A stretch of 64,000 nt of DNA from Hydnum rufescens UP504 (taxonomy: Eukaryota > Basidiomycota > Agaricomycetes > Cantharellales > Hydnaceae). How positions within the stretch are numbered: the stretch's first letter is position 1; every line of letters starts with the position of its first letter. The notes below the pieces were generated by a model that was given only the letters and a program-made list of their open reading frames with translations, searched no databases and was not told the origin of the DNA. The stretch spans positions 118,072-182,071 of the forward strand of contig MU128977.1 in assembly GCA_014904985.1 (NCBI GenBank), in the 5' to 3' direction. Made by a program: the position numbers and the translations under genes. This document shows positions 1-64,000 of the stretch, in pieces.

Positions 1-1521
1 AAGGATGATTTCCAAGTTTCATGGAGGTATTGCACTGAAAGGCTGTCTTTATTCATGATGGCATCCATGAGGTACTTGTTTGTGCTTGGGTTGAAGTCCT
101 TTGTATGCATTTCTGGGAGTCATAAGGCCTCTGACAACTCTCTACCAATTGTTGGGATGAATGGTGAGTTCCCTTCTGATGATTGATCTGATGGTGTTGC
201 TTCTGTGTGGTAGTATTCATAGTTTTCTGGTAAGGTTTGGGTGTGTTTCAGATTAATGATACTCCATTTGTTTTATATCGATATCACAGCTGTGATGGAC
301 CTGGTTTACTTGTTTCTGATGGCCATTAATTTGGGGGTATTACAGCTGCTGCAAGAACAAGCTTGTCCTGCTCTCGGGATTCATTCATAAGAGCATGGAG
401 AGAAACAGAGGATCCTGATGGGTGTCCCTTTTCATAGACTTGAATATCCATTCCATGAATTCCATCTGTTGCTCCTTTGTATTTTATTTGAGCCCTGACT
501 CCTACTAGCCATGGTTGTCCAAGAAGTATGTCATGGCCTTCGAAGCTTCCCTTTTTGACAAAGAAGTGGTGGTCGAATCATATCCCTCCTATTTCAATCA
601 GAACATTTCAGCAGCATCCTACCAGAGGTTCAGGTCCACTGTTGATTCCTTGTAATGACCAGTTTTGTCCATCATAATCTATTGGGATGTTTAACTTTTG
701 CTGGACTTCCTGGGAGATGAGGTTTAATTCGGATCTGGTGTCAATCATGAGTACAACATCTTTGGTCCCATTCTGTCCTGTTGCCTTAGCCACAATTTTT
801 CCTGTATCCATGGTGAACAAAGGGTTTGGTCCAAGGACTCCTACAAGATTTACTTGAACTTGATGAGGGTCTCATGTTTGTGTTTGTGGATATGGTTCTT
901 CATCCAAATCCTTGGTCATCATAAGATCATAGTAGTCTTCTAGTTCTGCCTCATAATCAGAGTCATAATCAGAGGCTTCTGTTGCAGGAAAATGTGGTTT
1001 TATGGTAGCATGATTGACTGTGAGTGGCTCTCAATGTTTGGGATTATATTCGTGTTTAAGTTTAAGTCCAGCTGCGAGTATTTTTGCAGGTCCATGGGCT
1101 GTTCCAAGGAAGTCTCCAAGAGTTATTTCAACTGTTTGGTTTAGCACCTTCTTTGCTATTTCCTTGTCTTCACAAGCATCTTGAAAGTCTGTAGTGAAAC
1201 GATATGTTGGAGGATTCTTTGGGATTCGTTTCTCTGGTCGAGCTATCTCAATGTCTATCATTTCCTCTTGGGGATCAATTTGAGGAGGATTGTTTTCTTA
1301 TGAGTGGGCTTCTCCATTGTTGCTTCATTTAGAATTGAGGAGGGCAGTATTCCTGGTGGATAACTTGGTTGTGGAGGTTTCTCTGGGGCTGGCTGTACTG
1401 GTTCTGGATTCATTGGTGATGAGTCTGGCTGATTAACTGGAGGTTTGTCTTGTGTTGGGCCATGTGGCGGCACATCAACATACATTCGATGTTTAGGACA
1501 TTGATTGGTTCTATCTCCCAA
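1..1521 (-). pseudogene. Gypsy-type retropepsin region and linker (element X), cut by window edge
   Basis: On the minus strand a Pro-rich linker (1521-1258) leads into a conserved gag/pol junction segment (1261-1031) and then a retroviral-type aspartic protease (about 820-440). The active-site block reads MIDTRSELNLIS, where the family has DTG; the Gly-to-Arg change is a single G-to-A transition and should abolish catalysis. Below 600 a flap-side stretch (ILLGQPWLV, then YKGATDGIHGMDIQVYE) is still readable but crossed by stops and frame changes. The RT expected next would lie beyond position 1. This is a dead Ty3/gypsy Pol start; the family call is by motif only. Confidence 0.7.
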
Positions 1522-1737
1522 GGGATTATGATGATGATCTGGTTTATTTGTTTTGGCAGCTGGTGCAGATATGAAAGGACCTGCTGCTATTGCATATGAG
1601 TGTGTTGTGAAGGGAGAATGTCCATTTTTATCGACAATACTGATTGCCCCAGTGGTTCATTGATGAGGGGATTCATCCCTGATTCGTTTGATATCATCCA
1701 CTATGGCTTGTTTAATTCCTCCTTTTCCTGCTATTCC

Positions 1738-3099
1738 TCATGGTAGTTGGGTGTCATCCATTTTTACAAGTCTTCCTTCAATAGAATACTTGATAATGCC
1801 CTGGTGAACCATAGCCTGAGCATCTGGACAGTTCTTCATTCCAACGTTATGTGTTCCTGTTTTCTCACAGAACCAACAGAGAGTGGCACCAGCTGACATG
1901 TTAGGGCCTTGAGTACGATTAGACCCAAGTGCCTGATTGTTAGGATAGGTAGCTGGGCTTCCTTGAATCCATGTTTCTGGGTGGGAAGGTTGCATATAAG
2001 GATTAAGAGCTTGTCCATTTGGCTGTGACTGTGCCATGTGAATTTTCATTTCATTGAAGGACTGTGTGAGGTCACTGATTTGTTCAGTCATATTGCATAG
2101 TGATGGGATGACTATAGGCTTTGATTTGGTGGAGACCTTTTTAATGGATGAAGGTGATATGGCAACTGGCTCTTCTTCACTTTTGCTGTCTGAGTTGCTA
2201 TTTTCTTCTTCACTTTCTGAGGCTTCTGATTCATCTGAGGAGTCACTATATCTGCCACGTGATTTGTAATAATTGATTCTGGGTTTAGACTTCTTGGCCT
2301 TTGTGGTGGTTTGTGGTCTATCCTTATTGAGATGTCTGAAGTTGTAATAAAGATCCTCTTTGAGTATGGTTTTCATTGTGTCATAGGCCGTTGTGCAATC
2401 CAATGGTTTTGTGTCATCGAATCCTGGGACATAGCAGAACAATGGGAGTACAATCTTCTGGAGACATTGTGGAATCCCTTGCCAGAAAAGGTCATCTTGG
2501 TCTCACTCAGCTAGGACTTTCTTTTCATCAAGGCACTGAACTTGTGTGATAAATTTGCAATAATATTCGTCCAGATCTGCCTTGTTGACAATTGTTCTCT
2601 TTTGTTGGCAGAAGTCTGCCAGTCATTCTCAAGTATATCATTGTCATCTGTCTGTCTGTCCATAGAGTTTCCTGAGATGAGCTGCCAGGGCTTCAAAGGT
2701 AGATGGGTTCTTAACTTCTGGGAGATTCTTTAGTAATTCAGCTTCTTTATTGCTGCAGAATCAGATAATGTTCTTGCATTTCCTGTGATCATCATAGAGG
2801 GCTTCATCACAACAAGCTTTGTAGTCAAGGAGGAAGTTGTCAAGATGTTTTCCCTTAAAATGCGGAGCATCTCTGCCTGTGGGCCATGGCATTGCACATG
2901 GATTTGCTACTCTGGCCATTGTTTCTGAGTCTGTTGATGTCATTATGTTACTGGTGTGGAATGTTTTTGGAGAGGTGAAAGGTTCATTGAAGTGAGAATT
3001 ACCCCTGTAAGGACCACCAGTTATAGAAGAAGGGTTGGGAGCTCTGATGACTGTCAAATCAAAATCTGGTTCAGCCAGTGTGTAGATGGGAGACTGCAT
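1738..3099 (-). pseudogene. Gypsy Gag relic (element X)
   Basis: Minus-strand pieces 3099-2761, 2696-2511 and 2442-1738 lie in the order expected for one Gag, read from right to left. The N-terminal piece starts MQSPIYTLAEPDFDLT; the middle is charged and the third piece has an acidic Ser/Glu-rich tract followed by a Cys/His cluster (CWFCEKTGTHNVGMKNC), an atypical zinc knuckle near its C-terminus. Frame changes separate the pieces. The phrase FDLTVI(R/G)APNPSS recurs at 29.6-29.7 kb inside another element. Position directly before the protease relic supports a Gag role (capsid and RNA binding). Confidence 0.65.
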
Positions 3100-3189
3100 T
3101 TCTGTTTATTCAAATGGGTTGGTTCGCTTCAATGGTTGATCACTCTCTGCAAGATATGTATGTGTTTATTGGAGAATGGAATGTGATAT

Positions 3190-3890
3190 GGACTAGCAAT
3201 AGTCAATGATATACCGTAGATGCTTATAGGAAGGCTTATATGTCATATGGAATGCTTATAGGAAGGCTAATATGTGAGGGATGCTTGTAGAAAGGCTTAT
3301 ATGTGTTTGTGTTGTGTTTGTTTGTTTACTGATATTTGTGTGTCCTTGTTTATGTCCTCCTGGTCAAAATGCAGATATCAGTGGGCTATAGAATGGTCAG
3401 TGCTTGGTTAGTTTGGTTAGTATGCTTCAATCTTCTTTCCTGACTCATATTTCATTATGCTTACTTTTTCCTTGGATGTCCAGCAACTCTAACCTTAGGT
3501 TCTGCAACTATCCTTGGCTTCAGTATTTCATGTAGATGGCTTCCAGTAGCTTGGTCTCAACAACCTTGAAGATGACTTAGCTCCAGATGGCTTTAGATAG
3601 ACTTTTCTTTAGATTATAAGCAGAATGGTTGACAGTAGTAGACAGTGGTTGATTTCCAGAGTGAGGAGATGGGGGGAACAAGAAAATCTGCTAGCTTATA
3701 TACCTATCTGAAGGTGGCTGTGCATGGAGCAAGAACAAAAGAGTAATAAAGCTATGAGATCATAGTGGAGTAGAACAAAAGAGCAATAAAGAAATGATAT
3801 CATAATGCGGTCATAGCTGAGTCATCCATAGAGTGTGATGTCATAGTGATGTCATTCATAAAGAGAACAAAAGGATTCATAAAGGAAATG
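3190..3890 (-). repeat. Probable 5' LTR/leader of element X
   Basis: This stretch lies just upstream (on the minus strand) of the Gag relic. It holds a minus-strand TATA-like TATATAAGC at 3702-3694 and a short tandem repeat at about 3215-3310 (units resembling ATGCTTATAGGAAGGC). No terminal TG/CA ends or target duplication could be fixed, so the limits are approximate and the LTR call is inferred from position. Confidence 0.35.
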
Positions 3891-4059
3891 ATGTCACTAG
3901 TTTGCTGGGCTTGTGGAGTAGTTGGAGCATGATGTCACTGACCATGTGGAGCATTCTGGGAGGCAAAATGAAGGGATATCTCTGGGTTCTGGAGATTAAT
4001 TTGAGCATAGTCCAATGGTTAAGGTGTTTTGTTGCTGGTTGAGAATGGGGACAAGTGCA

Positions 4060-4440
4060 TGGGATGGGATTCGATGCAGAAACAGCAGTTTGCATCCGTA
4101 ATAGACATTCTTGGTATCATTCGATGCAGATTTCTAACAGATTTCTGGGTGCAGTGATTCCGAGCAGATTGGATGTGAACTGACAGAGAAATTCGTTTTT
4201 TACTGATGGGTATTGATTCTAATAGTAATATTGTTCTATAGAGTTCAGTTTTGATCTGTTCTTCGCATGCTCAGTACCATTGGATGTGGATTTCCTATAT
4301 CTTTCCAGGAGCAGTTGTTCCGAGAGGATTGAATGTGAACTGATGGAGATATTTGTTTTTTACTGGAAATACCAGATTTTGATAGTAAAATTGGCCTGGA
4401 GAGTGCAGTTTTGGTCTGTTGTTGGAGGGATAAATCCCTA
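4060..4440. repeat. Two degenerate copies of a roughly 180-bp repeat
   Basis: Two adjacent diverged copies share the pattern TACCATTGGATG / TTTCCAGGAGCAGT / AACTGATGGAGATATT / TTTTGATAGTAAAATTG. Related copies occur at 5165-5440, inverted at 6240-6520, and in part at 7190-7300. There is no coding potential. It may be an old SINE or LTR remnant. Confidence 0.5.
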
Positions 4441-5164
4441 CACCATAGAATACTCATCCGAGGCCCATTTTCCCTACAAATGAATCAATTATATGTCACC
4501 ATGCTGTAAGCAGGAAACGAAGGGAGGAATCCAGCCACAGTCCACGATATGGAATCGAGAACGAAAAGAGGGGACCACAGGATCAATCCGAATGTTAAGG
4601 CTTGAAGGAAAGAAGGTCTTTGGTGATAGAAATCTAATGCTGTAAGCAACACCTGCTCAAGCAATAGAACAAAGAATGAATATGGGTCACAAAACCACAC
4701 CCTAAGGCTCTCCTCTTGAGGCCCTAGACAAAGTGTAGTAGTCTTGGTGGAATTCACCCAAGGAACCAGCGGCAATACATCAGTGCCTCAAAACTGGGGA
4801 GGGGGAAAACTGTTGAAATTCGCATCTCCTGCACTTAATATACATCACAGAAAAATGCTATGGTAACCAGCAGAAAGGTGGGGTTAAGGCGAAAATGATG
4901 AAAAAGAAATCAAGTCAACAGCTTCAAAACTGAAGGAGATATTACAAAATCAAGTCAGAATAGGGGAATATGGCTTAACCAAGCTATTCCTCCTCTCCTA
5001 CTGCACAGAATCCCTTGGGGAATGGTGGAACTGGTCGTCCTAGACGTACTATTCATCAGATATAAGAGGGGCAGAGAATAATTGCCATTAATAATCAAAA
5101 AAGCGGAGGCAATAATGGAATGAGACATGGGGGAGTTAAATTGTAGAGAGCTGAGTTTTAATCC
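4441..5164. other. No gene seen
   Basis: AT-rich non-coding DNA between repeat copies. Short open frames here show no domain, and I see no RNA gene or regulatory signal I can defend. Confidence 0.5.
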
Positions 5165-5440
5165 GCTCATTTTTCCCTTGGTACCATTGGATGCGGACTG
5201 TCGACAGCTTTCTAGGCGTGCTTGTCCCGAACGAATTGGCTCAAAACTGGCTGAGAAAATCGAAAAATACTGAAGGGATATATGAAACACATAGTAAAAT
5301 CGACCTGGAAGGGGCAGTTTTGATTCATTCGGCTCATTTTTGTTTGGTATCGTATGAAAGGTGTGAATCGTAGCTTTCTGGGCACTATCTTGCTGAGTCA
5401 ATCTGATCAAAACTGAGGGAGATATTTTGTGTTTACTCCT
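5165..5440. repeat. Two further copies of the roughly 180-bp repeat
   Basis: The best preserved copies, with GGTACCATTGGATGCGGAC, GAGAAAATCGAAAAATACTG and TAGTAAAATCGACCTGG at the same spacing as the 4.1-4.4 kb copies. They keep CpG where the other copies have TG or CA, as expected for a deaminating repeat family. Confidence 0.5.
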
Positions 5441-6239
5441 TGAGAGCACTGCATTAGCCCCTATTTGTCATGTGACAAGTCCGCGAGTCGGAATCAAGGT
5501 CCGGTGTGTAATCCATTGTATTACATAATTTCAATTCGTTAGAGTCATCCTTGAGGCAACAGGAAGTGTGTATCAGAAGTGGGATTGATTGAAGATCAAA
5601 CAAAGCAAGCAAGTTGAATTGCTGTTGCCACATTGAGGTATGGCATAAAAAGGTGGAATTTAGGGTGGCCGTTGAAGTGCCGCGGATACACAATAAATTG
5701 GCTCATGTGCAAATAAAGGAGTGGCATGGATTTGTGGGTTTTAGACATATGGCATTCAGGCTTGTTCTCAAATGAATGACGGTGTGGGAATTGATGTCCG
5801 GATTGACATGGGAATTAGTTCATTTATTCGAAAAATCGTCCTCAGATGGGGTTTGCATGTAGTAGGGATTTGTCCCTCCAACAGCACTCATTTAATTTTA
5901 TTGCCATTTGTTTATTCAAGAAATCAATTGGATTCCTACCCCTTTCCAACCCATAATATCACCTCATTCCTTTATCATGTCCGCCAGTCAATTTATTGAC
6001 TATCTGTCAGACTTCAACAGTCCTCATCAAAAAGGGGCAGTTTATGCCCTACTTCAAGTCCATTTTCTTTGGACAAGGCAATTCAACTTGCCATCTTTCT
6101 TCAAGACTGGATGACTTGCCTGCTCTTCCAAGCCATCCTATTGCCTTAAGGGTGATGAATTGTGATTATGTAACGATGCGGACTGGGCCTAGTTCCGATT
6201 CTGGACTCACGGATCCATCACATGATCCAGATAGGGGCT
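5441..6239. other. No gene seen
   Basis: Non-coding; open frames are short and unlike known families. No repeat structure stands out. Confidence 0.4.
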
Positions 6240-6520
6240 GCACTACTCTGAAGGAGTATTTTTCGAATTTCTCTGTCATTTTTGATTGGATCGACTCGAA
6301 ATGACCGCGCCCAGAAATATACAAATCATACCTATCGAACGGTACCAAACACGAAATGAACGGATCAAAAATGCGGTCCCTGTAACAATATCTTGCCATG
6401 ATTCATACTCTGAAGGAGTATTTCTTGATTTTTGAAGCCAATTCTTATCGGATTCGTTCGCAAGTACCACACACTAAAAGCTGTTGAAAATGCGCATTGA
6501 ACGGTATCAAGGGCAAAATG
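6240..6520. repeat. Inverted copies of the roughly 180-bp repeat
   Basis: Minus-strand copies of the family seen at 4060-4440 and 5165-5440, recognisable from CTGAAGGAGTATTTTTCG and AACGGTACCAAAC. Confidence 0.45.
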
Positions 6521-7319
6521 AGTGGACACGAACTCCATTTTTCACAAGACAACTCCCTCCCCATGACTCCCCCTTTGCTCCACCATTCAAAATAGTGAAT
6601 TACTTCTGGCCCTCTTATGTCTGATGGAGAAGACCCTCAGGGCGACCTATTCCACTTTTTCTTAAGAGAACTTGTCCAGGTTTGAAGGAGGAATAGCATG
6701 TAATGTGTCAATCTCCCCTTTTATCTTGAAATTGGAATATCTCCATCAGTTTTGAAGATTTTAACTTCATTTTTTTTCTATGTGTGTCCCTTAAGTCCGA
6801 TGTTTTCACTTTCTATTGAGTTGAAGTCTGGATTGTATATTAGGTGCAGCTAGCACACAAATTCATTAGTTCTCCCCCTCCCTCCAGTTTGAAGCTCCTT
6901 GAACAGCTGCTGGTCCCTGGGTGATTTCTCACTACAAAAAGCGAATTCTAACTACACTTTGATTAAGGTCTCAAGAAGGGATTCTTAGGGTGTGGTAATT
7001 TGACTGAAATACACATTCTCACTTAATTGCTTGGGCTTTGCTGGCTCACTGCAATTCCCCCTGTTCAAAAGACCTTCCTCCACTCAAACCTGAACAACTG
7101 GATTAGATCTGTGATCCCCTCTTTCGTCCCCAGCTCAACCTTGCAGACAGTGGTTGGATTGGTTCCATAACCATCCTGCTTACACTGTTTGACTTGTGTT
7201 TGGTACTGTTAGAAAGGTGTGAATTGTAGCTTTCTAAGTGTTATATGGGCATACCTCTCTGATCAAAACTGACAGTGTTATAGAATGAATTCGGTTTCTG
7301 CACATAGCCATAATTAATT
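6521..7319. other. No gene seen; partial repeat copy at 7190-7300
   Basis: Pyrimidine-rich, CpG-poor non-coding DNA. The last 110 bp (TTTGGTACTGTTAGAAAGG...) is a truncated copy of the roughly 180-bp repeat. Confidence 0.4.
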
Positions 7320-8007
7320 TCATAATTGGTCATGTGATTGTCCAATGGCTGGAAGTAGTGTAATTTCGCATTTTCTGATATTGGATGTTTTTATCTTCCA
7401 CAGCGGTTGCATATACCTCATTTCATTCAGGTGGGTAAATGTTGGGGCATCTTGTGAGGGCATCTGGTTTTCCTCCCAGTCATCCTCATTGATATACAAT
7501 GATGTAGTTGAACAAGGAGAGGTATTCCAACCATTGAGCTTGTCAACAAGTGAGGAGTTTTGTGGAGGTGAAGTACTCCAAATTTTCATGGTCCATAATG
7601 ATGGAAACCATGTGAGCAGTGCCTTCAAGGTATGCTTGCCAGGCACAAAAGGCATTGAAGATTGCAAGAAGTTCTTTGTCATGGATGTTGTAGTTCAGTT
7701 CTGCATTTTGCATTGATTGTGAGTGGAACATGACAGGTTGAACTTCATTGTTCTCATCAATTTGTGACAAGATTGGGGTGATGGTGTAGTCAGACACATC
7801 AGTCTCTATGATGATGTGTAATTTGGGGTTGAAGTGGTGAAGGATGGGGGCTGATATGAAGGTGTTTTTGATACTTTTGAAAGCTCATTGGGTCTTGTTG
7901 TTCCATGTGAAGGTTTCGTCCTTTTCGTAAGACAGATTAAGGGGTGTGTGAGGTCTGAGTAGGTCATGATGAAGCAGCGATAAAAGTTCATGAAGCCTAG
8001 AAATGAC
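7320..8007 (-). pseudogene. Gypsy RT C-terminus and RNase H (element Y, distal part)
   Basis: The minus strand encodes the RT end ([14 protein letters not shown]) then RNase H with SQSMQNAELNYNIHDKELLAI and HENLEYF, the usual gypsy order. It is the continuation of the RT relic at 12798-13877, from which it is separated by the 4,774-bp insertion; the two halves meet at a codon stretch KEVQSF when the insertion and one TSD copy are ignored. Frame breaks and the absence of integrase show it is dead and truncated at about 7320. Confidence 0.8.
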
Positions 8008-8015
8008 TGGACTTC
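8008..8015. repeat. Target site duplication, left copy (TGGACTTC)
   Basis: TGGACTTC at 8008-8015 is repeated exactly at 12790-12797, flanking the 4,774-bp element. An 8-bp TSD is typical of hAT transposons. Confidence 0.85.
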
Positions 8016-8085
8016 CAGCCTGGTCAGCCAATTATCAGTATCTAATTAGATACTTCAAAGGTTGCATTTATATGGTCTAACTAGA
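8016..8085 (+). repeat. Left terminal inverted repeat
   Basis: 70 bp starting CAGCCTGGTCAGCCA and ending GGTCTAACTAGA. Pairs ungapped with 12789-12720. The inner part itself has short inverted motifs TCTAATTAGA / TCTAACTAGA. Confidence 0.85.
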
Positions 8086-8090
8086 TATCA

Positions 8091-8171
8091 GACCCGGGGG
8101 CCCCCAGGGGCCCCTGCAATTCAATCAAGGGGGCTGGTCAAGCAGCCCAGGGGCCCCTGGGGCCCCTAGCC
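8091..8171. repeat. GGGGCCCC-rich subterminal cluster
   Basis: Short self-complementary GC blocks (GGGGGCCCCC, AGGGGCCCCT). The same kind of cluster sits inside the other end (12537-12710) and in the related element at 30148-30215. Confidence 0.7.
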
Positions 8172-8222
8172 ATGGATTATTTATTTATTTATTATTATTA
8201 TTATTACTACTAATATTATATA
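8172..8222. repeat. TTAT/TTA microsatellite
   Basis: (TTAT)n passing into (TTA)n. Mirrors the AAAT run at 12421-12450 in the other half of the element. Confidence 0.8.
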
Positions 8223-8260
8223 CAATGATAGGCTTGCCCAGTGGGGCTCACCCATGCGCC

Positions 8261-8320
8261 CAAGAAGAACAGCCAGAGGCTGCTCTTCTTGCGCGATCAC
8301 AGCCAAAGAAAAAGCCTCAC
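8261..8320 (-). other. Array unit L1: hairpin B with donor, no hairpin A
   Basis: Hairpin B 8261-8291 (13-bp arms; the single mismatch becomes a G-U pair in minus-strand RNA). Donor AAG|GTGAGG begins at 8320 on the minus strand. No clear acceptor is left of it because the microsatellite follows. No A hairpin precedes the donor. Confidence 0.6.
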
Positions 8321-8520
8321 CTTCATGTGGGGGGGGGTTTGGCTTGGTTCCCCGGGTTTGGGGTCGTGGGGTTCAGCTCGGCGGGTTCGGGGTCGTGGGG
8401 TGGGTCGCGGGTTCGGGGTTGTGGGGTGGGTCGCGGGGTTCGGCTCGCCAGATCTTCATTCGCCGGGTGTTCGTTTGGCAGGTTTGGGGTTGGGGGTTCA
8501 TGCGGATTCGAGTCCAAGAT

Positions 8521-8654
8521 CTAGGGGAAAAAAAACAATATGTTAGAAAATAAAGCTTTGCAAGAAGAGCAGCTTATGCTGCTCTTCTTGCACCGCAGGA
8601 TTAATAAAAAAAGCTCACCTTGTAGTACCACACCCGCGGCGGCGGGTGTGGTAC
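8521..8654 (-). other. Array unit L2: intron-like segment with hairpins A and B
   Basis: Intron-like 8618-8521 (98 nt, minus): AAG|GTGAGC ... branch TTCTAACAT (8549-8541) ... CCCTAG|. Hairpin B 8560-8591, perfect 14-bp arms, loop TTAT on the plus strand. Hairpin A 8625-8654, perfect 13-bp arms, lies 6 nt before the donor. Confidence 0.75.
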
Positions 8655-8745
8655 TTTATATTCCCCGTGTATGGTCGGCTGGGTTTCGAGATGCGGGGTC
8701 GTGGGGGTTCTCGCATCGGTATTCGCTCGCGTGAAAGGTGAAGAC

Positions 8746-8885
8746 CTAATAGAAAAAAAAAGTCGGTCAGTAAAGAAGTAAAGGCAGTGCAAAAAGAGCA
8801 GCTTACGCTGCTCTTTTTGCGCTGCTGTATATATTGGGGGGGACTCACCTTATATAGAACCACACCCGCCATAGCGGGTGTGGTT
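8746..8885 (-). other. Array unit L3: intron-like segment with hairpins A and B
   Basis: Intron-like 8848-8746 (103 nt, minus): AAG|GTGAGT ... TTACTGAC ... ATTAG|GTC. B 8789-8820 (perfect 14-bp arms, AAAAA/TTTTT version). A 8858-8885 (12-bp arms, loop CATA). Confidence 0.75.
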
Positions 8886-9086
8886 TGTGCTGCCGTTCGC
8901 TGCGTGCGTTGTCATCTGTCGTGGTCGCGCTGGTCGCGTTTTCGCAGTTTTCTTTGTCGGGGGTGGGTCGTTTGGCGTGTCTTCGGGCGGGGTTTTGCTC
9001 ACCGGGTCTTTGTTCGGCGGGGTCGCGGTTGTGGGTTTCGCTCGGCGGGTTTGGGTTGGGGGTTCGTGTGGGTGCGAGTCCAAAAG

Positions 9087-9216
9087 CTAGAAGAATAAAT
9101 AAACATTAAATATTGCAAGAAGAGCAGCTTACGCTGCTCTTCTTGCGCCACAAAAAAATAAAAAATAAAAAAACTTATCTTGTGGTACCACACACCCGCC
9201 GCAGCGGGTGTGTGGT
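9087..9216 (-). other. Array unit L4: donor mutated
   Basis: Segment 9178-9087 (92 nt, minus) ends in TTCTAG| but its donor reads AAG|ATAAGT, so the GT has become AT. B 9115-9146 (perfect 14-bp arms). A 9187-9216 (13-bp arms, loop CGCA). Confidence 0.7.
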
Positions 9217-9444
9217 TCCTGGGGCCACTCGTTGGCTTCACGTCGCTTTGTGTCTTTGCTGGTGGGGTGGTCCTTCACTCGCGGGGGTTTCGTTTGGCAT
9301 GTGGCTTTTGGCGCGCGTTCGTGTCATGGGCTGTCGTTTTGGGGGGTTTGGGGTTCATTTGGCGGGTCCTTGTTTGGCGGGGTCCGTTCCGCTCGTTCTT
9401 GTTGGGTGGTTCTTCATTTCATTGGTTGTAGGGCAGGGGATAAT

Positions 9445-9588
9445 CTAGAAAAAATCTTTATGTTAGTGAGAAATTAAAACCAGCGCAAAAGGAGCAGCTT
9501 TCACTGCTCTTTTTGCGCGGCTGGACATATTGGAGGGGGGGACTCATCTTATAGAGAACCACACACCCGCCGTAGTGGGTGTGGGGTT
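9445..9588 (-). other. Array unit L5: donor mutated
   Basis: Segment 9547-9445 (103 nt, minus): donor AAG|ATGAGT, again G-to-A at +1; branch CACTAACAT; acceptor TTCTAG|. B 9483-9518 with one mismatch. A 9557-9588 with one mismatch and a G-T pair. Confidence 0.7.
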
Positions 9589-9790
9589 CGTGCGGCCATT
9601 CACTGGGCGCATTGTTGTCTGTCGTCGTCGCGTTCGTCACGTTCGTTGTGTTCGTTGTGTTCGTCGCGTTCGTCGTGTTCGTCGCATTGTTGCGGTCTTC
9701 CTTCTCGCGTTGTTGCCTGGCGTGGTCCTATTTGGGCCCTGGCAGGTCGGGCCTTCGTTGTTTGGCTGATCCCTAGGACCAGGTCATGAT

Positions 9791-9935
9791 CTATATGAAA
9801 GGTGCTGTGTTAGTAAACAAGTTCAAAGCAGCGCAAAGAGAGCAGCTTTCGCTGCTCTTTTTGCGCTGTTGTATCTACTACGATAAAAAAAACTCACCTT
9901 GTGACCACACACCCGCATCGGCGGGTGTGTGGTCA
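9791..9935 (-). other. Array unit L6: intron-like segment with hairpins A and B
   Basis: Intron-like 9897-9791 (107 nt, minus): AAG|GTGAGT ... TTACTAACAC ... TATAG|. B 9829-9868 (18-bp arms, loop TTTC). A 9902-9935 (15-bp arms, loop ATCG). It is the mirror partner of unit R1. Confidence 0.75.
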
Positions 9936-9981
9936 TCTTTCCTTCTTTGGGTGGTTTCCCTGTTAGGTGGTGGTTGCAAGA

Positions 9982-10637
9982 GAAAGAAACACAACTCAAC
10001 GCCGGCAATTGCCGGCATCCAAAAAGCGCCCAAGTGCGGCGTCATGACTACAGTATGAATTAGTAGCAAGTGACTAAATGTAGAATAAATACCATATAAT
10101 TAATATTTGTCGAAAGGAAATAAAGAGGCCATAACAATGAGTCAGAGTTCACTAAGGCATGCACATTGCAAAGTGGATTGGGCGATTTCTATGCTTCACA
10201 ATCGGCTTAAATTTAAATATATTGGTGGAATATATGTACCCTACATGGGCGATCAATTATTTCGGGCGCTCCCTCCATTTTTCGATTTTTCGTACCTTCA
10301 ATTCCCTAAATAGGGAATTGAAGGTACGAAAAATTGAAAAATGGAGGGAGTGCCCGAAATAATTGATCGCCCATGTAGGGTACATATATTCCACCAATAT
10401 ATTTAAATTTAAGCCGATTGTGAAGCATAGAAATCGCCCAATCCACTTTGCAATGTGCATGCCTTAGTGAACTCTGACTCATTGTTATGGCCTCTTTATT
10501 TCCTTTCGACAAATATTAATTATATGGTATTTATTCTACATTTAGTCACTTGCTACTAATTCATACTGTAGTCGTGACACCGCACTTGGGCGCTTTTTGG
10601 ATGCTGGCAATTGCCGGTGTTGAGTTGTGTTTCTTTC
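9982..10637. repeat. 656-bp central palindrome
   Basis: The arms 9982-10308 and 10311-10637 pair about the dinucleotide 10309-10310 with only scattered mismatches and no net indel; the innermost stem is ATTCCCTA/TAGGGAAT. Weaker inverted similarity continues outward to units L6 and R1, so the whole element is organised as a large inverted repeat. Each arm has one TGAGTCA (Gcn4/AP-1-type) motif and an AT-rich stretch; whether it is a two-way promoter is inference. Confidence 0.85.
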
Positions 10638-10689
10638 CCGCACCTTACGCAACCACCCAACAAGGAAACCGCCCAAACAGGAACTAGAC

Positions 10690-10832
10690 GACCACACACC
10701 CGCCGTTGCGAGTGTGTGGTCACTAGGTGAGTTTTATTTTGGAATAGCTACAACAGCGCAAAAAGAGCAGACAAGCTGCTCTTTTTGCACTGCTTTTACT
10801 TCTTAACTGACGCTCTTTTTGTTTAAATCTAG
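10690..10832 (+). other. Array unit R1: intron-like segment with hairpins A and B
   Basis: A 10690-10721 (14-bp arms, one mismatch); intron-like 10727-10832 (106 nt): CTAG|GTGAGT ... TTAACTGAC ... ATCTAG|GTC. B 10758-10788, 13-bp arms. Confidence 0.75.
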
Positions 10833-10992
10833 GTCTCATCTTTCACACAAACAAATAGCAACATGAAACCCCCAGCAGCCCCAGGTATCGACACCAGGCC
10901 AGTAAGAACGGGGACGACCCGTATAACGACCTACCCGAACAAGAGTCTGCACCTGAAAAGCAGCACGGTGCATGGCCACGGAGTGAAATGAG

Positions 10993-11141
10993 GTACCACA
11001 CACCCGCCGTGGCGGGTGTGTGGTACTATATGATTGTTTTTTTTTTGTTATTTTTATTTTATTTTGTGGTGCAAGAAGAGCAGCATAAGCTGCTCTTCTT
11101 GCAAAGTTTTAATGATTTAACTAATATTATTTATTTTTTAG
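10993..11141 (+). other. Array unit R2: hairpins A and B, weak donor
   Basis: A 10993-11026 (perfect 15-bp arms). The aligned donor site (about 11030) reads ATGATT and is lost. B 11071-11102 (perfect 14-bp arms, AAGAAG version). Branch TTAACTAAT and acceptor TTTTTAG| at 11141 remain. Confidence 0.7.
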
Positions 11142-11376
11142 ATCTTGAACTCAAACCTGTATGAACCTGCAGAGCCAAACCCCATGACCCCAAACCTGCC
11201 CAACGAACGCCCGGGAAACGAACGCCCGGGAAACGAACGCCCGCCCCACGAACGCCCGCCCAATGAACACCCGCCCAACGAAAACTCGCCATATGAACAC
11301 CACCTGCCCGCCAAAACCCGACAATCCGCCAAACAAGCACGGGCCAAACGGCCTCCTGCCAAACCAAACTTTCCAA

Positions 11377-11515
11377 ACCACACACCCACCGAAGCGGGTG
11401 TGTGGTAATATTAGGTACGTCTAATCCCACTGGTGCCAAAAGAGCAGCAGAAGCTGCTCTTTTGGCACCTCTGTTTTCTTTTTTTGTACTAATGTATTAT
11501 TATTCGTTCTTCTAG
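11377..11515 (+). other. Array unit R3: intron-like segment with hairpins A and B
   Basis: A 11377-11406 (one mismatch). Intron-like 11415-11515 (101 nt): ATTAG|GTACGT ... GTACTAATG ... TTCTAG|GTC. B 11432-11469, perfect 18-bp arms, loop AGAA, now with CCAAAAG/CTTTTGG. Confidence 0.75.
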
Positions 11516-11556
11516 GTCTTTTCCCTCCGCGAAGACCCACCCGACGAGGACATCGT

Positions 11557-11706
11557 GTACCATACACCCGCTTCGGCGGGTGTGTGGTACTAGTAGGTGA
11601 GTTTTTTTTTTATTACGCAGTGTACCGCGACGCCAAAAGAGTAGCCCCGGCTGCTCTTTTGCCGTTGCCTTCGTTTTTTTTCTTTACTAACATATCATTA
11701 TTCTAG
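11557..11706 (+). other. Array unit R4: intron-like segment with hairpins A and B
   Basis: A 11557-11590 (15-bp arms, one G-U, loop TTCG, a stable tetraloop). Intron-like 11597-11706 (110 nt): GTAG|GTGAGT ... TTTACTAACAT ... TTCTAG|GTA. B 11634-11661, 13-bp arms with one U-G and one base lost from the outer stem. Confidence 0.75.
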
Positions 11707-11840
11707 GTACATTTTACCGCGCGACACCCGACCCGATGAATGCACAGATCAGGCCCAGGGCAAAACACGGGACCACGCAGCCACCCATACCCCCCGATCC
11801 TTGACTTCCCACAACATATGCGAGGACGAAACAAATACGG

Positions 11841-11989
11841 TGCCACACACCCGCTGAAGCGGGTGTGTGGCAATATTAGGTGAGTTTCCCCCCCCTACGG
11901 GTGTGCGACGATGCCAAAAGAGCAGCACCAGCTGCTCTTTTGGTGTTGCCTTTGTTTTTTTTTTCTTTACTAACATACTATTATTCTAG
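11841..11989 (+). other. Array unit R5: intron-like segment with hairpins A and B
   Basis: A 11841-11872 (perfect 14-bp arms, loop TGAA). Intron-like 11880-11989 (110 nt): ATTAG|GTGAGT ... TTTACTAACAT ... TTCTAG|GTA. B 11913-11944 (outermost pair G-U, loop ACCA). Confidence 0.8.
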
Positions 11990-12119
11990 GTATCTCCACT
12001 GCCCGATATCCGACTCGACAAATGCACAGACCAGGTCCAAAGCAAAACACGGGACCGCGCCGCCCCCCATACCCCCGACCCTCGATTTTCCGCAACAACG
12101 AAACACGAAACAAATACGG

Positions 12120-12285
12120 TGCCACACACCCGCTGAAGCGGGTGTGTGGCAATATTAGGTTAGTTTTTTTGATTATGAGGTGTACCACGACGCCAAAAGA
12201 GCAGCACCTGCTGCTCTTTTGGCGTTCCCTTCGAATTTTTTTCCTTTACTAACATATTAATCTTATTTTTACTTATTTAATCTAG
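12120..12285 (+). other. Array unit R6: intron-like segment with hairpins A and B
   Basis: A 12120-12151, identical to the A of R5. Intron-like 12159-12285 (127 nt): ATTAG|GTTAGT ... TTTACTAACAT ... ATCTAG|GTT. B 12190-12225, perfect 16-bp arms, loop ACCT. The exon-like stretch before it (11990-12158) is a tandem near-copy of 11707-11879. Confidence 0.8.
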
Positions 12286-12362
12286 GTTATCATACAATAG
12301 ATACTGCCTGTGACATCCCCCCCCTTTGAAAACTGACTGAACCCCCGATGAGGCAAGGGAAG

Positions 12363-12403
12363 GTACCACACACCCACTAGGGCGGGTGTGTGGTGCTACT
12401 AAG
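12363..12403 (+). other. Array unit R7: hairpin A only
   Basis: A 12363-12396 with one internal mismatch and a terminal G-T. It is followed by a poor donor (AA|GTAGTT) and then the AAAT microsatellite (12421-12450), so no B hairpin remains. Confidence 0.6.
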
Positions 12404-12536
12404 TAGTTTCCTGTGAATTTTTAAATAAATAAATAAATAAATAAATAATAAACAAGTCAATAAGAATGAAACATGGGATTCCCATCATAAACAATGAGAA
12501 AATAATAACTGTGATTGGCCCGATAAGCCTGTGTAG

Positions 12537-12710
12537 CCCGCTGACCCAGCCAGGGGCCTTCCCAGGCCTTCCAGCACCTATCCTGATACCCCCCTCCTAT
12601 ATGACTTCTCCCTGGTCATGTTCTAAGTTCAGAGCCAGGGGCCCCAGGGGCCCCTGGGGGCCCCTGCCTGAACCACGGAAATCAGGTTAGCCGGCCCCAG
12701 GGGCCCCAGC
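12537..12710. repeat. GGGGCCCC-rich subterminal cluster (right)
   Basis: Repeated AGGGGCCCCAG / CTGGGGGCCCC blocks, the mirror of 8091-8171. The preceding CCGATAAGCC...TAGCCC stretch (12518-12542) is also found in the related element at about 30010. Confidence 0.65.
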
Positions 12711-12719
12711 ATCAAAACC

Positions 12720-12789
12720 TCTAGTTAGACTATATAAATGCAAGGCTCGTAATATCTAACTAGACCTACATTTGTGGCTGACTGAGTTG
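12720..12789 (-). repeat. Right terminal inverted repeat
   Basis: Pairs with 8016-8085. A near copy with the same orientation is at 30223-30292, the end of the related element. Confidence 0.85.
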
Positions 12790-12797
12790 TGGACTTC
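12790..12797. repeat. Target site duplication, right copy
   Basis: TGGACTTC, identical to 8008-8015. Confidence 0.85.
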
Positions 12798-13877
12798 TTT
12801 TACTGAGGTAGGTGCAGGCCAACTTAGGATTGTGTTGAATTTCGTAGGGTTCATCTGGATGCCAGAGGGGGTGATGATGAAGCCAAGGTACCTGATGGTG
12901 TCTGTGTGGAAGGTGCACTTCGAGATCTTGGCACAGAGATTCCTTTCGTGGAGTCATTGCAGTACCTGGCAAACATGATTGTGGTGTTCTTCCCACAAAG
13001 TGGAGAAAGTAAGTATGTCATCAAGGTATACAATGACAAACAGGTCCACCATATCCTGAAACAAGTTGTTCATGAAATACTGGAACTGTGCTGGGGAGTT
13101 GGCTGCTCCCATTGGCATTATGAGCCACTTGTAGGCACTGTACCATGTACAAAACACTGTGAGCCACTTGTGTCCTTCAGTAACTCTGATGTTGTAGTAG
13201 CCATCATGAAGATCAATTTTTGTATAAATTGTGGTGCTGCGAAGGTGATCAAGGAGGTTGTTGATGAGGGGGATGGGGTAGCAACTCTTTTTTGTGATGC
13301 GATTGAGTGCTTGATAATCAACACAAAGGTGAAGCCCACCACCTTTCTTTTTCATGAATAGAATTGGCATGCCTGCAGGAGAGGTTGACAGGTGTATGAA
13401 TCCTTTCTCAAGGAATTCATCAATGAATTTGTGTAGCATGGTGAGTTTGCTTTCCGACATTGGATATATGGGTCCTTGCAGTATGTCGCAACCTTCCTCA
13501 ATGTCAAATCAGAGGTCATACTTGCAATGCAGCAGTAAATAGCTGGCTGCTGTACCAGTGAAGATGTTGTGGAATTCGTGGTATTCCAGGGGGAGTTGTT
13601 GTGTGAGGTCTTGGCATTCCTCAATGGGGATTGATTTGGGTAACACAGAGGTGGAAGGAGTGTTGTGAACCACTGATGTGGTCTGTGCATGGGTTGGGTT
13701 GGTGACGACACATACATAGAGTGTTGCACCCTCATCACTGGCTGCTTGAATGAAGTCTTCGGCTTTGTAGACTTTGATTGTGACACTGTGGGTTGGGGGG
13801 CTCGCCATTGTTGGTTCTGGGGTCGCGGTGGGTGTTGCAATGACATCAATGCTTAATGGCATCATTATGAGGTCCAA
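12798..13877 (-). pseudogene. Gypsy protease-RT linker and RT (element Y, proximal part)
   Basis: The minus strand from 13877 encodes a linker ending EYHEFHNIFTGTAASYL, then RT: ESKLTMLHKFIDEFLEKGFI, LCVDYQALNRITKKSCYPIPLI, YTKIDLHDGYYNIRV and the catalytic YLDDIL (all before about 12954). The reading then shifts frame and continues (KCTFHTDTIRYLGFIITPSG) until the 4,774-bp insertion at KEV. It is the upstream half of the relic at 7320-8007. Frameshifts and stops make it inactive. Confidence 0.85.
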
Positions 13878-13884
13878 GTGGTCA

Positions 13885-14672
13885 GACTCATGGGTTAGGT
13901 CATCAGACCCATGGTTTGGACTCTCAACTCATGAGTCAAGTCATCAGACCCATGGGTTTGACCCTCAGACTCATGAGTTTGACCCCTGGGTTCATGAGTC
14001 AGGTCATCAAACCCATGAGTTTAACCCCCAGAGTCATGAGGCAGGTCATTGGACCCATGAGTTTGACCTCCAGACTCATGAGTCAGGTCATTTGGACCCA
14101 TGAGGTTGACTCAAGACTCATGAGTCAGGTCATTGGACCCATGAGGTTGATCCCCAGACTCATGAGTTAGGTCTCCAGACTCATGACTGTGACCTGCAGA
14201 CTCATGAGTTAGGTCATGGGACTCATGAGATTGACCTGCAAACTCATGAGGTTGACCTGCAGACTCATGAGTTAGATCTTCAGTCTCATGAGTTAAGTCT
14301 TCAGACTCATGAGTCAGGTCACTGGACTCATGAGTGTCACTCCCAGACTCATGAGGTAGGTCATGGGGCTCATGAGGTTGACCTGAAAACTCATGAGGTT
14401 GACCTGCAGACTCATGAGTTCAGTCTTCAGACTCATGAGTTAGGTCCCTGGACTCATGGGTGTGACCCCCAGACTCATGGGGTAGGTCATGGGACTCATG
14501 AGGTTGACCTGAAAACTCATGAGTGTGACCCCCAGACTCATGAGGCTGACCTGCAAGCTCATGAGGTTGGCCTGCAGACTCATGAGTTCAGTCTTCAGAC
14601 TCATGAGTTAGGTCACTGGACTCATGAGGTTGACCTGCAGACTCATGAGTCTGGCCATCAGACTCATGAGTC
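13885..14672. repeat. ACTCATGAGT minisatellite, main block
   Basis: About 25 copies of CTCATGAG on a variable 15-20 bp spacing (units such as GACTCATGAGTTAGGTC). The core is a 10-bp palindrome and several units contain TGAGTCA, the Gcn4/AP-1-type site. The array resumes at 19273 beyond the copia insertion. Confidence 0.85.
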
Positions 14673-14827
14673 TGTTGAGGGAACCAACCTGTGCCCCATT
14701 TGTTCATTACTAATTACCTAATATACTGGCTTGTTCCGTCCATTACAGTTTCATCCATCTAATAAATCTGTCCTTAAATCTGCTTGCTGGGATAGCTCCC
14801 AGGTCCACTCCTGCTGTAGCCTCAATA
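14673..14827 (+). repeat. Copia 5' LTR
   Basis: 155 bp, starts TGTTGAGGG and ends CTCAATA (TG...TA rather than TG...CA). About 14 differences from the 3' LTR, all transitions. Confidence 0.9.
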
Positions 14828-14839
14828 GGTTATGGGCCC
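14828..14839 (+). promoter_or_regulatory. Primer binding site, half-tRNA-iMet type
   Basis: GGTTATGGGCCC directly follows the 5' LTR. It resembles the Drosophila copia primer site, which pairs with the anticodon part of a cleaved initiator tRNA-Met; that comparison is from memory of the family. Confidence 0.65.
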
Positions 14840-14912
14840 ATCTCACTAGTGGAAGGCCAGATTAGGACTCATTCATTCACAATTACACACATTCATTTAA
14901 AAATTTCCATCT

Positions 14913-15601
14913 ATGTCATCTCTGTCAGCAAGCTTCCTACAGCTAAAGCAATTAGATGCTACCAACTGGTATGAATGGAAAACCCATGTCTCCAGTCTCA
15001 TGGTACTTTCCGGTCTCCTTGGGTACATGGATGGCACAATACCCTGCCCTGCAATACCTGAATCCAGATCCCCTAATGACCCAGCGGTTACCAAAGCACA
15101 GAGAATCCAGAGGGAGTGGGACACAAAAGACCAAGAGGCCCAAGTGCTCCTCCTTATATCAATCTCAGGCTCGGAACTGAATCACACCAAGGGCACAAAG
15201 ACTGCTGCCGAAATCTGGTTGCAGCTTTGTACAATCAAGGAACTGAAAAGCACACGTGCTGTCCTTGCAGCCTGAAAAAGGCTATTCCATATGACAATGG
15301 AGGAAGGCACTTGATGGAGGAACACATCGCAGCCTTCAGGCAGGCCCAGGACCAAATGGCCAACATGGGACATGCCATGACCGATGAAGATTTCTCTCTC
15401 CTGCTCATCACATCATTACCTGAATCATGGGATCAATTCACTAGCAGGTTATTCGGCTCAATCATGAGTGCGAGCTTAAGTCTCAATGTCAACTCTAGCA
15501 AGCTCATTTCCATCCTGATGGAGGAAGATCAACACCACAGAGAACGGACTGATGCTGCCAAAGTCACCAACCTGAATACCAGTGCACCCAGAGGGAAGTG
15601 A
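14913..15601 (+). pseudogene. Copia Gag
   Basis: Starts MSSLSASFLQLKQLDATNWYEWK, the usual copia Gag opening; WLQLCTIKEL and DQMANMGHAMTDEDFSLLLITSLPESWDQF follow in a second frame after a break near 15270. The C-terminal zinc knuckle is in the next entry. Confidence 0.8.
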
Positions 15602-15613
15602 ACAGATCCTGGA

Positions 15614-16045
15614 ATGAGTACCGGCCCAACATGCGAGAACTGCAAATGGCCAGGCCACCAGAAGGCAGACTGTTGGTCGAAAGGGGGAGGAAAGGAAGGC
15701 CAAGGGCCATTCCAGAAAAAGCAGGAGAAGAAGAAACAGGAGGATGCGAAAAAGAAGGCGGAGAACCCAGAAATGGCAGAACAAGTCACAGAGAGCCTGC
15801 CTGATGTCGCATACCTCACTCGCCCCACTCCAACCTTCAGCAAAACTGATTGGTTACTTGACTCTGGAACCAGCTCCCACATTGCTACTGTCCGAGAGAT
15901 GTTCAGTGAGTTCACCCCAAAACACGAATCCATCGGAGGTGTAGGTGAAGCCATGTGCCTCGAATCACTTGGATGTGGGACCATAACCCTACTCTCAAAT
16001 GTAAATGGACACACAATCCCAATCCAATTATGTGATGTCATGTAA
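15614..16045 (+). pseudogene. Copia Gag zinc knuckle and protease
   Basis: CENCKWPGHQKADCW is a CX2CX4HX4C knuckle. After a Lys/Glu-rich linker comes the protease active site WLLDSGTSSHIA. The frame ends at 16045 before the end of the protease domain. Confidence 0.85.
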
Positions 16046-16197
16046 TGCCCCATCAGCCCTCAATTGCCTAATGTCGGTTAGTAAGGTAGATGAACAAGGC
16101 AGTTCAGTCACCTTCAACCAGGGCAATGCACACATAAGCCAAGCAAATGGCACAAAGGTAGCCCAAGGGAAGCTTTCCTGAAAGGTCTATCTGCTAA

Positions 16198-17351
16198 ATG
16201 CAAAGGCAAAACTTGTGGGTGAACATGCCAAGATCAGTGACAGAAGCGAAACAGAACTCATGGGATGAAATACATCGCCAATTTGGTCATGTCTCAGTAT
16301 CTGGCCTCAAATGTCTCACCAATTCAGGCATCGTTAACAGACTCATTGTCAATCCTAAATCCAAACCAAGTATAAACTGCACAGCCTGTATACAAGGGAA
16401 GGCACATTGGAAGTCATTTCCAAAAGAAACAGCCGAATGGAGCCATTCCCCAGGCAATCTCACATTAATCTCTCAGTATCTCTGTGGGGACCCGGCCTAT
16501 CTCTATCTCATTGTTTCTTCTCTTATGTGATATATGATATACATTTCTCATTTTTATCTATGTATGATTGCGTTGATTCTAATGTCTATTATTAATACCA
16601 TCTATTGTTTCTCTGAGTGATATATATTTCTGAAAGTGGTAACACTCAGTGTTAAAACTATGTTGCATGGATCGAGACTCACATTGGTCAAAAGCCGAAA
16701 TACCTTCGCTTCAACAATGGGTCCGAATACTTCACCAAGGAGTTGAAGGCATGGTGTGCTGAGCGAGGGATTGACATCCAATCCACTGCCCCCTATTCAC
16801 CAGAGCAACACAGTATAGCCGAGCAGCTGAACTGTACTCTAATAGAACTCACATGCACAATGCTAATCACACAGGATCTGCCCCCATTCCTATGGGCTGA
16901 GGCAGTGAAATATGCCTCATACATACATAACCACATGGCAACCCGAGCATTGACCAATTGTACCCCATATGAGGCCTGGATGGGACAGAAACCCAATGTC
17001 ACTCGCCTTCATGAATTCGGATGCGATGTCTGGATCCTAGATACTGGTGACAGATCAAAACTTGATCCCAAGGCCAACAAATTCATATTCATTGGATTTG
17101 AAGATGGACCCTGTGCAGTCAGATACTATAGCCTGACAACCAGGAGAATCCGGGTGTCAAGGGACTTCACATTTGAGGAGCACAAGGGATCCAATGCGAG
17201 CTTTGTCGAGTTCAGGATTGGAGAACCGGTGGAGACAAGTGTGCCATCAGTAAAGCCAGCCACGAGTGAGGGGGAGTACAAAAGAGGACACTCACATACC
17301 TGTCCAAGCCCCAGCAGACACTGTAGCAATGACACCAAATGTACCCCCTGA
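16198..17351 (+). pseudogene. Copia integrase, interrupted
   Basis: A GAG-pre-integrase zinc-binding region (IHRQFGHVSVSGLKCL ... CTACIQGKAHW) is followed at about 16490-16640 by AT-rich non-coding DNA where the first catalytic Asp should be. The core resumes near 16690 with RFNNGSEYF (family DNGGEY, so the second Asp is Asn) and STAPYSPEQHSIAEQLN (family Glu kept). Confidence 0.85.
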
Positions 17352-17439
17352 AATCCCTAAAACAATGCAGCCACCTCCAGCAATCCATTCTACCTGAGCA
17401 CGAAACGAGGTCAATTACCATAAACTGGACAACCCAAGG

Positions 17440-18483
17440 TTGACTAAGCAAATTGTGCCAGCCCAACAGCAGAGACCTGCAACATCAATGGAGACTGCAC
17501 AGCAGGAGATTGTGGCATACATGACAGCCATGTTTACAGGCAAGGCCTCAGTACATGATGTCCCAGAGTCACTGAACCAGGTGAAAAACTCACCTGAGTG
17601 GACCCACTGGGAACAGGCCATCCAGAAAGAGCTTGACCAGCTTAAGGATGGTGGTACATGGGAAATGTCAGACCTGCCAACAGGCAGGAGTATTGTGGGG
17701 TTGCAATGGACATTCAAGAAGAAATTCGATGCTGATGGGAAACTTAGCCAGTACAAAGCACAACTCATTGCAAAAGGCTACTCACAGGTTCCTGGTCAAG
17801 ATTTCAATGCCACCTTCTCACCTGTCATGAGGCTTGACTCCCTCCGAATCCTGATTGCCTTAACAGCAATAAAAGACCTTGATTCTGGCCAAATGGACAT
17901 TAAAGGCACGTTCTTAAACCCCTACTTAAAAGAGGACATATATATGCAGCAGCCTGAAGGATATGAAGATGGATCTGGAAAGGTCTGTCATCTCAGGCAT
18001 GCGCTATATGGTCTTCAACAGTCCGCACAAGAATGGAACAAAGAATTTAACACATATGTCACATCCATAGGCTACAAGTCTATCCCAAGCAATCCATGTA
18101 TCTACATCTGGCAAGAGGGGGAGGAGTTTGACATCCTCAGAATATGGGTCGATGACTGCTATTTCATATGCACTAAAGGCCACCTAGCCCAGGCAAAAGT
18201 GGAAATTTCAGCAAAGTCTGAAGCCACAGACCAAGGGGAGCCATGTCTATTGCTTGGAATCAAGATTGATTGTGACCGCACAAAGGGGTGTATCACAATA
18301 TCCCAAGGGGAATACATACGAAAAATCCTTGCCCACTTTAATATGGCTGACTGTAGCCCCGCTGCAACACCAATGGACACATCAGTCAAGCTCAAACCAA
18401 CTTCCAATGCTACCTGCTTCGAACACCCAACTACCTACCACTCCGCAGTTGGTGCTCTCCTATATGCAGCAATGGGTACATGA
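17440..18483 (+). pseudogene. Copia reverse transcriptase
   Basis: The longest open piece of the element, 347 codons: EWTHWEQAIQKELDQL, WTFKKKFDADG, YKAQLIAKGYSQVPGQDF, FSPVMRLDSLRILIAL, LRHALYGLQQSAQEW and the catalytic WVDD (family YVDD). It ends at a TGA at 18481 (GTACATGA), after which RNase H follows. Confidence 0.9.
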
Positions 18484-18537
18484 CCCGACATTGCTTATGC
18501 GGTCCAGACCCTAAGCCAATTCTCAAAGGATCCAGCG

Positions 18538-18939
18538 GTGGAACACTGGACAGCTGTAAAGCCAGTGTTCCACTACCTCCAAGGGACTCAGAACCTAGGC
18601 ATCATGTACGATACCTTAGATGGAAAAGCCACCATCGAGGTGACAGGACTCTCAGATGCCGACTGGGGAAATTCTCCTATTTCATGCAGATCAATATCCA
18701 GAAATGTCTTCCTATTGGGAGGAGGGATTATCTCATGGATCTCAAAGAAACAAACTACAGTTGCCCTATCAAGCATGGAGGTGGAATATATGTCTGCAAC
18801 CCTAGCAGCCAAACACACTCTCTGGCTAAACAGTTTCTTCTCTTTCCTTGGATTCCCACAAAAGAATCCAGCTTACCTCTACATGGACAACAAATCCACA
18901 ATAGACCTCACTGAGAACTCTTCCCAATTCCACCCATGA
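18538..18939 (+). pseudogene. Copia RNase H
   Basis: GLSDADWGNSPISCRSISR, ALSSMEVEYMSATLAAK and YMDNKSTIDLTEN carry the family acidic residues (D, E, D). Readable remains run on to the polypurine tract. Confidence 0.88.
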
Positions 18940-19108
18940 CCCAAGCACATTGATATTCGCTATCACTTCATCTTGGAGAAGATCAAGACTGGCAAGATCA
19001 CAGCTGTGTGGTGTGGAACCGACTCTATGACGGCTGATATTCTCACAAAGCCCCTAGCATGTGAGAAGTTTGACAAGTTCACCCAAGAGATGGGAATGGC
19101 CACAGTTT

Positions 19109-19117
19109 GAGGGGGAG
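19109..19117 (+). promoter_or_regulatory. Copia polypurine tract
   Basis: GAGGGGGAG immediately before the 3' LTR; primes plus-strand synthesis in this class. Confidence 0.75.
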
Positions 19118-19272
19118 TGTTGAGGGAACCAACCTGCACCCCATTCATTCATTACTAATTACCTAATATACTGGCTTGTTCTGTTCATTACAGTTTTGTC
19201 TGTCTAATAAATCTGTCCTTAAATCTGCTCACTGGGATAGCTCCCAGGTCCACTCCTGCCATAGCCTCAATA
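19118..19272 (+). repeat. Copia 3' LTR
   Basis: 155 bp, same ends as the 5' LTR. Differences to it occur mostly as TG in one copy and CA in the other at the same dinucleotide. Confidence 0.9.
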
Positions 19273-19370
19273 GAGTCAGGTCATCAGACTCATGAGTCAG
19301 GTCATCAGACTCATGAGTCTGGTCATCAGACTCATGAGTTACCTTACCAGACTCATGGGGTAGAGCCATA
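19273..19370. repeat. Minisatellite, continuation
   Basis: Four more CTCATGAG-type units that were contiguous with 13885-14672 before the copia insertion. Confidence 0.8.
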
Positions 19371-20457
19371 AAACTTTTTGAGGTTGATCATAATACCCAT
19401 TGGATTCACCATGGGCAGCCTGCATGTGAACCTGGCCCTCTTGGACTTTTGTGCCAGTAGGGCCTTTGAGCCTGTGGGCCATCCACCTAGACTGGTGACT
19501 GACTGTTTGGAGCCCTCAGCCTAGGATTCGATTGAAGTATTTTGCATCCAAATAAATAAATAGGCACATTTTGGTTTCATTTTGGTTGTATTGTATTGAG
19601 GAAGAAAGGGAGGAAATGAGAACTGCACACTGGACACATATATTGAAAGGACATTTTCACTGTATTTGTTAAATAAAGGGAGCAAAAGGGCAAGGGGCTC
19701 AGCAATGTTTGGATAAATGGGGCTGGCAGGAATGAATGTAGGCTGTTTAACCATTTAATGCCCTGCTTGCGGGATATATTCAACCAGTCATTGGTTCCAA
19801 CTATTGTTAGAGCATACTTACTTTTAGAAGGATGCTTTCTGTCTTCCTTACCCTCAGCAATATCTATAGGTTGATAGTTGATATGAGTAAGGATGAGAAT
19901 TCAACAGAAGGACTATACCTGAATTAACCCTTTGAGTGTTTGGTTGGCTGGGGGTCCATGGTTTCATCCCTGGATCTCTTGGGGGCCTTCTTGTGTTCAA
20001 GCTTTAATGAAACATGGGGCCTGGAAGTAGGTCGGGCAGCAAGGCGGGGAGATTGGCCATAGTCATCTTGACTCAAGGAGGCTTGATCAGAAGAGGCAGA
20101 GACATTGGAATCCTTTAAGGGGGGAGGGCTGGAATGATGGTGCTGCCTCCACTTGGTCCTGTCTGGGCTTTGACCTCATCCAGTATTCCTATGCTTTCCT
20201 GAGGGAGACCTTCCTTGCCATTGCCTGTATCTATCCCTACCCCTGTTCCAAGAGGGAGACCTGCACCATCAGCTGGGGACCCCTCCATCTGTAGGAGTAG
20301 GCGAAGGAGATCAGCCATGGTCCTTTTTTTCAGGGTGTCTATCCCTACCCTGGTTCCAAGAGGGTGATCTGTGCTGTCAGTGTAGAAGGGTAGGAGAATT
20401 AGGGTAAGAAAACACCTAATTTTCATTATTTGGACCTTAGGTCCTCAGCTAAGCTAC
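19371..20457. other. Non-coding stretch before the gypsy element
   Basis: CpG-poor DNA. At 20115-20426 the minus strand has a low-complexity open frame with a repeated (T/L)PLGT(R/G)VGIDT phrase, probably an old repeat rather than a gene. Nothing else is recognisable. Confidence 0.4.
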
Positions 20458-21087
20458 TGTCAGGGTTTGTCTCTTACTCCAGTCCACTCCGGTCCACTCT
20501 CCACTCTCTCTCCACTCCGGTCCACTCCGGTCCACTCCAATCCACTCCGGATCACTCCGGTCCTTGTCCACCACTCCAGTCCAGTTCTCCGCTTATTCCT
20601 TCGCCCAAGTCCACTTTGCTTCCGGCTGATTCCGGTTTGACTCCAATCCAACCCTATCTTGGTTTCATTCCCTTTCATTTCCCATTGCTTCTTGGTTTGC
20701 CCCTGGCCAAGTTCCTGTTCCTGTTCCTGTTCCTGTTCCCGTCCCCCTTGTAACCACCCACAGTTTAGCGATCACTCCCCCATAGTATAGTCATCATGTA
20801 TAAGTGTTGAGAGCGAAGTCCAGAGACCCAGCTTTGGTCTCTCAGGATTTCCGCTGTTACTCCGGACTACAGCTCCAAGTATTATCCAGTCGACTCCACA
20901 AGCTTAAGGACGCTGTGCTCATTTCCGCCTAGTCCCTTCCGGGCTGCTGGACCGCTCTCCGACATCCCTAACCTCCTTGTCTCATTCTTCCCGGTTCTTC
21001 CGGACTTAGCTGGACTTACACTGGACTTAGCCGGAATTATTTGTGTTTACATTTGTTTGGTGCCCTCGTCACAGTGTGGCCCTGACA
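20458..21087 (+). repeat. Gypsy 5' LTR
   Basis: 630 bp with a TCCACTCCGG-type tandem tract near its start and (TTCCTG)n at about 20713. It lacks the roughly 66-bp duplication found in the 3' LTR. Confidence 0.92.
20797..20840 (+). promoter_or_regulatory. LTR promoter and start of R region
   Basis: TGTATAAG (TATA at 20799) is 31 bp upstream of AGCTTTGGTCT at 20830-20840. That 11-mer is the exact reverse complement of the primer site at 21090-21100, so transcription probably starts at 20830. The start is inferred from these two signals. Confidence 0.7.
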
Positions 21088-21089
21088 GA

Positions 21090-21100
21090 AGACCAAAGCT
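21090..21100 (+). promoter_or_regulatory. Self-priming primer binding site
   Basis: AGACCAAAGCT, 2 nt after the 5' LTR, pairs over exactly 11 nt with the presumed 5' end of the element's own RNA. Tf1 of fission yeast primes in this way with its first 11 nt, without a tRNA. Confidence 0.75.
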
Positions 21101-21165
21101 CTCTCACAAGCCCACCATCTGGATTGCTTAGTATCGCCGATTTCCCTCCCACTCCTCATTCCGAA

Positions 21166-22130
21166 ATGTCCGACAGTGCTCCAGTAGCCATTACCGCCGA
21201 CCACCTCCAACACCTCCTCACCCAACTCCAACAACAAAATGCCGCCCTCCGTGAGGAGCTGGACGACATGCAGAACCAAGGGACACATGTTGCTGGCTTT
21301 GTGTCAGCTGCAGTCCAGCAGACACTCCAGCAGCACCCTCCGCCTACCCAGTCTGCTCGTGAGGCCAAGGGAGCTGACCCTGAACCATTCTCTGGTGATC
21401 GGAAGAAAACGGAGAGTTTCCTATGCTCCATCCGGCTGAACATTGCCCTCCAACCTAGAGTCTATCCGACAGAGTTGCACAAAATCCTGTACACACTCTC
21501 CTGGATGAAGGATGGAACTGCCGGAGCATGGGTGGAAAGTCTCTCCACCTCCTTCCTAGATCCGGAAATCCACAATCCATATGAGACCTTTGAAGGGTTC
21601 CAGGTTGCCTTTGAAAGTGCTTTGGAGAACTGGACCAGGAGTTCACTGCACGATCCCAACTCCAGAATCTGAAACAAGGGAAGATGTCTGCGGAGGAATA
21701 CACTGCGCACTTTGACACCTTGGCAGGACGAACCGGATTCGGAGAGGAAGCGTTGATTGATGCGTATCAGCGGGGCCTCAACGAAAGGCTGTTGGAAAAA
21801 ATGCACCTCAGTGATCTGCTGGAGACACTCGGAGGATGGCAGGACACAGCACAGCGTCTGGATAACCTATATCTCCGGTTCCGACAAGCCACATCCGGTA
21901 CAACCCCATACACTCCGAGAAACCCCCCGACATCCACAGAGAAACCCCGGACAGCAGCACCCATCACTCCTAGACCGACCACACTCCCTCCTGCACTGAC
22001 ACCCTCCTCATCAACTTCATTCACTCCCATGGATGTAGACTCGACTCGGAAATGAGAGGCACGACAGTGTTATAACTGTCAAGAGTTGGGACACATCTCT
22101 CGTGACTGTCCCCACCCGCGGAAGCCACAA
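21166..22130 (+). pseudogene. Gypsy Gag
   Basis: ATG at 21166 (MSDSAPVAITADHLQHLL) opens a coiled, Gln-rich N-terminus, then the Gag core (DPEPFSGDRKKTESFL ... WVESLSTSF). A frameshift near 21640 moves the rest (QGKMSAEEYTAHFDTLAGR ... ) to another frame, ending in TGA at 22053 where CGA is likely ancestral. The knuckle QCYNCQELGHISRDCP follows directly. Confidence 0.88.
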
Positions 22131-22332
22131 CAATTCATCCGCACCACAGGAAGACATTGGAGCAATCATCTGCGAGGAGTTACGGAAACTGTTCCCAGCT
22201 CCGAAGAATGCCTCAGAAGCTCAGGGATCGCCTCCGCAGGATTTTCCCAATGGTCAGCAGTGAAGGATGCGTCCTGCCTGACCAACAGATTCTCCTCTCT
22301 CGAAAACTGTACATACAGGAGTTGGAAATGAC

Positions 22333-22647
22333 ATGTTTTTCTCCGACGATGAGAGTGACGAATCTGAAAGCGTATCAACTGAGGTTGACCCTGTCTACAA
22401 CCCCCCCCCTTCTATCCGCCTCCTTTCCGAAGACCCCAGACGAGCCACAGAGATCAAGGTGAAAATCCAATCACCGCAGACTGGAGCGATCTGTGCCGGA
22501 AAGGCCCTACTGGACTCCGGAGCCACCGGAATGTTCATGGACCCGACCTTCGCAAAGGAAAATGGTCTAGACATACGACCCCTTGCATGCCCGATCCCAG
22601 TCTACAATGTTGATGGAACACTGAATGAAATGGGGTCTGTCCGATGA
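22333..22647 (+). pseudogene. Gypsy protease
   Basis: ALLDSGATGMFMD is the intact DSG active site of the aspartic protease. The frame ends at TGA (22645-22647), but the domain goes on in the next frame (FSVIGLGKTKLIIGHTWL). Confidence 0.85.
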
Positions 22648-22934
22648 AGAGGTTGAGGTCATCCTCCGAATCAATGATCACTCCGAGCGGGTAGTGTTCT
22701 CTGTGATCGGACTGGGGAAAACCAAGCTGATCATAGGGCACACATGGCTTCACCATCACAACCCGGAGATTGACTGGACAACCGGGGTAGTCACACTGAC
22801 CTGGTGCCCATCTGACTGTCATGTAGTGATCCAGAAGATGCGGAACTGCAGAGCGTCGGCGAGGGAGAATCTCCAGGAAGACACTGGAAGAACCCCGGAC
22901 AACACTGGAAGAACCCCGGACACCTCCCACCCCT

Positions 22935-25709
22935 ATGGAGGATGATGCTGACGACATTAATGAGTCCCTGACACTGGAAAAAGGAGATGCCATCTTTGCA
23001 GCTTACTTCCCCAGTGACACTGAGCACTCCGAGATTGTCCGAGCAACAAGCACCCCTTCCCAGAGGCTGGCAGAGGCTGCAAAAGCCAAAGCAAATGAGC
23101 CAGTGAAGACGTTTGAGGAGCTTGTCCCGGAGGAATTCCGTGACTTCCGAGATGTGTTTTCCAAGGACTCCTTTGATCAGCTCCCTGGCCAGAAACCATG
23201 GGATCACCATATCGAGTTTAACAAGGGAGCCCAGCTGCCTCCCCCAGCCAAACTCTTCCCACTCTCCCCAGCAGAGCAAAAGGAACTCGATGACTTCCTG
23301 AAGGAAAACCTGGCCTCCGGTCGGATCCGCCCTTCCAAATCCCCTATGGCTGCCCCAGTGTTCTTTGTGAAGAAAAAAGATGGAGGTTTTCGGCTAGTCC
23401 AGGACTACCGGAAACTCAATGACATCACGGTCAAGAATGCATACCCCTTACCTCTGATCTCTGATGTCATTGACCGACTCTGAGGAGCCAAAGTGTTTGG
23501 GAAACTGGACTTGCGGTGGGGCTTCCAGAATATCCGGATGGCAGACGGAGAAGAATGGAAAGTGGCTTTCCAGACTAACCGAGGACTGTTTGAACCCTTG
23601 GTCATGTTCTTTGGACTTTGCAACTCTCCGGGTACCTTCCAGAACATGATCAATGATGTCCTCCGGGAATGGATCGACAATGGAGTGTGCATCGTGTATC
23701 TGGATGACATCCTAAGCTTTGCCAAGACCCGGGAGGAGTACGTCCGCAGTGTCCGAGGGATCCTGCAGACACTCCGGGAGAACAACCTCTTCTTGAAACC
23801 CGAGAAGTGTGAGTTCTTCCGGGACCGGATTGAGTATCTAGGGATGGTGTTCACCCCGGATCATGTGGAGATGGACCCTATCAAGGTTGCAGGTGTAATG
23901 GAATGGCCAGAACCCAAGAACCTGAAGGAGACGCAGTCATTCCTTGGATTCATCAACTTCTACTGCCGGTTCATCCAGGATTTCGCTAAGGTTGCCAGAC
24001 CTTTGAATGATCTCACCCGGAAGGACACCCCCTTCCAATGGGCCGATGCCGAACGTAATGCCTTCGTCAAACTGAAATCCCTTGTCACCTCCGCACCGAT
24101 CCTAGTCTTTCCCTCTGAATCCGGATGCTTCCGAGTGGAAGCCGATGCCTCCGGATATGCAACCGGAGCAGTACTCTCACAGCTCCAAGAGGATGGAAAG
24201 TGGCACCCAGTAGGTTTCCTATCGAAAAGTCTGTCAGAGGCTGAGAGGAATTATGACATCTATGACAAGGAGCTCATGGCCATTATCCGAGCTCTGGAGG
24301 CATGGAGACATTACCTAGAGGGCTCTCCACATCCGATTGAGATCTTGACGGACCACCAGAACCTTCAGTACTTCCGGACTGCACAGAAGCTGAATCGGAG
24401 ACAAGCCCGCTGGAATATTTTCCTTTCCCGGTTCAACTTCACCCTCCAGCACCGCTCCGGATCACAGTCCGGGAAACCGGATGCTCTTTCACGGCGCCCA
24501 GACCATCCGCGAGGAGACTCCGATAACTCCGATGTAGTCCTACTGAAGCCGACTGCTTTCCAGTCCCGTGCCCTAGACACCACAGAGGTTGTCGCAGTGG
24601 AAGGACCTAGTCGGAGCTTGATGGCTCGGATCAAAAGGGCCACGGAGATTGATGACAAAGTAGTCCAGATCATCAAGGAGTTAAACGGAGATGGCCCGAA
24701 GGCTCACCTGAAAGATTGGGAACTCCAAGGGTCTCTGGTCCTTTTCCGTGGACGTGTCTATGTTCCACTGGACTCCAAACTCCGTCATGACCTAGTCCGT
24801 GAACACCACGACACCCCAACCACAGGCCACCCCGGACGATGGAAGACATACGAACTTGTGTCTCGCCACTACTGGTGGCCAGGGATGTCACGGTATGTCG
24901 CAACCTATGTCTCCACCTGTGACACCTGCAATCGGACCAAAACCTTCCCATCCAAACCGTCCGGAACTCTCCACCCTAATCCGGTTCCAGACCGCCGATG
25001 GCAAGTCATATCAGTGGACATGATCACGGAGCTCCCAGAGTCACATGGATTTGACAGTGTGATGATCGTCGTCGACCGACTCTCCAAACGGATTCATGTG
25101 ATGCCCACAATGACCACAGTGGACTCCGCCGGAGTCGCCCGCCTTTTCCGAGACAATGTCTGGAGGCACCATGGCCTTCCAGAGACCATCATCAGCGATC
25201 GGGGCACCACATTCACCTCGAAGTTCATGAAGGAACTCAATTCACTCCTTGGAGTTAAAACCAACTTCTCCACAGCATTCCACCCCCAGACAGACGGACA
25301 GATGGAGCGAGTCAATCAGGAGATCGAGCAGTACCTCCGGATCTTTGTCAACCACAGACAAAATGATTGGGCAGACTGGCTCCCTATGGCGGAGTTTGCA
25401 TACAATAACCGGATTCACTCCTCCACCCGGGAAACCCCATTCCGCCTTGACTCTGGCCAAGATCCTCGCCTCGGTACTGAACCAATCCGCCCGGAGTTGT
25501 CGAAGCAGCCACGGACTTTGTCACACGGATGCAGAAAACCTCTGAGGAAGCCCAGTCCGCTCTCCGCCAAGCAGCCGAGGACATGGCTCGTCACTATGAT
25601 GCACACCGGACAGAAGCCCCAGAGTATGCAGTCGGAGACTCAGTATGGCTGGATGCTCACAACATTTCCATTGACCGCCCAGCCCGGAAACTCTCGGACA
25701 AGTGGTTAG
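22935..25709 (+). pseudogene. Gypsy RT-RNase H-integrase
   Basis: [22 protein letters not shown], then a TGA at 23481 splits it; 738 codons remain open from 23493 with KLDLRWGFQNIRM and catalytic YLDDIL. RNase H: VEADASGYATGAVL. Integrase: an HHCC zinc site (HHDTPTTGHPGRWKTYELVSR ... CDTCNRTK broken up by the usual spacing) and the catalytic D (SVDMI), D (ISDRGTTF), E (GQMERVNQEIE). A frameshift near 25490 separates the tail. All catalytic residues are kept, so the loss of function is recent. Confidence 0.92.
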
Positions 25710-26155
25710 GCCCATACAAAGTGGACAAGGTGATCTCCCGCTCTGCTATCCGGCTCAAACTTCCCCCCTCCATGCGAGTCCACCCGGTGTTCCATGTCTC
25801 GAAACTCCGCCCTTTCCGGCCTGACCCAATTATGGATCGTGTTGCACATCCTCCGCCTCCTCCTATCCTCCATGGTGGTGAGGAGGAGTATGAGGTGGAA
25901 CGGATTGAAAACTCCCGCTATTTCCGAGGCCGACTCCAGTACTTGGTGAAATGGAAAGGCTACCCACCCTCGGAGAACCAATGGCTTCCAGAGACCAATC
26001 TAGGTAATGCCCCGGAAGTCATCACGGAGTTCCACCTTGCTCATCCGGAAGCTCCACGGCGGATCAGCGCCATTGACTTCTCCTCCATTGGGTTCCGGAC
26101 ATGTCCACTCCTAACCGAACCCCCTGCAGACCTCCCCGACTGGTCAACCCATTGA
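25529..26155 (+). pseudogene. Gypsy integrase tail with chromodomain
   Basis: GDSVWLDAHNI and FHVSKLRPF mark the integrase C-terminus; YEVERIENSRYFRGRLQYL and VKWKGYPPSENQW form a chromodomain, which in chromoviruses directs integration to modified histones. It continues the previous entry in a shifted frame. Confidence 0.9.
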
Positions 26156-26191
26156 TCCCTGCTCCTCCGGCCAATCGGGACGATCGGCCCT

Positions 26192-26202
26192 AAGAGGGGG
26201 GA
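26192..26202 (+). promoter_or_regulatory. Gypsy polypurine tract
   Basis: AAGAGGGGGGA abuts the 3' LTR. Confidence 0.75.
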
Positions 26203-26865
26203 TGTCAGGGTTTGTCCCTGTACCCCGTCCACTCCGGTCCACTCCCATCAGATCACTCCGGTCCTTGTCCACCCACCTCCAGTCCAGTTCTCCACTTAGT
26301 TCCTTCACCCAAGTCCACTTTGCTTCCGGCTTGATTCCAGTTTGACTCCAATCCAACCCTATCTTGGTTTCATTCCCTTTCATTTCCCATTGCTTCCGGT
26401 TTCCCCCGGCCGAGTTCCTGTTCCTGTTCCTGTTCCTGTTCCTGTTCCCGTCCCCTTGTAACCACCCACAGTTTAGCAATCACTCCCCGTAGTATAGTCA
26501 TCATGTATAAGTAGCTGAGAGCGAAGTCCGAGGACCCAGCTTTGGTCTCTCAGGATTTCTGCTGTTACTCCGGACTACAGGTCAGCCTTCATGTATTCTG
26601 TCATATTACATAATCTCAGGATTTCCACTGTTACTCCGGACTACAGCTCCGAGTATTATCCAGTCAACTCCATGAGCTTAAGGACTGCTGTGCTCATTTC
26701 CGCCTAGTCCCTTCCAGGCTGCTGGACCACTCCTCCGACATCCCTAACCTCCTTATCTCATTCTTGCCCGGATTCTTGCGGACTTAGCCGGACTTACACC
26801 AGACTTAGCCGGAATTATTTGTGTTTACATTTGTTTGGTGCCCTCATCGCAGCATGGCCCTGACA
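26203..26865 (+). repeat. Gypsy 3' LTR
   Basis: 663 bp. Shorter pyrimidine tract than the 5' LTR but with a tandem duplication (about 66 bp) around CTCAGGATTTC...GGACTACAG. The 11-mer AGCTTTGGTCT is at 26538-26548. Confidence 0.92.
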
Positions 26866-28031
26866 GCAGGCATGGATCTGATATCAGGCCACTAGTGTAA
26901 TATGTATATGGGGAGCTCATATACCAAATATCAGCCTAACCAGACTCCATTTAGGCATTGCTCCACATCATCCCCCCCTAACTCACAATTTCCTCCCCAG
27001 GGCCTTCCATCCATACCATTACCCTGAAAATTCACAGTTGGCTCATCCAAACACATTCATAACATCCCTCAAAATTTCAGATTTCTTACTGCAATGTGAG
27101 ACCTTGCAGAATATTTTCAAGTTTCACTGTAATACACCCTCCAGTGGGGGCACTTCCAGAGCTCCAATGACTCTGATTTTTTGTAGGCCACACCTGGTCA
27201 CCATTTGAGGCTCAGGTGCAAAATTTCAGGCCATTCCAAGCACTTCTGGCATTGGTCACATGACCCAGATCTTCCCCTCCCCCTGCTTCACTCAGTGATC
27301 CAATTTGCATGGACTTTGTGGCCATTTGTAGTAGTAGTGGGTGACACCCCATGATTCCAATTTGAAGACATTCCATGGAATATTCATTGAGTTATTCAAG
27401 AAACATTCCAGATCAATTCAATTTAAGGTCAGAACCACAGTATTTCCACTAAATACCGTAGTTCTGACCTCAAATTGAATTGATCTGGAATGTTTCTTGA
27501 ATAACTCAATGAATATTCCATGGAATGTCTTCAAATTGGAATCATGGGGTGTCACCCACTACTACTACAAATGGCCACAAAGTCCATGCAAATTGGATCA
27601 CTGAGTGAAGCAGGGGGAGGGGAAGATCTGGGTCATGTGACCAATGCCAGAAGTGCTTGGAATGGCCTGAAATTTTGCACCTGAGCCTCAAATGGTGACC
27701 AGGTGTGGCCTACAAAAAATCAGAGTCATTGGAGCTCTGGAAGTGCCCCCACTGGAGGGTGTATTACAGTGAAACTTGAAAATATTCTGCAAGGTCTCAC
27801 ATTGCAGTAAGAAATCTGAAATTTTGAGGGATGTTATGAATGTGTTTGGATGAGCCAACTGTGAATTTTCAGGGTAATGGTATGGATGGAAGGCCCTGGG
27901 GAGGAAATTGTGAGTTAGGGGGGGATGATGTGGAGCAATGCCTAAATGGAGTCTGGTTAGGCTGATATTTGGTATATGAGCTCCCCATATACATATTACA
28001 CTAGTGGCCTGATATCAGATCCATGCCTGCT
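26865..28031. repeat. 1,167-bp near-perfect palindrome
   Basis: Arms 26865-27445 and 27451-28031 (581 bp each) pair about the spacer CCACT with no net indel and a few mismatches near the centre (for example AAGGTCAGAACC against GAGGTCAGAACT). Outer ends read AGCAGGCATGG / CCATGCCTGCT. It abuts the last base of the gypsy 3' LTR. No coding potential was seen. It could be a fold-back transposon or an inverted duplication from repair. Confidence 0.92.
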
Positions 28032-28258
28032 CTACATCTTGTGTAATTCACTTTTGATTATCCTTCCCCTCCCCTCAATTTCAGCCACTTCCACACATCC
28101 AATTCATTCCATTTTTGGATATAGTCTGTATCAAAATATTACAGGTCAATTCCACCTATTTTGGGCCCAGTGTGGGGTGATCTACATTTATGGTGGGGTT
28201 GTTCCTCTTTTCTGCCTGCCAAAGGAGTTGAATGTCTCAAACTCAACTGATCTGGCTG

Positions 28259-28505
28259 ATCTTTGGCATACATTTAGTCCATTATATGACTATACTCTGT
28301 GTAAAATTTCAAGTTCATATCTTGACTGTAGGGGGAGTAAATCAATTTTCAATGTCAAAACTTGTTTGGCCCATATCTCCATAAGTAATGCATGGATTGG
28401 GCTGGAATTTTGATATTATTTGCGTACCAATGGCCTCTTAACAGGTGCCCAATTTCAGACATGTCCACCCAGCGCTTATTTTCTGGAAACTTCCAGTGGT
28501 TCCAG
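28259..28505 (+). repeat. Direct repeat, copy 1
   Basis: Contains TTTGGCCCATATCTCCATAA and GTAATGCATGGATTGGGCTG, repeated at 28552-28800. Confidence 0.75.
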
Positions 28506-28551
28506 TCCTCCCTGCCCAGTTCCCCCTCTTTAAGTGCATGGATTGGGCTGA

Positions 28552-28800
28552 TTTTTGGCACATGATTACTTTATAATGACTTCATACTCTGTGTAAATTT
28601 TCAAGTCCCCAGCTATTTTATAGGGGGAGGAAATCAATTTTTAATGTCCAAACATGTTTGGCCCATATCTCCATAAGTAATGCATGGATTGGGCTGAAAT
28701 TTTGATATGATTTGCGTCCTAATGGTCTCTAATCATGTGCCAAATTTCAGACACGTCCGCCCAGCGGTTATTTTCCGGCAATTTCTGGTGGTTCCAGTGC
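28552..28800 (+). repeat. Direct repeat, copy 2
   Basis: Second copy of the unit at 28259, offset about 292 bp and moderately diverged. Unidentified repeat. Confidence 0.75.
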
Positions 28801-29269
28801 TGTTTTTACTGTTCTCATTGTTTCAGGCACTAACCAGTGGCCCTGGGCCTGGTTTTTTCACTGTATCAGGGTCCCTAGAGGTCCATCCATCCATCCCAGG
28901 CACCACCCCCTGGTCCTGGGCCCCCATTGGGCTGGATGGGGAAAATTTTCTTGGATGTAGTTCATTTAATTTCCGCATTTAGGCTTTTTTTTCAATAGGA
29001 ATCAGTGTATTATGTAACTGGATATTATCCAAGGTTATTATGGGATATTATCTAATGCACCCTTCCTTATTGGGCTATCTAATTACCGCATTTAGGGATA
29101 TTAATATTATAAAATATATATTATTTAACTGGAATAATAATAATAGCCTGGATGCAAAAGGTTTAATGAAATGGGGTTACTGTAGCTTGTTGCAACAAAG
29201 TTACTGGGTATTGATGCAACCCTTCCAAGGTAAGTTACCGTGTTTGTTGCAAAATATTTACAGCATGGG
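28801..29269. other. No gene seen
   Basis: AT-rich with short inverted motifs. A possible intron-like GTAAGT...TTACAG (29229-29273) precedes the next element. Its left terminus was searched for here without success. Confidence 0.35.
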
Positions 29270-29407
29270 CTGCAATCCCCCTCCCCCGGACTCGAATCCT
29301 GCGAACAATGACCTGCGAATGACCTCATGCCAAACAAGACCCCCGCACATGACAAAAACCACACCCAATGAAGACATGAAATGACGCAATGCTGAGAACC
29401 CACACAA

Positions 29408-29548
29408 ACCACACCTGCCGAAGCAGGTGTGGTAATTTTTTAAGGTATGTATTTCAAGCTAGAAGTACAATTGCGCAAAAGGAGCAGCACAGGCTGCTCC
29501 TTTTGCATGGCTTTTCTTTTTTCACTAACCTACTGTTTATTATTCTAG
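29408..29548 (+). other. Isolated unit: hairpins A and B with intron signals
   Basis: A 29408-29433 (perfect 11-bp arms, CCTGC/GCAGG version). Intron-like 29445-29548 (104 nt): TAAG|GTATGT ... CACTAACC ... TTCTAG|GTA. B 29475-29506, perfect 14-bp arms, GGAGC/GCTCC version, loop ACAG. Confidence 0.8.
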
Positions 29549-30222
29549 GTATTCTTCTGACCCCATGGCCTGCACCTACCTCCAACCAATCCCCCTCCCC
29601 CTGTGAACACGATCCACCCTCCGCTATAGAAGAAGGATTGGGAGCTCCAATGACTGTCAAATCAAACTCTGGTTCTGGGATCAATGGATATTTGCATTTT
29701 CTGATACTGGATGTTTTTATCTTCCACACCACCAATCTGCCGACCAAAAACCCACAACCCCGCTGAACAAAAACCTGGAACCCCACTGAACATAAACAGC
29801 AACCCCCCATTGAATACCAGGGGAGGGAGGGAGGGGGGATAAGCTGTATAATAGTATAATAATAATACATGAATAATTATGTGTTATAATCCGGGGGGCA
29901 GGGGGATGAATCTATATAATACATGTATTATAGTATAATAATAATAATAAATGAATAATTATGTGTAATAATGAGAACAAACAGTAATAAATAAACAATC
30001 CCAATTGCCGATAAGCCAGTATAGCCCACTCACCCATTCAAGGCACCAAGCCCACCCAAAGATATCCATCTGTCTCTGCTGACATGGTTATTTGATCCCC
30101 CCCCAATACTATATTTGCCAGCTCCCCTGCTGCACTTGAAGGTGGGAGGCAGGGGCCCCAGGGGCCCCTGTGTCAGGGTCCAAAATCACCCCTGGAGGCC
30201 CCAGGGCCCCCGCCTAAAAACA

Positions 30223-30292
30223 TCTAGTTAGACTATTTAAATGCAAGGCTCATTGTATCTAACTAGATGTACATTTGTGGCTGACTGGGTTG
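30223..30292 (-). repeat. Right terminal repeat of the related element
   Basis: Begins TCTAGTTAGACTATTTAAAT and ends GTGGCTGACTGGGTTG, matching 12720-12789. Confidence 0.8.
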
Positions 30293-30299
30293 GGGATGG

Positions 30300-31592
30300 G
30301 CTGTACTTGTTGCCTCATTCAAGTGAAGTATGAATGGTCTCATGTAATTGGGATGAGAGGCAAGCAGGGTTGGGTTCTGTAGGCTCCACATATTCTTTTA
30401 GGGGAGTAGCCACCCTTCTTGAGGTGTCCACCCTGTAGGACAGGGGTGAATTCCTGAAAGATGAGGGGGCTCCTAAAGATGCAATAGGTGGTTGACAGTT
30501 ACTGTTATGAACATTCAAGTCAAGCATGTTTGGATCTGTGAGAATGTCGTGAGGCCTAGGGTGAAGCAACCTTGAGTCATAGGTGATCTTTGTGGGACTG
30601 TGTCAGGGTTTGTCCCTTACTCTGGTCCACTCTGGTCCACTCCGGATCACTCCGGTCCTTGTCCACCCACCTCCAGTCCAGTTCTCCGCTTAGTTCCTTT
30701 GCCCAAGTCCACTTTGCTTCCAGTTTGACTCCGATCCAACCCTATCTTGGTTTCATTTCCCTTTCATTTCCCATTGCTTCCAGTTGGTCCCCTGGCTGAG
30801 TTCCTGTTCCTGTTCCTGTCCCCCTTGTAACCACCCACAGTTTAGCAATCACTCCCCTGTAGTATAGTCATCATGTATAAGTAGTCTGAGAGCGAAGTCC
30901 AGAGACCCCAGCTTTGGTCTCTCAGGATTTCTGCTGTTACTCCGGACTACAGCTCCGAGTATTATCCAGTCGACTCCATGAGCTTAAGGACCGCTGTGCT
31001 CATTTCTGCCTAGTCCCTTCCAGGCTGCTGGACCGCTCCTCTGACATCCCTAACCTCCTTATCTCATTCTTGCCTGGATTCTTGTGGACTTAGCCGGACT
31101 TACACCAGACTTAGCCGGAATTATTTGTGTTTACATTTGTTTGGTGCCCTCATCGCAGCATGGCCCTGACAGACTGGGATCACCATATTTTTTAGGGGAA
31201 GTGGTCACCCTTCTTGAGGTGTCCACCCTGCAAAGCAAGGGGTTAGGCAGCTGATTCCCATAAGTGCATGAGGATGTTAGAGGTTGAGCTGTTGAGGGTC
31301 TAGAGGTACTCTTGCAAACATTCAGATCATGAATAACTGCATCTGGAGGTGTGCAAAAGGAGGAAGAGGGTGCCAAGTTCAAACCATGGGCTGTCCTGTA
31401 GGGACCTGCCAATGGAGTTCTTACACACTCCACCAGTGTTAATCCAGTAGTATCCAAATTAAGGAGTGGGGAGGAACTGGAAGATGGAGGAGGTTCTGGA
31501 TCCAAGGGAATAGTCCAGTCTGTGGGACTAAGGCCATTCTGTCTAGCCTGACTGGCTAGAAGTTCCTGAAGGGTTGGGGGTTCTATACCCAC
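30300..31592 (-). pseudogene. Retroelement Gag-like relic split by a solo LTR
   Basis: From 31592 the minus strand reads MGIEPPTLQELLASQ with Pro/Ser-rich sequence to 31180; after the solo LTR (30601-31171) it continues to about 30315. The phrase RVDTSRRV(T/A)T(S)PKKY / RVDTSRRVATPLKEY occurs on both sides, an internal repeat. There is no recognisable domain; the Gag call rests on style and context. Confidence 0.45.
30601..31171 (+). repeat. Solo LTR of the chromovirus family
   Basis: 571 bp, TGTCAGGG...CCCTGACA, flanked by the exact TSD GACTG (30596-30600, 31172-31176). It lacks the 66-bp duplication. AGCTTTGGTCT at 30910-30920 is kept. Produced by LTR-LTR recombination. Confidence 0.93.
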
Positions 31593-32274
31593 AAGGGCAA
31601 AGTAAGATCACTTAGCCATAGGATTGGGGGTTGCACAGTGTGTAGTGTGTAATCAACAAGTCTGTGACTCTGTGAGCTGGACAGTTGATGGTGGTAGAAA
31701 AGATACATTGAGAGTCTGCCATGGCTGACTATTACTAGGTTGATTATGTAATAAGGGACAAATCTAGCTATAAGCCAGGGCAGCACCAAACTCCAGTGGA
31801 GAAGCTCTCCACTGGGTTGAATAAGAAGGAAGAAAGAGAAACAGGAAGGGAGAAGGGAGGCAAGAGTTATGGCTCTGCCCATAAGTTTTCCAAGTGGCCT
31901 AAGGGACTCCAGACACCACTAACAATGTGTTCTGGAAGGGCACAGCCTGTGTTCTAGAAGAATGTAGCACTGCAATGGTTCTAGAAGGGCACAGCCCATG
32001 TTCTAGAAGAACACAGCCACAGCATCTCCTAATAATGTTGCCATGACATCTTTATGAGGTCCAATTTAGGGTTGCTATGGCCCTAAAAGTCACCTTCAAT
32101 ATTGAATGCCATTTATGGATTAAAGGGGGTCTTAAGTCACAAGACTAGCCTCACCAGGTTATCTAATTACATATCTAGGTTGCCCAGCTTTACCAGTGTG
32201 GCTGTCTAATAGGACTTAGAGCTGAAATAGTCTCAATTGCATTTCTTTGACCCAGATACACTTGTACTTCTACA
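31593..32274. other. No gene seen; possible leader of the Gag-like relic
   Basis: CpG-poor DNA with a short repeated phrase TTCTAGAAG(A/G)(G/A)CACAGCC at about 31930-32010. It would be the 5' side of the minus-strand Gag-like relic, so it may be an old LTR. Confidence 0.3.
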
Positions 32275-32815
32275 CCTTGTAACCATGTTTCCCTCTAAGC
32301 AATCACTCCCCTGTAGTATAGTGATTATTCCCCCATAGTATAGTGATCACTCCCCCATAGTATAGTGATCACTCCCCTGTAGTATAGTGATCATGCCCCC
32401 ATAGCATAGTGATCATTCCCCTGTAGTATAGCAATCCTGTATAAGTAGTCCAAGAGTGAAGTCCAGAGACCTTAGCTTTGGTCTCTCAGGATTTCCACTA
32501 CTGCTCCAGACTACCGGTTCATCCTTTGTATTCCTTTACCTCTCTTATACATACTCAGGATTTCTGCCATTGCTCCAGACTACAGCTCCAAGAATCTTTG
32601 AGTGCAAACCACAAGTCATAGACTAGCTCACTCCATTTCTGCCTAGACCCACTTCAGGCTGCAGGACTTACTCTCCTCTATCCACCTTTCTCTTTCTCTT
32701 TCCCTCACCTGGACCTTCTCAGACTTAGTCAGACTTATCCAGACTTATCCAGACTTAGTTGGATTTATCCATGTTTATATTTGTTTGGTGCCCTCATCCC
32801 AGCATGGCCCTGACA
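32275..32815 (+). repeat. Old LTR, 5' truncated
   Basis: Ends CCCTGACA at 32815 and keeps AGCTTTGGTCTCTCAGG. An internal 20-25 bp tandem repeat (AGTATAGTGATCACTCCC, about 32300-32430) was expanded. CpG sites have decayed. Confidence 0.8.
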
Positions 32816-32876
32816 GTTTCACTTTTGTCTACAACTCAACTCTTGCACCCCCATTTTGGTGCATCCATTACAGAGT

Positions 32877-33357
32877 GGGTCTAGGTGGTAACAGAGTGAG
32901 CTAGTCTACAACTCACAGTTCACACTAAAGGTTCTCAGAGCTGTAGTCTAGAGCAGTAGCAGAAATCCTGAGCATGTGTATAAGAGAGGTAACAGAATAC
33001 AAAGGATGAACTTGTAGTCTGGAGCAGTAGTGGAAATCCTGAGAGACCAAAGTGAAGGTCTCTGGACTTCACTCTCAGACTACTTATACAGGATTGCTAT
33101 ACTACAGGGGAGTGATTGCTTAAAGGGAAACCTGGTTACAAGGGGGGAAGGAACAGGAACAGGAAAGTGGACAGGGGGTAGGAACAGGAAGGTGGGAAGG
33201 GCAGGAACAAGGACAAGTACTAGTGTGGGTAATCTGGAAGCAAAGGAAATGAAGGGGAAATGAAAGGGGAATGAAATGGGATGGGGACAACTCAGAAACA
33301 AGCAGAACAAATCAGAAACAAATTGGAGTTACCTGGAGAAGCAGACAAACTCTGACA
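32877..33357 (-). repeat. Old LTR in opposite orientation, next to the NLR gene
   Basis: The minus strand begins TGTCAGAGTTTGTC at 33357 and runs to about 32877. It is an inverted partner of 32275-32815 and starts 10 bp beyond the presumed stop codon of the NLR-like gene (33368-33370). Confidence 0.8.
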
Positions 33358-33367
33358 CCAGCATCTT

Positions 33368-36300
33368 CTACTCACAAACTGGTTGTCTACATTGTGCCCA
33401 GTCCTGACCACACTTAAGGTGCTGAAAATCAATCTGGGTATTGCTGGGATCTCCCATATGATTATGAGGCTCCTCCAGGGATGTGCGGTAGGCTGGAGGG
33501 ACCCAGACAATAAGCTCATTATTGGTACCCAAAATCCATCCATCATCAAATTGAAAGGGGGATGGTCGGGGTGGGAATAGGTGGCTAGGGTACTGAAGGC
33601 TGTGCTTGGAGCCTGCAGGAATGACTGTGAAAATTTGTGAGTGTTGTTCTCAGAGCCAGGAGCATTCTACTTGCCATCAGGTGAGAAAGTCCTAGTTGAA
33701 GTGGCACCATGCCCTTCCATTGGCTGGCCAATGCTCACCCCTGCATCAATCTCCACATTCCAGAGCCGGATGGACCTGTCCCAGGAACCAGAAACAATCT
33801 TCTTGCTATTAGGTGAGAAAGCAATGGATACAACACCATGATTATGGCCCTCCATTGGCTGGCCTATCCTTTCATGTGTCTCCACATTCCAGAGTCGGAT
33901 GGTCTTATCCCAGGAACCAGAAGCAATCTGCTTGCCATCAGGGGAGAAAGCAATGGACACAATGCCATTGCCATGCCCCTTCATGGGCTGGCCCATGCTT
34001 TCATATGTCTCCACATTCCAGAGTCGGATGGTCATATCATCAGAGCCAGAAGCAATCTGCTTGCCATCTTGTGAGAAAGCAATGCACTGGATACCACCAG
34101 CATGTCCCTTCATCAGCTGGCCAATCTTCACCCCCTTCTGCACATCCCAAAGCTGTATGGTCTGGTCCCCAGAGCCAGAAGCAATGTTCTTGCCATCAGG
34201 TGAGAAGGCCATGGACCAGATGACATCATCTCCTTCCATCGGCTGCCCAATGCTGGCACCTGTCTCTACATCCCAGAGTAGTATGGTCTTGCCCGAGGTG
34301 GCAGAGGCAATTGCCCTGCCATAAGATGAGAATGCAACACACTTGATGGGATAGTCATGCACCATTGCCTGGCCAATTCTTTCACCTGTCCCTGCACTCC
34401 AGAGTTGTGTGGTCTTGTCCCTGGAGCCAGAAACAATCTGCTTGGTATCAGGTGAGAAAGCAACAGATGAGACAGCATGTTTATGCCCCTTCATCTGGCC
34501 AATGGGTGCACCTGTCTCCACATTCCAAAGTTGTATGGTGTTGTCTTCAGAACCAGAAGCAACCTGCTTGCCATCAGGTGAGAAAGCAACAGATAGTACA
34601 CCTTTCTGATGTCCTTCCAAGATCAATGTGATCTTGGGCCAGTCCTGAAGCCGCCCTTGCACAAGTTTTGCAACTCCTGGAAATTCACTTTGGCACCTCT
34701 GATATAGGAGAGATGATGTAGGAGCAAATGTCAGACCAGAGAGGTAGATGTGAGGCATGCTGGTTGTGATGGCAGCACCAAACATGGAGATGAATTGCCT
34801 GGCATCCTGCTGTAGTCTAATGAGGTCTTTGGTAATCTGGGCAGCACATGCTAAGTATCAGCCTGCAGCTTCTATGTGTACTCAAATTGGAGCCATGCTT
34901 ACATGGGGGGTATCAAGGGTGGATAATGCAACTTGAGGGGAGCTCTCCATGAGGCTCATCACTTCCAACCAAGGTAAGAAATCCTTCTGAAAGAATGACT
35001 TCAAGTGTTTCTGAGCAAACTCGCCGCTTGATGGTGCAGATACATGGAAACCCCAGAATCGACAAGCATAGGATAGGTGATAAGGGATGTATTTTTTCAA
35101 GAGATCCTTAAGGTTGCGGATGTCGACATTGCGAACGTACGACGACGGAATTTGACAGATATTGAATGTCAAGGTCTGGTCCATAATGCGGAAACACGCC
35201 AGGGCCATGTGCTGATTTGCTTCAGCTTCATCGATGTAGAAATCTTTGCTATGATCCCGGCTACACAAGAAATCGCGATAAGACGAGTGGAGAGGCACAA
35301 TCGGCTCATTGTCCTTGTGTGTACCACTAAGGACCGAGGCAAGAGCCTTCACAATTCCTCGTTGTATCTCTAGGTCATCCGAAGTGGGGATAGAATCGGA
35401 TGGAACTAGGTCCACAAGGGCACGAAGTGATAGACGCTCCCGGGCACATATGATTCGACCTAGGATTGATTTGACTCGTTGTACTGCCCTCTCATCGGAT
35501 GGATTACAGTGCTCTCTCATGACGGTGATGTAGAGCCCATACAGCTCTTTATCAGTATCCAGTATCGTCTGAAGACGATCCCATGGGTCGACACCGGCAT
35601 AATGGAAGAGAATGAAGCGACAGGCAGTAGCAGCCCACTGAAAGGATGTTCCAGCTCTCCGGATGAGTTCCCGCAACGGCACCTGGTGCTGCGCCTCTCG
35701 GAACCCATTCACGTTACAAAGTTGACCGCGTACATAGGCCTCAATATCGCGCGAGGTCTGGTAAGTCGGGATGTCATCCACAAGGATGAGGCCAATCCCA
35801 GGTGGCAGCGGAGACTGCAGCGCATCTTGAATATCACTCTCATGTCTTGAAGTGATTACGATTCGAAGACCTGGAGGTAATTCTGACGCTCGCTTCGTTA
35901 GAATAGCGAGTGCGTCGGCACGAGCCGCAGCGTCCCCAGATTCGTCAAACGCGTCGATAAAAACGACCGTCGTCCCCACGGCCTTATCATCCTCGAATGG
36001 TACAATGATAAAGTGCTGGAACTGCAATTTGTAGTTAAGGGTTCTTCGTATCGCGGTGTCATTCTTGAGAGTATCGACAAGGCGCTGCTTCCGGGAGTTA
36101 TCAAGGTCGGCGAGGTCTCGAGCGATCGTACTGAACAGGTTGGTAAGGTTTGTATGGGGCTCATTTCTGTCAAAGCCATAGTATGATCCCATGCGTTTAA
36201 GTTCAAGAAAGTGTTTTGCACATGAGCGAAGGATTGACGATTTCCCCGCACCCACTGTGCCACACAACCAAAGCACGCGAGACGATTCGTTGGAATCCAA

Positions 36301-37872
36301 CGCTATTCGGTTGCTGGGATCAGACGGCGGGGTATCCGCTTCAAGAACCCAACGCACTATAGCGTCGATAATCTCGGTACGTGTGCCTGGTAAGCACCCA
36401 TTATCCAGATCGTGACGCGCCTCCGGGGCATAGGGTAGTTCGCTGAGCACATCGAAGTCCCCTGTGGACCATCTTAGAATACTGGTTTTGACCGAAGACA
36501 TACAAGAGGGCACTAACGAACTTCTCTCACGACATCTAAGACGCGATGAGTAATAATGGAGCTTTGGATGTTGACATGATCGATCAGATTCCGTCGGAGA
36601 GTCTCAAGCGCCCCCTTGTAGGTATTGATCCGTTCGTCCACAACAGCATCAATGTACTTCATAGCGCGCTTGACTGCGGCCCACACTCATCAGTCTTGAA
36701 GCAAAAGATGTAAGAGTCCACATACCAAAGGACTTATCCCTCCAATAGTCCCGAATGAAATACGTGCACTCCATTACTTGATGTATTATTTGATTGATGA
36801 TGTCTCGGTCCGTTTTCGAGCGTTTCTTCAACTCCTCGCCTTCGTCGGCAAAGGAGCAGCTATCCTCCATAGTCTGGAGTAAACCCCTTACTCGGGCATC
36901 TCGGCCACTCTGGGTGATAACGATCTAATGGAACACCGGTCAGAGGGCATACCGATAAAAAACTTGACTCTAGTCTTACTTTAGACGTTGCTGAGACGAG
37001 TCCCCATGTTACCTTGATCCAGGGGTGAAGCTGTTTGCAAATACTTCTCAGTGATCGTGGGGCACAGGCAATTCGGAATGAGACGTGCCTCGGCAACTGC
37101 ATCACCAAGTTTCACAAGTGCGGTGAGACGATCCAACAACGGCTGCCAAGCATTGGACTGGTCACTGATTGCTGCTACAAATGAGGTGCCAGCTTGAATG
37201 ACGTCGTTGGCCTCGGCTACTCCGGGACCTGGCTCCTGGGTAGCCCGGTTGGCGCTGTTGACAGCCTCACGAATGGATGTGAGAGAAGACGCCACACATA
37301 TTGTCAATTCGCCTAATGGGTCGTTTGCGCCGCTTTTTAAATCGAGGCGTATCTCTGCAGGGCAATAGAATGCATGAGCATGGCACTCTCCTCATACAAA
37401 CATGGGCACGTTCACCTTTGTCTGTTGCAGAGGAGAGATCCAAAGTACACGATGCGACGGACCGCCCTCGGCGTCCAAAACGACCCTCGAGCAACTCTAT
37501 AATGACTCTGCAATCAATAAGTGTTTGAGTCACCGTGCTGTCGAGAGAATGTGAGCGAAGTGCGACGAAGTACGTGTGCGTGAAGAAGACCTACAACTCA
37601 TCCCCCAAGGGATCGCTCCATGTCGCAGCACCAGGCGTTGTTGGCTTGATGTACTCCGATTTTCGGGAACGAGGTCCAATGACGGTAGCAGGAGGCTGAA
37701 TGGTGAAGTGAAGGCGATATCGTTCTGACGTACTTAGGTGACGGCTGTCACATCTGGCCTCTATCGTGAGGGCCAAATAGGTTGGGTCGATGCGAATTCA
37801 ATAAGTAGACGGCTTACCTGAAATATATACTTTGTGCATGTCCGCTGGGTTGGGGGGGTCTTTGGATGCCAT
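33368..37872 (-). pseudogene. NACHT-WD40 (NLR-like) protein gene, 3' half degenerate
   Basis: Fungal NLR-like proteins sense non-self or stress through an NTP-switched core. Minus-strand exons: start ATG 37872-37870; exons about 37872-37818, 37760-37595, 37537-37416 and 37354-36980 encode a C2-like region (LIDCRVIIELLEGRFGRRG ... KSGANDPLGELTICV) then a helical linker; 36924-36726 and from 36673 continue it (VITQSGRDARVRGLL). The NACHT ATPase is open at 36513-34882: Walker A GTVGAGKSS, Walker B VVFIDAFDESGD. Two in-frame TGA codons lie at about 34880 and 34844; WD40 repeats (seven plus a partial) fill 34785-33667; a TAG at 33664 and a frame change precede the conserved end DGWILGTNNELIVWVPP, stop at 33368. 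Some intron borders are uncertain. The WD40 half is CpG-poor, the NACHT half CpG-rich. Confidence 0.85.
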
Positions 37873-37947
37873 GATGTGGGAGGCAGCGCTCTAACTGACG
37901 GATTGCCCAGACGTTTGAAGACGATAGACGGTGATGTGATAGACTAA

Positions 37948-38602
37948 CAGGACCCCGGCGAGCCCAATTAGGGGTCCGATCCTGAAACGGTCGTTTCGGT
38001 ACTATTTTTTTTCAAAATAATCCCAAAAAAGTACTAGTTTTGATCGGGGAGTGGGGTTCTGGGGCAAAAAGGTACTTTTTTTTTCGATCGGACCTAAAAA
38101 AATAGTGCCACTCCCCTCCCTTTTGTGCTCCTCTATGAAGATCCTGCTCCCTTGCATCCACCCTTTGGCTGAAGATCTTGTAAGTGCGGTGCTTTTGATT
38201 CCTTTGGTGTAAATTTTCAGCCTCCGGCTATTTCCGGGAGCTTTTTGTAGAAACCTCGATGCTCAAAATTCAATGCTGACAAAGAAGAAACTGATGGGGA
38301 TGCAGTCTCCGTGAATGCGACGTTCAAGTCATCATTGATGACAAGAGGAGCAAATGGAGTGACCCAACTGCTTACTCTAACTGCAGGTGTGGGGCATGCC
38401 CCGTGTCCTTGGACTGTGGCAAAACAGTACTATTTTCCATGTGACCTTCTTCTACTGAGCCCCAAAAAGGTACTTGTTTTTATGCTACGTTGTGCCAAAA
38501 AATGTCAAAAAAGGTATGATTTTGGATCAGTCCCAGGTATGGGAAAGGGGCAAAAAGGTACTTTTTTGGATCGGGGGGGTCCTTGAGCTCGCCGGGGTCC
38601 TG
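37948..38602. mobile_element. 655-bp inverted-repeat (MITE-like) element
   Basis: Ends CAGGACCCCGGCGAGC / GCTCGCCGGGGTCCTG with about 30 bp of imperfect inverted similarity, flanked by GACTAA (37942-37947, 38603-38608). Interior has repeated CCAAAAAGGTAC(T) phrases and no coding potential. It lies 75 bp upstream of the NLR start codon. Confidence 0.75.
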
Positions 38603-38608
38603 GACTAA

Positions 38609-40354
38609 CCCGCGAGTGGCGAAGAGGCGGAGATCAATTTGCGACCACGAGGCAGCCGAGAAGCCTGTCAGGGTTTAGGGTTTTCCCATAAAATTGGGCA
38701 GTATTCCTCTTTCGGAAATGGTTAGGCAGTGCCATTGGTGTCGCTCAGACCTTGTTCGAAAAGGCCAAAGAGCCATTTTCTGAGCGACCTGACTTTTGGG
38801 CCCACGGTAAGGAAGTTGCTGACATAATGACGTGGCCTGAATCAGTCTGAGAGCATCATTCCTACCGAAACGGAGGCAATGGGAGGAGTTGGCGATGCCT
38901 GCCAGAAGGATGAAAAAATGTCGATCCCAATCGCGATGAACCCTTGTTATCTACTCCCATCATCACAGGATCCACACTTATCGGGGAGCACTACAAGCGC
39001 GGCGGCAGCTCGGCAGAAGTGAAGAGGCAGGTATCAAATTTGAACAGTGCAAAGGACAGATTCCAAGTGACAAACCTCGATCATTGGCGACATTAGCCAT
39101 TAGCCATTCAGGCCACGTCATTACTGTATGTGAGTCAGTTGTTGAATCCGCCAGCCGCGAGCTCCCGGTGATTGGTTTCGGAACGGCACATCTCAGCCGT
39201 CTGGGGAGCATACGAGAAAAAGTCATCCGAATAACGATTCCCTACGATACAAGACAACCCGCCGACGAAGGCTGCTTCCAATCTCGGTTACGATCCCGTC
39301 GACGAAAGTGTGAAGCGGACACCATGTAAATGAGGACTCCGTTTGGTATTGAGTGTGGTATCTCGGGTCGAAGGGTCTGGAGGTCTGCGGTCATGGACGT
39401 CTTCTTTATTTTTATTTCCTCTTCAGTGTATGTACGATACCCCCTGGACCTTCGGTCCCCTGCCCTTGGCGCCCTCGGGAGCAGCCGGTAGTTGCAGGCT
39501 AAATATCGAGATATTCATCATCTCAGCCGTCTGGAGTTCTAAGGTGCGGTCCCATCGTACGTACATGCGCATCCCGATGCCTCCGAGGAGGTTGAATTCG
39601 TGGTATTTGATCCATTTACAGGATGCATGTCCCACCGCTTATTTACATGAAAAATATACATATCGAGGAGTTTATGGCAATCATTCCAACGAGTAGACTG
39701 CCTTGCTTGACAAGTGCCTATTACCTGCCTCTCTGACTTCGGGAGCCCAGGGTATGAATTCATATCTGTGCAAACCACAGACGTCCGAGCTCCATGACGA
39801 GGGCCGCAACAACCGCATTAAAGATCCGAAGTGCTGCTCCCTGTAAACGAATCCGATATGAACGGCATCAGAGGTCGTGTCGGGAATATATCGTCCACGG
39901 ATACTCGTTTTGGACCTGTTTGCAATGGCAAAATTCGGCAAGGGATGTTGTGTCTATGAAACTTTGGATCACTTGGTAGAGATAAATTGAGACTCCCAGT
40001 ACTGTACACCGTTCTATGTTGTTATGTGCATTAGGATGATCCTTGTGAAATCATTCTATTTCCTGGCGGTTTGAGCTTCAGCATTCTAGGTTGGGGTCCA
40101 AAATCGACAAATTTCCCCAGCGGGTGCGCTACTTGTCAACCTAAGTGTCAGAGGTCCCACGGCCTTCAATAGGAATGGTGCGAATTCCCTATCAATATGA
40201 GCATGTGAGCATGAGGTTCACTAAGAAAGTAACATCTCGCAGCCCAAATCGCTCATTACTGTAATATATCAAATACATGAGGACGATCCACATCCCTTAC
40301 ACCTTACAGCTAGTATACCTAGAAAAATCAAGCATAATACAAAAGTGCAAATCA
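38609..40354. other. Gene-space DNA without a recognised gene
   Basis: CpG-normal sequence with short open frames on both strands (for example plus 39084-39329, minus 39681-39941) but no motif I recognise. I cannot tell intergenic DNA from a multi-exon gene here. Confidence 0.35.
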
Positions 40355-42110
40355 TCATCGCGAAAGACCCCCTACTGTGAGTGGCCCCGAGACTCGGTTG
40401 TACAGCGCATTGGAAGGATCCCGCCCTTGTATAGACGGAGGCGGTGGCGGCGGCGGTGGTGGCGGGTGCTGATGCGATTGATGAGATTGATTTCGAGTCT
40501 GAGCACGGTGACTTGATCTCGCCTTGAACGCAGTCTTTACCGTTTGCGCACTCGCAAGAAGCTGCGAGACAAGGTGTCAGAATAAGGAGAGGAGTGTACG
40601 ATGGAATACCTACAGCTTCAATTTCTACACCGTCTTGGATACTCTCTATGATGTTCTCTACAACGCTGATATGATTCCCATCATGTTTATCATCCCGAAA
40701 ACGAAGAAAGCGCCAATTCTGTTGTTTAGAATTCCAGGCGACCTCCACAATTCGGTCATCGTACTGGTCCCCGGACGCCTTCATCCTGGCTCAGCACGTA
40801 TCAGTTTCGTCTGCTATCCCTCACAGAGGCAATCCATGAGCTTCAATCATTTGAAGCCTCACCTCTCCCACTCATGATCATCCACCTCCATTATATCAAA
40901 GTACTCATATCGTGCTTCTCGACGTTGGCGATCATCGCCATGATAAGCGTTCAGAAGGAAAGCAGGTTTAGCGGCGAAGTCTGGTGCAGACGGACGTCCC
41001 GGGATTGGCGGGAATCGGAGTTCGAGCTTGAAATCGATACTATTGTCCGATGGAGCCTTCCATTTCAATCTGTAGGAAACGAAATCGTTATTTATCCTCA
41101 CACTTAGGTACGATTTTCAGATCGGTAAGAAAAACCTACAACCGATCGTCCGTCCCAATGACATATCCGGATTCGGCGCACGTATAGATGAGACCATCTG
41201 TACCGTGCCGTAGTTTAGGGATGTCCTCACGGACGACCTTCTCCACCGCGTAGGCTAATTCCATTTTCTTGACTTGGACACTGTAATCGTGATATCTCAG
41301 ATTAGTTTGAACCGACAAATGCGACAGCCAGTTGATACTCGCTCAAAGGGCCGACCGGATGCCATGCTAGGATGCTCTTTGAGCATTTTGTGGTATGGGG
41401 GTATGAAATGTCGCATAAGTCGCTATGACAGGACATGAAGACGAGTTAATCGGGATCGGGAGTGCAGTGCAAGTATTTCTGATATCTCACCCCGTAACGC
41501 TTATCCAGAGGCTTGGGTATAATGTTTTGCGCGTCGAAAACCAAACAATCGAACGCCAAGAATCTTGTCGTTTCCTGTGCTGGGAATCGTTGAGATCTAA
41601 GGGCGATCACCCACACGGAGACCGACTACCCCAGGCTCCCGAGTGAAGTCGGGGTAAGTGGAAGTAAGGGGACTCACGGCTTTGGTTATCGGGTCGACAT
41701 CGACAACAAGTTCACCGTCGATTAACGAATGGCCCAGGGGTCGTGTTTGATCTTCGTAGTGTGGAAAATACAAACCCGTTAATTGTCGATACAAGTTTTT
41801 GCGATCAATCTATGCATTATCGACTACTTTCAGAGACTGGTTCGAGTCAGGAGCAGAATGAGAATGCGAACGAGATACACTTGTTGACCATTTGAGAAGG
41901 GCACTATGAGCATTAGTACGCGGATTCCATCGGATTTTTCGCAGACCCAGTAGCTTCAAAATCGCGGGGCTCAGTAATCGGAGACTTTCGATACGAACTT
42001 TCAAAAAATAGGAATGCGCGAGCACTCACTCTTCTTTCTGTAATCGCGTCAAATCGCCAATTTAAAACTGACAGGCTGTGATCCGGGGAATCTTTAAATG
42101 AGAAGCAGGA
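40355..42110 (-). CDS. mRNA capping enzyme, guanylyltransferase (CEG1-type)
   Basis: Transfers GMP from GTP to the diphosphate end of nascent nuclear mRNA via a covalent Lys-GMP intermediate. Exons on the minus strand show, in order: FPGSQPVSF (about 42083); RLQKED then, across an intron, YWVCEKSDGIRVLMLIV with the KxDG nucleotidyl-transfer motif; VYL|IDRKNLYRQLTGLYFPHYED; DGELVVDVDP (motif III); LDCLVFDAQNIIPKPLDKRYG split before 41460; DYSVQVKKMELAYAV; HGTDGLIYTC (motif IV); LKWKAPSDNSIDFKLELRF (motif V); W.FLRFRDDKHDGNH (C-terminal OB part). The last exon ends in a run of ten prolines and stops at 40355. The N-terminal exon is not resolved. Between QPVSF and RLQKED the frame is off by one (a G seems missing near 42055), a possible sequence error. 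Confidence 0.85.
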
Positions 42111-42869
42111 AACAGAAATCAGATCCAACATAGCTTGCAAGAAAGGCACTCGCAAACGCTACCGTCGATGCTCGATACCACACAGACTTGAAACCATCTT
42201 TTTTAGCATTTCTAAGTGGGCGGGTTCCACCGGGTCCCCAGGCAAATCGGGTATACTTGACATTGCAGAGCAACACGGCGCTCGATGGAGTCACCGAGTG
42301 GGTAATTCCACGCGTCTGGCAAGGACCGAGTCTTACGTAAGAAAGTTCAGCCTCATTCTCCATAATCTCTCCTTTGCGCTACAGTATCGGGTAGCGGCGA
42401 CAAGCGCCAATCCCCGACTCTTAAGCCAGTCGTCATGTGGATATTTTCCATCAAGTTGGTTTGTGTATGCTCAAGAAGACAGAGTTCAATTGAACTCATG
42501 AGGGGGGAAAAGAAGGACGAAGGAGAAGAGAATATGGAGGTTAGCATCGGAAGATGAAAAGAAGAACTATGTATACTACCCAAAGGAAATCATGCATATG
42601 TCCTAGGTTGGTACAAATGTCGTGCGACAGTATCCTACACTCAATGGCAAAACAGCCATTACGTACCCCACTGTAGATTATCTGTGATGCGCTATCCTCG
42701 CAGTGCCCGCGAAGGTCGGGAAGACAACCTGCGGATTGCACAAATCGTCTTTGGCAAGCAAGAAGTTTCAGTCCATAGTCTTGAATATCAAAGAGAGGAA
42801 AACCATGGCGAGGAAACAAAAAGTGACGCAGCGTCGACAATATTGCGAATTAATCGACATAGCCCAGAG
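42111..42869. other. 5' side of the capping-enzyme gene; 42288-42384 also found at 53108-53210
   Basis: The first exon and promoter of the capping enzyme must lie here. About 97 bp (42288-42384, ending CTTTGCGCTACAG) recurs at 53108-53210 joined to the second eIF1A copy. Confidence 0.4.
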
Positions 42870-43642
42870 TCATGAAGGAGTCCTACTATTTGCGCGCTGC
42901 ATATTCGCAGCCGCATGGAGCCCAAGAGACACGCACAGTCGGGAACGTAAGGCACTCCTCCAACAAAGGATCATGGCGTTTACACTTTCAGGAACAATGA
43001 GAACCGTATCCAAGATATCCAATCCGAAACGAGAAGGTGAGCCTGCGTAATTCAATTTAAAGGACACTGTAGATTTGCCAATCATACAGAACCTCGTCGC
43101 CTCAGAACGTAGGGAAGTAGCCGCCGTCCGCACCTTCGCCTCCAGACAGACCAAATTGGAAATCATGGAGACCACAACTCTTCTCAACAGGGTCCAAACC
43201 ACGTACGACAAGTCAGAAGGATTCAGATCGGAGGTGTGCACGAGGAGGATTTGGGTCCGCTTTGGCCCAAATGATTCCTCAACGATGAGTTCGAAATCGG
43301 CTATGGGGAGAGGCAATGGGAAAGGGTAATGGGAGGCGATATTGAACCGTGACCATAATCGACCCGCTTGCGAGAGCAAAGCTTGCACGATCCATCCCCG
43401 CACCCGTAGCGGACCCTTCGACGAGGGAGCCCCCATGAACCCTAATTGCGCGGATCGGTCCATGCTGGTAGCAATTTCACAGAGAAGCATTAATCCTCTC
43501 ACCATACGAGGATGTTGAGCTTCCTAGAGGCAGCCGCCTGAACATGCGGGATGATAAAACCCATAATCATGCGCGATGATGACGATAGTATCGCCATGTT
43601 TGTTGTTTGACGGGTGGGGTGGGTGGGCCTGAACAATGGTTC
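42870..43642 (-). CDS. Unidentified protein, exon(s) downstream of a hairpin intron
   Basis: The minus strand is open from 43505 (MVRGLMLLCEIATSMDR...) to 42870 in CpG-normal DNA, the N-terminal part having the look of real coding sequence (GFMGAPSSKGPLRVRGWIV, HYPFPLPLPIADFELIVEESF), the last third less so. Upstream in the same frame come HGDTIVIIAHDYGF and, after a TAG that could be an acceptor, EAQHPRMVRG. The intron 43743-43643 lies directly before. I do not recognise the family; exon borders are guesses. Confidence 0.4.
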
Positions 43643-43743
43643 CTATGATACACCCATTTGACACGTTAGTAAATAAGGAAAGGGACATAAAAAAAGAGCG
43701 GCTGGGACCCGCTCCTTTTGCACACAAGTAAATAGAAACTTAC
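43643..43743 (-). other. Lone hairpin intron (candidate introner)
   Basis: 101-nt intron-like segment on the minus strand: AATAAG|GTAAGT ... TTACTAACGTG ... ATCATAG|GA. It contains a B-type hairpin at 43691-43719 (11-bp arms, one pair U-G in the transcript; GGAGCGG / CCGCTC version, 7-nt loop). Length, hairpin place and branch site match the units of the 4,774-bp element, but no A hairpin precedes it. Confidence 0.65.
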
Positions 43744-45802
43744 CTTATTGTAGCCAGAATTTCCGAACTAGAAAACTCGCGAGCAACGGTGTTCTGGAAA
43801 AGAAACAATTTCAGCGCTCTACTGTGAAGAAAAACCCTTCGGCCACAAGCGATCGATAGCAACTCCAAACAGGCCTGTTTCCGGGGAAAACTGGACGCAA
43901 GTGAGGTTTCAAAAGCATCAGTACGACCTTGGTAGCCCAAGGTAATTAGGCAGCAGCGAGTTGTGCGCTGAGGATGAGCCAGGAGGTACGTGGGAGACGT
44001 TCATTAAGAACATTGGCAATGGCCCCAATGTAAGTGTAGGGATCCCGAAACTGATATATATGCAGGGTTGAAGGAGTCCCAACGATGGTCGAACTGGCCC
44101 GGTAGGCACATTGGTATTCCAAGACCATCCGTGGTGGCGAACTGATATAGACCGGAACGCGACGGGAGGATATACGGATTTCAATCAGCAAAGACGTCAT
44201 ACATCCTATGATCCCGACTCACCTGCAGCTCATACGATCGTCGGGTTGGCTCAGTGGGCACGTGATAAAATACCAAATCGGGTAGCACAGCCGTGGACAC
44301 TACTGTCCTAGATTGCAGGGAGCAAAAGCGGGAACCTAACAGGGGCGACAGTCATGCAGTGGTATCAACTCATACGTGCTCAAGACGTCTGTTGACGAAC
44401 GTGAGGCAATACGAGCCGGGGGCGCACAATCTGGCGAGCATCTTGTTTCCTTCATTACCGTCGCTGATACGATTTCGCCTGCTGTGGTGCATTGTCTGTG
44501 AAAAAAACCCCTCTCATTGCTCTCTATGAACAGGGATTATGAGTCCCTCATCCGGTTCTGTTCATCCCCAGATAATCGCGTGTAGATAGATAGGGATGCC
44601 ATGCGTCGTGTCCCGCATGTACCCTTGTATTTGGACATAGGTTTGAGGATATGAGAAACTAGCTTACGGCTTTGTGCGCGGATCCCAAGCTGCCTCTGAG
44701 ATGTACTAGCAGAACGGCGGGCAGTCTCCTGATCCCGCTTATGGGTCTTGCGGAGACAAGTGATTATACCCATAGTTGTCTGAGATGGGATACCAGCTAT
44801 TTTTTGCTAGCGTAACGCGAGATAGGCTCAAGTTATGAGTCCGCTTTGCGGACTGAAAACTCCTCGCCAATGCCGGATGAGATCAGCCTTACCGTGTGTG
44901 GGCGGAGAAGTCCGAAGGACGCCGAATTCTCACCAGGTGTCTTACCTAATGACAATCCAGGGGTGGAATTCGGGCAGCGCTGAAGCCTTAGCCTCGAAAG
45001 AAGCGGGACTGAAGAATCGGCTTACAGCGTGTACTTCGAGCTCTCGGAGCGTGGGAAAGACAAGCTGCAATGACTATGCAACCCTGTCTCAGACACGCAT
45101 TGTTTTGACGTCATCAAAAGGGACGGTGGGTGGGTGAAAAGAGAATTCTTCGTCTCGAAAGTACAGCAGAAGATACTCTCGGCGAAGCGACTACAGTGTG
45201 AGCGAAGTGACCGGTCACGAGTCTAGGAATCCGGCAACTCCCGGCTAGGCGCTGTACTCGAACGACGAGCCTCATCCGGCAATATCTCGCTCCGCTGCGC
45301 AAAAACTAGCCGTGGCCCACGTTCCGCAAGCTCGCTCACGTGGTCTATCAACAAGAACAAGTACGTGATGAAGAATCGGTGCGGAGCCACTTAGATTCGC
45401 ACAACAACAAGAACGATAGAGCGTTTGATCAGAGCTCAAGCAAACACTTGAGGGAACTTCAGTACATCCCGAGAAAGTATACTAAGCAATATGCTGACTA
45501 AGCAATGAGCGCTAGAGCTCGCACTTCCCAGTTCCAACAGTACGAGCTTTGGAAGACACTAGCGATAAGCCGATAACGAGTGAGTCACATGATCAGATAG
45601 CCCAATATAGTGTCAGACGTCCACACATCAGAAAGCTATGGAACTGAAGAAAGACACGACTAGACCATTGCATGAAACCCTTAAACGTATCAGAAAAACA
45701 ATGATAGTCATAGTCTCAGCGCTATCGGTGACACGATTTTGGGCGGAATTCAATTTCGGATCCAAAAGCATACTCGCCATAACCCTCTCTTTCAGAGTCG
45801 GG
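43744..45802. other. Poorly resolved gene space
   Basis: The minus strand from 43940 to 43744 may hold the exon before the hairpin intron (NTVAREFSSSEILATI, after a CTTTTCCAG acceptor). A short minus frame at 44773-44537 (MGIITCLRKTHKRDQETARR) and a plus frame at 44835-45137 have no recognisable domain. No tRNA or other RNA gene was found. Confidence 0.35.
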
Positions 45803-45834
45803 AACACGACACTAGATAAAACAGAACTGCCATT

Positions 45835-46474
45835 ATGCCCAAGGTGCCTTTCGGACCAAAATCCCCTCAGCTTTCGACTGCGATCTAACCTAGTATCGGC
45901 CTTGCAGAACAAGGGGAAGGGAGGAAAAAATCGGAGACGTGGAAAGAATGAGAACGACGATGATAAGCGTGAGCTTGTATTCAGAGAAGATGGACAAGGC
46001 ACGGTATTTTTTATTCAAGGCAATTGATTGATTGCTTCATTGACTGACTATCCGGTTGACTCGTGGGTTTTTTTGTATAGAGTATGCCCAGGTGATCAAG
46101 ATGTTGGGCAATGGTCGACTAGAGGCACAATGCTTTGATGGGGAGAAACGGCTAGCCCATATTCGAGGGAAAATGAGGAAAAAGGTATGTTTGCCCGCCT
46201 TGGGCGCCATCTTGTCTGATGGTTCTGGCACGGCCTTCCCTAGGTCTGGATCAACCAGGGCGATATTATTCTTTTATCCCTTCGGGAATTTCAAGATGAC
46301 AAAGCCGATGTGATCGTAAAATATACCGCGGATGAGGCCCGTAATCTCAAAGCCTATGGCGAGCTTCCAGAAAACGCCAAGATCAACGAGACAGATACGT
46401 TTGGCGAGGAGGATGGCGAATGCACGTTCGACTTTGGAGAAGACGACGGAGAACTTGAGATTGACGACATTTGA
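45835..46474 (+). CDS. Translation initiation factor eIF1A, copy 1
   Basis: Binds the 40S A site and helps scanning and start-codon choice. Four exons: 45835-45843 (MPK), 45908-45998, 46081-46184, 46244-46474; 144 residues, the usual length. The basic N-tail [19 protein letters not shown]-fold core [40 protein letters not shown], helix [20 protein letters not shown] and acidic C-tail [22 protein letters not shown] (read in parts) are all present. Intron 2 (45999-46080) must start with GC (CAAG|GCACGG) to keep the frame, a GC-AG intron. The last exon faces the F-box gene tail to tail. A second copy is at 53244. Confidence 0.95.
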
Positions 46475-46591
46475 TCTGCTCGACTAGTTCTGTTCGACGA
46501 CAAGCACTGTATGATATAAACACTCCTTACTGTTATTTTGGTTGCACTCTATGTTGTGTAATGCTAATAAGAGTTCCTAGAGAGCCTCTCC

Positions 46592-47521
46592 CTAGCTATT
46601 ATCCGGCCTGCTGCTGCCCCTCACAAGTTGTTCCAGCGTCCTTAAAGTCGGCGAACACCCCTTAACATGAACGAAATAATCTACAATGTCCCTTGCGTCC
46701 ACCTTGACCGCTTCCCTCACCAGCTCAGGGGTGATGATCACCCTGTCTTCAAGCTTCCTTCGTTTTCGGCATGAGAGACATCGGGGATCATGGTTGCCTG
46801 ATGGCGAAGGTCCCGCCAAGTTACCTACTGCGCCCGACGAAGCATTACTGCCGTCTCTGGGACAGACGGCTTCCGTTCGCTCTACCAGCATCCGCACATG
46901 GGCGAGGTTTCGCAAACGAATCGCGACCTTCACGGCCAAGGCACCTTGCTTCCCCGGATCGGCCCCCATTTCGAGCAGCACTTTCATCAGCTCAACGGCT
47001 CCCTGACGGCACGCCATGGTAAGCGGGTAGCCACGATGTGAATTGATGTTGGGACGATATATTGTTCGATGCGATTGGAGCTGGCGAAGAGTGTCGATTA
47101 CGCGGGATTGACGCTCGAGAGAGGGCCCTAAGTCCCGAAAGAGACGTTTAGGCAGCTGGATATTTAGTTCAATGATCTCGCCACCCCTAAGGGGCTCCAG
47201 AGCGTGGAGACGATGGATAGCGCGAATGACCATCGTGTCGCACATTGCATGCGACAGGCTAGATTGGATCGTGAGGGCCAATCCATTATTCCTAGAATAT
47301 ACTTTGTGAAAGGGGTAACACGCCATGAGATATTGGGCTCGCAGGGAATGCGGCGCGGCCTTTAGCACTGCTAGCAGACTTCGGGAGACGAGGGGGAGAC
47401 ATGGGTTCAGTGCTTCGAGATGAAGTCGGTATATAAGCTGTGTGCGACAGAACCATCAGGCGCAGTGTACTACATTTTTAGAGACCCGTACCTCGACCGG
47501 AAGCTCATCCAAGCGCCCCAT
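46592..47521 (-). CDS. F-box and ankyrin-repeat protein, copy 1
   Basis: Probably a substrate adaptor of an SCF ubiquitin ligase. Minus strand: MGRLDELPVE (ATG 47521-47519), an intron GTACGGG...CACACAG, then LIYRLHLEALNPCLPLVSRSLL, together an F-box; C-terminal ankyrin-like repeats include GYPLTMACRQGAVELMKVLL and ALAVKVAIRLRNLAHVRMLVE; a CLSC/RKRRK stretch follows. The stop is TAG at 46592. The frame is open above 47521 (YLRLFGPSRDFPSIL) up to a TAG that could be an acceptor, so an earlier exon may exist. Confidence 0.75.
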
Positions 47522-48806
47522 CAAGATGGACGGGAAATCACGTGAAGGACCAAACAAGCGCAAATAATGGCGGGGCACCCAGTTGCCCTATACGATAAAT
47601 GGTTCCAAATGAAAGCGTCTAAATTAAACGACGGCTACATCGTAAATTCTTCCTATGGCCTGCGAGATAACCTCAGACATGGGCCTTCCTGGCTTAGGCT
47701 GTCGGTGTCTTCGGGATGGGGAATCGAGGGCTAACGCGAATTGATATTTCTGTATAGATAGTATGTAGCGAATTTTTCTCCATGGAGGAGGCCAGACTTT
47801 CGAATAATGATGTTACCGGCATCGTGAAAACTAAGATAAAGATAGGGTGTCAGTGTGGCTCGTGGTATACTGTACTCCTCATAAGTATATGAATGGAATT
47901 TTTGCGTTACGTGATGCCGTTTGTACCTAACAATGCTATGACCCCGTCTGTGGTGCACGACGCCAAAAATTTTTGAGCTAACAATGACCTCCAGAAAGCT
48001 CCATAGTGCTTATTACTTGCCTCTTGACACTGTGATTCACCCAAATATGGCTAGTTCTACATTAGATGCTGAAGCCATAGTTTCACACTCATTCATATGA
48101 TGCGATTCATGATAAAATTCACTGTTTTCTTCACTTTTCGCATTCAGGAGGCTTCCGGACCATGTATTCTCATGCGTCCAACAGCAGGGCCAATTTTCCG
48201 GCTGTGACCACAAACTTGGGGTTATGAAAGCCCTTTTGGATTGTGACGTTATGTCTGAAAAGATAGCACTGGAAGTGCCGACTGTTATGTGACACTTTCA
48301 TATACTTATGAGGAGTATAGTATTTGATTCTTCTTCCAAGTTGAAGCGTAGGCCTCGTGAGGGATTTTTGACCATGTCATTTTACGCTCCAAGAGGGCTT
48401 GGAATAGCAGTGGCGCCGGGCGCTTCACCAAATTGCAATCGATCGCTTCCCCTAATATTTACGTATGATTACTTTTGAATAAGAGTTAAGATTGTACCCA
48501 AAATAATTGGCTACTGATAATATTGCGGCAACAAAATTGAAGTCATAGGCGCTAGGAAATCAACCACCTCGGCTCGACCACGTGTGTCGCGAACGTTAAG
48601 AATGCTTATCCGACTGGGAAAACGGACTTCGGCGAGTGGCCGCCAGGATCCAGAACCTCTTTTTCGTCCCCGATAACTGAAATAAATGATGCGCACTACT
48701 CACAGTATATCCGCCCCATCCGTGGCACCCATAACCCAGGATGTTGGAGATTCAACGGGCGACAGGAGATAAGTAAGGGAATCGACATAGAAGGTGTCAA
48801 GCCACA
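47522..48806. other. Duplicated non-coding block, copy 1
   Basis: Nearly identical to about 54934-56207. Contains a conserved block at 48511-48696 (minus) that resembles the stretch below the kinase at 58865-59155, so it is probably the 3' flank of a kinase gene. No firm gene. Confidence 0.5.
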
Positions 48807-50300
48807 TTCCGAGAGGCTGCTGAAGCCTCGGCGGCTTTGGCTTCTGCCTTCGCCACCTTCCGCTTCAGTCGCTCAGTGTAGTTCCGATCAGGAAGTCGCG
48901 CCCGAGGAACCGGGAGAGCCAACTGAGCTCTTGTAAAAGTCTTCTCGTCGCCAATGACCATCTCTCCTCGACTGCCGTTGTTTTCCTAGCCAGTAGGCTC
49001 CAGTCGCATCAATAATTCTCAATCGCACGGCCATCCCGTGTGCGGCGCGGGATCCTCTTTCAAGAGCTGCACAAGAACAGCCTAGTAGGTGAGGTTTCAA
49101 GCATACGGCTTTGACAGACAAGATGTCAGCTCACGTGGAAGAGTATTGTTCTAAGCATCCGTGTCCGTATTTGGGAGGTGGAATCGTGGAAAGGTTGGTG
49201 ATGGCGCAGTGCTCGCGGAAAGGGGATCGGACGGGCCGTATGTGTATGGATCATCTGGATCCGAACGCCGCGCTCAATTGGCAGCGACGCGAGCCACCCG
49301 CGTCTCGAGCGGCGATTTTCCTGGAAAACGGAGTACGTCAAAGGAAGTCGTAAATAGTATCGCACAGGGAAATTGGTGAAAAGTGATACTCAAAAAGCAT
49401 GCTCAAGATCAGAGTTTGGAACGGAAAGGTACATCGACTTCGACGGGCGTGGGGGGTGTCGTCGAGAGCTCTAGCAAAGTTGTAGAGAGTTTCGCCCAAT
49501 GTTCCTAAACGAGTGGAATGTGAATATCCCTGAATAATTCCGTTCCCCTAGCCTACCGATGGGCAATAAGATGACGAGAGAAATTAGGCCCGTGAATTAC
49601 ATTCATATTCAAGGTTCAGAGCAACTGATATGAGTTCGCCACCTCTAAGGGATCTGAATAAACGTCAAATACTTACTTTATCGAGGTACCATGGAAAATC
49701 GACCCCTCTCACGGCGGGAACACCAAGTCATGTTCCTCAGTGTCAGCTGCTTGTAGCTAGGGGTGTTGATTCACGAAGAAAGACCAGCGGACCGGGCCTT
49801 TCTGGGATACAGTTCCTGGTCGTGTCCCTTTGCACATGAGTTCAAATGGAGAATCGTGCGATGCCCTCGTCTGGGCAAACAATGAATGGGTTTCTGGTTT
49901 TGGGTACTTGGTGATGATAGCGGATAATCAAAGAAAAACAACGGACCAACTTGAAGAATAACCGTTGGATCTTGATTCCGCTCATACAAGATGAATTACA
50001 TCAGTGCTTCATGGTAGGTCTTGCTGGGATAGACAACGCCCAGCCAAGGGTGTATTGTGTATCAGCCTTAAAGGACCAACCCCGCGTTGGAGCCACCTCA
50101 AACTGATCCAACGTGCTGGAGGATGATTCGAATTCCGCGTTCCGAATGAGGGTCCGACACGGAGGACGAAACAGATCGGATTAGTGAAGACGGTTTTGAT
50201 AGTATTGGCTTCGCTACCGCCGTCGTCGGCAAGGCAGGCTGTCGGGGTCAGATGGGAAATGAGCGCTGCAAAGGAGATTCACCAAGGACTCGAGATGTGC
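48807..50300 (-). pseudogene. Protein kinase paralogue, indel-ridden copy
   Basis: Aligns with the kinase at 56208-57819. Identity is near complete up to GTCTTCTCG (48948) and then there is a small insertion or deletion every few tens of bases, breaking every frame, while the surrounding order is kept. This pattern fits uncorrected sequencing error better than decay. Treat it as unreliable sequence. Confidence 0.6.
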
Positions 50301-50389
50301 GGTGGTCCGCCGCGTACCAACCAATGCGAATAACTGAGGCGAGCCAGAGGTTCGTTCTCGCATGACTCACCTTAGCCCGATGAGACACA

Positions 50390-52725
50390 CCCTTGCTGGG
50401 CGTTGTCTATCCACGATCCTCCATGAGAGCCCTGATGGTAATTATCTGCTTATGCATGGGTAATCAAAATCAACACGTTATTCTCAAGTGGTCCGTTGTT
50501 TTGCTTGTGATTACAGCTTCTCACCAGTTTCGTGCCACCGCCAGAAACCCATTCTTTTGCCCGACTGGGGCAAGCGGGCACTTGTCATTATACTCATTGC
50601 AAGAGAGGAGATCAACGGACCGAGGAAACTGATGTTCTCAGAAAGTGCCATCGGTCCGCTCGCTTCCTCGTTCCGGGATCTCACTAGCTACTCCCGTATG
50701 CTACAGCAGCGTACAAACGGCTGACTTTGTCTTGCGGGGTGTTCCGAGACCGGAGTTGAGGGCTTGTTTCCCCTAGGGGTACTTGGATAAGTTGAAGTAT
50801 TTCAGATGCATTCCTATATCAGCTCCTAGAGGTGCGGAACCTCATTCCAGTTTTCTTCGCTCCTTTGGGAATACGAATAAATATACATAGCCTAAGTATA
50901 TATACATTCATCGTCACTTATTGCCCCTCGGGTAGAGGCTGTCAGGGGATTCGTGTATATTTCAGTGGATATATAATGAATACATTTCCAGTTCTTAGGG
51001 CAATGGGGCTGATAACGATCTCTCATTGTTGCTAGAGGCGCTTCGACCGATCACTCGCGCCCGCCGTTCGTATCCGTAGTGCTCTCCAAACACTCGCAAG
51101 TATCTTTGAGCAGTCTTTTGGGAGTCTATGCACAATTGTTCGAGTTCACATTTTCCCTGTGCGATACTATTAATCGCTTCGAGCTTGCCGTCGTTTCCAG
51201 AAAAATTCGCAGTCGAAGAATGCCCGTGGTCGTTCAGGCTTGCCAATGCGCTTGGGATCAGACTATTCTAGTATTATCGGCCGTGACCATTGCCCTGAGA
51301 TGCTCTCCCAATTGCGGTCATACATTACCCTTTCCACAGCCCGGGAAATCTGAATAGAGCATAATGTTTCACCATTATTTCCACAGTGGAGCGGACGATC
51401 TTGTTTGCTCAGAGAGCCTGCTTCGAAACTCAACCCTACACATGCCTTGGTTCTTTAGCTCTTGAAGAGGATGCACGGGAGCTGGTGGCGATATTTGAAA
51501 GAATGATTGCGACTGAGCCTACTGCTAGGCAACGGCAAGTCGAGGCATTGGAGATGGTCATGCGTCGAGAAGACTTTTACAAGAGCTCAGTTGGCTCTCC
51601 GGTTCCTCGGCGCGACTTCCTGATCGGAACACGACTGAGCGACTGAAGCGGAAGGTGGCGGGCAGAATGCCGAAAGCGCCGAGGCTTCAGCAGCTTCTCG
51701 GATGTGGCTTGACACCTTCTATGTCGATTCCCTTTACTTATCTCTGTCGCCGTTGAATCTCCAACATCCTGGGTATGGTGCACGGATGGGGCGGATATAC
51801 TGTGAGTAGTGCGCATCATTATTCATTATCGGGACGAAAAGAGGTTCTGGGTCCTGGCGCCATCGCGAAGTCCGTTTTCCCAGGTGGATAGCATTCTTAA
51901 CGTTCGCGACACACGTGGTCCGAGCCGAGGTGGTTGATTTCCTAGCGCCTATGACTTCATTTTTGTTGCCGCATATTATCAGTAGCAATTATTTTGGGTA
52001 CAATCTTTAACTCTTATTCAAAAGTAATCATACGTAAATATTAGGGAGCGATCTTGATGCATTTGGTGAGCGCCCGGCGCCACTGCTATTCCCCAAGCCC
52101 TCTTGGAGCGGTAAATGACATGGTCAAAATCTCTCTACGAGGCCTACTGCGTCACTTGGAAGAGAATCCATAGTTAGGGCTATATCTCTCATTAAGTACT
52201 ATGAAAGTGTCACATAACAGTCGGCCAATTCCAGTGCTTATCTTTTCAGACATACGTTTCCAATCCAACAGGGCTTTCATAACCCACGTCTTCTTCGTGT
52301 CACAGCCCGGAAAAATTGGCCCTGCTGTTGGATGCAATGCGCGAACCTACATGGCGGAGCCTTCGCGTGCGAAAAGGAAGCAAACACGTGAATCATTTAT
52401 GAAATGAATCGCTATCCACTCATGATATGAGGTGAAACTATGGCTCAGCACCTGGGATCGTTAATGTGGATGTACCGACCGACCTTGGTTGGGTGATCTT
52501 TGCAGAGTCCAGTGTGAGAGGCAAATTGAATAAGCACTTCAGGCTTTCTGTCGTCACTGCTCTGTTCTCAAAAATTTTGGCGTCTGCCACCAGCAGCGTC
52601 CTCCGTGACATCGTCGCGTCAATCTCCAGCATTGTTAGGTACAACGGTGTCATCATCGTAACGCAAATCTCCATTCAACTACTACGATAACTTTATGATG
52701 GGCGTACGGTAAATACACGGCCACC
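50390..52725 (+). repeat. Inverted, indel-ridden copy of the preceding region
   Basis: CTTGCTGGGCGTTGTCTATCC at 50391 is the reverse complement of sequence near 50040, and the similarity runs back through the kinase and its 3' flank (GCCCGGAAAAATTGGCCCTG at about 52304 against 48200; CTCAAAAATTTTGGCGTC at about 52566 against 47960). It has many small indels, like 48949-50300. With the forward arm it forms a fold-back with a spacer of about 335 bp. Confidence 0.75.
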
Positions 52726-53107
52726 TGTTGCCGCCACCACTATCGACTCCTAGCATCATTAGATTTATTCAGAACGATGCCCCGGTACACACTCATGAGT
52801 CGATCAAGCAAAAGGAGCGTGCCTTTGAGGAGGGTGTCTAGTGTGGTTAGCGTTGAGTGGTAGAGAGCCTTCCGGCCCGTCAGCAGCATCCGGGACGGCG
52901 GGCGCGATTTCCTGCGGTGGGGATTTGCCTGTAGAGGGGCGTTGATGTTGCCTTGGCATGGCTGATCCCAGGCGTTGAAAGTGCGGTAAATCGGTATGGG
53001 GAGGTATCAATGGGAGCTCTTCGTTCTGAGTGACACGCAACAACGATAAGAGGGGTTCAAGTAAGAACGTTCGTTATTCAATCTGGATCGAGGCATGTGC
53101 TTGAGCC
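52726..53107. other. Linker before the second duplicated block
   Basis: Sequence with no clear match elsewhere in the window and no gene signal. Confidence 0.35.
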
Positions 53108-53243
53108 GTGACGGAGTGACCGAGTGGGTAATTCCACGTGTCTGGCAAGGACCGAGTCTTACGTAAGAAAGTTCAGCCTCATTCTCCATAATCTCTCCTT
53201 TGCGCTACAGTAACACGACACTAGATAAAACAGGACCGCCATT

Positions 53244-53882
53244 ATGCCCAAGGTGCCTTTCGGACCAAAATCTCCTCAGCTTTCGACTGCGATCTAACCT
53301 AGTATCGGCCTTGCAGAACAAGGGGAAGGGAGGAAAAAATCGGAGACGTGGAAAGAATGAGAACGACGATGATAAGCGTGAGCTTGTATTCAGAGAAGAT
53401 GGACAAGGCACGATATTTTTTATTCAAGGCAGTTGATTGATTGCTTCATTGACTGACTATCCGTTGACTCGTGGGTTTTTTTGTATAGAGTATGCCCAGG
53501 TGATCAAGATGTTGGGCAATGGTCGACTAGAGGCACAATGCTTTGATGGGGAGAAACGGCTAGCCCATATTCGAGGGAAAATGAGGAAAAAGGTATGTTT
53601 GCCCGCCTCGGGCGCCATCTTGTCTGATGGTTCTGGCACCGCCTTCCCTAGGTCTGGATCAACCAGGGCGATATTATTCTTTTATCCCTTCGGGAATTTC
53701 AAGATGACAAAGCCGATGTGATCGTAAAATATACCGCGGATGAGGCCCGTAATCTCAAAGCCTATGGCGAGCTTCCAGAAAACGCCAAGATCAACGAGAC
53801 AGATACGTTCGGCGAGGAGGATGGCGAATGCACGTTCGACTTTGGAGAAGACGACGGAGAACTCGAGATTGACGACATTTGA
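53244..53882 (+). CDS. Translation initiation factor eIF1A, copy 2
   Basis: Exons 53244-53252, 53317-53407, 53489-53592 and 53652-53882 match copy 1 in length and order. Protein sequence appears unchanged. Intron 2 again needs GC (CAAG|GCACGA); the nearby GT of copy 1 is absent here, which supports the GC donor. Upstream, from 53212, the block is joined to a copy of 42288-42384 instead of the sequence before copy 1. It may be a second haplotype rather than a second gene. Confidence 0.9.
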
Positions 53883-54002
53883 TCTGCTCGAATACTAGTT
53901 CTGTTCGATGACAAGCATTGTATGATATCAACACTCCTTACTGTTATTTTGGTTGCACTCTATGTCGTGTAATGCTAATAAGAGTTCCTAGAGAGCCTCT
54001 CC

Positions 54003-54933
54003 CTAGCTATTATCCGGCCTGCTGCTGCCCCTAACAAGTTGTTCCAGCGTCCTTAAAGTCGGCGAGCACCCCTTAACATGAACGAAATAATCTACAATGT
54101 CCCTTGCGTCCACCTTGACCGCTTCCCTCACCAGCTCAGGGGTGATGATCACCCTGTCTTCAAGTTTCCTTCGTTTCCGGCATGAGGGACATCGAGGATC
54201 ATGGTTGCCTGATAGCGAAGGTCCCCCCCAAGTTCCCTACTGCGCCCGACGAAGCATTACTGCCGTCTCTGGGACAGACGGCTTCCGTTCGCTCTACCAG
54301 CATCCGCACATGGGCGAGGTTTCGCAAACGAATCGCGACCTTCACAGCCAAGGCACCTTGCTTCCCCGGATCGGCCCCCATTTCGAGCAACACTTTCATC
54401 AGCTCAACGGCTCCCTGACGGCACGCCATGGTAAGCGGGTAGCCACGATGTGAATTGATGTTGGGACGATATATTGTTCGATGCGATTGGAGCTGGCGAA
54501 GAGTGTCGATTACGCGGGATTGACGCTCGAGAGAGGGCCCTAAGTCCCGAAAGAGACGTTTAGGCAGCTGGATATTCAGTTCAATGATCTCGCCACCCCT
54601 AAGAGGCTCCAGAGCGTGGAGACGATGGATAGCGCGAATGACCATCGTGTCGCACATTGCATGCGACAGGCTAGATTGGATCGTGAGGGCCAATCCATTA
54701 TTCCTAGAATATACTTTGTGAAAGGGGTAACACGCCATGAGATATTGGGCTCGCAGGGAATGCGGCGCGGCCTTTAGCACTGCTAGCAGACTTCGGGAGA
54801 CGAGGGGGAGACATGGGTTCAGTGCTTCGAGATGAAGTCGGTATATAAGCTGTGTGCGACAGAACCATCAGGCGCAGTGTACTACATTTTTAGAGACCCG
54901 TACCTCGACCGGAAGCTCATCCAAGCGCCCCAT
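54003..54933 (-). pseudogene. F-box and ankyrin-repeat protein, copy 2 (frameshift)
   Basis: Same as 46592-47521 except for a run of seven C at about 54223-54229 where copy 1 has CCCGCC; the extra base shifts the frame after GAVGNL and removes the C-terminal region. A homopolymer change like this can be a sequencing error. Confidence 0.75.
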
Positions 54934-56207
54934 CAAGATGGACGGGAAATCACGTGAAGGACCAAACAAGCGCAAATAATGGCGGGGCACCCAGTTGCCC
55001 TATACGATAAATGGTTCCAAATGAAAGCGTCTAAATTAAACGACGGCTACATCGTAAATTATTCCTATGGCCTGCGAGATAACCTCAGACATGGGCCTTC
55101 CTGGTTTAGGCTGTCGGTGTCTTCGGGGATGGGGAATCGAGGGCTAACGCGAATTGATATTTCTGTATAGATAGTATGTAGCGAATTTTTCTCCATGGAG
55201 GAGGCCAGACTTTCGAATAATGATGTTACCGGCATCGTGAAAACTAAGATAAAGATAGGGTGTCAGTGTGGCTCGTGGTATACTGTACTCCTCATAAGTA
55301 TATGAATGGAATTTTTGCGTTACGTGATGCCGTTTGTACCTAACAATGCTATGACCCCGTCTGTGGTGCACGACGCCAAAAATTTTTGAGCTAACAATGA
55401 CCTCCAGAAAGCTCCATAGTGCTTATTACTTGCCTCTTGACACTGTGATTCACCCAAATATGGCTAGTTCTACATTAGATGCTGAAGCCATAGTTTCACA
55501 CTCATTCATATGATGCGATTCATGATAAAATTCACTGTTTGCTTCACTTTTTCGCATTCAGGAGGCTTCCGGACCATGTATTCTCATGCGTCCAACAGCA
55601 GGGCCAATTTTCCGGCTGTGACCACAAACTTGGGGTTATGAAAGCCCTTTTGGATTGTGACGTTATGTCTGAAAAGATAGCACTGGAAGTGCCGACTGTT
55701 ATGTGACACTTTCATATACTTATGAGGAGTATAGTATTTGATTCTTCTTCCAAGTTGAAGCGTAGGCCTCGTGAGGGATTTTGACCATGTCATTTACGCT
55801 CCAAGAGGGCTTGGAATAGCAGTGGCGCCGGGCGCTTCACCAAATTGCAATCGATCGCTTCCCCTAATATTTACGTATGATTACTTTTGAATAAGAGTTA
55901 AGATTGTACCCAAAATAATTGGCTACTGATAATATTGCGGCAACAAAATTGAAGTCATAGGCGCTAGGAAATCAACCACCTCGGCTCGACCACGTGTGTC
56001 GCGAACGTTAAGAATGCTTATCCGACTGGGAAAACGGACTTCGGCGAGTGGCCGCCAGGATCCAGAACCTCTTTTTCGTCCCCGATAACTGAAATAAATG
56101 ATGCGCACTACTCACAGTATATCCGCCCCATCCGTGGCACCCATAACCCAGGATGTTGGAGATTCAACGGGCGACAGGAGATAAATAAGGGAATCGACAT
56201 AGAAGTG
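54934..56207. other. Duplicated non-coding block, copy 2
   Basis: Near-identical to 47522-48806 with a few single-base length changes in T and G runs. Confidence 0.5.
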
Positions 56208-58400
56208 TCAAGCCACATTCCGAGAGGCTGCTGAAGCCTCGGCGGCTTTGGCTTCTGCCTTCGCCACCTTCCGCTTCAGTCGCTCAGTGTAGTTCCGATC
56301 AGGAAGTCGCGCCCGAGGAACCGGGAGAGCCAACTGAGCTCTTGTAAAAGTCTTCTCGTACGCATGGACCATCTCCAATGCCTCGACTGCCGTTGGCCTA
56401 GCAGTAGGCTCAGTCGCAATCATTCTTTCAAATATCGCAACCGAGTCCCGGTGCATCCTCTTTCAAGAGCTACAAGAACCAAGGCATGGTAGGTGAGTTT
56501 CAAGCATACGGCTCTCTGACAAACAAATGTCCACTCACGTGGAAATAATTGTAGAACATTATCCCTATTTGGAAGATATCCGTGTGGAAAGGGTTGTATG
56601 GCGCATTGGAGAGCATCTCAGGGGCAATGTCACGGCCGTAATCGTCTAGATCATCTGATCCCAAGCGCCTAATTGGCAAGCCGACGACCACCCGGTCTTC
56701 GACTGCCGAATTTTCCAGGGAAACGGACGGCAAGCTCGAAGTCGATAAAATAGTATCGCACAGGGAAAACTGGTGAAATGTGCATAGATTCAAAGACATG
56801 CTCAAGATACAGAGGTTGGAACGGAAGGCTACATACGACTTCGGAACGGGTGGTCGGGAGTGATCGGTCGAGAGCCTCTAGCAAAGTTGATGAGGATGTT
56901 ATCAGCCCCCAATGTCCTAAAGAACGTGGAATGTGAATATAATTCCTGAAATAATTCCGAATCCCCTAAGCCTCACCCGATGGGCAATAAGATGACGATG
57001 AAAACTAGGCCCTGAAATTACATTCAGTATCTCCAAAGGAGTCAGAAGAAACAGGATATGAGAGTCTCGCACCTCTAGGAGCTGAATAACTGCATCAAAT
57101 ACTTCACTTATCGCATGGTACCATGGGAAATCGAAGCCCTCGCTCACGGCGGAACACCCCAAAAGTCATGTCCTCTAGTGTCAGCTGCTGTAGCATAGGG
57201 AGTGTGTGATTCCTACCCAGGAAAGCCAGCGGACCGATGGCCACTTTCTGAAGAACATCCAGTTCCTCGTGCCCGTGATCTCCCTTTGCAATGAGTCTAA
57301 TGAGAACATGCCGACTGCCCTCAGTCTGGGCAAAACAATGAATAGGTTTCTGGCGTTGGGGCGAACTTGGTGAGAAATAGCCTGGATAATCACAAAAAAA
57401 CAACGGACCACTTGAGAATAACGTGGATTTGGATTACCGGCATACAGATAATTACCATCAGGTGCTCTCATGGTAGGATCTGTGGGATAGACAACGCCAG
57501 CAAGGGGGCTATTGGAGTCATCAGCCTTAAAGAGACGAAACCCCCGCGTTGAGAGCCACTCTTCCAACGGATCCCAAACGTTGCGGGGAGGATAGACTTC
57601 AGAATTCCGCCAATCCAAGAGGGTCCGAGGGAGCAACGACAGTAATGAAGACGGGACTTTTGACTCAGGTACTTGAGCATTCCCAGCCATACCCAAGCCG
57701 CTCGGTTCAGATGGGAAAATATCGCTGTCAGGGGATTCCAGGGACGCCGTTGATTGGGTCCCGTCCACAAACAAAATGATCGAACCAAGCACCAATAGCC
57801 CGAGGCCCATATGGATCAAAAACTAGTTGTAGAACGGTTGAGCTCAGGACGCCCAATGTGTATTTTTTAGAAGCAACTCACCTGGCTGAGGATCCAAATC
57901 ATAGCATCAAAATACAGCGCAAGGTGGAGGACAAGGAGAGTCACTCCAAAGAAGATAGACTTGTTGAGCTTGAATGCTACATCAAATAGGCTTCTGATCC
58001 AGTGGTTGCGGGTTCTTCCTGTCCGAGATGAGCCATACCTTCGAGGAGCAGCATCCCACTATTAAGCAATGAAAACGGGCACGAATTCGCGTAGTCTTGG
58101 AATCGCGACTTCCAGGGGCCTATCCCTATATATGGCTTCGGAGTCTGTGCGGGCAATCCAATTATTCTACCTTCTTGGCCCAAGAAAACCTCGCAACGCG
58201 CATTACGGCCCTGCGCACAATCGATCTCCTGAGAGTGTCCAGGGTCCACTTTGCAGCATGCGGAGAATGCCGACTCCTGCAGCCTCGGGACTCTGTCGCG
58301 CATCGGTACTACCACCATTAGCCGTAAACTTGCGCAAGACTCCGGAACAAATGAGAACCAACACAGTCCGAAAGCCACATACGTTGCTCAAGGAGATCTA
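56208..58400 (-). CDS. Protein kinase, basidiomycete-expanded family (paralogue 3)
   Basis: Minus-strand multi-exon gene. N-terminal part: a hydrophobic helix (FFGVTLLVLHLALYFDAM, about 57960-57900) and a second start-like hydrophobic stretch at 57819 (MGLGLLVLGSIILFV); then LLPRTLLDWRNSEVYPPR and TMRAPDGNYLYAGNP. Kinase part: KPIHCFAQTEGSRHVLIRLIA (N-lobe Lys region), GHEELDVLQKVAIGPL, HTLPMLQQLTLEDMTFGVF, LIAHR|DIGADNILINF (HRDxxxxN catalytic loop across an intron), YYFIDFELAVRF (DFE in place of DFG), APEMLSNAPYNPFHTDIFQIG. The end is Lys/Ala-rich, stop at 56208. A frame slip near 58000 in the N-terminal exon leaves its integrity open. Exon borders approximate. Confidence 0.7.
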
Positions 58401-58485
58401 CCTGGGTTAACAAGGCAAATTTAGAGTTACATTTCAATATGCCAGCAAACCCTCGGTGATGATATAGGTCTCACTGTGCTGTGGG

Positions 58486-58683
58486 TTATGTACTCCCATC
58501 CAAGTCAGTATAGAATACAATTTCCGGTTGCATTTGAATCAATCCTCGTGGTGGAGCGATTAATTCATCATTACACCCGAGTCCTTGTTGCTCTTGTGTA
58601 GTATGTCTCAGGCCCATTGTTGCTCTCGTGGACAAATGGGTGTGCCGTTCTAGCTGAGTTTCTGGAACGCATGATGAAGCCAT
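58486..58683 (-). CDS. Short hypothetical protein between kinases
   Basis: 65 codons, no known domain. Its C-terminal half (GLIQMQPEIVFYTDL) resembles part of the frame at 61952-61518 (GTLIQMLSQIQGKLFYIL), so it marks a tandem unit of kinase plus this block. May be non-coding. Confidence 0.25.
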   Translation of the reverse strand: MASSCVPETQLERHTHLSTRATMGLRHTTQEQQGLGCNDELIAPPRGLIQMQPEIVFYTDLDGST

Positions 58684-59327
58684 GGAGAGATATAGAGATT
58701 CTCCTTATTATGGCCTGGTGCAGTGATGCTGCTATAGGTGACAATGCAGGACCCAGTGTGAAAACATAAGATTTGGTTCAAGTGCTCTAAGTTACCGGGG
58801 CTCCTCTAGGCTGCATTCTCGGGTTGGAACGCAAAGTTTGGGAGGGATTGGATCATATCGATCATCAGAGAGCTTGGAGAACTGTGGCGCCGGGCGCTTC
58901 GCGATTGTGCAAATCAAACCCTCTGCTTTTACAATCTATGCACGGTCCCCTTTGAATAAACTGAGTTATGATTGAATTTGGGACCACCATATATGCATAT
59001 GTTGAAACGACTAGTGTCAAGGCGATCACTCCTGCTCGACCGTGGGGGTCTCCCGAGACAGAGACACAACTCATAGTACTTGAACCCCCGACACATATTG
59101 ACAGTATCGCCACGGGGAATGTGAACATGGGCGAGCGACCACCAGAATCCAACACTTCGTTTCAGTCAGCCGACCACTGAAGCATCTGATGCACCTTGTC
59201 TGGGGCATATATGCCCACATCCGTCCCACCCATCGTCCGGGGTGTGGGGGAGCCAGGCCACCAAACGAGATAAATACGATCTTCGACTTTGTTGAGGTCC
59301 AAATGCGCGAATCGCGGCTCGAAGGCA

Positions 59328-61293
59328 TCAAATTGCATTCTGAAAGGCTACCAAAGCCTCGGACTTGGCTTTCGCCTTTGCGACCTTCCGCTTCAGTCGT
59401 TCAGTGTAGTTGCGATCAGGGAGCGACGCCTCGGGAACTGGGAGAGCCAACTGGGCTCTTGTGAGAGTCTTCTCGCAAGCGCGGACCATATCCAATGCTT
59501 CGCCTGCAGTGGGCCTGGCATTTGGCTCAGCCGCTGCCATCCTTTCGAATATGGCAACCAGCCCTGGGGCATCTTCTTTCAGGAGCTAAAAAGAACAAAG
59601 GCGCAGTGAGCATACGGCTTTCTGGATGTCCAACGTCAACTCACGCGGAAATAATTGTAGAACATTATCCCCATCTGGAAGACGTCCGTCTGGAAAGGGT
59701 TGTATGGTGCATCGGAGAGCATCTCAGGGGCAATGTCGCGGCCGTAATCGTCTGGATCGTCAGAACCCAATCGCTTGATTGGCAAGCCTGTGACCACTCG
59801 ATCCTCGACTGGTGAAGTTTCCGCGAAACGCACAGCAAGCTCAAAGTCGATAAAATAGTATCGTACAGGAAAGACTGGTAAGATGCATGCATATTTGGAG
59901 ATGCACTCAGAATACAGTGAATGGGGGAAAGCGAAGGGTACGTACGGCTTCGGAACGGCAGGTCTGGAGTGATTGGTCGCTTGCCTCCAACAAAATTTAT
60001 GAGAATGTTGTCGGCCCCAATGTCCTGCAAAACGTCGGATGTAGATATAAATATCTCGGCCTTGAATTATTCAAGCCTCACTCGATGCGCGATAAGATGG
60101 CGATGAAGGAAGTTCAAGGCCTAAATTCCTATGTTCAATAGATCGAAGAGAAACATGACATTCGAATTTCGGACCTCCAGCAGTTGAATAGTCGCATCAA
60201 ATACCTCACTGATTGCGTGGTACCACGGGAAGCCAAAACCTTCTGTCACAGCCGGGAACACTCCAAAAGTCATGTCCTGCAGCGTCAATTGCTGCGCCAT
60301 CGGGAGACAGTGATTCTCGCCCAGGAATGACAGGGGACCCATGGCCACTTTCTGAAGTATGTCGAGCTCTTCATGTCCGAAATCTCCCTTGGCTATAAGT
60401 CTAATAAGAACATAGCGGCCGTCGACCGTCTGAGCAAAACAGTGGATAGGTTTCTGGCATCGGGTGAACCTGTGAAGCAAATCCTACCGAGAATTGAAAG
60501 AGAAAGACTTACCAACTGGAATAGACATGATTCTGGATTACCAGTATAGATATAGTTACCATCAGGCGCTCTTATAGTGGGATCTGTGGGAAATACGGCG
60601 CCAAAGAAAGCACTATTCGGGTCATCAGCCTTGAAGAGGTGCAAGCCTCGTGTTGCAAACCATGCCTGCAGCGGATCCCAAACTTTCCGGGGAGGATAGA
60701 CATCGGTGTTCCGCCAATCTAGGAGGGTGCGAGGAAGTGACGATAACAGTGAAGGTGGAATTTCTGACGGAGATTCTTGATCATTTTTTACCTCCCCCAA
60801 GCAGTCGAGTTCAGATGAAGCGGTGCCACCAGCAGGAAGGCGGGCGAATACCGCCGATCGGCCCCCCCAGGAGGTAAAACGGCCCAGCCAAACACCAGAA
60901 GCCCTAGCCCCGTATGCAACAAAAGCTAGATGAACCAAATTAGTTGATCTCGGGATGCCTGATGGTATAGAAAAGTAATAACTTGCCTGCCTGATAAGCC
61001 AAACACCAGCATCGAAATAGAGTGTAAGGTGAAGAAGAAGGAAGATCAATCCCATGAAAATGGGATTGTTGATCTTGATCTCTACATCAAGGAGGTTTGT
61101 AAAATTCTTCTCGAGAGCGATGAACCACACCTTCGAGGAGCGACATATGGCCCTTCAGCAATGGAAACTGACTGTATTTGGCAGTCAACGTATCCACGGT
61201 TGGAATTGCAGATTTGAGGCGCCTATTCTCGGAAGCAAAACAAGTATATTTTCGTAGAACAGAAGCGGGCATAGAGGTAAGCGCTGAAAACAC
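59328..61293 (-). CDS. Protein kinase, basidiomycete-expanded family (paralogue 4)
   Basis: Diverged tandem paralogue of 56208-58400 with the better reading. N-terminal exons (61293-60900) hold SSKVWFIALEKN and a transmembrane helix FMGLIFLLLHLTLYFDAGVW; LLSSLPRTLLDWRNTDVYPP and PDGNYIYTGNP follow; N-lobe QKPIHCFAQTVDGRYVLIRL; HCLPMAQQLTLQDMTFGVF; catalytic loop HR|DIGADNILINFVGG (about 60025); RYYFIDFELAVRF equivalent (about 59855); APEMLSDAPYNPFQTDVFQMG (about 59720); a basic C-tail (LKRKVAKAKAKSE), stop at 59328. It is predicted to be a membrane-anchored Ser/Thr kinase; substrate unknown. Confidence 0.75.
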
Positions 61294-61517
61294 TCGGTTC
61301 TCGTTTCAGTTACTCAGTCGATTCATTTAATCATCGCCGGAGGAAGACAGAATTGTTACAAAAGAAAAGTTCGAAAAAAAAAGTAATCTTAGAGGAACCA
61401 TCTGTGGATAGCCATGGATGCTGCATCAAAGGATACACGTGGATCCCCTAAGAGGAAAGGGCCTGCTAGCCCGAGGGAGGCGCCTCGGTTCAATAGCGTA
61501 AATTGAGACCTGGGTCC

Positions 61518-61952
61518 CTAGTCATCAGTATGACAATGAAACACAACGACGAGGGTACAAAGCGCACTGTGCTGTGAGTTTGCCGTATCCATAGTCCTAG
61601 TATCCCCACCCGCAAAAGTAAGAATGTAAAACAATTTTCCTTGAATCTGGGAGAGCATTTGAATCAGTGTTCCTATGATGTGGGGCGAACGAAATAACCC
61701 AACCATAGTTACATCTTTGTTGCTCATGTGTACGCCCGTGTACGTCTTGTTGTCTTTCTCGTGAACGAAAGAGTATATTGTTCGCTGTACAGGGGTTTGG
61801 GAAGACATCATGAAAAGGCTGGGGGCACCCTGGCTTTCCAGAGATCCTCCGTATTTATGCCAGGATTTGAAGCACGGCAGGAATAAGAATTCCCCGGCGG
61901 TCGGGCCTGTGGCTCTTGCAGGCGAAAGCTGCATATAGATGAAAGGTTTCAC
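61518..61952 (-). CDS. Hypothetical protein, paralogous to 58486-58683
   Basis: 144 codons with no recognised domain (SLFMMSSQTPVQRTIYSF). The similarity to the short frame below kinase 3 suggests the same tandem unit repeats here. Confidence 0.3.
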   Translation of the reverse strand: MKPFIYMQLSPARATGPTAGEFLFLPCFKSWHKYGGSLESQGAPSLFMMSSQTPVQRTIYSFVHEKDNKTYTGVHMSNKDVTMVGLFRSPHIIGTLIQMLSQIQGKLFYILTFAGGDTRTMDTANSQHSALCTLVVVFHCHTDD

Positions 61953-62410
61953 GGCTCAAGAAAAATTGTTTTGCTTTTAATATCACTTCGTGGCGCCAGG
62001 ATTTCTGGTTTTGGAATGTGATGGGGCTGTGGGGAAACATTTAGATGTTCCTCCTCTACCGCACTGGGATAGTTGTATCGTGAAGTGTGCGCAGAGCCTG
62101 GGCCACGAGCTTGACATCTTCCGACCATATCCTGCGAGAGTAGATCCCGAACGTTACGCACATCTTGATTGAGGTGAGTGGAGGATCAGGAGTTACACGA
62201 AACTCCATCGAGTACCAGAAAGGTGTTGTTTACGATATCTTGTGCCACAAGATCCCCGAAAGACTCAGCCATGCACGAGGTCATTGTTCATGACCCTGCA
62301 TAAGGCAGGTATTTTCCCGCAGCACCCCGAATTTGTGATCTGCTCTAAGCGCGCGGAGGTCATTCGACATCTTAAATTGATCCCGATAGCCGATGATCAT
62401 TAATTGATCA
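61953..62410. other. No gene seen
   Basis: CpG-normal DNA with no motif. Short frames on both strands are not convincing. Confidence 0.35.
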
Positions 62411-62928
62411 TTATTTAAGCCAGAGAGCTAAGCCAGATAAAGAGCAGAATCGAATCGAGTTAAACCACGAGAAAAAGCCTCGCCCAATTCCCGCGAGGGC
62501 CCACGGCACGATGAAGATTTCAATCCAGGAATGGTCTCCATGGAATACCCAATTGCAAGATGGTGCAAGACATCTGTGATCGTCTGGACCAGTACAACTT
62601 GAATACCGCAAAACTTCGGCCGACACAAGAATCCCACAACGTCCAGGCCAGTGTCTGAATAACCGAACGACAGAATAAAAACTAGGAAGTACAACGCCAG
62701 GTTGTAATGGGCCGTCACCGTCACCGGAGAAGTGGGACGATTTGAACAGAGAAGCAGGTTTATTGCGAGTGTTTCTTCGGGGATGTCCGGATTGGCCCAA
62801 ACCAGACGATAACGCTCATTACTGTACATGCAACCCCGAACCTTAATTCCAAGACCAAGTCTCCCCATAGTTAGCTTACATAGGGCGGCCTTCAATGAAT
62901 TTTTTTGAACGCTTGCCAAGTTGACCAC
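62411..62928 (-). CDS. Hypothetical protein, possible membrane segment
   Basis: 166 open codons with a hydrophobic stretch YNLALYFLVFILSFG. No family recognised. It ends just downstream of the WD40-like gene on the same strand and might be unrelated non-coding DNA. Confidence 0.3.
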
Positions 62929-62952
62929 TAAGCACCAGCGCCAATAGAGATA

Positions 62953-64000
62953 CTACGGTGTATCTTTCCACACTTCGACAAGTCCGCGGCCCTGCTCCGT
63001 AACACCACCCACAAGAAGCAACTTCTCGCTGTGAACAGTGCAAACCCTGAGAGTGTTCGCTCGGATTTTCTTCTGTGTGGCGCAAGTCCAGATACAAACG
63101 AGGATTCGGGCCCCTTTCTCGTCCGTCGTAATTTGGTGCTTTGTAATTGTCCCCCCTAAGGAGGCTGCGATAATTGTATCGCTTGACTGGAACACCCTGC
63201 GAATCAAGTCAGCCGTGGTTAGGGTAAATGGTAAAGGGGGAAACCGTGACGTACACACCAATGACAGGCCCATCAGCGATAGAAAAAATCGAAGATTCTT
63301 TCTCGGCCTTCAGCCCTTCCCAATATCTCCGCTTTTTTCTCTGTTCTTAGGGGCGGATCCGTTTTGTTCTTCCTTCTCGCCACCAAATCCAAGCCATATA
63401 CGCCCGTCAGCAGTCCCGGCAGCAATGACGCCACTGGCCGACATCGCAAGGCTGATAACGAATGGAGGTGACAATGCGATATTCGGAGAACCTGAAGAGG
63501 GTATTGGTGTCGACCCTGCGATATCACTAGATGCTGAGTCATAACCGTTCCATTAAAGAATAGAATGTGTTCACACCAACGTCAAAACGAGACAGGACTG
63601 TTCCAAGGGTAAAGTCGAAATGAAGAAGATGAGAATCGTATCCGCCAGACACCACTAAGAAAATGATTCATGGCCTTATTAGCTATTATGCGGCTATGTG
63701 AACGATAGGCACTGAACTAACGCTCTTTTGGCCTATCGGGAATGAAAGAAACAGACCCTGCGATCTGAAATATAATATTGTCTAGCTTTGTCTAGCTTTC
63801 GGAGAAGGACCTCGGTCATGTTCGCTTACATTCGAGTGCTTTGTTCGCATTGGCAGGATCGTCCCTGATTTAATATCGAGAACTCCAACTGACCCAGTAT
63901 CAGAGGTGTATGCAAGGTGGGTAGAGGAGCAAGCAATCTTCCAATTGAATAAGTTTACGATCAAGGGATAATTCTATTCCAGACGTACCTCGTTGAGGAC
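62953..64000 (-). CDS. WD40-like repeat protein, 5' end beyond the window
   Basis: Minus-strand exons read, from the right edge: WKIACSSTHLAYTSDTGSVG and VLDIKSGTILPMRTKHSNV (63964-63782), then SLAMSASGVIAAGTADGRIW (about 63460), YWEGLKAEKESSIFSIADGP (about 63320-63260), then TLTTADLIRRVFQSSDTIIA and ASLGGTITKHQIT, ending LVEVWKDTP and TAG at 62953. The short beta-strand and GxxDG(R)I(W) patterns fit a beta-propeller. Several introns interrupt it; the exact family is unknown. Confidence 0.55.

What the first reader, a model, noticed from the sequence alone, without database searches (positions are those of the whole stretch)
8016..12789. A transposon built as two outward-reading chains of hairpin-bearing intron-like units
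Seen: 13 units, six to seven on each side of a central palindrome. Complete units have hairpin A 5-8 nt before a GTGAGT-like donor, hairpin B inside the 92-127 nt intron-like segment, a CTAAC-like branch site and a CTAG acceptor. Left units read on the minus strand, right units on the plus strand. Known: hAT elements leave 8-bp duplications, as here. Inferred: the transcript of each half would splice to a string of A hairpins and release B-hairpin lariats. I know of no described family with this design.
Basis: partly seen in the sequence, partly recalled or inferred. Interest (0 to 1): 0.95.

Follow-up and report, generated by a model that had tools for sequence, protein, structure and literature searches.

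The report
Transposon carrying arrays of hairpin introns
A fungal-type jumping gene that seems to make no protein carries two mirror-image strings of intron-like units, each with one hairpin at an exon end and one inside the intron; the splice signals look maintained by selection, so the element probably makes spliced non-coding RNA, for a reason still to be tested.

Summary
Element 8016-12789 has inverted termini, an 8-bp target duplication and 11 complete hairpin-A/hairpin-B units (5 left, 6 right) plus an A-only and a B-only end, reading outward from a 656-bp palindrome. The 63-Mb genome holds about 3,900 exact B hairpins against 0-1 for a reversed-pattern control. Across 69 diverged units (46% mean column identity) the conserved columns are the stems, donor, branch site and TAG; both stems covary beyond shuffles and slides. 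Exons are U-poor (11%), introns U-rich (46%). Exon indels are 1-2 nt, so the RNA is probably non-coding, though 4 of 14 spliced halves have ORFs above shuffles. The centre is a homogenised palindrome with a conserved CCAAT/TATA-like block, suggesting a bidirectional promoter. The right end is shared with a locus holding hAT transposase remains. New here: hairpin A is centred 23.5 nt (sd 1.7) upstream of the exon end, the tightest spacing in the unit and the known landing site of the exon junction complex. Best reading: a hAT-like element making two spliced, structured non-coding RNAs; that A keeps the exon junction complex off is my leading but unproven proposal. Splicing was not observed. My literature searches found no such design.

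The parts
8008..8015 (.). target-site duplication TGGACTTC, left copy
12790..12797 (.). target-site duplication TGGACTTC, right copy
8016..12789 (.). whole element, termini CAGCCTGGTCAGCC...GGCTGACTGAGTTG
   Evidence: both termini recur in other copies
8016..8180 (+). left terminal region with imperfect inverted repeat and GC-rich subterminal repeats
12625..12789 (+). right terminal region; the 40 best-listed genome matches cover 140-165 of the 165 nt at 93-100% identity (355 candidates, 40 scored)
9982..10637 (.). central palindrome, 327-nt arms 98% complementary; proposed bidirectional promoter (inference)
10371..10410 (+). promoter-like block (CCAAT and TATA-like), right arm; best 40-column window, 37 of 40 identical between two families 69% alike overall
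10209..10248 (-). same promoter-like block, left arm
10689..10836 (+). unit R1: hairpin A, GT donor, hairpin B, branch, acceptor (intron 10727-10832)
10993..11145 (+). unit R2: A and B hairpins, no GT donor in this copy
11375..11519 (+). unit R3 (intron 11415-11515)
11557..11710 (+). unit R4 (intron 11597-11706)
11840..11993 (+). unit R5 (intron 11880-11989)
12119..12289 (+). unit R6 (intron 12159-12285)
12362..12397 (+). terminal A hairpin without donor
12422..12453 (+). AATAAA-rich tract, possible polyadenylation region of the right transcript (inference)
9787..9935 (-). unit L1: hairpin A, GT donor, hairpin B, branch, acceptor
9441..9589 (-). unit L2, donor reads GAT
9083..9218 (-). unit L3, donor reads GAT, no aligned branch site
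8742..8888 (-). unit L4
8517..8656 (-). unit L5
8261..8291 (-). terminal B hairpin of the left chain, partial unit
8178..8207 (-). A+T-rich AATAAA-like tract on the minus strand, possible polyadenylation region of the left transcript (inference)

Best explanation
A non-autonomous, hAT-like DNA transposon that carries two divergent, non-coding, multi-intron transcription units. SHOWN from sequence: mobility (own 8-bp duplications), a homogenised palindromic centre, outward units, conserved splice signals, covarying stems. INFERRED: transcription starts from the promoter-like centre in both directions; the spliceosome removes the ~106-nt introns; hairpin B shortens the path from donor to branch site; each exon of the mature RNA ends in hairpin A. 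PROPOSED (about 0.25 on its own): hairpin A, whose loop lies 22-24 nt before each junction, occupies the exon-junction-complex landing site and keeps that complex off, so that an RNA without a long reading frame is spliced and exported but not destroyed by junction-dependent decay. Why the transposon needs the RNA is unknown; escape from splicing-coupled silencing is the benefit I think likeliest. The confidence given is for the core (spliced non-coding RNA from a hAT-like element), not for the EJC step.
For: Unit alignment A1: 69 of 74 cluster representatives, 46% mean column identity, near-invariant columns are stems, donor, branch, TAG; GT donor 58 of 69, YTRAY branch 66 of 69. Pairing 94.7% of cells; 134 double-change cells against 50 in shuffles, 0 of 500 shuffles reach it, slides collapse. 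In 18 copies of the right half, variable non-CpG sites: donor 0 of 34, acceptor 0 of 30, branch 1 of 21, exon 35 of 300, tail 19 of 217. Units defined by hairpins alone, without looking at splice signals: of 322, 193 have a strict donor at a few offsets, 244 have GGT ending the exon 20-28 nt after the A centre, and 287 have a branch-like motif starting 20-34 nt after the B core. Exon T 10.8% against intron 45.9%. A centre to exon end 23.5 nt, sd 1.7 (244 of 322 usable); other spacings sd 3.9-7.1. The EJC is deposited 20-24 nt upstream of junctions (PMC4509934, passages); [quoted passage not shown] Mago nashi pieces found in this genome. Centre arms 96-100% alike within each of 11 copies compared, 73-79% to the window copy in 3 diverged loci, with a CCAAT/TATA-like block at 37 of 40. 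Non-coding: distinct exon indels 13 of 1 nt and 7 of 2 nt, none of 3; 4 chain ORFs without a Pfam hit. Strand bias: loops C(UNCG)G 18 against C(CGNA)G 5 of 69.
Against: No RNA data. G.U against A.C, a test of RNA-level selection, is weak: stem A 40 to 32, stem B 61 to 32 with 29 of the 61 from one outer pair; without CpG pairs 21 to 15 and 45 to 11 (16 to 11 without that outer pair). CpG decay dominates changes. The 69 units were kept only if my rule found a branch-like motif and an acceptor (5 of 74 dropped), so those two signals are partly selected for in A1; the donor was not. 11 of 69 units lack GT (7 have AT); 68 of 322 failed the looser donor pattern, although 40 of the 57 printed carry GT at the place. 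Units are related, so counts are not independent. Full-length folding predicts that A hairpins also pair with one another: in the spliced RNA 4 of 7 A hairpins form locally with probability 0.11 or less. The anticorrelation of stem and linker length is partly mechanical. 4 of 14 spliced halves have an ATG ORF above the 95% shuffle value, more than the 0.7 expected. Left end and TSD of the hAT-bearing locus not found. The EJC role rests on position alone.
Confidence: 0.6

Rival explanations
1. The hairpins act at the DNA level (cruciforms, transposase or recombination sites) and the splice-like motifs are passengers of an amplified repeat.
For: Stems stay paired whichever strand is read; G.U is only weakly preferred over A.C; units occur in tandem; the palindromic centre is homogenised, as foldback DNA can be.
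Against: Donor, branch and acceptor are as conserved as the stems in units that share under half their columns (branch and acceptor partly selected for, see above); A precedes the donor and B lies between donor and branch; exon and intron base composition differ sharply; the loops show a strand bias.
Confidence: 0.15
2. The chains are exons and introns of a captured protein-coding gene or of an ancestral transposase gene, decayed or still coding.
For: Some exons hold 9- and 15-nt tandem repeats (by eye); 4 of 14 spliced halves have ORFs above shuffles; U-poor exons stay open.
Against: Distinct exon indels between copies are 1 and 2 nt only; exon lengths mod 3 are 48/45/40 (weak evidence); 4 of the longer chain ORFs gave no Pfam hit; open frames follow from U depletion.
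Confidence: 0.1
3. Shares the core above but rivals the EJC step: the RNA is spliced, and A and B are only splicing aids (exon-end structure that leaves the donor free, intron loop-out), with no link to the exon junction complex.
For: B lies between donor and branch; introns lose about 32 nt when B is folded (median 106 to 74 nt); the stem of A ends about 4-12 nt before the donor (5-95% range).
Against: The A centre keeps its distance from the junction better than any other spacing in the unit; a mere aid would not obviously need the -24 position (inference).
Confidence: 0.35
4. The units are introners: mobile introns that also spread singly into host genes.
For: One B-like hairpin intron with TTTACTAAC and no A hairpin lies alone at 43639-43800 (-), 30.7 bits.
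Against: In the readable part of the B listing (C1 and the start of C2) 48 of 51 exact B hairpins lie in clusters; 3 look isolated, one of them at the cut of the list, and they could not be fetched; the unit carries an exon hairpin, which an introner would leave in the mRNA.
Confidence: 0.1

Closest known systems
hAT superfamily DNA transposons and their non-autonomous derivatives
   Same: 8-bp duplications, CAG-type short imperfect inverted termini (recalled as hAT-like), right end shared with a locus that holds a PF05699 dimerisation domain
   Different: no transposase in the element; nearly all the interior is two arrays of structured intron units around a palindrome
Introners / introner-like elements (Gozashti 2022, PMC9860276, passages; Collemare 2015, PMC4457414, passages)
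   Same: many related intron copies spread by mobile DNA; fungi included
   Different: introners are single introns enriched in genes, and fungal ones lack TSDs and TIRs; here introns are fixed inside a TIR element, in arrays, with an exon hairpin
Foldback / palindromic transposons such as Galileo (PMC4168063, search listing only)
   Same: two inverted halves around a centre
   Different: here each half is a proposed transcription unit with splice signals
SOLE stem-loop of oskar mRNA (PMC4509934, passages)
   Same: RNA structure at a splice junction beside the EJC site
   Different: SOLE is 18 nt of exon 1 plus 10 nt of exon 2 and acts with EJC deposition; hairpin A lies in one exon and covers the EJC site itself
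Splicing-coupled transposon silencing, SCANR in Cryptococcus (PMC5851062, passage)
   Same: links introns of transposon transcripts to genome defence
   Different: there inefficiently spliced RNAs are targeted by RNAi; here introns look strong and maintained

Membership tests
hAT superfamily | 8-bp target-site duplication | tested here: met
   exact 8-bp duplication in 7 of 10 loci that gave both a left and a right end hit; one more 7 of 8; two none, one of these (L047) with ends in opposite orientation
hAT superfamily | terminal inverted repeats | tested here: met
   8023-8085 and 12720-12782 pair at 75%; tips CAGCCTGGTCAGCC / CAACTCAGTCAGCC
hAT superfamily | encodes a hAT transposase | tested here: not met
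   no frame of 150 aa or more between stops inside the window element; it can only be a non-autonomous derivative
hAT superfamily | termini shared with an element that encodes a hAT transposase | tested here: inconclusive
   C142 (L059, L061, L062): right terminal 145 bp 97% identical, A-B units, decayed transposase with PF05699 at 5.3e-9; left end and TSD not found, so the transposase could be a nested insertion; three further hAT loci could not be fetched
U2-type spliceosomal introns | GT donor, CTRAY-type branch site, YAG acceptor at usable spacing | tested here: met
   58 of 69 GT, 66 of 69 YTRAY (units kept only if a branch and acceptor were found), intron median 106 nt
U2-type spliceosomal introns | removed from a transcript | not testable with these tools
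   no RNA data
Introners | near-identical introns inserted in many host genes | tested here: inconclusive
   one lone candidate in the window; isolated genome hits could not be fetched
EJC-excluding exon structures (hypothetical class) | stable structure covering -20 to -24 | tested here: met
   A centre 23.5 sd 1.7 nt before exon end; stem spans about -38 to -7 by medians; but full-length folding also pairs A hairpins with one another
EJC-excluding exon structures (hypothetical class) | reduced EJC occupancy | not testable with these tools
   needs CLIP or an in vitro splicing assay

The most novel reading that the evidence does not exclude
A transposon family has evolved a modular 'stealth' exon: thousands of copies of a unit in which every exon ends in a hairpin placed on the exon-junction-complex landing site and every intron is held in a splicing-ready shape, so that a long non-coding transposon RNA is efficiently spliced yet leaves no junction marks for decay or silencing.
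Probability: 0.2. Interest if true: 0.93.

Novelty: new variant of a known kind. Interest (0 to 1): 0.8.

Why it matters
Non-autonomous DNA transposons are thought to need only their ends. Here selection seems to have kept splice sites and two hairpins per unit, in a family with thousands of B hairpins in one genome and no evident protein, which implies that a spliced RNA matters to the transposon. If hairpin A keeps the exon junction complex off, it would be a natural, massively replicated experiment on how RNA structure at exon ends controls that complex, and a new way for selfish DNA to pass RNA surveillance. The family is also a possible source of structured introns for a genome.

Tried and rejected
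Rfam scan of the window: no match. Intron-less (spliced) copies: the 13 printed A-A pairs with short gaps look by eye like terminal A-only repeats or decayed units, not precise intron losses. KDZ as the mobilising transposase: the KDZ domain found lies in locus L007 outside the element. ORFs in L047: no Pfam hit; 4 chain ORFs: none. Viral-contig scan with the A pattern: 0. Stem-linker anticorrelation as evidence for a fixed A position: dropped as partly mechanical; the spacing spread is used instead. A first G.U count at hand-picked inner non-CpG pairs (27 to 11) left out several outer pairs, one of which leans the other way (2 to 8); the full non-CpG count is 21 to 15 in A and 45 to 11 in B. 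Exon length mod 3 alone is weak evidence on coding; indels are better. Organism: a basidiomycete-like fungus is my inference from the KDZ, NACHT-like/WD40 and retroelement genes and recall; not tested. Literature: no description found in the listings; this covers open-licence PMC papers only. The hAT/TET paper PMC12730594 was read as passages only; PMC5240381 as one reference-list passage.
Full report
WHAT IS THERE. The element spans 8016-12789 and is flanked by TGGACTTC. Ten loci gave both a left and a right end hit: seven show their own exact 8-bp duplication, one matches 7 of 8, and two do not (in one of these, L047, the two ends lie in opposite orientation and are not a pair). The termini are imperfect inverted repeats followed by GC-rich subterminal repeats. 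The interior holds twelve A and twelve B hairpins on either side of a palindrome, alternating except for two B in a row at the left end, giving 11 complete A-B units, one A-only end and one B-only end. In 15 loci with a mapped centre, 68 units to the right read plus, 71 to the left read minus, and 4 to the left read plus; these 4 are in L039, L057 and L062, which look composite.

IT IS A LARGE FAMILY. The left quarter gave 252 matches and the right quarter 345 in the same genome; both are lower bounds because only 40 candidates were scored. The exact B pattern occurs 3,870 times forward and 3,879 reverse, mostly the same hairpins seen from both strands, against 0 and 1 for the reversed-pattern control; the exact A pattern 963 and 973 against 0 and 0. 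In locus L060 the longer interior matches are 75-87% identical while the right terminal 145 bp is 100% identical; in L059 that end is 97% identical.

THE SPLICE SIGNALS ARE CONSERVED BEYOND THEIR SURROUNDINGS. I defined units by the two hairpins alone: gaps from A to B are bimodal, which fixes orientation without looking at splice sites. The 322 distinct A-B pairs come from the window and 39 other loci (overlapping loci, identical units and units with N left out). Of these 193 had a strict donor within 30 nt, nearly all at a few offsets, and 305 a branch-like motif within 100 nt after B, 287 of them starting 20-34 nt after it. With looser motifs 240 had a donor, 316 a branch and 310 an acceptor; 244 have GGT placing the exon end 20-28 nt after the A centre. 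From 74 cluster representatives, 5 had no acceptor under my rule and were dropped; that rule first asks for a branch-like motif, so branch and acceptor are partly selected for in the remaining 69, the donor is not. Mean column identity of the 69 is 46%, and the near-invariant columns are the stems, the donor, the branch site and the acceptor AG. GT stands at the donor in 58 of 69, AT in 7, and YTRAY at the branch in 66. Within one subfamily (18 copies of the right half, not selected on signals), non-CpG sites that vary are 0 of 34 around donors, 0 of 30 at acceptors, 1 of 21 at branch sites, 35 of 300 in exons and 19 of 217 in the tail.

THE STEMS ARE KEPT PAIRED. On the 69-unit alignment 94.7% of cells form a standard pair; 18 of 30 pairs show changes on both sides, 134 cells against a shuffled mean of 50, with 0 of 500 shuffles as high; sliding the partner by 1-3 columns drops pairing to 33-53%. 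Whether RNA or DNA is selected is less clear: G.U is 40 against A.C 32 in stem A, and 61 against 32 in stem B, with 29 of the 61 from one outer pair. At CpG pairs the two are alike (35 to 38), as expected from deamination on either strand; at all other pairs they stand 21 to 15 in A and 45 to 11 in B, or 16 to 11 in B without that outer pair. UNCG loops, recalled to be unusually stable in RNA, occur on the sense strand in 18 of 69 units against 5 for the complementary form. This is modest support for RNA.

PROBABLY NON-CODING, WITH SPLICING-FRIENDLY EXONS. Exons without hairpin A are 34% A, 35% C, 20% G, 11% T (133 exons); introns without B are 46% T. Distinct indels between copies in three exons are 1 nt (13) and 2 nt (7), never 3. 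Against this, of 14 predicted spliced halves in 7 loci, 4 have an ATG ORF above the 95% value of 60 shuffles, one equals it and 9 lie below, where 0.7 above would be expected. Four of the longer chain ORFs gave no Pfam hit.

THE CENTRE. The arms are 96-100% identical within each of the 11 copies compared (one, L055, over 142 columns only) but 73-79% identical to the window copy in the three diverged loci L051, L055 and L057, so the arms are homogenised. Between these two families the consensus is 69% alike overall, but the best 40-column window is identical at 37 and holds CCACCAAT followed by ATATTTAAATTT. I read it as a bidirectional promoter (inference). AATAAA-rich tracts lie near the outer ends of both chains.

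HAIRPIN A SITS AT -24. The A centre lies 23.5 nt (sd 1.7) upstream of the predicted exon end in the 244 of 322 units where all sites could be placed, and 24.0 (sd 1.6) in 54 of 74 representatives. The other spacings are looser: donor to B centre sd 3.9, B centre to branch 7.1, branch to acceptor 7.0. Another hairpin finder gave 22.9, sd 1.9 in 235 units; an earlier count gave a median of 24 in 249. [quoted passage not shown] the primary paper, Mishler 2008, is not held). Pieces of mago nashi, an EJC core gene, are in this genome. I therefore propose that A masks the EJC site. This rests on position only. A competing view is that A merely keeps the donor free. A caveat: because each A is nearly self-complementary, full-length folding lets A hairpins pair with one another, and in the spliced right half 4 of 7 form locally with probability 0.11 or less, the other 3 with 0.61-0.97; the 6 B hairpins form at 0.82-1.00 in the unspliced RNA. 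Folding during transcription would favour the local hairpins (inference).

hAT. One locus, C142:45000-56200, shows the same right end (97% over 145 bp), A-B units on both sides of a palindromic centre near 47437, and, between right-side units near 50.8 and 55.4 kb, remains of a transposase on the minus strand whose C-terminus matches Dimer_Tnp_hAT at 5.3e-9. I could not find its left end or duplication, so nesting is not excluded. The genome has 90 matches to that family; three more such loci could not be fetched.

DECAY. Copies of the right half differ mainly at CpG sites (87-100% of CpG sites vary, 0-16% of others), as expected if the host methylates the family; this is inference.

LITERATURE. 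The listings showed no element of this design. Introners in fungi lack TSDs and TIRs (PMC9860276, passages). Splicing-coupled RNAi of transposons in Cryptococcus (PMC5851062, passage) shows that intron quality of transposon RNA can matter to a basidiomycete's defence; it makes an anti-silencing benefit plausible, no more.

VERDICT. Spliced, structured, probably non-coding transcripts from a hAT-like element are the best reading; the EJC proposal is specific and testable. Novelty: a new variant of a known kind (a non-autonomous terminal-inverted-repeat transposon), with an interior for which I found no precedent.

Noticed in passing
window 29404-30292: A second, different member: a single A-B unit at 29404-29552 (+), 118 bits, followed by a right end at 30292 that is 88% identical over 97 nt; its left end was not found.
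   Followed up: partly
window 43639-43800 (-): A lone intron-like match (30.7 bits) with donor AAGGTAAGT, a B-like hairpin and TTTACTAAC but no hairpin A, perhaps in a host gene; it could be an escaped unit or the kind of intron from which units arose.
   Followed up: partly
window 9083-9218, 9441-9589; L050, L053, L058: GATRAGT replaces GGTRAGT in 6 of 69 representative units, in several diverged units; decay or a non-canonical AT donor.
   Followed up: no
window 9982-10637: A palindrome whose arms stay nearly identical within each copy while families diverge, which suggests ongoing gene conversion.
   Followed up: partly
17 other copies of window 11516-12789: Divergence is almost all at CpG sites (87-100% variable where a feature has any), a sign of methylation-driven decay in this genome.
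   Followed up: yes
L007:2942-3508 (-): A KDZ transposase domain (PF18758, 1.3e-44) lies next to one insertion.
   Followed up: no
window 46592-47368 and 54199-54780 (-): Two ORFs about 7.4 kb apart with the same N-terminal sequence by eye; the first has ankyrin repeats. A recent duplication.
   Followed up: no
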